Below are positions 1 through 25,947 of a stretch of DNA of 25,947 nt, piece after piece. The notes beneath the pieces were generated by a model. It did not search any database. It saw only the letters and a list, made by a program, of their open reading frames with translations, and was not told the origin of the DNA. Source of the stretch: a virus; IMG/VR virus record IMGVR_UViG_3300025110_000113, positions 1-25,947 of that record, one strand, 5' to 3'. How positions within the stretch are numbered: position 1 is the stretch's first letter; the number at the start of each line of letters is the position of its first letter. Made by a program: the position numbers and the translations under genes.

Positions 1-879
1 GACTATATTAAGGAAACCTTTAGACAGTTTCTAAATAAGGGTGAGATTCCTAATCTTCTCTTAACAGGACCAGCAGGTGTAGGTAAGACTACAGTTGCTA
101 AGGCACTCTGCGAACAGTTGGGATGTGATTACATTCTGATTAATGGTTCTGATGAAGGTAGGTTCCTTGACACAGTTAGAGGACAAGCAAAGAACTTTGC
201 TTCTACTATGTCCTTGCTGCCATCTTCTAACCATAAGGTTATTATTATTGATGAGGCAGACAACACGACACATGATGTTCAGTTGTTGTTGAGGAGTAAC
301 ATTGAGGCATTCCATAAAAACTGTAGGTTCATCTTTACCTGCAATTATAAAAATAAAATTATCGAACCGCTACACTCCAGGTGTTCTGTGGTTGAGTTCT
401 CGATCAAAGGTAAGCAGAAGGCAGAGATACAGGTATCTTTCTTCGAGAGGATTGTTGGGATTCTTGAAGGGGAAGGTGTTGACTTTGATAAGAAAGTACT
501 TGCCCAATTAATTAACAAACACTTCCCAGATTGGAGAAGAGTATTAAATGAGTTGCAGAGATATTCAGTTGGTGGTACAATAGATTCAGCTATCCTAGTA
601 GAGTTTTCTGATGTCAAGGTTGACGACCTCATTAAAACGCTTCGTGCGAAGGACTTTCCTGGAGTCAGGAAGTGGGTCGTTTCTAATCTGGATAATGATC
701 CTGCTGTATTGCTTCGCCGTCTTTATGATGGCCTTTATCAAACCCTTGACGGTCCTAGCATTGCTGCTGCTGTGCTCATTATTGCTAAGTATCAGTATCA
801 GATTGCTTTTGTGGCCGACCAAGAGATAAATATACTAGCTTGTCTTACCGAAATTATGGTGGAGTGTGAATTCAAATGA
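1..879 (+). CDS. 44: Sliding-clamp loader large subunit gp44, 5'-truncated by the window
   Basis: AAA+ ATPase that, with gp62, opens the gp45 sliding clamp and loads it at primer-template junctions. The frame is open from base 1, so the start codon and an estimated 20-30 residues lie upstream (292 codons visible; T4 gp44 has 319 residues). Seen: Walker A GPAGVGKT at visible residues 23-30, Walker B IIIDEAD with D84/E85, and the SRC motif at 126-128 whose arginine acts as the finger in clamp loaders. The first internal start (TTG at 118) would delete Walker A, so the upstream frame is certainly coding. The stop overlaps the next gene by 4 bases (ATGA), which suggests translational coupling. 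In T4 the next gene is 62; here it is an accessory gene. Confidence 0.95.
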   Translation, partial: DYIKETFRQFLNKGEIPNLLLTGPAGVGKTTVAKALCEQLGCDYILINGSDEGRFLDTVRGQAKNFASTMSLLPSSNHKVIIIDEADNTTHDVQLLLRSNIEAFHKNCRFIFTCNYKNKIIEPLHSRCSVVEFSIKGKQKAEIQVSFFERIVGILEGEGVDFDKKVLAQLINKHFPDWRRVLNELQRYSVGGTIDSAILVEFSDVKVDDLIKTLRAKDFPGVRKWVVSNLDNDPAVLLRRLYDGLYQTLDGPSIAAAVLIIAKYQYQIAFVADQEINILACLTEIMVECEFK

Positions 880-1685
880 GCCATCCAGAAGGATATGAAA
901 GGTTTAGCACCATTAAGTTGAAAAATGGAACCGTAAGAAAATATCTCTACAAGAAAATTAATGGGAAAATGGTCTATCAAAAGTTTGATAGAAAAGATTG
1001 GATAGAAAAACCACCAAATCCTAACATTGGGAGAGAAGGTCCAAACTTTCAAGTTCGCACTCCTGTTTATGGTGTTGGTATAAATGATGTTTTCATTCCA
1101 GATTATAGTTTGGGAGTGACTTGGGCAAGGTGGAGTGGTATTCTTAGGAGAACTGATAACAGGGATCCTAAGTACCTAATTAAACATCCAAATTATGAAG
1201 GGTGTACTATGGATCCAAGATGGTTCAAACTTTCTGTATTTAAAGAATGGGTTGAAACATTTGAAGATCATGAAAATAAAGAGATTGATAAAGATATTCT
1301 TATTCAGGGGAATAAACACTATAGTCCTGAAACTTGTTTAATGGTCAGACCAATTGTAAATAAATGGTTTAAACCTACTACTAAAGATCCTGCTAGTGGA
1401 TTACCTTGGGGAGTTACTATCTGTACTATGTGGAAGCAAGGTAGAGTTAAAGATAAACCATATCGTACTCAAATCAATCCCCTTATTAGGGAAGGAAATA
1501 CTATAAGACCTGGTAAGAGAAAAGGTCTTGGTCGTTTTGATACTGCAGAAGAAGCATCTTTTGTATTTCAACAAGCACGGAGAGAACAACTTCGTATTAT
1601 TATTGATACTGAAGATGATCCTAGAGTAAAAAATGCTCTTATTAAACATATGGAGTATGATGAACTACACATTAATTATTGGTAA
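876..1685 (+). CDS. HNH-like (homing-type) endonuclease, free-standing
   Basis: A 269-residue protein that resembles free-standing phage HNH/homing endonucleases. What I recognise is the pattern GVGINDVFIPDY, then YEGCTMDPRW...FKEWVE, then IDKDILIQGNKHYSPETC...N in the middle of the protein. Near the C-terminus, FDTAEEASFVFQQARREQ resembles the small DNA-binding repeat of intron-encoded nucleases. Such enzymes cut DNA site-specifically and often sit beside conserved replication genes. It overlaps gp44 by 4 bases and ends 2 bases before the methylase start. The metal-binding residues are not resolved by eye, so activity is inferred. It is not gp62, which is found at 3625. Confidence 0.6.
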   Translation: MSHPEGYERFSTIKLKNGTVRKYLYKKINGKMVYQKFDRKDWIEKPPNPNIGREGPNFQVRTPVYGVGINDVFIPDYSLGVTWARWSGILRRTDNRDPKYLIKHPNYEGCTMDPRWFKLSVFKEWVETFEDHENKEIDKDILIQGNKHYSPETCLMVRPIVNKWFKPTTKDPASGLPWGVTICTMWKQGRVKDKPYRTQINPLIREGNTIRPGKRKGLGRFDTAEEASFVFQQARREQLRIIIDTEDDPRVKNALIKHMEYDELHINYW

Positions 1686-1687
1686 TT

Positions 1688-2515
1688 ATGAAAGCATTGA
1701 AAACCCCACTTCGTTATCCTGGTGGAAAATCTCGTGCCTGTACTAAACTAGCACAACATTTTCCAGATCTAAAGAACCTTTCAGAGTTTAGGGAACCTTT
1801 TGTTGGTGGCGGTTCTGTAGCATTGTTTATTTCTAAATTATATCCTCACCTAGATATCTGGGTAAATGATCTTTACAGACCACTTGCTATCTTCTGGCAA
1901 CAGTTGCAGCATGATGGTCAAGCAATGCAGGATAAATTATGGTCTATTAAGAACATGAATCCTGATAGGGATACTGCAAAGGAATTGTTTATCAAAGCAA
2001 AGGAGGGTGTCAATGATGAAAGTAAATCGCAATTTGATCGGGCGTGTGATTTTTACATTGCTAATAAGTGCAGCTTTAGTGGCCTTACTGAGTCCTCCTC
2101 CTTTAGTCCTCAGGCATCAGAGTCCAATTTTTCCTTTAGGGGAATCGAAAAGTTAGCAGAGTATAGTAAGTTAATTGAGAATTGGAATATAACAAATCTT
2201 GATTGGAAGGAGTTGATGTCTGATAATAAGAATGCATTTATATACTTAGATCCTCCTTATGAAATAGGAAATAATTTGTATGGTAAGAAAGGAGATATGC
2301 ATAAGCATTTTAACCATGACGATTTTGCTACTGTCTGTGATGAGTTTACAGCACCCCAGTTGATATCTTATAATAGTAGTCAGGTGATTAGGGATCGTTT
2401 TAAAAATTGGAACGCTGCTGAGTTTGATCACACTTATACCATGCGATCTGTTGGTGACTATATGCAGGATCAACAGGAGCGTAAGGAATTACTTCTACTT
2501 AATTATGGATCTTAA
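1688..2515 (+). CDS. dam: DNA adenine (N6) methyltransferase, Dam/D12 class
   Basis: Transfers methyl from S-adenosylmethionine to adenine N6 in DNA. Dam-class signatures appear in order: LRYPGGKSR at residues 8-16, the SAM-binding FREPFVGGGS at 34-43, and catalytic DPPY at 188-191. Length (275 aa) is normal for the class. The ATG at 1688 is chosen over the in-frame TTG at 1679 because the protein then begins directly before the conserved PLRYPGGK. The target is probably GATC by family, but the sequence does not prove this. GATC sites are common in the window by eye. The stop is followed immediately by the ATG of the carbamoyltransferase. It may protect DNA from host restriction or from the neighbouring nuclease. 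Confidence 0.9.
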   Translation: MKALKTPLRYPGGKSRACTKLAQHFPDLKNLSEFREPFVGGGSVALFISKLYPHLDIWVNDLYRPLAIFWQQLQHDGQAMQDKLWSIKNMNPDRDTAKELFIKAKEGVNDESKSQFDRACDFYIANKCSFSGLTESSSFSPQASESNFSFRGIEKLAEYSKLIENWNITNLDWKELMSDNKNAFIYLDPPYEIGNNLYGKKGDMHKHFNHDDFATVCDEFTAPQLISYNSSQVIRDRFKNWNAAEFDHTYTMRSVGDYMQDQQERKELLLLNYGS

Positions 2516-3631
2516 ATGAATATTATTGGTATTCATGGTGCGTTGGATTGGGATCCAACAGATATCTCAACTAAAAATAGAATACATGATGCTGGTGCTA
2601 CTTTATTTGTAGATGGTAAGCATATTAGAAGTATTGATGAAGAGAGACTTTCTAGAACAAAGTGGGATGGCAACTTTCCACATAGGTCTATAGATTATTG
2701 TTTAGGTGATATTCCTAAAGAGGATGTTGATATTGTATGCTTTGTTCCATCTGCAGTAGATCTCTGTCATAAGCAGACTATGAGTGGTGAAGCAAATAAG
2801 ATGATCCGTAGTGTATTTCCTAATGCGGAAGTATGGTTTGTTGGTCATCATTTGTGTCATGCAGCATCTACTGTCTTTACTGCACCATTTAATAGTGGTA
2901 GTTTTTTAACTCTTGATGGGTTTGGTAGTGGTATCTGGGATTTTGCTGATGCATCAATAAAAGCATGTGAGAATAATAGTATTGGATACTTTGATAAAGA
3001 TAAAAGAATTTTTAGATTCTTTAGAATGCAAAGTGGGTTAGGTGAGAATTCTTTTGGTGATTACTATTGTAATATGGCTAGTAATATTTACAATGAGAAG
3101 ACAGGCCCCAATGATGGCAAATATAATAATGCAGAAGGTAAGATAATGGGACTGTCTGCATATGGTAAATATGATACGACAAAGGATCAACCATATACTA
3201 AGTCTACAGAGATTGCTAAAGAAGCATTTGGTATTGATAGATATGAATTTGGATTACCTATTGTTAATTTCTATGATTATGGATTAGTCTTAGATCATTT
3301 GAAGGAGTGGAATGTTACTCCAGAAAATAAAGCATATTTCATGCAAAAGAATTATGAAGATGCTTTTGTATATCTTATCTCTGAATTGAGAAAAGATTAT
3401 CTGGAGGATAATGTTTGTTTTGCTGGTGGGTGTTTTTTAAATATTAATACTAATACTTTGATTAGAGATATGTTTACTAATATGCATATTGTTCCATTTG
3501 CAAATGATACTGGTGTTCATTTCGGAGCAGCAGTATGGGCTTCTTATAAACTCTGCTATACTATAGAGATGCCAACTAACATAGCATTGCTTGGTAGAAC
3601 ATATGATTATTCGGAGGTCTTAGGATGTTAA
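2516..3631 (+). CDS. NodU/CmcH-type carbamoyltransferase, N-terminal (Kae1-like) domain only
   Basis: Resembles the N-terminal domain of O-carbamoyltransferases (NodU, CmcH, TobZ). Seen: SIDEERLSRTK at 39-49, GHHLCHAAS with the metal-ligand pair H111/H115, LDGFGSG with D134, GGCFLN, and NDTGVHFGAA with D331 near the end. These match the HxxxH and two-Asp metal site of TobZ. At 371 aa it is about 200 residues shorter than full-length enzymes and stops just after the first domain. The C-terminal YrdC-like half, which makes carbamoyl-adenylate in TobZ, is absent and is not found in other frames downstream. It starts immediately after the dam stop and overlaps gp62 by 7 bases. The substrate (sugar, nucleoside or tRNA) cannot be told. 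Confidence 0.8.
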   Translation: MNIIGIHGALDWDPTDISTKNRIHDAGATLFVDGKHIRSIDEERLSRTKWDGNFPHRSIDYCLGDIPKEDVDIVCFVPSAVDLCHKQTMSGEANKMIRSVFPNAEVWFVGHHLCHAASTVFTAPFNSGSFLTLDGFGSGIWDFADASIKACENNSIGYFDKDKRIFRFFRMQSGLGENSFGDYYCNMASNIYNEKTGPNDGKYNNAEGKIMGLSAYGKYDTTKDQPYTKSTEIAKEAFGIDRYEFGLPIVNFYDYGLVLDHLKEWNVTPENKAYFMQKNYEDAFVYLISELRKDYLEDNVCFAGGCFLNINTNTLIRDMFTNMHIVPFANDTGVHFGAAVWASYKLCYTIEMPTNIALLGRTYDYSEVLGC

Positions 3632-3996
3632 AGAACTGGTTAAATTCAATCAACTTCACAAAGGAGAATATTCTAGATGAAGATCCTACAGAAAAGTATC
3701 CAGCATTTGTTGTGAACAAATGTTTGTCTGGTTCTTTGGATTCTGTATTGTTTGCAAATGAGATGAACAAGTCTCATTTTCTTGATCCTAAACTTCAGTA
3801 TGATTTTCTTTTAAATTCTTTAAGGAAGAAGAAACGATTTGCTCCTTGGTTAAAGAAGGGTAAGGTAGAGGATATCGATGCGGTTAAGAAGTACTATGGG
3901 TATAGTAATGAGAAAGCACAACAGGCATTGAGGATTCTTACAAAGGATCAGATTGAATATATTAAAGGTAAACTTAATACTGGAGGAATGATGTGA
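3625..3996 (+). CDS. 62: Clamp-loader small subunit gp62
   Basis: A 123-aa protein that fits the cyanophage form of gp62, the non-ATPase subunit that anchors the gp44 ring (T4 gp62 has 187 residues). Recognisable stretches are FVVNKCLSGSLDSVLFANEMN near the start and a basic centre, LRKKKRFAPWLKKG, followed by a helical tail. The first of these recurs in gp62 homologues. A GGAGG Shine-Dalgarno lies about 6 bases before the ATG. Unlike T4, where 62 directly follows 44, here three accessory genes (about 2.7 kb) intervene. It overlaps the next gene by 4 bases (GTGA). The assignment rests on local similarity plus operon position, because the family evolves quickly. Confidence 0.75.
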   Translation: MLKNWLNSINFTKENILDEDPTEKYPAFVVNKCLSGSLDSVLFANEMNKSHFLDPKLQYDFLLNSLRKKKRFAPWLKKGKVEDIDAVKKYYGYSNEKAQQALRILTKDQIEYIKGKLNTGGMM

Positions 3997-4766
3997 AGAT
4001 ACTAAGTATTGATTTAGATTTTATATCTGAACCTGCCATTAATCACAATCAAACTGTTAATGAAATAGAAGAAGGATATGATATGTGGCCAGTTGTTAAA
4101 TGGGCAGAATTATTTGAAGATCATCCTGGTGAGTTTAGTCATAAGATTAGTGTTGAGAATTATCAGTATTGTCTTAGAACATATTTAAAAGCACTTAGAA
4201 ATTGTACTGATGTTAGATTTGGATATGATCATGATAATATTCTATATGGATTAGAAGGTCATAGTGATATAGAAATAATAAACATAGATCATCATGATGA
4301 TATATTCTCTGGATGTTTTGGAGAATCACCAGAGGAAGAGATAATGTCATTAAAGACTTATGATAGAGTTATGGAAGGTAATTGGGGTATGTGGTTGCAG
4401 ACTCAGAAGAGATTAAAATCTTTTACTTGGATTGGTAATAAGTCTAGTAATAATATCGAACATCTTCCTTATGCTGAGAAGTATATTGATAATTTTAAAT
4501 TCTTCACTAAAGATGAGTATGATTTTGGTGACTATAAGTTTGACCAGATCTTTGTATGCATATCTCCAGGATATATACCACCATTACAATGGCATATGTT
4601 GGGAACTTTCATGACAGTGTATGAAGAGATAAGTGGTAATGTTATAGACTTAAAAGATTTTAATAAAAAATATGAGATAGAAAAGTATTATGCTCAGGTA
4701 ACTGAATTCATTACTAAAGATACTACTATTGGAATGGGATCTTCTTCTGCAAGATTTATTTACTAA
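3993..4766 (+). CDS. Arginase/UPF0489-like putative metal hydrolase
   Basis: A 257-aa protein with two acidic motifs like those of arginase-fold metal hydrolases and UPF0489 proteins. SIDLDF at 5-10 resembles the SxDxD motif, and NIDHHDDI with D99, H101 and D103 resembles the DxHxD motif. In arginases the DxHxD motif comes first, so the order here is reversed. It therefore may be a distant or permuted relative, and substrate and activity are unknown. The start is GTG at 3993, supported by GGAGG at 3982-3986 and the GTGA overlap with gp62. It interrupts the T4 order 62-regA. The stop codon lies inside an ACTAAATA box. Codon use is strongly A/T-ended, like its neighbours. Confidence 0.45.
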   Translation: MKILSIDLDFISEPAINHNQTVNEIEEGYDMWPVVKWAELFEDHPGEFSHKISVENYQYCLRTYLKALRNCTDVRFGYDHDNILYGLEGHSDIEIINIDHHDDIFSGCFGESPEEEIMSLKTYDRVMEGNWGMWLQTQKRLKSFTWIGNKSSNNIEHLPYAEKYIDNFKFFTKDEYDFGDYKFDQIFVCISPGYIPPLQWHMLGTFMTVYEEISGNVIDLKDFNKKYEIEKYYAQVTEFITKDTTIGMGSSSARFIY

Positions 4767-4769
4767 ATA
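4762..4769 (+). promoter_or_regulatory. Possible late-type promoter box (ACTAAATA) before regA
   Basis: ACTAAATA differs at two positions from the T4 late box TATAAATA. It lies 19 bases before the regA ATG at 4789 and overlaps the preceding stop. A start site about 7 bases downstream would leave a very short leader. In such AT-rich DNA this could be chance. Confidence 0.25.
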
Positions 4770-4788
4770 CCTTTACGAATAAAATTTA

Positions 4789-5232
4789 ATGAAGACGATG
4801 AGTGTTGTGAATGAACCAACGGTGGATTGGTCCCCCGATAAAATGGTGGAAGTATCATTAGGTGAACCAGATGATTTCTTGAAAGTAAGGGAGACGCTAA
4901 CCCGTATAGGTGTGGCATCCCGTAAAGAGAAGAAATTATATCAGTCATGTCATATCCTACATAAGCAGGGAAGATATTTCATAGTTCATTTTAAAGAACT
5001 ATTTGCTTTAGATGGAAAAAGAGCTAACCTTACTGTTAACGATGTTCAGCGTAGGAACCGCATTGCTCAGTTGCTTGCTGATTGGGGTCTCATAAAGATT
5101 TTAAATGCTGATCAGATTCAAGACATAGCACCTTTAAACCAGATTAAAGTTTTGTCTTATAAAGACAAAGGTGACTGGATACTCGAAACCAAGTATAATA
5201 TAGGAAGGAAAAAAACGGAGGAAGAATCCTGA
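4789..5232 (+). CDS. regA: RegA translational repressor
   Basis: RNA-binding repressor that in T4 binds translation starts of early mRNAs, including its own and those of genes 44 and 45. Similarity to T4 RegA is clear: EPDDFLKVRETLTRIGVA, YQSCHILHKQGRYFIVHFKE, an RNRIAQLLADWGLI block and a C-terminal WILETKYNIG. From 4789 it has 147 residues against 122 in T4. The in-frame ATG at 4843 aligns with the T4 start, so the first 18 residues may be an extension or untranslated. Neither ATG has a good Shine-Dalgarno, as might suit an autoregulated start. The TGA stop overlaps the apparent CTG start of the next gene. Confidence 0.93.
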   Translation: MKTMSVVNEPTVDWSPDKMVEVSLGEPDDFLKVRETLTRIGVASRKEKKLYQSCHILHKQGRYFIVHFKELFALDGKRANLTVNDVQRRNRIAQLLADWGLIKILNADQIQDIAPLNQIKVLSYKDKGDWILETKYNIGRKKTEEES

Positions 5233-5930
5233 AGAAGTTTATTTTTGATGTCGATGGGACTTTGACACCTGCTAGAAAAACTATAGAACCTGAGTTCTTA
5301 CATTTCTTTTATGAGTTTTCTACTTGTAATGATGTGTACTTAGTTACTGGTAGTGATAGAGAGAAGACCATAGAACAGGTAACACCTGGAATATACAACA
5401 ATGCTAAGAGAGTTTATAACTGCTCTGGTTCTGATGTGTATGAGAAGGATATTAATATCTATAGAGACGACTGGGAGTTGCCTAGGGATGTAGAGAATCA
5501 TTTAGAGAATGAATTACTCTTTAGTAAATTCCCTGTTCGTAATGGTAATCATATTGAGAGAAGGCCAGGTGGTGTTAACTTTAGCATTTTAGGTAGAGGT
5601 CTTACATGTTTTGTCGAGAGAGAAGAGTATGTTAAGTGGGATAAGGAAACTGGTGAACGAAAAGAAATTGCCAGAAGACTTAAGATGAAGTTTCCAGATC
5701 TTGAAGTTAATATAGGAGGACAGACTGGTTTAGATCTAGGAGCACCAGGAAGTAATAAGAGTCAGATTCTAAGAGATTTTAAATTGGGTGATGAGTTGCA
5801 TTTCTTTGGTGATATGATGGAAGAGGGTCAAAATGATTATGCTTTAGCGAAAGCAGTACAAGATGTGGGCGGTTCTTCCCACTGTGTTAATGGGTGGAAA
5901 GATACTATGATGTTACTAAATAAAGTGTAG
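5229..5930 (+). CDS. Eukaryotic-type phosphomannomutase-like HAD hydrolase, apparent CTG start
   Basis: A 233-aa HAD-superfamily protein that reads like eukaryotic phosphomannomutase (PMM2 type), which interconverts mannose-6- and mannose-1-phosphate. HAD motif I, FDVDGTLTPAR, has nucleophile D7 and acid/base D9. Later come the cap-domain block RRPGGVNFSILGR, IGGQTGLDLGAPG and the metal-site FFGDMMEEGQNDYA, all in PMM order. No ATG, GTG or TTG precedes motif I. The CTG at 5229 follows GGAGGAA (5217-5223) by 5 bases and overlaps the regA stop as CTGA. The first conventional start, TTG at 5262, would remove both catalytic aspartates. The true reaction could be mutase or plain phosphatase. Confidence 0.8.
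   Translation: MKKFIFDVDGTLTPARKTIEPEFLHFFYEFSTCNDVYLVTGSDREKTIEQVTPGIYNNAKRVYNCSGSDVYEKDINIYRDDWELPRDVENHLENELLFSKFPVRNGNHIERRPGGVNFSILGRGLTCFVEREEYVKWDKETGERKEIARRLKMKFPDLEVNIGGQTGLDLGAPGSNKSQILRDFKLGDELHFFGDMMEEGQNDYALAKAVQDVGGSSHCVNGWKDTMMLLNKV
5915..5922 (+). promoter_or_regulatory. Possible late-type promoter box (ACTAAATA) before hsp20
   Basis: ACTAAATA sits inside the last codons of the HAD gene, 58 bases before the hsp20 ATG. It differs at two positions from the T4 late box TATAAATA. It could give hsp20 its own late transcription. Chance occurrence is not excluded. Confidence 0.25.
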
Positions 5931-5946
5931 TCGCCGTAAGGGACTA
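5928..5946 (+). other. Short hairpin with GTAA tetraloop in the hsp20 leader
   Basis: TAGTC (5928-5932) pairs with GACTA (5942-5946), then after a bulged G the CC at 5934-5935 pairs with GG at 5940-5941, closing a GTAA loop (a GNRA-type tetraloop). No T-run follows, so it is not a rho-independent terminator. It may be an mRNA processing or stability element between the HAD gene and hsp20. Confidence 0.35.
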
Positions 5947-5979
5947 TACAATTAAACACTCGCTTTTAAAGGAGGCATC

Positions 5980-6408
5980 ATGTCTAACATACAAAGATTT
6001 CATGCTGAAAGCTTGCCTGATCTTATGGATAAGATCACCAAGAATAGCATAGGACTCGACAATTATTTTGATAGATTCTTCGATCTACAAACACAATCAA
6101 ATTACCCACCATACAATCTCATTCAAGTAAACAATACTGAATCTAGATTAGAGATTGCTCTAGCAGGATTCAAAAAGGATGAGGTTAAAGTCTACACAGA
6201 GTATGGTAAATTAATTGTAGAAGGTCACAAGGAAGAGAAGAAAGAGGAAAACTATACCCATAGAGGACTTGCACAAAGATCCTTTGATAGGTCATGGACT
6301 ATCGCTGATGAAACAGTAGTCAAAGAAGTCTTGTTTGAAGACGGATTACTAACTGTCACACTTGGTAAGATCATACCAGATCATCACGCTCGTAAAGACT
6401 GGATCTAA
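5980..6408 (+). CDS. hsp20: Small heat-shock protein Hsp20 (IbpA-like)
   Basis: ATP-independent chaperone that holds unfolding proteins, found widely in T4-like cyanophages. The 142-aa protein has a short N-terminal arm with FDRFFD, then the alpha-crystallin domain from about residue 45: YPPYNLIQ, LEIALAGFKKDEVKV, GKLIVEGHKEEKK, RSFDRSWTI and EDGLLTVTL. These are the expected beta-strand blocks. The usual C-terminal IxI-type motif is represented only loosely by GKIIPDH. Start 5980 is preceded by an excellent AAAGGAGG 6 bases upstream. It ends just before a rho-independent terminator, so it is the last gene of its transcription unit. It may help fold replication or virion proteins. Confidence 0.95.
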   Translation: MSNIQRFHAESLPDLMDKITKNSIGLDNYFDRFFDLQTQSNYPPYNLIQVNNTESRLEIALAGFKKDEVKVYTEYGKLIVEGHKEEKKEENYTHRGLAQRSFDRSWTIADETVVKEVLFEDGLLTVTLGKIIPDHHARKDWI

Positions 6409-6411
6409 CAC

Positions 6412-6437
6412 AAGGGGGTTTACATACCCCCTTTTTT
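6412..6437 (+). terminator. Rho-independent terminator after hsp20
   Basis: AAGGGGG (6412-6418) pairs with CCCCCTT (6427-6433) around an 8-base loop, and the T-run extends through 6437. It lies 4 bases after the hsp20 stop codon. The loop contains the -35 hexamer of the next promoter. Confidence 0.85.
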
Positions 6438-6447
6438 AATGTATAAT
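6419..6447 (+). promoter_or_regulatory. Consensus sigma-70 promoter
   Basis: TTTACA at 6419-6424 (one mismatch to TTGACA) and a perfect TATAAT at 6442-6447 are separated by exactly 17 bases. Transcription would start near 6454, which is where the first hairpin of the downstream structured region begins. It is the strongest host-type (early) promoter I see in the window. It would drive the structured RNA and probably the Sm-like and gp43 genes beyond. Confidence 0.8.
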
Positions 6448-6453
6448 ATCTTT

Positions 6454-6660
6454 GTTAGGTTGATCGCCTAACACGGGAGTGACTGAATAAACTTGCTGGC
6501 ATAAGGCTAGTTAAGGTGATGTGTCAGAGGTGGTGCTCGCTAGAGGAGTCTCTAGAATCGACTTACCAGTCGGGACATATACAGTGCGGTAAAAATCTAC
6601 TCAATGTAGCAATGCCCCTCACTTGTTGGTAAACATGAACCCAACCTCCCACCCTAAATA
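6454..6660 (+). ncRNA. Candidate structured non-coding RNA or long 5' leader
   Basis: About 200 nt with no convincing gene, starting where the consensus promoter predicts +1. Perfect local stems: GTTAGG/CCTAAC (6454-6459 with 6467-6472), CTAGAG/CTCTAG around GAGT (6540-6555), CGACT/AGTCG around TACC (6559-6572), CTAC/GTAG (6597-6600 with 6606-6609) and GTTGG/CCAAC (6625-6629 with 6641-6645). AACT/AGTT at 6490-6512 forms an imperfect stem. GGGAG (6475-6479) can pair with CTCCC (6646-6650), closing a multibranched fold. No terminator precedes 6673, so it may be the leader of the Sm-like/gp43 operon, or a processed RNA. I do not recognise a known riboswitch, tRNA, tmRNA, 6S or RNase P RNA. A 37-codon ORF at 6519-6632 is inside but looks fortuitous. 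Confidence 0.5.
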
Positions 6661-6672
6661 TTCTAAAAAAAG

Positions 6673-6981
6673 ATGTCTATTAAAGTCACTATATTAAACG
6701 ATGGCACACAACTTCTTTGTGATTTAAAAGAAGTTGTTGATCCAAGTGATAGAGGAACACAGTATCTTGTTACTAAACCTTTTGAGATAGTTTATACACC
6801 AGAGGTTAGGCTTAAAGAAGAGAATGCTGGTACTGAATCACAAGTCAATAAAGTAGGACTTAAGAGTTGGATGGATATCTCTGAAGACAGTACTTACATA
6901 ATTAATCCAGCAACGGTTACTACAATTTGTGACCCAGTTAACGATTTAAAATTAATGTATCAGGAGTTGACCAATGGTTAA
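6673..6981 (+). CDS. Sm-like (LSm-type) small protein, copy 1
   Basis: A 102-aa protein that fits the Sm-like family known from marine cyanophages, whose members form RNA-binding rings. The pattern is an N-terminal strand pair, IKVTILNDGTQLLCDLKEV, then YLVTKPFEIVY, a charged linker, LKSWMDIS and a strand ending INPATVTTICDP. The tail LKLMYQEL follows the final strand. The next gene shares this layout, so the two are tandem paralogues. The ATG has no Shine-Dalgarno, only an A-rich run, and follows the structured region by about 12 bases. It overlaps copy 2 by 8 bases. The role is unknown; binding phage or host RNA is inferred from the family. Confidence 0.55.
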   Translation: MSIKVTILNDGTQLLCDLKEVVDPSDRGTQYLVTKPFEIVYTPEVRLKEENAGTESQVNKVGLKSWMDISEDSTYIINPATVTTICDPVNDLKLMYQELTNG

Positions 6982-7249
6982 GGTTCTTGTTTTAAAAATG
7001 GATTCTAAAGTATTAGTTTCTAAGATTAGAGAAGTAGGTGCTGAAGTTGGTGAACCAGATTGTGAGTTAACTGACCCTGTTGAGTTTAGACTTGAGGAGG
7101 GTAAGGATTGGAAAGAAAGATTACAGAGGTGGCCAGGTAAAGGAGTGACACACCAACATAAGTGTATGATCTCATCCGATGCTATACTAACTGTAGTTGA
7201 CCCAGAACCTCAGCTTTTAAAAGCATACGAGGAACTTATATCTGAATGA
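6974..7249 (+). CDS. Sm-like (LSm-type) small protein, copy 2
   Basis: A 91-aa protein with the same architecture as the upstream gene: VKVLVLKMDSKVLVSKIREV, then CELTDPVEFRL, a linker with WKERLQRWPGKG, and the closing strand MISSDAILTVVDPEP, followed by LLKAYEEL. The conserved end (strand, DP, then a Tyr-Glu-Glu/Gln-Leu helix) links the two copies. It lacks some glycine/acid positions seen in copy 1, so they have diverged and may form a mixed ring. An AGGAG lies 7 bases before the ATG at 6974. It overlaps gp43 by 4 bases (ATGA), so its translation is probably coupled to that of the polymerase. Confidence 0.5.
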   Translation: MVKVLVLKMDSKVLVSKIREVGAEVGEPDCELTDPVEFRLEEGKDWKERLQRWPGKGVTHQHKCMISSDAILTVVDPEPQLLKAYEELISE

Positions 7250-9723
7250 AGTTTTACACAAATGTAGTTATGATCGGGGATAACTTTCTCGTTCGTGGTT
7301 ACGACAAAGGAGAGTACTTCCAAGTTAGAGAGAAGTACTCTCCTACTTTGTTTGTACCTGCAAAGAAAAAAACTAATTATAAAACTCTTGAAGGTAAGTA
7401 TGTTGAGAAGATTAAACCAGGTACTGTTAGAGAGTCAAGAGAGTTTATAAAGCAGTATGAGTTTGTAGATAATTTTCCTATCTATGGTCAGGATAGATTC
7501 ATTTATCAGTACATTGCTGATAGTTATCCTGAGGATGAGATTAAGTTTGATATAAGTAAGATCCGTTTATACACTATTGATATTGAGACTAGATCTGAGA
7601 ATGGATTCCCTGATGTGGAATCTGCTGACCAAGAGATCTTATTGATCTCTATACAAGATTATAATACTAAAGAGATTACAACATGGGGTATAGGATCATT
7701 TAAAAATAAGCAAGAGAATGTTCGTTACATACAGTTTAATAATGAGCATGATCTTCTGAGTAGTTTTATTCAGTGGTGGATCGATAATACTCCAGACATT
7801 GTGACTGGATGGAACATTCAACTGTTTGATATACCATATATTGCAAAGCGTATTGAAAGGGTTCTTGGTACTAAATTGATGAGGAGATTATCCCCTTGGG
7901 GATTATGCTCTCCTAAGGAGATCTATATTAAAGGTCGTAGGTATCAGACATATGATGTGGGTGGTATAACTCAGTTAGATTATCTTGATTTGTATAAGAA
8001 GTTTACCTATACAAACCAAGAGTCATATCGATTGGATTATATTGCACAGGTAGAACTTGGTCAGAAGAAATTAGATCACTCTGAATTCGACACATTTAAA
8101 GATTTCTACACAAATGGCTGGCAAAAATTTGTAGAGTATAATATAATTGATGTGGAACTTGTTGACCGTCTGGAAGACAAGATGAAACTCATTGAGTTGG
8201 CATTGACTATGGCATATGATGCTAAGGTCAATTACGCAGATGTGTTTTATCAAGTCCGAATGTGGGACAACATTATATACAACTATCTTAAAAAGCGGAA
8301 CATCGTCATCCCACCGAAGGAGAGATCCGACAAGGATGAAAAGTACGCAGGAGCTTATGTCAAGGAACCGAAACCAGGACGCTATGATTGGGTGGTCAGT
8401 TTTGACCTTAATAGCCTGTACCCTCATCTTATTATGCAGTACAATATCTCACCAGAGACCCTCAGGGAGACTAGATGTGCCAGTGCGAGCGTTGAGAGGA
8501 TCTTAAATCAGGAGACTGAGGTAGATAGTCAGTATGCTACTTGTGCTAATGGAGCACAGTATACTAAGAAGATTCGTGGGTTCTTACCTGAACTCATGGA
8601 GAAGATGTACAACGAGCGTGTGATCTTTAAGAAGAGGATGATCGATGCCAAGAAGAAATATGAGAAGACACCCACGCCTGATCTTGTCAAAGAGATTGCC
8701 AGGTGTAACAACATCCAAATGGCAAAGAAGATATCTCTTAATTCTGCTTATGGTGCTATCGGCAATCAGTACTTCAGGTATTATAAACTAGCAAATGCTG
8801 AAGCGATTACTCTATCAGGTCAGGTTAGTATCCGTTGGATAGAGAATAAGATGAATGGATATATCAATAAGATCTTAGGTACTGAGGAAGTTGATTATGT
8901 TATTGCATCTGATACTGATAGTATCTACCTTAATCTTGGTCCTCTAGTTGAGAAGTTTTTCCCAAATAGTGACAAGACAGTTCAACTATTGGATAAGATA
9001 TGTGAGGAGAAGTTTGAACCTTTCATAGATCAGTCCTATAAGGAACTAGCAGACTATGTTAGTGCTTATGACCAAAAGATGTTTATGAAGCGAGAGAACA
9101 TCGCAGAGAGGGGTATATGGACTGCTAAGAAGCGATACATCCTGAATGTATGGAATAGTGAAGGAGTCCAATACAATGAGCCTAAGTTGAAGATGATGGG
9201 TATAGAGGCAGTTAAATCTTCTACACCTGCACCTTGTCGTACTATGATTAAGGATGCTCTTAAACTTATGATGAATGGTACAGAGGATGAGGTTATTGAT
9301 TTTATCGATGCTAGTCGTAAGAAATTCAGGAATCTCCCACCTGAGGAAATTGCATTCCCTAGGTCAGTTTCTGATGTCACTAAATATAAATCGGCAAGCA
9401 TGATTTATACCAAAGGCACACCGATACATGTTCGGGGTGCTTTACTGTTTAACCATTACATCAAGGAGAAAAAGTTGACGAACAAGTATTCGTTAATAAG
9501 CAATGGTGAGAAGATTAAATTCTGCTACCTTAAAAAACCAAACAAGATACATGAGAATGTTATCTCGTTTATACAAGACTTCCCCAAAGAGTTAGGAATC
9601 GATCAGTATATCGATCATGACTTACAATTTAATAAGAGTTTTCTTGAACCTCTAAGGATCATACTAGACTCTATTGGATGGGAAGTGGAACGAACTGCAA
9701 ACCTAGAGGCTTTCTTTATCTAA
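7246..9723 (+). CDS. 43: Family B DNA polymerase gp43
   Basis: Replicative DNA polymerase with 3'-5' proofreading. Exonuclease motifs: YTIDIETRSE with D112/E114 (the same numbers as in T4), NIQLFDIPYIAKR, and YNIIDVELVDRL. Polymerase motifs: A, FDLNSLYPHLIMQYN with D387; B, KKISLNSAYGAIGNQYF; C, ASDTDSIYL with D556 and D558. The C-terminus, LEAFFI, resembles the clamp-binding peptide at the end of T4 gp43. At 825 aa it is about 70 shorter than T4 gp43 (898), much of the difference lying between motifs A and C. The gene is intact, with no intron or split. The stretch around 8240-8480 has more C/G-ended codons than its flanks. Confidence 0.98.
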   Translation: MKFYTNVVMIGDNFLVRGYDKGEYFQVREKYSPTLFVPAKKKTNYKTLEGKYVEKIKPGTVRESREFIKQYEFVDNFPIYGQDRFIYQYIADSYPEDEIKFDISKIRLYTIDIETRSENGFPDVESADQEILLISIQDYNTKEITTWGIGSFKNKQENVRYIQFNNEHDLLSSFIQWWIDNTPDIVTGWNIQLFDIPYIAKRIERVLGTKLMRRLSPWGLCSPKEIYIKGRRYQTYDVGGITQLDYLDLYKKFTYTNQESYRLDYIAQVELGQKKLDHSEFDTFKDFYTNGWQKFVEYNIIDVELVDRLEDKMKLIELALTMAYDAKVNYADVFYQVRMWDNIIYNYLKKRNIVIPPKERSDKDEKYAGAYVKEPKPGRYDWVVSFDLNSLYPHLIMQYNISPETLRETRCASASVERILNQETEVDSQYATCANGAQYTKKIRGFLPELMEKMYNERVIFKKRMIDAKKKYEKTPTPDLVKEIARCNNIQMAKKISLNSAYGAIGNQYFRYYKLANAEAITLSGQVSIRWIENKMNGYINKILGTEEVDYVIASDTDSIYLNLGPLVEKFFPNSDKTVQLLDKICEEKFEPFIDQSYKELADYVSAYDQKMFMKRENIAERGIWTAKKRYILNVWNSEGVQYNEPKLKMMGIEAVKSSTPAPCRTMIKDALKLMMNGTEDEVIDFIDASRKKFRNLPPEEIAFPRSVSDVTKYKSASMIYTKGTPIHVRGALLFNHYIKEKKLTNKYSLISNGEKIKFCYLKKPNKIHENVISFIQDFPKELGIDQYIDHDLQFNKSFLEPLRIILDSIGWEVERTANLEAFFI

Positions 9724-9873
9724 ATGGAATTACCTATTACAGACAACGATTTAAACACTATTGTCAGAGCATTGTCTCTGGGTGGTGACACTAGACTTTA
9801 TTTCCTATTAAAGCAGGTCAAAGAATCTAGAGAAGGAAACAATGGACAGGAGTTACTTAGGGAGGTAGTATGA
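9724..9873 (+). CDS. Small conserved-looking ORF between gp43 and psbN, unknown
   Basis: A 49-aa protein whose ATG follows the gp43 stop with no gap and whose TGA overlaps the psbN ATG (ATGA). It reads ITDNDLNTIVRALSLGGDTRLYFLL followed by a charged tail ending LLREVV. It looks soluble and mostly helical, with no membrane segment. I do not recognise a function. The exact fit between two genes and the psbN Shine-Dalgarno (GGGAGG) in its last codons support real translation. Confidence 0.6.
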   Translation: MELPITDNDLNTIVRALSLGGDTRLYFLLKQVKESREGNNGQELLREVV

Positions 9874-10037
9874 TATTAGTATTCATTATAGTAGGATTAT
9901 TATTCTTTGTTATGGGGTATGGTATTTACCTTACCTTTGGACCAGGTAAAACAGAATTGCGTGACCCTATTGACGAACATGCTAAAATGCATGAACTAGG
10001 AATAGCCCACGGACACACACCAAAACGAAACAATTAA
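9870..10037 (+). CDS. psbN: PsbN-like photosystem II assembly protein
   Basis: A 55-aa membrane protein. Residues 2-20 are a hydrophobic helix, followed by GYGIYLTFGPGKTELRDP and IDEH, which matches the PsbN signature (GY-IY--FGP--L-DP--EH). In cyanobacteria PsbN sits in the thylakoid membrane and helps assemble or repair photosystem II. Most PsbN proteins end soon after the DP--EH block at 43-45 residues. This one has about 17 extra residues rich in His and Lys. GGGAGG lies 4-5 bases before the ATG. It is coupled to the 49-aa ORF upstream and followed by uvsX after 2 bases. As an auxiliary metabolic gene it indicates an oxygenic cyanobacterial host. Confidence 0.85.
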   Translation: MILVFIIVGLLFFVMGYGIYLTFGPGKTELRDPIDEHAKMHELGIAHGHTPKRNN

Positions 10038-10039
10038 TT

Positions 10040-11044
10040 ATGGATTTTTTGAAGGACATTGTAAAGGAGATCGGTGATGACTACACCAAACTCGCAGCCG
10101 ATATTGACGAAAGTGAAAGCTATGTGGACACGGGTTCGTTCATTTTTAACGGACTCGTATCAGGTAGCATATTTGGTGGTGTATCTAGCAACAAGATTAC
10201 TGCTATTGCTGGTGAAAGTAGCACTGGAAAAACTTTCTTCTCTCTCGCTGTCGTTAAAAATTTTCTGGATAGCGATCCTAACGCTTACTGCTTATATTTT
10301 GATACCGAATCCGCTATCACAAAGTCTCTCCTTGAAGATAGGGGAATTGACACATCTCGTTTCGTAGTACTTAATGTAGTAACGATTGAACAGTTCAGAA
10401 GTAAGGCACTTAAGGCAGTTGATATATATCTTAAGACCAAAACAGAGGATCGCAAACCTTGTATGTTTGTGTTAGACTCTCTTGGGATGCTTTCCACTGA
10501 AAAGGAAATTAACGATGCACTAGAGGACAAGCAAGTCCGTGATATGACCAAATCACAATTGGTTAAGGGTGCATTTAGAATGTTGACTTTGAAGTTAGGA
10601 CAAGCTAATATACCTATGATAGTTACGAACCACACTTATGATGTTATTGGAGCCTATGTACCAACTAAAGAAATGGGGGGCGGTAGTGGTCTTAAGTACG
10701 CTTCTAGTACGATCATTTACCTCACGAAAAAGAAAGAGAAAGACGGTAAAGATGTCATCGGAAATCTTATCAAAGCTAAGACAGCAAAGTCTCGTCTAAG
10801 CAAGGAGAATAAAGATGTCACGGTTCGTCTGTTCTATGATGACCGAGGACTGGATAAGTACTTTGGTCTATTAGATCTTGGTGAGATAGGTGGACTCTGG
10901 AAGAATGTTGCTGGTCGTTATGAAATGAACGGCAAGAAAGTATATGCTAAAGAGATATATAAGAACCCAGAGAAGTACTTTACACCTGAGGTTATGCAAG
11001 CTCTAGATGAGATTGCACAGAGAGAGTTTAGTTATGGATCCTAG
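10040..11044 (+). CDS. uvsX: UvsX RecA-like recombinase
   Basis: Strand-exchange protein of recombination-dependent replication and repair. The 334-aa protein (T4 UvsX 391) has Walker A GESSTGKT at residues 59-66, a catalytic region YFDTESAI, Walker B CMFVLDSLG with D146, and the DNA-loop region MGGGSGLKYASSTIIYL. These are in RecA/UvsX order. The C-terminus is shorter than in T4. The first 300 bases use more C-ended codons (GAC, TTC, CTC, GCC) than the rest of the gene. The last bases overlap the next gene's start. Confidence 0.95.
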   Translation: MDFLKDIVKEIGDDYTKLAADIDESESYVDTGSFIFNGLVSGSIFGGVSSNKITAIAGESSTGKTFFSLAVVKNFLDSDPNAYCLYFDTESAITKSLLEDRGIDTSRFVVLNVVTIEQFRSKALKAVDIYLKTKTEDRKPCMFVLDSLGMLSTEKEINDALEDKQVRDMTKSQLVKGAFRMLTLKLGQANIPMIVTNHTYDVIGAYVPTKEMGGGSGLKYASSTIIYLTKKKEKDGKDVIGNLIKAKTAKSRLSKENKDVTVRLFYDDRGLDKYFGLLDLGEIGGLWKNVAGRYEMNGKKVYAKEIYKNPEKYFTPEVMQALDEIAQREFSYGS

Positions 11045-11705
11045 GTGTCTACCTTTATTTCCTATTCCAATAGCACTCTATAATTTTGTTGATAAAACTC
11101 ATGATCTAAATGTAAGTTTATTGACTGATATTTTAGCAGAAAATCACAAGGATGCTGAAGGAAAAACTCGTAGTAATATGGGTGGATGGCATAGTAAAGG
11201 TGGATTAGAAAATGATTATGGCAGCTTTGGTCAACTGCGTGGTATAATAGAGAAGTGGGCAAATCATTTTTGTGAGCAGCATGGTTTTTTACAGGGACTA
11301 ACTTGTGACCAACTATGGGCAAACATAAATGAGTCTGGTGATTTCAATCTAGGACATCATCACGGTAGAGCTTCTCTATCTGGTGTTTATTATCCTGTTG
11401 ATTATCTAACGAATAGTAACGAATGTTATTTTAACTACGATCCGAATGCTATTATAAAGCCAGGTACATGGAATGGAAAGGATGGTGGGTCTTTATATTT
11501 TCAAGACCCTTCATATGGATTAAAGAATACTCTTCTTAAAGATCCAAACAATCCAAGTCCATATACCTTTGATGCTTATTATACTTACCCTGTTTCTGGA
11601 TTGTTAATATTCTTCCCTTCGTATCTTATTCACACTGTCACTCCTTTTAAAGAAAATAAAAAGAGAGTGAGTATATCATTTGTTTGTGGTTATGGAAAGA
11701 CTTGA
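11034..11705 (+). CDS. 2-oxoglutarate/Fe(II)-dependent oxygenase, first copy
   Basis: A 223-aa protein of the phage 2OG-Fe(II) oxygenase type (resembling PF13759). These enzymes hydroxylate a substrate using 2-oxoglutarate and O2. The core reads WANINESGDFNLGHHHG, with the metal pair in H108-H110, then LSGVYYPVDYL, GGSLYFQDP, and FFPSYLIHTV with distal H200, followed by R211, which would bind 2-oxoglutarate. ATG 11034 is preferred to 11007 because it starts next to PLFPIPIALYNF, the usual N-terminus of the family. It overlaps uvsX by 11 bases and gp41 by 14, so it is fully embedded in the replication operon. The substrate is unknown. Confidence 0.8.
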   Translation: MDPRCLPLFPIPIALYNFVDKTHDLNVSLLTDILAENHKDAEGKTRSNMGGWHSKGGLENDYGSFGQLRGIIEKWANHFCEQHGFLQGLTCDQLWANINESGDFNLGHHHGRASLSGVYYPVDYLTNSNECYFNYDPNAIIKPGTWNGKDGGSLYFQDPSYGLKNTLLKDPNNPSPYTFDAYYTYPVSGLLIFFPSYLIHTVTPFKENKKRVSISFVCGYGKT

Positions 11706-13074
11706 ACTAACGATTCTTAGGAATCTGATTCACAATGAAGACTATGCTAGGAAGGTTATTCCATTTATTAACCTTGACTACTTTGACATTAGAGCAGAGC
11801 AAGTAGTATGTCAAGAGATTATTGACTTTATTGCCAAGTATAATAAACTTCTTACTACAGAAGTTTTAGAAATTGAAATACAAAATAGATCTGATCTTAC
11901 AGAGACAGAGTTAAAAGAATTACAAGAAACTATTTCTTCATTGAAAGATAGTGAGATCAATGATGATTGGTTACTGGATGCTACAGAGAAATGGTGTAGA
12001 GATCGTGCTATATACTTAGCGTTGATGTCTTCTATTAAGATTGCTGATGGACAGGATGACAAGAAAGGAAGGGATTCTATTCCTAGTATTTTGTCTGATG
12101 CTTTGGCTGTGTCTTTCGATAATCATATAGGACATGATTACTTAGAAGATTATGAGGAAAGATATGAGTCGTACCACAGAAAGGAGGATAAGATCCCGTT
12201 CGACCTTGAGTTTTTCAACAAGATTACGAAGGGTGGTTTACCGAATAAGACTCTCAACATTGCTCTCGCTGGCACAGGTGTTGGAAAATCTTTATTCATG
12301 TGTCATGTGGCTAGCAGTGTCCTCCTCCAGGGAAAAAATGTTCTCTACATTACAATGGAAATGGCAGAGGAAAAGATTGCGGAGAGGATCGATGCTAATT
12401 TACTTGATGTCAATATTAAAGATATAAATGAATTACCTCGTGTGATGTTTGAGAATAAGGTAACTAATATTGCTAAGAAGACACAGGGATCATTAATAAT
12501 AAAAGAGTATCCTACTGCATCTGCTCATAGTGGACACTTTAAGGCATTACTCAATGAATTATTGTTGAAGAAATCTTTTAGTCCTGATATAATATTCATA
12601 GATTATCTGAACATATGTGCTTCCTCAAGATATAAAGCAGGAGGTAATGTCAATTCTTATTCTTATGTTAAAGCGATTGCTGAAGAGCTTCGGGGTCTTG
12701 CTGTCGAGTTTGATCTACCGATTGTCAGTGCTACTCAAACTACTCGTTCTGGTTTTGCTTCTAGTGATGTTGACCTTACCGACACATCTGAATCTTTCGG
12801 ACTTCCTGCTACTGCTGACCTTATGTTCGCTCTCATTTCTAGCGAGGAGTTGGAACCCTTGAATCAGATTCAAGTTAAACAATTAAAGAATAGATACAAT
12901 GATCCTACTATGCATAAGAGATTTGTTATTGGTATTGATCGTTCTAAGATGAGATTGTATGATTGTAATCAGGATGAAGGTGGTGAATTGATAGACACTG
13001 GTAAGCAAGAAGATGACACTAAGACTAGTTTTGAATCTATGAAAAATAAATTTGCTAGTTTGCAGTTTACATGA
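11692..13074 (+). CDS. 41: Replicative DNA helicase gp41 (DnaB-like)
   Basis: Hexameric 5'-3' helicase that unwinds the fork and pairs with primase gp61. The N-terminal helical domain (about 1-150) is followed by the RecA-like core: GGLPNKTLNIALAGTGVGKS with Walker A at 193-200, YITMEMAEEKIAERI, Walker B DIIFIDYLNI, then VSATQTTRSGF and LPATADLMFAL. The order matches DnaB/gp41. ATG 11692 gives 460 aa (T4 gp41 475) and is preferred to the upstream TTG at 11680. It overlaps the oxygenase by 14 bases, and its TGA overlaps the ATG of the next gene. Codons around Walker A (about 12170-12400) are more C-ended than elsewhere. Confidence 0.96.
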   Translation: MERLELTILRNLIHNEDYARKVIPFINLDYFDIRAEQVVCQEIIDFIAKYNKLLTTEVLEIEIQNRSDLTETELKELQETISSLKDSEINDDWLLDATEKWCRDRAIYLALMSSIKIADGQDDKKGRDSIPSILSDALAVSFDNHIGHDYLEDYEERYESYHRKEDKIPFDLEFFNKITKGGLPNKTLNIALAGTGVGKSLFMCHVASSVLLQGKNVLYITMEMAEEKIAERIDANLLDVNIKDINELPRVMFENKVTNIAKKTQGSLIIKEYPTASAHSGHFKALLNELLLKKSFSPDIIFIDYLNICASSRYKAGGNVNSYSYVKAIAEELRGLAVEFDLPIVSATQTTRSGFASSDVDLTDTSESFGLPATADLMFALISSEELEPLNQIQVKQLKNRYNDPTMHKRFVIGIDRSKMRLYDCNQDEGGELIDTGKQEDDTKTSFESMKNKFASLQFT

Positions 13075-13928
13075 TGATTAAATCTTCCAATGACATATGG
13101 TCAGAGATTAGTGTTGTCAACAATGCTAGGTGGGAATTTAAATATGTTGGTAAGGATGGTGATATACCAGTACTTATGGCAGAGGATTATTTTAAATTTC
13201 CTGATAAGGTTAGAGACTTCTTAGTCAATGGTCACTGGTGGACAAATGGTTGTAATAATTTTGATAGTATTATTAGACCAGGTAAAAGTTATTATGTATT
13301 TCCAGAGATTGCTGATTGGTTTGCTGATCCATTGCTCAATTCTCTTAGACCTTTGTTTGGTGTTAAGGAAGTAGGTGTTAAAAATATTAGTGGTAATTGT
13401 TTTAATGGTAATATGAGAATAGATGATCTGCGTTCTGTATTTCCACATACAGATCTTGTTGAAAATGTTATTGAAGATTCTGCTCATGTTGCTTGTAATA
13501 TAAATCTTACTGATTCTGATAAGGTTAAGACTGGATTTTGGTCATTTAAAGGCAAGAAGTCTTGGTTAGATTATAGTCATAATGATTTTAATGATGAGAC
13601 TAGATTCTTCAAAAGTTTGAAACATACTTTAGCAGATAAACCCAAATGGTTCCAGATAGATGACTATGATCCTTGGAAGCTTGAAGAAATTGTAGAAATG
13701 GGGTATAATAGTTTTGTATCCTATCCGACTTGTTTCCTACATAATCCATATATAAAGGAAGACTGGTTCAATGATAGTGATAGAGTTACTATCGCTGCGT
13801 TCTTCGATATTATTCCGAAGGATTTGGATTTTGAACAAAAGGATTTAGGAGATGTATCTTTTACTTGGGAATTTTTCCACTTAGATAAGATACATAATTT
13901 TCATCCTAAAGAAACTGTAACTAATTAA
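13071..13928 (+). CDS. Putative 2OG-Fe(II) oxygenase-like protein (DUF6445-like), second copy
   Basis: A 285-aa protein with the spaced metal-site pattern of 2OG oxygenases: FPHTDL with H126/D128, then NINLTDSD, YPTCFLHNPY with H224, and DRVTIAAFFD with R238. This HxD...H...R layout and the surrounding sequence resemble the uncharacterised DUF6445 family. It is not closely similar to the other three oxygenases here. Its ATG overlaps the gp41 stop. The N-terminal 100 residues contain HWWTNGCNNFDSIIRPG, possibly a substrate-binding lid. The substrate is unknown; hydroxylation is inferred from the residue pattern. Confidence 0.6.
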   Translation: MMIKSSNDIWSEISVVNNARWEFKYVGKDGDIPVLMAEDYFKFPDKVRDFLVNGHWWTNGCNNFDSIIRPGKSYYVFPEIADWFADPLLNSLRPLFGVKEVGVKNISGNCFNGNMRIDDLRSVFPHTDLVENVIEDSAHVACNINLTDSDKVKTGFWSFKGKKSWLDYSHNDFNDETRFFKSLKHTLADKPKWFQIDDYDPWKLEEIVEMGYNSFVSYPTCFLHNPYIKEDWFNDSDRVTIAAFFDIIPKDLDFEQKDLGDVSFTWEFFHLDKIHNFHPKETVTN

Positions 13929-13933
13929 AGATC

Positions 13934-14665
13934 ATGCCTACTTTTTCAAGTGCAATTGCAGATGCTACACCAGATCCGCAGAAACCAACACCAACACCAC
14001 AACTTAAAAGACCAAATCGGCCTAAAGAGTTTTGGGATGTAGAACCAGGTGATGCTGGAACAGAAGGGTGGAGAGATGATCCTGATAATCCAGAAGCACC
14101 TCAACTTGGTAGTATTGCAAATACTAATATTAATCCAACACCTCCTAGGGCAACAGATCCTACTAGTGTTCAACCTCAACAAGCACCACCAGCAGCAAGA
14201 GCAGCAGCAACTAATTTAACTATTACACCTGATACTCCTGCTCCTGTTAAGACTAGAGTAGATAATCCTAAGTGGACTGAGTATACTACTTTTGTAAACT
14301 CTGTTACTAGTGATGAGTCTAAGATTGCTTCTCAGTTCATTTCTCGTGTAGCACAACTACAAGGTAGTGGGTGTAGCATTGAGCGTCTATTGACTGCTGC
14401 TGTTGGTATCAGTGCAGAAGGTGGAGAGTTCTTGGAGATAGTTAAGAAGATTGCATTCCAAGGCAAACCATATGATGAAGCAAATAGAGAGCATCTTAAG
14501 ATTGAACTTGGAGATGTACTATGGTATGTTGCACAAGCATGTATGGCACTTGATGTATCTCTTGATGATGTCATTGCAAGGAATGTTCAAAAACTTGCTG
14601 CTCGTTATCCAGATGGACATTTTGATTCATACTTCTCAGAGAACAGACGCATAGACGACCTCTAA
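13934..14665 (+). CDS. mazG: MazG-like nucleotide pyrophosphohydrolase with long Pro-rich N-terminus
   Basis: An all-alpha NTP pyrophosphatase of the MazG type, hydrolysing NTP/dNTP to NMP and PPi. The catalytic block is in the C-terminal half: EGGE with E162/E165, then ELGD with E191/D194 in HLKIELGDVLWYVAQ, and the tail ARYPDGHFD. This is the EXXE...EXXD magnesium site of the superfamily. Residues 1-110 are low-complexity, rich in Pro, Thr, Ala and Asn, and unlike ordinary short phage MazG proteins of about 100-140 aa. The tail might be a linker or binding region. The stop lies inside a late-type promoter box for the next gene. Confidence 0.8.
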   Translation: MPTFSSAIADATPDPQKPTPTPQLKRPNRPKEFWDVEPGDAGTEGWRDDPDNPEAPQLGSIANTNINPTPPRATDPTSVQPQQAPPAARAAATNLTITPDTPAPVKTRVDNPKWTEYTTFVNSVTSDESKIASQFISRVAQLQGSGCSIERLLTAAVGISAEGGEFLEIVKKIAFQGKPYDEANREHLKIELGDVLWYVAQACMALDVSLDDVIARNVQKLAARYPDGHFDSYFSENRRIDDL

Positions 14666-14668
14666 ATA
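14661..14668 (+). promoter_or_regulatory. Late-type promoter box (TCTAAATA)
   Basis: TCTAAATA differs by one base from the T4 late box TATAAATA. It lies 19 bases before the ATG at 14688, with GAG at 14682-14684 as a weak ribosome site. It overlaps the mazG stop and marks the change from replication to late-type genes. Confidence 0.5.
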
Positions 14669-14687
14669 CTTATAAAGTGTTAGAGTA

Positions 14688-16301
14688 ATGGCAGCAGTTG
14701 CTAAGACAAAAGATGATATCTTAAATCTCATTAAAGAGAAGAAGGATAAATCCAGAATGAAAGTTCTAATGGAGTCTGCTGGCAATGTTGCCACTTGGAA
14801 TGCTGATCAGTTTTTAAAATGGCCAAAGGTTAATAATAAAGGTAAGATTCTGGCTATTGTCATAATGACAGAGCCAGAATCTGTTAAAGCTATTCAAGGT
14901 AAGCATCGTAATGATAAGGATAAGACTGCTGGTAAGATGGGTGAAATACAATTCACTATTAATGGTCTTCAGATAGTTAAGTTTAGAGCAAGTGAGAATT
15001 TAAAGTATGCTGCATCTCCTTTTTCCAGAGGTACTCAAAGCGTTAGTGCTCATTTGAGAACTAAGTTGCAGGAAAAGGGTAGTGCTCTTGTTTTTGATTT
15101 AGCTATCAATAAGGATAGAGTTTTTGATAAGTGGCAAGATTTAAAATACAAATATAATGGTGAGGCATATAAAGGATTGAAAAAAATATGGAAAGATGAT
15201 GCCAATCTAGATGATGTTGAATCCGAATGGATGATTAATTTTTATAAGCAGCATAATGCATTACTTCCTAGAGTTGGTAGTAATAAATTTCATAGCGTTA
15301 ATCGTGATGGTGGGTTCATGGAATTCATTGAGAAGTTTGTGATTGATGAGTTTGGTCATATCCTTAAGGGAGGAGGAAAAGGAAAGGCACAAAAGGATAA
15401 CTGGAACCCTGCTGACATATGGTTAGTTAATGATGAGGATAAAATTATAGAACATATTAAAAAGGAAATCGGATCTTCCATCTATGGTTCTGGTAATAAG
15501 CAATCAACTGCAAGTGCTGAAATACAATTGAAACAACTTAATTATATTATGAGACAGTTGTTTAAACAGAAGAAACTTATGGGTATATCCCTTAAGAAGG
15601 TTGATGGTAAGACTGCAAAATATGTTGAGGTCAATGTTAGTACTAAGTTCTTAGAAAAGGTATCTAATATTAGTAAAATGGGATCATATCAATTGGGACA
15701 GACTGGTCAAGAGCAACCATTATGTAATATGGAAGTCAAAGAAGGTAGTAAAAATAATCAATGGGTGTGGGATTCTGACGACTGTAGGATAAGAGTTAGG
15801 GCAAGATCTAAGTTGTATGATTTTCAAATCAAAAGGAATGTTACTTCAAGTTCAAGACTTAGTTATGATAATTTGAAGTTTGAACCTACAGAACAAGGTA
15901 AAGGTGGTGCTAGAATGGGTAAAGCTGCTACTTTCTTAGTTGAAGAGTTGTTACATAATGAAGGTGTTCCTTTTAAGAATGATAAAAATGATCCTAAGTA
16001 TCCAAAGACTTATGAATTATTTGATCAAAGGCAAGAACAGGAATATAAAATTAAGTTGGAAAATATAAAGAGAGCAGGGGTTAATATTGGAGTATCTGTA
16101 GAGGATGCGATAACAAATTTGAAATTGGTATTTCAAGAGGGTAATGCTCCTGATGCTGCTAATAGTAAACTGATGCAGATTACTTTCATGGATACAATAA
16201 TGTCAGCTCCTATGGAAAAAAGAAATAAAATAGCAACAGACTTAGTATTCATGGCAGGTAAAATTGGTGCAAGATTTGGACCTCACGGAAAGATATACTA
16301 A
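14688..16301 (+). CDS. Large late protein, unrecognised, with PD-(D/E)XK-like motifs
   Basis: A 537-aa soluble protein of unknown function, read from a late-type box. The middle has a pattern recalling restriction-nuclease-like folds. NWNPADIW at 238-245 carries D243, and after a helical stretch MGISLKKV at 298-305 carries the S/K pair in place of the usual (D/E)xK. Further on are GQEQPLCNMEVKEGS, the basic segment CRIRVRARSKLYDFQIKR, and GKGGARMGKAATFLVEELL. The N-terminus is lysine-rich. It may be a nuclease-like DNA-processing protein or a virion protein carrying such a fold; I cannot decide between them. The stop shares one base with the next ATG. Confidence 0.8.
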   Translation: MAAVAKTKDDILNLIKEKKDKSRMKVLMESAGNVATWNADQFLKWPKVNNKGKILAIVIMTEPESVKAIQGKHRNDKDKTAGKMGEIQFTINGLQIVKFRASENLKYAASPFSRGTQSVSAHLRTKLQEKGSALVFDLAINKDRVFDKWQDLKYKYNGEAYKGLKKIWKDDANLDDVESEWMINFYKQHNALLPRVGSNKFHSVNRDGGFMEFIEKFVIDEFGHILKGGGKGKAQKDNWNPADIWLVNDEDKIIEHIKKEIGSSIYGSGNKQSTASAEIQLKQLNYIMRQLFKQKKLMGISLKKVDGKTAKYVEVNVSTKFLEKVSNISKMGSYQLGQTGQEQPLCNMEVKEGSKNNQWVWDSDDCRIRVRARSKLYDFQIKRNVTSSSRLSYDNLKFEPTEQGKGGARMGKAATFLVEELLHNEGVPFKNDKNDPKYPKTYELFDQRQEQEYKIKLENIKRAGVNIGVSVEDAITNLKLVFQEGNAPDAANSKLMQITFMDTIMSAPMEKRNKIATDLVFMAGKIGARFGPHGKIY

Positions 16302-16909
16302 TGAATCAATTGATATTTGGGGTTCCTTTGTTTAAGTATTATCTTGACCCTACTGAGATTAGGATAAATGCTGAACAAAAGTTTGAACAATGTGAAAAAT
16401 TTCCTATTAATAAACCTCCTAGTGGATGGGATTGTGATTTAAGAACTGAGTTTAGTAGTAGTCGTGTTAATGAGTATGCTCACTACTACGATGATATAAT
16501 GATTCGTTTTACTGAGGATCTAGGTCTTGATGGAGGCAAGTGTTATATTGATGAGTCTTGGATAAATTCATATGGACTCAGTGAAAATCAAGAAGAGCAT
16601 GATCATTTACCTGGATTCTATTCTGCAATTCATTATGTAAAATTTAATCCTGATGTACATGAACCTGCGGTATTTACAAATCCATTAATTCAATTATATT
16701 CTTATATGAATAATGAGATTAATTATAAAAGACACCCTGATTATATTTTACCTAACTTTACTCCAGAAGTTAAAGAAGGTGAAATTATTATCTTTCCATC
16801 ATGGTTAAAACATACTGTTAAGAGAACAACTACTGATGAGCATAGGATTACTCTTGCTTTTAATATAAATACCATGAAGGGATCTACTAGAAGAGTCTTT
16901 GGTCAGTAA
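16301..16909 (+). CDS. 2-oxoglutarate/Fe(II)-dependent oxygenase, third copy
   Basis: A 202-aa protein of the phage 2OG-Fe(II) oxygenase type. It begins with the family's GVPLFKYYL-like N-terminus. ENQEEHDHLPGFYSAIHYVKF carries metal ligands H100/H102, and GEIIIFPSWLKHTVKR carries distal H171. R182 in EHRITLAFNIN would bind 2-oxoglutarate. All key residues are present. The ATG overlaps the previous stop by one base (TAATG). It differs from the copy at 11034 in the HDH rather than HHH ligand stretch. The substrate is unknown. Confidence 0.8.
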   Translation: MNQLIFGVPLFKYYLDPTEIRINAEQKFEQCEKFPINKPPSGWDCDLRTEFSSSRVNEYAHYYDDIMIRFTEDLGLDGGKCYIDESWINSYGLSENQEEHDHLPGFYSAIHYVKFNPDVHEPAVFTNPLIQLYSYMNNEINYKRHPDYILPNFTPEVKEGEIIIFPSWLKHTVKRTTTDEHRITLAFNINTMKGSTRRVFGQ

Positions 16910-16911
16910 AT

Positions 16912-18120
16912 ATGAAATCCTTTTCAAAATTTTTAACTGAAGCAGCATCCAATGCTGCAAAGCAGGCCAAGAAACTTGGTTTGACTGGAGACGGTCATGG
17001 TTCATGGGTTGATCCCGATGGGCGTATAGTCGGACGCACCGTTGAAGGAGAATTAGTATTTAATAGTGGACGCAAACCAGCAAGTGAGACAGACCCTCTT
17101 AACCCAGGATCTGCAGCTAGACAAACGGTTTCGGAAGTACCGCCGCCGTCTGTACCAGGTTCAGCACCTGAAGAACTGCCCCCTCCAGAGGAACAAGGAG
17201 GAGTGGAAAAGACAAGAGGAACGCTTACTCTCGGTTTTGGTAGGTTTAACCCACCGACAGCTGGTCACGAAAAACTTTTAGATAAGATAAAAGATACATC
17301 AGAAGGTGGTGCGTACACAGTTTACCCATCACACTCAGAGGATAACGATAAGAATCCTATTGGAGCAGAGGATAAAGTTCTCTTTATGAGAAAATTATTC
17401 CCTGCTCATAGTAATAGTATTGTATACGATCCATCCATTCGTACAATTATTGATGCTTTAACCCATGCCGATGTCCAAGGATACCAGACCGTTAATCTCG
17501 TGGTTGGCAGTGATAGACAAAAAGAGTTTGAGAGTCTCGCCAACAAATACAACGGGCAACTCTATACTTTTGATGCGATTAATGTCATATCAGCAGGGGA
17601 CAGGGATCCCGATGCTGAAGGGGTCGAGGGTATGTCTGCTTCCAAACTTCGAGCTCTAGCAGCAGATGGAGACTTTGAAGCATTTAAAAAAGGATTACCT
17701 AAAGCAGCAAAGGGTGCGGTAGCACAGGAGTTATTTAATACAGTTCAAAAATCTATAGGTAAGAAAGCAGTTGCTACTAAAGAAGATATAGAATTGTGGC
17801 AGATTGCACCTAAGTTAGACTTTAAAACTTTAAGAGAACATTTCGTTCAAGGTAACATATTTAATATAGGAACATTGGTTGAAAACCTTAACACTGGACT
17901 AGTTGGTCGTGTCCTTAGAAAGGGTACAAACTATGTCATAGCAGTGACTAATGAGGGTATCATGTTCAAGAGTTGGATCAATGATATCATGGAAACTAAA
18001 GTACCTTCAGGGGTAGTTGCATCTAAGAGAGAGGTTGGTACTGACTCTTATAGAGAGTATGTTCAGGCACTTACTCCAGCAGAGAAGATCAGGTCGTTTA
18101 TAAATAATATCAGAAAATAA
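16912..18120 (+). CDS. Nucleotidyltransferase with T4-type capsid-targeting N-terminus
   Basis: A 402-aa three-part protein. Residues 1-10, MKSFSKFLTE, resemble the T4 capsid-targeting sequence (MKTYQEFIAE in internal proteins) with a gp21-type cleavage site (L/I)-x-E, here LTE followed by A. Residues 20-100 hold GDGHGSWVDPDGRIVGRT and a Pro-rich linker. From 103 comes a cytidylyltransferase/NMN-adenylyltransferase-like domain: LGFGRFNPPTAGH (H119, the HxGH-like motif), VNLVVGSDRQ, and GMSASKLR at 240-247 (the ISSTxxR-like motif). The C-terminal 110 residues contain GLVGRVLRKGTNYVIAV. I infer a late, possibly packaged enzyme that transfers AMP or CMP. The acceptor is unknown. Confidence 0.8.
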   Translation: MKSFSKFLTEAASNAAKQAKKLGLTGDGHGSWVDPDGRIVGRTVEGELVFNSGRKPASETDPLNPGSAARQTVSEVPPPSVPGSAPEELPPPEEQGGVEKTRGTLTLGFGRFNPPTAGHEKLLDKIKDTSEGGAYTVYPSHSEDNDKNPIGAEDKVLFMRKLFPAHSNSIVYDPSIRTIIDALTHADVQGYQTVNLVVGSDRQKEFESLANKYNGQLYTFDAINVISAGDRDPDAEGVEGMSASKLRALAADGDFEAFKKGLPKAAKGAVAQELFNTVQKSIGKKAVATKEDIELWQIAPKLDFKTLREHFVQGNIFNIGTLVENLNTGLVGRVLRKGTNYVIAVTNEGIMFKSWINDIMETKVPSGVVASKREVGTDSYREYVQALTPAEKIRSFINNIRK

Positions 18121-18771
18121 ATGTGCTCAGTTGAGATGACTAACTCTATTGATAAAACTGTAGAAGAAATCTTCAAACAAAGCAAAAATAATGTCTTTGT
18201 TGAGAAGGTGGATGAACCTGTTGAAGAGTTAACTCTTGAGGAAAAGCGTAGAATTGATATTGCTAAAGCAATTGAAGAAGCACAGGTTGCTAGGAAATTG
18301 GCAAAGGAGCAACAAGAATTAGAAGAAGCAAAAGCATTGCATAAGTCAGAAAATGCAACTACTTCTGATGAAAAGCAGAAAGAAATTACAGAAAAGAGTG
18401 TAAAGAATAAGATTGAGATCAATCCTGATATGAAGGAGTCTATCGTAGGTAAGATCTATGATATGTACAATAATAAGTATCTTAGTGAGAAACAGTATAC
18501 CTTAACTAATGCTGACAAGAAAGGTAATACTCCTGCATGGCAGAATAGAAACAAGAAGAATGTAAAGACGGGAGAACCTCTTTACAAAAAAGCAGATCAT
18601 ATGAAGAAGGAAGGTTATCAAAGAGATCCAGACCGTCAGGAAAAAGACAGGAAGACTTCTAAGCAAACAGATCCTTCTAAGGATAACTTCACTGGTATCG
18701 GTGATTCAATTGATGATATTATGAAACAGAATGCTGCAATGAAAAAAGCAGCGGCTAAAAAAAAAAAATAA
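18121..18771 (+). CDS. Lysine-rich coiled-coil protein ending in an A12 run
   Basis: A 216-aa protein of unknown function, highly charged. Residues 35-90 look like a long helix or coiled coil (LTLEEKRRIDIAKAIEEAQ onward), followed by a basic, probably disordered half ending in repeated Lys and Ala. It might be a scaffold- or core-like late protein, judged only by composition and place. The ATG follows the previous stop directly; the ATG at 18136 is another option. Twelve consecutive A bases (18757-18768) encode the last four lysines and run into the TAA. Slippage there could join it to the next reading frame. Confidence 0.7.
   Translation: MCSVEMTNSIDKTVEEIFKQSKNNVFVEKVDEPVEELTLEEKRRIDIAKAIEEAQVARKLAKEQQELEEAKALHKSENATTSDEKQKEITEKSVKNKIEINPDMKESIVGKIYDMYNNKYLSEKQYTLTNADKKGNTPAWQNRNKKNVKTGEPLYKKADHMKKEGYQRDPDRQEKDRKTSKQTDPSKDNFTGIGDSIDDIMKQNAAMKKAAAKKKK
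18757..18768 (+). other. A12 homopolymer, possible slippage site
   Basis: Twelve As immediately before the TAA stop. The -1 frame is open from 18759 through to 19217, because its nearest upstream stop (TAA at 18756-18758) lies just before the run. Ribosomal or RNA-polymerase slippage would therefore fuse this protein to the next. It could also be a sequencing error in a homopolymer. Confidence 0.4.
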
Positions 18772-18785
18772 CTAAGGAGTCAACC

Positions 18786-19217
18786 TTAACAATAGAAGAG
18801 AACGATAAGTTATATCTTTTAAAAGCAAATGGTGAAGTTGCCTATGAGGTGACTGATCTTGTGCTACCTGATCCTATAACAGAATTGAATCGTTATTCTA
18901 AAGAGACTGGAAAGAGTTTGAAGAGTGGTAGATCAGTTCAAAAGGGTGGTAGTAAAGATAAAGCACTTAACTTTGTTAGAAGTAAGATCCGTAAGGAGAC
19001 TGGTAAACCAGAAGGACAACGCAAGAAAGTTAAGGGTGCTAAATCTAATGAAAAAAATACTTCATTAGAGAGAAAGATAGATAAATTAAAGTCTAAAAGA
19101 GCTTATGCTGATAGGGCAAAGAAGGCAGGATTTAAATCTACACAGGATTATACTAACACTGTAGCAAGGTATGGTGGCGAGTCTAACTATAAAAAGGGTA
19201 AAGGACTGGGGACTTAG
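18786..19217 (+). CDS. Basic late protein with unclear start (TTA, slippage fusion or GTG)
   Basis: A coding frame of unknown function, clearly open from 18759 to the TAG at 19217. The readable protein begins TIEENDKLYLLKANGEVAYEV, then LPDPITELNRYSKETGKS and a very basic region with KALNFVRSKIRKETG and LERKIDKLKSKRAYADRAKK. A perfect AAGGAG (18774-18779) lies 6 bases before TTA at 18786, the position where ATG would be expected. ATA at 18792 is 12 bases away. The first conventional start, GTG at 18849, would drop 21 sensible residues and has no Shine-Dalgarno. The options are a rare TTA/ATA start, a -1 shift at the upstream A12, or GTG. I list 18786 by ribosome-site spacing. Confidence 0.55.
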   Translation, partial: LTIEENDKLYLLKANGEVAYEVTDLVLPDPITELNRYSKETGKSLKSGRSVQKGGSKDKALNFVRSKIRKETGKPEGQRKKVKGAKSNEKNTSLERKIDKLKSKRAYADRAKKAGFKSTQDYTNTVARYGGESNYKKGKGLGT

Positions 19218-19220
19218 TTT

Positions 19221-19228
19221 TATAAATA
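19221..19228 (+). promoter_or_regulatory. Late promoter, perfect TATAAATA
   Basis: An exact match to the T4 late promoter box, 34 bases before the structural-protein ATG at 19262 and just after the preceding stop. A start near 19235 gives a leader of about 27 bases. In T4 such boxes are read with the gp55 sigma factor and the gp45 clamp. Confidence 0.75.
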
Positions 19229-19261
19229 CTTAAAGATAAAAATCGTAACTGGGACAGACAC

Positions 19262-19759
19262 ATGGCTCTCTGGGGTTCAAATGATAATATTACGACATTC
19301 GGTACTATCGCAGTAAGCGGTACTACTGTAACTGGTACTGGTACAACTTTCACGAACGATGTGTCCGTTGGACAAGTCATTCGAGTTGGTGCTAGAGGCG
19401 GTGTCGGAACTCACTACGGTGCAGCAGTAATCACGGGTATTACTAGTGACCGAGTGCTAACCATCGATACAACAGATGGATTAAGTGCAACAAGTATTGC
19501 AGCAACTTCGTATTATGTAACTGAACTACCTAAGAGTTCAGTACTAGACAGTGTATATCAGGAAGGAAGAACTGATGCTGACGCATTAGTCTATGGTACA
19601 GCAACTGAGAATACAGGTGCTTACAAAGTAGACCATGTTGGTTGGGTCGGAGTAACCACATATATAGATATGCATGACAATCTTCGAGTGAAGAAAGAAA
19701 CACTTGTAGCAATGAGTGGAATCTCAACTGGAAGCCTGCCATACCCCACTGACGAATAA
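19262..19759 (+). CDS. Virion structural protein (marine T4-like MALWG family)
   Basis: A 165-aa Gly/Thr/Val-rich protein with a beta-strand look. The N-terminus MALWGSNDN and the C-terminal block VDHVGWVGVTTYIDMHDNLR, followed by KKETLVAMSGI, recall a family of virion structural proteins in marine T4-like phages. The middle (TTVTGTGTTFTNDVSVGQVI) resembles small beta-barrel repeat domains. It follows a perfect late promoter, which fits a virion role. The precise location (head, neck or tail) cannot be told. GC is somewhat higher in the first 200 bases. Confidence 0.7.
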   Translation: MALWGSNDNITTFGTIAVSGTTVTGTGTTFTNDVSVGQVIRVGARGGVGTHYGAAVITGITSDRVLTIDTTDGLSATSIAATSYYVTELPKSSVLDSVYQEGRTDADALVYGTATENTGAYKVDHVGWVGVTTYIDMHDNLRVKKETLVAMSGISTGSLPYPTDE

Positions 19760-19766
19760 TATGTAA

Positions 19767-20138
19767 ATGAGATTTGATGAACTGAACGATAGTAACTATC
19801 TCCTATTCGCTATTAAAAATTATGATAATCCTCAGGCAGTGACTGAGGATGATTTCTATGATGATTTAAAGCGAATAAAATATATCAAAAGATTATTAAA
19901 AAGGTATAGGAACACTGGAGAGTTGAGGACACATCTTATCCTCAACCACTTCATTGTTCTTTTTAATGTATTTGGTGATGCTGGAGTTCCATTACTATAC
20001 TTTAAATTGGATAAGGATCTTTGGTCTTGTACTAAGAGTTTCCTAACATACCTTGGAAGAGTCTCTGAATACCCCCCTTCAGGACTAAATAGAGTATTAG
20101 ATGATGAGTTCTGTTTAACACAACTGCGTTCACTCTGA
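19767..20138 (+). CDS. Conserved-looking phage protein, unknown (DUF7207-like)
   Basis: A 123-aa protein of unknown function. It begins MRFDELNDSNYLLFAIKNYDNP, then a basic helix, IKYIKRLLKRYRNTGELRTHL, and LNHFIVLFNVFGDAGVPLLYF. I have a weak memory of such proteins in other T4-like cyanophages. It is probably soluble and helical. The RTHLILNHFIVLFNVFG segment is hydrophobic but short for a membrane span. It lies 7 bases after the structural gene, and its TGA overlaps the next ATG by one base. No Shine-Dalgarno is seen. Confidence 0.65.
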   Translation: MRFDELNDSNYLLFAIKNYDNPQAVTEDDFYDDLKRIKYIKRLLKRYRNTGELRTHLILNHFIVLFNVFGDAGVPLLYFKLDKDLWSCTKSFLTYLGRVSEYPPSGLNRVLDDEFCLTQLRSL

Positions 20139-20329
20139 TGAAATCTTTCGATCAATTTAAAGAAGAGATGATGGCCGCTAATGCAGTAGGTCAGAGTGGA
20201 GGTTTTAGTTCTAGTTCTCCTGCTAAAGGACCAACTGCTGGTTATGATAAGGGTCTGGGTAAGAAAAAGAAAAAGCCACAGAAGAGATATGCTACTGGCG
20301 GTCATGGATCTAGAAAGAGATGGATGTAA
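20138..20329 (+). CDS. Small basic protein with capsid-targeting-like N-terminus
   Basis: A 63-aa protein starting MKSFDQFKEEM, like the first residues of the nucleotidyltransferase at 16912 and of T4 internal proteins. It continues with a Gly/Ser-rich linker and a strongly basic tail, GKKKKKPQKRY and SRKRW. Such a layout would suit a DNA-binding protein packaged in the capsid, but the gp21-type L/I-x-E site is not clear. It shares one base with the upstream stop and overlaps the next gene by 10 bases. Confidence 0.6.
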   Translation: MKSFDQFKEEMMAANAVGQSGGFSSSSPAKGPTAGYDKGLGKKKKKPQKRYATGGHGSRKRWM

Positions 20330-20706
20330 ATACTGCCATTCTAGAAAGGTTAGAGAGAGTAGTAGATAAACTCTCTGACAACTCAACCAAGATGGGTGAG
20401 TTGCTTGCTGTACATAATGAAAAACTAGATAAGCAAGATCGTATAGATGCTGTACTGTTTGAGAAGGTGGAGTCAGTCCATCGTGAAGTCAACCGTAAAG
20501 CAGAGGAGATTAAGAAAGGTTGTGAAAGAGATATACGAAAGGTTGATGACCGCCTACAGGTCATGGAGAAGAAGATGTGGACTATTTGTGGTGCTCTTGC
20601 TGTTATATCTTTCATCGTTAGTCCAATCGGACAAAAAGTCTTGACTAACATGTTAGGGTCTGCTACAATATCTGCAGAGCAAACCTTCGTGAATGGATCT
20701 AATTGA
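20320..20706 (+). CDS. Coiled-coil protein with C-terminal membrane segment
   Basis: A 128-aa protein. Residues 1-84 form a heptad-like charged helix (LERLERVVDKL, then IRKVDDRLQVMEKK). Residues about 86-108, WTICGALAVISFIVSPIG, are one predicted membrane helix, followed by a short tail. The layout recalls XhlA-type phage membrane proteins that work with holins, but I see no specific signature. It overlaps the gene before (10 bases) and the primase after (14 bases). It may be a lysis accessory or a membrane anchor. Confidence 0.65.
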   Translation: MDVNTAILERLERVVDKLSDNSTKMGELLAVHNEKLDKQDRIDAVLFEKVESVHREVNRKAEEIKKGCERDIRKVDDRLQVMEKKMWTICGALAVISFIVSPIGQKVLTNMLGSATISAEQTFVNGSN

Positions 20707-21661
20707 TTCAAAGTATATTGGTCTAGTTTCTGCTCGTCTGGATAAGTTTAAAAGGGTAAAGAATAATCTTTACAATTTTAGGTGTCCTTTCTGTGGTGAT
20801 TCCCAGAAGCATAAGAACAAAGCTAGAGGATATCTTTATCAAGTCAAGACTAATACTAACTATAAGTGTCACAACTGTGGTGCTTCTATGTCATTCAACA
20901 ATTTTCTTAAGAAGATTGATGGAGTTCTTCATGGAAAATTTTCTATGGAGAAGTTTAAGTCTGGATTTACAGGAAAGAATTTTCCTGCGGAGGAACCTAA
21001 GTTTGAATTTGAGAAACCTGTCTTTAATAATAAGATAGATCTTCCTCTCTGCTCAGAGGTTACCTCAGCTAGAACTTACTTAGAGAGTAGGGCATTAGAC
21101 CCTACTCTTTTTTATTATGCGGAGAAATTTTGTGAGTTTGTTAACAAATACAAACCCACTTTTTCTTCCAATGTTAAAGAAGAATCAAGGATAGTAATAC
21201 CTCTTTATTATAAAAAAGAATTGATCGGATTTCAGGGTAGATCTCTAGGTCCCAGTTCTGTTAAATACATCACAACCATTCTTAATGATGACGCACCAAA
21301 GATCTACGGATTGGATAACCTCAGAGGAGGAACTCCAGTCTATATTACAGAGGGACCGTTCGACAGTTCGTTCATTCCAAATAGCATTGCTTTGTGCGGT
21401 GCAGACGGTGATGTTGGGAAGTGGGGTGTTAGCGATCCTATTTGGGTTTATGATAACGAGCCGAGGAATCGTGAGATCGTTAGACGGATCTCAGACACCA
21501 TCGACAGAGGTGAGAAGGTAGTTATCTGGCCTTCTAATATGTGGGAGAAGGACATTAATGACATGGTTGTTAATGGACATATGATCATGGATCTGCTAGA
21601 ATCAAATACATACTCAGGGTTAGAAGCCAAAGTTAAATTCACAGAATGGAAAAAGGTCTAG
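20693..21661 (+). CDS. 61: DNA primase gp61
   Basis: DnaG-type primase making RNA primers for lagging-strand synthesis with helicase gp41. The 322-aa protein (T4 gp61 342) has an N-terminal zinc ribbon, CPFC and CHNC with C31, C34, C59 and C62. The RNA-polymerase core includes IVIPLYYKKELIGFQGR and the TOPRIM region: YITEGPFDSSFI with E220, ALCGADGD, and VYDNEPRNRE with D254. Its start lies 14 bases inside the coiled-coil gene, and its end overlaps the oxygenase by 16 bases. The TOPRIM stretch (about 21290-21530) shows more C/G-ended codons than the rest. Confidence 0.96.
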   Translation: MDLIDSKYIGLVSARLDKFKRVKNNLYNFRCPFCGDSQKHKNKARGYLYQVKTNTNYKCHNCGASMSFNNFLKKIDGVLHGKFSMEKFKSGFTGKNFPAEEPKFEFEKPVFNNKIDLPLCSEVTSARTYLESRALDPTLFYYAEKFCEFVNKYKPTFSSNVKEESRIVIPLYYKKELIGFQGRSLGPSSVKYITTILNDDAPKIYGLDNLRGGTPVYITEGPFDSSFIPNSIALCGADGDVGKWGVSDPIWVYDNEPRNREIVRRISDTIDRGEKVVIWPSNMWEKDINDMVVNGHMIMDLLESNTYSGLEAKVKFTEWKKV

Positions 21662-22224
21662 CAGTACAGACAATTTCTAGAATTGATATCTTTAGGGGAA
21701 GATCTAATGTAGATCTAATCCAACTTAAAAAAGATATTAACGAGTGGATTGACAAGTCTTCTACTACTGAATTTGATGTTGCATATGACCCAGTAACAGA
21801 AACATATACTGGTAAAGATGCTACCAATGATTTAATCTTCAGACCAGACTCATCTTTAATAGATGATGTTGTTGAAGATATTAGAAAGTCATTTGTAGAA
21901 TTTACTGGTATGGAGTTAGTAACTGAAAAGGCATGGGTTCATGTTCACGAAAAGAACATGAGTACGGACAAGCATAATCATTATCCCCTTGATATTTCTG
22001 CTGTATTTTATGTCTCTGTTCCTGATGGATCTGGAGATATAGTTTTCCACCCAAGTCATAATAAATATCATCCACAGAGGAATTCTTATCCTCCCGAAGA
22101 AGGGGTGTTCTACATATTTCCAGGAATATTAGATCACTCTGTGACAAGAAATAATTCTAATGAAAGAAGAATTTCATTATCCTGTAATTTTAAGATAGCA
22201 CACAAGGAAACACCAAATGAGTAA
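21646..22224 (+). CDS. 2-oxoglutarate/Fe(II)-dependent oxygenase, fourth copy
   Basis: A 192-aa protein of the 2OG-Fe(II) oxygenase type. KHNHYPLDISAVFYVSVPD has metal ligands H110/H112, GVFYIFPGILDHSV has distal H164, and the NERRISLSCNF arginines (174/175) would bind 2-oxoglutarate. The N-terminal 90 residues (FRGRSNVDLIQLKKDINEW) are mostly helical and differ from the copies at 11034 and 16301. It overlaps gp61 by 16 bases and nrdA by 8, so it is embedded between two core genes. The substrate is unknown. Confidence 0.8.
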   Translation: MEKGLAVQTISRIDIFRGRSNVDLIQLKKDINEWIDKSSTTEFDVAYDPVTETYTGKDATNDLIFRPDSSLIDDVVEDIRKSFVEFTGMELVTEKAWVHVHEKNMSTDKHNHYPLDISAVFYVSVPDGSGDIVFHPSHNKYHPQRNSYPPEEGVFYIFPGILDHSVTRNNSNERRISLSCNFKIAHKETPNE

Positions 22225-24520
22225 CGGAACTAATGTCAAAAAGAGATCAGGTAGCATTGAACCTCTTGATCTTAATAAGATGCATAAGATGGTTGAGGAG
22301 GCATGTAAAGATCTTGCAGGAGTATCTGCATCTCAGGTAGAAATTAATTCAGGAGTACAATTCTACGATGGAATTACAACTGCTGAAATACAAGACATAC
22401 TTGTCAAGTCTTCCAGTGATCTTATCTCCCTTGATGCTCCAAACTATCAGTATGTTGCTGCACGATTGTTACTCTTTGGCGTTAGGAAAAATCTCTATGG
22501 TAAAATGAGAGATCTTCCTAATCTTGGAGACCATGTAACTAAATGTGTTAGGGGTGGGGTCTATGATAAAGCTATTGTAACGAAATATACAGATGATGAG
22601 ATTGATGAGCTAGATACTTACATAGATCACGATAGGGATTTCCTGTTTACTTATGCAGGTCTTCGCCAAGTGGTTGATAAATATCTTGTACAAGATCGCA
22701 GCACTGGAGATGTCTTTGAGACACCACAGTTCATGTACATCATGATAGCTGCAACAATGTTTTCAGATTATCCACAAGCAACTAGGTTAGATTATGTCAG
22801 ACGCTACTACGACGCAATCAGCAGACACAAAATCAACATCCCAACGCCAGTCATGGCAGGAGTTAGAACCCCTATTCGTCAATACGCATCTTGTGTTTTG
22901 GTTGATAGTGATGACACCCTCGATAGTATCTTTAGCTCTGATATGGCTATTGGCAAATATGTCGCACAGAGGGCTGGTATCGGTATTAACGCAGGCCGCA
23001 TCAGGGGAATCAATAGCAAAATCCGTGGGGGAGAAGTTCAACACACAGGTGTTGTCCCCTTCCTTAAAAAATTTGAATCAACTGTCAGATGCTGTACGCA
23101 AAACGGTATTAGAGGAGGATCAGCTACTGTCCATTTTCCCATTTGGCACAAAGAAATCCAAGACATCCTCGTCCTCAAAAACAACAAAGGAACAGAAGAC
23201 AACAGAGTCAGAAAACTCGACTACAGCATCCAACTAAGTGAGCTTTTTTACCAAAGGTTTATCGACAATAAGGACATCTCGTTATTTTCCCCTCATGATG
23301 TTCCTTCTCTTTATGAGAGTTTTGGGACCGACTCTTTTGATAGTTTATACTGCTCATATGAGTCAGACGCATCAATCCCAAGAAGAACGGTTAATGCACA
23401 AGAATTAATTCTTGATCTATTAAAGGAGAGAGCAGAGACTGGTCGTATCTATATCATGAATATAGATCATTGCAATAGTCACTCATCCTTTAAAGATAAG
23501 ATTACTATGAGTAATCTCTGTCAAGAGATCACTCTACCTACTACACCTTTACAACATATCGATGATCCTAATGGTGAGATAGCACTGTGTATATTATCTG
23601 CTATTAATATAGGTACTCTTAGATCTACTGGTGCTGAGTTGGAGGAACTATGTGATCTATCTGTTCGTGGATTAGATGCACTGATAGATTTCCAAGGGTA
23701 TCCTGTTAAGGCAGCAGATATTGGTACAAAGAATCGTAGATCACTTGGTATCGGTTACATCGGGTTGGCACATTACCTTGCCAAGCATAAGGTATCTTAT
23801 AATGATCCAGAGGCATGGAAGTTGGTTCATGATCTTACGGAGGCATTTCAATACTATCTATTGAAAGCATCTAATAAACTTGCTCAAGAGTATGGTAAGT
23901 GTGGATACTTTGATAGAACTAAGTATGCTGACGGAATCCTACCTATCGATACATATAAGAAGGATGTTGATGAGGTAGTACCCAATGACCTATCACTTGA
24001 TTGGGGAGCTCTACGGGAAGACATACGAACCTATGGGTTACGGAACTCAACATTGTCTGCACAAATGCCATCGGAGAGCAGTTCCGTTGTGTCAAATGCA
24101 ACAAACGGAATCGAACCACCAAGAGATTATTTGTCCACTAAGAAGTCCAAGAAAGGACCACTTAAGCAGATTGTTCCAGCATATCAGTCTTTAAAACCAC
24201 ACTATACTTTGTTATGGGAGATGCCAAATAACGAAGGATATGTTAAAGTAGTATCTGTAATGCAGAAGTTCTTTGATCAAGCGATCAGTGGCAACTGGTC
24301 GTACAATCCAGAGAACTATCCTGATAATGAAGTTCCTGTATCTGTCATGGCAAATGATTTATTGACAACTTATAAGTTGGGTTGGAAGACATCTTATTAT
24401 CAGAATACATATGATAATAAGACTGATGAAATAGAAGAAGTGAAACCACAAGAGTCTGCTGTTGATGATTTGTTAGCAAGTTTATCTGATGCTACGGAGT
24501 GTGATGCCTGTGCCATCTAA
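22217..24520 (+). CDS. nrdA: Class Ia ribonucleotide reductase large subunit NrdA
   Basis: Reduces ribonucleoside diphosphates to deoxy forms for phage DNA synthesis. The 767-aa protein has an N-terminal ATP cone (KKRSGSIEPLDLNKMHKMV), QFYDGI, the first active-site cysteine in YASCVLVDSDD, and the catalytic loop NLCQEITLPT followed by GEIALCILSAIN. The substrate loop follows as NSTLSAQMPSESSSVVSNAT, then the radical-path tyrosines in SYYQNT, and the redox-active C-terminal pair in CDAC. All match the E. coli class Ia order. Bases 22790-23260 have strikingly C-ended codons (ATC, AAC, GAC, CTC) compared with the flanks. NrdB follows at once. Confidence 0.98.
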   Translation: MSNGTNVKKRSGSIEPLDLNKMHKMVEEACKDLAGVSASQVEINSGVQFYDGITTAEIQDILVKSSSDLISLDAPNYQYVAARLLLFGVRKNLYGKMRDLPNLGDHVTKCVRGGVYDKAIVTKYTDDEIDELDTYIDHDRDFLFTYAGLRQVVDKYLVQDRSTGDVFETPQFMYIMIAATMFSDYPQATRLDYVRRYYDAISRHKINIPTPVMAGVRTPIRQYASCVLVDSDDTLDSIFSSDMAIGKYVAQRAGIGINAGRIRGINSKIRGGEVQHTGVVPFLKKFESTVRCCTQNGIRGGSATVHFPIWHKEIQDILVLKNNKGTEDNRVRKLDYSIQLSELFYQRFIDNKDISLFSPHDVPSLYESFGTDSFDSLYCSYESDASIPRRTVNAQELILDLLKERAETGRIYIMNIDHCNSHSSFKDKITMSNLCQEITLPTTPLQHIDDPNGEIALCILSAINIGTLRSTGAELEELCDLSVRGLDALIDFQGYPVKAADIGTKNRRSLGIGYIGLAHYLAKHKVSYNDPEAWKLVHDLTEAFQYYLLKASNKLAQEYGKCGYFDRTKYADGILPIDTYKKDVDEVVPNDLSLDWGALREDIRTYGLRNSTLSAQMPSESSSVVSNATNGIEPPRDYLSTKKSKKGPLKQIVPAYQSLKPHYTLLWEMPNNEGYVKVVSVMQKFFDQAISGNWSYNPENYPDNEVPVSVMANDLLTTYKLGWKTSYYQNTYDNKTDEIEEVKPQESAVDDLLASLSDATECDACAI

Positions 24521-25661
24521 TTTAAAAGGAATGACTGTCTTCAATACTGAAGCAGTCAACCTTAAGAAGCAACCAATGTTCTTTGGTGCTCCCTTGGGGG
24601 TACAGAGATATGATGAGTATAAGTATCCTGTCTTTGAGAAGTTAACTCAACAGATGTTAGGATACTTCTGGAGACCTGAAGAGGTATCACTTCAGAAAGA
24701 TCGTGCAGACTATGAGGCATTGAGACCTGAGCAAAAGCACATCTATACATCTAATTTAAAATATCAGATCATGCTGGACAGTGTTCAAGGCCGAGCACCT
24801 GGTATGGCATTCACACCTTATGTTTCTATACCTGAATTAGAAGGGTGTATGAACATATGGCAGACTATGGAGATGATTCATAGTAGATCATACACATATA
24901 TTATTAAGAACATTTACTCTGATCCTTCTGAGGTATTAGATACTATCTTAACTGATGATAGAATACTTCAGAGAGCTACCAGTGTTACTAAAGCATATGA
25001 TGACTTTGTTAATGTAGCAAGTGAATGGGGTCAGAGCAGTAGTTGGACATCTGACATGAAGGAGCATCCTAATTCAGAATGGACTAGAAAAGATTTAAAA
25101 CGACACTTATACAGGGCAGTAGCTAATGTCAATATTTTGGAAGGTATCCGCTTTTATGTTTCTTTCGCTTGTAGTTTTGCTTTTGGTGAGCTCAAACTCA
25201 TGGAAGGATCCGCTAAAATCATATCGCTTATTGCTAGAGATGAGAACCAGCATTTGGTCCTAACCCAAACAATCCTAAAGAATTGGAGAGAGGGTGATGA
25301 TCCAGAGATGGTAGAGATAATGCAGGAGGAAAAGGAATGGTTGAAGTCTGCATTTGAAACTGCTGTTGATGAAGAGAAGAAGTGGGCAGAGTATTTGTTT
25401 AAAGATGGTAGTATGATTGGGTTGAATGAGAAACTTCTGTCACAGTATGTTGAATGGATTGCTAACAAGAGAATGAAAGCAATTGGATTGGATCCTATCT
25501 ATGATATATCATTAAGAAACAATCCATTACCTTGGACACAACATTGGATTAGTTCTAAGGGTCTACAGGTAGCACCACAAGAGACTGAAGTAGAGTCTTA
25601 TATCGTTGGTGGTATCAAGCAGGATGTTAAGAAGGATACTTTCTCAGGGTTTAAACTATGA
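24504..25661 (+). CDS. nrdB: Class Ia ribonucleotide reductase small subunit NrdB
   Basis: Holds the di-iron/tyrosyl-radical cofactor that starts NrdA catalysis. Seen: MTVFNTEAVNLK (as in T4), MFFGAPLG, FWRPEEVSLQKD, LKYQIMLDSVQGRAP, EMIHSRSYTYI with E123, H126 and radical Y130, LEGIRFYVSFAC, and RDENQHLVL with E247/H250. Spacings match the E. coli iron ligands. ATG 24504 is used because GGAG (24496-24499) precedes it by 4 bases. The ATG at 24531, which aligns better with the T4 start, has AAAGGA directly against it, too close to work. The true start could be either; from 24504 it overlaps nrdA by 17 bases. Confidence 0.97.
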   Translation: MPVPSNLKGMTVFNTEAVNLKKQPMFFGAPLGVQRYDEYKYPVFEKLTQQMLGYFWRPEEVSLQKDRADYEALRPEQKHIYTSNLKYQIMLDSVQGRAPGMAFTPYVSIPELEGCMNIWQTMEMIHSRSYTYIIKNIYSDPSEVLDTILTDDRILQRATSVTKAYDDFVNVASEWGQSSSWTSDMKEHPNSEWTRKDLKRHLYRAVANVNILEGIRFYVSFACSFAFGELKLMEGSAKIISLIARDENQHLVLTQTILKNWREGDDPEMVEIMQEEKEWLKSAFETAVDEEKKWAEYLFKDGSMIGLNEKLLSQYVEWIANKRMKAIGLDPIYDISLRNNPLPWTQHWISSKGLQVAPQETEVESYIVGGIKQDVKKDTFSGFKL

Positions 25662-25921
25662 GTGATGAATTTACCATAGACATTGATAAGGCATTAGAAA
25701 ATGCCAAGACTACTGACCTTAATGGATTTGCAAAGGATACATATCCTGATGGTCTAGGGTCAGTTAAAGCAGCAGTTATTAACTGTATCAACCTAGCAGG
25801 TTTAGATAAGAAGTTGATGGGTGATATAGCAGATGGTGAGTGGAATGAATACTACACACAGAACTCAGTTGGTAGAAGATCTAAGAAGATAGTGATAGAG
25901 TACGATATAAATACCAATTAG
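25658..25921 (+). CDS. Small acidic protein after nrdB, unknown
   Basis: An 87-aa protein of unknown function: MSDEFTIDIDKALENAK, then AVINCINLAGLDKKLMGDI and EYYTQNSVGRRSKKIVIEYD. No membrane segment or metal motif is evident. It overlaps nrdB by 4 bases (ATGA), so its translation is likely coupled to nrdB and it may serve nucleotide metabolism, though this is only position. A late promoter box lies within its last codons. Confidence 0.65.
   Translation: MSDEFTIDIDKALENAKTTDLNGFAKDTYPDGLGSVKAAVINCINLAGLDKKLMGDIADGEWNEYYTQNSVGRRSKKIVIEYDINTN
25906..25913 (+). promoter_or_regulatory. Late promoter, perfect TATAAATA
   Basis: An exact T4-type late box inside the last codons of the small gene after nrdB. 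Transcription from about 25920 would drive a gene beginning with ATG at 25939, of which only three codons (Met-Lys-Thr) fall within the window. Confidence 0.65.
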
Positions 25922-25947
25922 GAAACTGTCTACTGGGTATGAAAACA

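Follow-up and report, generated by a model that had tools for sequence, protein, structure and literature searches.

The manA class of structured RNA was reported in 2010 in cyanophages as a cis-regulatory riboswitch candidate lying near hsp20 (ibpA) and near nucleotide, sugar and photosynthesis genes (Weinberg et al. 2010, PMC2864571). The label of a cis-regulatory element or 5' UTR has since been repeated (PMC9964418, PMC10665884, PMC7657543). The structure of manA as such is already known: 48 significant base pairs are given in the Rfam 14 paper (PMC7779021), and the figure legend of the 2010 report marks a "pseudoknot?" (PMC2864571). The wcaG, PhotoRC-II and glnA RNAs are also structured RNAs of such cyanophages and belong to different families (PMC2864571, PMC9964418). 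PhotoRC-II lies beside psbA in P-SSM7, whereas manA is not bound to one gene. In our set, two other Rfam elements were seen near manA: PhotoRC-II before psbA in P-SSM7 (L003:1569–1659), and a Glutamine-II riboswitch just above the cut-off in P-RSM6 (L004:3053–3105). Phage tRNA genes offer another comparison. Like them, manA is single-copy, has an early-type promoter and in several phages abuts tRNA genes end to end; unlike them, it has no tRNA or tmRNA fold.

Here we describe a manA RNA in a stretch of viral DNA of 25,947 nucleotides (positions 1 to 25,947 of the IMG/VR virus record IMGVR_UViG_3300025110_000113), called the window below, and compare it with about 130 manA relatives from cyanophage isolates, single-cell viruses and IMG/VR, in which genes were called mechanically. 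The features of the locus are collected in Table 1.

Table 1. Features of the manA locus in the window
Feature	Position	Strand	Remarks
hsp20, gene upstream of the RNA	5980–6408	+
Intrinsic terminator of hsp20, AAGGGGGTTTACATACCCCCTT and T run	6412–6438	+	-14 kcal/mol, z -3.3
Sigma-70 type promoter, TTTACA-17-TATAAT	6419–6447	+	11/12 consensus matches
manA RNA (RF01745), full length	6453–6655	+	Rfam match, covariation
5' terminal hairpin, 6453–6458 with 6468–6473	6453–6473	+	Helix 1; both-side changes in all 6 pairs
Closing helix, 6475–6479 with 6646–6650	6475–6650	+	Helix 2; 100% paired, one compensatory pair
Multi-branch domain, 6520–6525 with 6574–6579	6520–6579	+	Helices 5, 6, 8, 9
Hairpins of the multi-branch domain	6527–6529/6536–6538; 6540–6545/6550–6555; 6558–6562/6569–6573	+	Rfam model, covariation
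Possible loop-loop pseudoknot, UGGU 6531–6534 with ACCA 6565–6568	6531–6568	+	Helix 7
Helix 6583–6589/6617–6623 and 3' hairpin 6625–6629/6641–6645	6583–6645	+	Among helices 10, 12, 13
Pseudoknot, AUGU with ACAU in the 3' hairpin loop	6604–6607 with 6633–6636	+	Covaries
Sm-like protein 1 (phrog_431 / DUF6561), first gene after the RNA	6673–6981	+	Pfam Sm_like match below its cut-off
Sm-like protein 2 (phrog_483 / DUF6561)	6974–7249	+
gp43 DNA polymerase	7246–9723	+

The manA RNA of the window and its fold

Searching the window against Rfam 15 with cmscan returned a single match, the manA RNA (RF01745), with 164 bits and an E value of 4e-44. The match spans model positions 1–192 of 192, so that the score exceeds the curated cut-off of 55.2 bits over the entire model, and the helices are backed by covariation with relatives. 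The feature is the manA RNA, and this identity is practically certain. The window RNA resembles the manA of 2010 in its full-length match, its conserved blocks and helices and its T4-like cyanophage (PMC2864571). Like copies described there it lies near hsp20, and it differs from that description in standing after hsp20 and before the Sm-like genes and gp43. An earlier note, made from the letters of the window alone, had proposed that the phage encodes a structured RNA, with a promoter for it, 5' of two Sm-like genes and gp43, and this is borne out. The same note matched the RNA to no known class, which the Rfam search that it had itself suggested refutes. As for a conserved protein in its place, no open reading frame of at least 40 aa occurs within 6454–6672 on either strand. 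A pattern scan of 84,980 bacterial genomes gave four true matches, in MAGs and one Prochlorococcus single cell, one of them truncated by a contig end. We presume all four to be phage contigs and claim no host copy. This exact-pattern scan did not return, as such, the two gamma-proteobacterial copies reported in 2010.

The earlier note had also suggested comparing the folding energy with that of shuffled sequences. This comparison is unimpressive alone (-60.9 kcal/mol, z -1.74, with 13 of 200 shuffles equally good), and single-sequence folding was set aside as too weak a proof of structure; therefore, covariation was tested. In an alignment of 21 RNAs from the window, cyanophage isolates and marine single-cell viruses, 34 of the 55 pairs show compensatory changes, supporting the Rfam structure. 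When the pairing partners were slid by 1–3 columns, pairing fell from 90% to 34–48%. Our own covariance model, built from these 21 RNAs, was run on 120 IMG/VR stretches fetched by the core pattern GGGAGTGACTGAATAA and recognised manA in all 120 (15 are cut by a contig end), which is an identity check and not independent evidence, since the pattern belongs to the RNA. The larger alignment has 101 sequences, 99 of them distinct, and 63 pairs including two proposed pseudoknots; 95.4% of its pair cells are paired and 41 pairs have changed on both sides, compared with 34–45% pairing in the slid controls. The covariation that the note had asked about is thus overwhelming on 101 relatives. It includes the closing helix which the note had picked out in its hairpin-rich stretch and which coincides exactly with the outer helix in the Rfam model of manA. 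This helix is paired in all 99 distinct sequences, with a compensatory change from A-U to U-A in two (P-HM1 and MED4-213).

The 5' terminal hairpin coincides with the predicted 5' end of the transcript. Within the multi-branch domain, UGGU and ACCA are complementary in nearly all sequences yet almost invariant, and their loop-loop pseudoknot is a possible one. The pseudoknot with the 3' hairpin loop occurs as CUGU/ACAG (77 sequences), AUGU/ACAU (14) and GAGU/ACUC (1). Covariation shows the predicted fold of this RNA of about 200 nt to be a compact domain with at least one pseudoknot.

Promoter geometry and 3' ends

In the window, the terminator of hsp20 and the promoter of the RNA form a composite. 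The hairpin at 6412–6433 carries TTTACA, the -35 box, in its loop, and is followed by the T run and then by TATAAT. This -10 box ends 5 nt before the RNA, which would place the transcript start at about 6453–6455. Taken alone, the promoter is weak: a larger scan gave three sites with 11 of 12 matches, this one included, and as many sites overall as in shuffled sequences. It becomes significant because it is conserved across relatives, and so the near-consensus promoter that the earlier note placed at the foot of the RNA stands.

The upstream sequence was long enough for a survey of TTGACA/TATAAT-type promoters, called mechanically, at 126 loci. It turned out that 122 of them have, upstream of manA, a promoter that matches the consensus at 10 or more of 12 positions, and that in 102 exactly 5 nt separate the end of the -10 box from the first base pair of the RNA. 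Promoters with 11 or 12 matches were found in 116 of 126 loci, but in 7 of 2520 shuffles and at 10 of 2236 randomly chosen places. After removal of near-copies, 98 of 102 loci retain at least 10 matches and 82 of 102 the exact 5-nt spacing. In 51 of 125 loci, the intrinsic terminator hairpin of the gene before manA contains the -35 box, as it does in the window. The same terminator/promoter composite occurs in the gap after hsp20 in S-SM2, S-RSM4 and ACG-2014e, which have no manA. The exceptions to the promoter rule include two loci (L135, L083) where a tRNA or tRNA-like sequence replaces the promoter directly before the RNA; a tRNA also directly precedes the RNA in two loci where manA is cut by a contig end (L033, L082). 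Thus, its own promoter at the 5' end, a mark of a stand-alone RNA gene, is present across the relatives and in the window. In the papers open to search, we found no prior description of this geometry or of manA relocation. The 5-nt promoter geometry, with the -35 box often in a terminator, and the behaviour of manA as a single-copy relocating cassette appear to be new here, although priority is not certain.

A fixed place where the transcript begins and a hairpin right at its 5' end would also suit a ligand-free leader that acts as a stable knob on early mRNAs, slows their decay and raises their yield. Varied genes could profit from it, and it would work wherever a strong promoter exists. We regard this as improbable. 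The highly conserved unpaired sequence and the pseudoknot exceed the needs of a stabiliser, manA is present as a single copy per genome, and there are copies closed by their own terminator.

The 3' side is less uniform. An intrinsic terminator lies within 130 nt after manA in 31 of 129 loci, compared with 9 of 258 shuffles. In 28 loci, a hairpin which we call the GACC hairpin (GACCUAAGAUGCAACUC-loop-GAGUCGGGCAGAUGGUC), frequently with a U run, stands 4–12 nt after manA. It precedes at least six gene families (for example at L068, L075, L123 and L130), all 28 of its occurrences in 1.23 Mb adjoin manA, and an Rfam search with it gave no match. The GACC hairpin is probably manA's own terminator or 3' module. 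ARAGORN found tRNAs 0–13 nt from manA in 11 loci, 8 downstream and 3 directly upstream. Gly tRNA-like sequences follow manA in four further loci, one abutting it and three behind the GACC hairpin, and one precedes it in one further locus. A terminator or GACC hairpin follows manA in 45 of 129 loci, and a downstream tRNA adds 9 (54 of 129).

The other 75 of 129 loci, including the window, have no terminator, GACC hairpin or downstream tRNA between the RNA and the next gene, which speaks against a stand-alone RNA. In the window, 17 nt separate the RNA from the Sm-like ATG at 6673. Because no terminator was found before this ATG, the window RNA would also lead the Sm-like/gp43 transcript. An RNA that begins at the transcript start and runs on in this way is what is expected of a cis-acting leader, a riboswitch or similar, which would control the following gene or operon, here the Sm-like/gp43 replication genes. 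Even the copies with a terminator before the gene fit such a leader, since the terminator is conceivable as an expression platform.

Neighbouring genes, copy number and relocation

The leader reading also draws on the neighbours of manA. Among the genes before manA in isolates are regA, gp23, pstS, pebS and a ferredoxin gene; those after it include talC, gp32 and a purL/purS-like gene. Across the wider set the same few downstream families recur: gp32 (23), thyX (16), talC (15–17), Sm-like (12), hsp20 (5), phosphomannomutase pmm (5), purL/purS-like (4) and phrog_1462 (4). Most downstream genes are on the same strand as manA, as a leader would need, and this too counts against a stand-alone RNA. 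A lone opposite-strand gene after manA in P-TIM68 was set aside as evidence, as its annotation may be wrong. The distance from manA to the start codon ranges from 8 to 441 nt with no conserved spacing, contrary to what a leader would suggest. On a tree of the RNAs, which is weakly supported (13 of 96 inner branches starred), the downstream-gene label changes 34 times compared with 43 when shuffled, and the upstream label 43 times compared with 55; therefore, manA is no more tied to the following gene than to the preceding one. The clustering of downstream genes on this tree is real but weak, and we do not claim a random position.

Two other genes of the window were noted. A eukaryotic-type phosphomannomutase (PF03332), relatives of which directly follow manA in other phages, lies at 5262–5930 between regA and hsp20. 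At 9870–10037, between gp43 and uvsX, an open reading frame of 55 aa matches Pfam PsbN (35 bits, cut-off 25). It could be a real photosystem-like peptide or merely a similar membrane helix.

The two genes following the window RNA had been read as tandem Sm-like RNA-binding genes, and it is the Sm-like fold that is upheld here. Profiles of both proteins match 3BY7, described as "structurally similar to Sm/LSm-like". Their AlphaFold models have pLDDT of 81 and 87, and Foldseek with both models gave 3BY7 as the best match, with Lsm/Sm proteins below it. On these models, the genes at 6673 and 6974 are predicted to be Sm-like in fold. A candidate late promoter for them, CTAAATA at 6654–6660, was rejected: the motif occurs 7 times in the window with 7.8 expected by chance, and relatives often have AATATT behind the RNA. 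The predicted fold is also what speaks for the idea of the earlier note that the RNA has dedicated Sm-like partner proteins encoded alongside it. We consider this very improbable. In four complete genomes (S-SM2, S-RSM4, ACG-2014e and S-CAM9), hsp20, the pair of small genes and gp43 keep their order, and none of these genomes contains a manA match that exceeds the cut-off. Sm-like genes directly follow 12 of 130 manA copies, and most copies are elsewhere. The presence of the two is not coupled, and a partnership is not supported.

The number of copies also bears on the leader reading. All 16 complete isolate genomes that have manA contain exactly one copy, at varying positions, and 24 of 25 further records have a single one. 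The exception, L101, which is the only record seen with two copies and which counts against a stand-alone RNA, has manA at 116–315 and 3636–3836, 3.5 kb apart, before thyX and gp32. One copy per genome, instead of one per target, is unexpected for a leader.

P-HM1 and P-HM2, which NCBI files under the same Eurybiavirus taxon, provide a direct comparison. In P-HM1, as in MED4-213, manA lies between gp23 and the next gene as a promoter, the RNA and its own terminator (AACCTCG...CGAGGTTTTTT), and the next gene has its own CACTAAATA late-type promoter and a ribosome-binding site. At this junction P-HM2 keeps the flanks and has the gp23 terminator and the late-type promoter only, with no manA. In P-HM2 the single manA separates pebS from gp32 and immediately follows a TTGTCA-TATAAT promoter; P-HM1 has the same gp32 promoter without the RNA. 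These junctions indicate that manA moves while the flanking genes and signals stay. The comparison of genomes suggests that manA is in most cases one self-contained RNA gene which can change place, and not a switch tied to its neighbours. For a leader, the target would differ between close relatives and the former target would keep its promoter without the RNA; in several phages, moreover, tRNAs, or a terminator and a separate late-type promoter, stand between the RNA and the gene. The judgement of manA as cis-regulatory by Weinberg et al. 2010 and its filing as such in Rfam (PMC2864571) favour a leader. On balance, we consider a cis-acting leader possible but rather unlikely.

A proposed stand-alone RNA gene of cyanophages

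Single copy, self-contained signals and free position fit best with a stand-alone RNA acting in trans. We slightly favour the reading that manA is transcribed early as a discrete non-coding RNA, acts in trans and forms a relocatable single-copy cassette, the window copy serving also as a leader. For T4-like cyanophages in general, we give about an even chance that manA is a trans-acting, early, single-copy non-coding RNA gene whose cassette lands exactly at the start site of existing promoters. Host RNA polymerase with a sigma-70 factor would initiate at the promoter that overlaps the hsp20 terminator, and, given the fixed promoter distance, the transcript would begin at the 5' hairpin of the RNA. 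The cassette would combine the RNA with a promoter, or with a start site already in place, and in many cases with a terminator of its own, and the discrete RNA, presumably made early, may act in trans on phage or host machinery. In the window, the same transcript would run into the Sm-like/gp43 genes, so that the RNA would serve as their 5' leader as well and might be cleaved off afterwards. RNA gene and leader could both be right if a longer transcript is processed to release the RNA.

Since 2010, manA has been filed as cis-regulatory with neither a ligand nor a target known. Should it indeed be a stand-alone RNA present once per phage, its role would no longer be sought through switch assays on the genes behind it but through discrete transcripts, the partners that bind it and the phenotypes of deletion mutants. 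P-HM1, P-HM2 and MED4-213 share the host Prochlorococcus MED4 and differ in the site of manA, which makes the stand-alone view directly testable. If this view is true, the role of manA would lie in taking over or managing the host.
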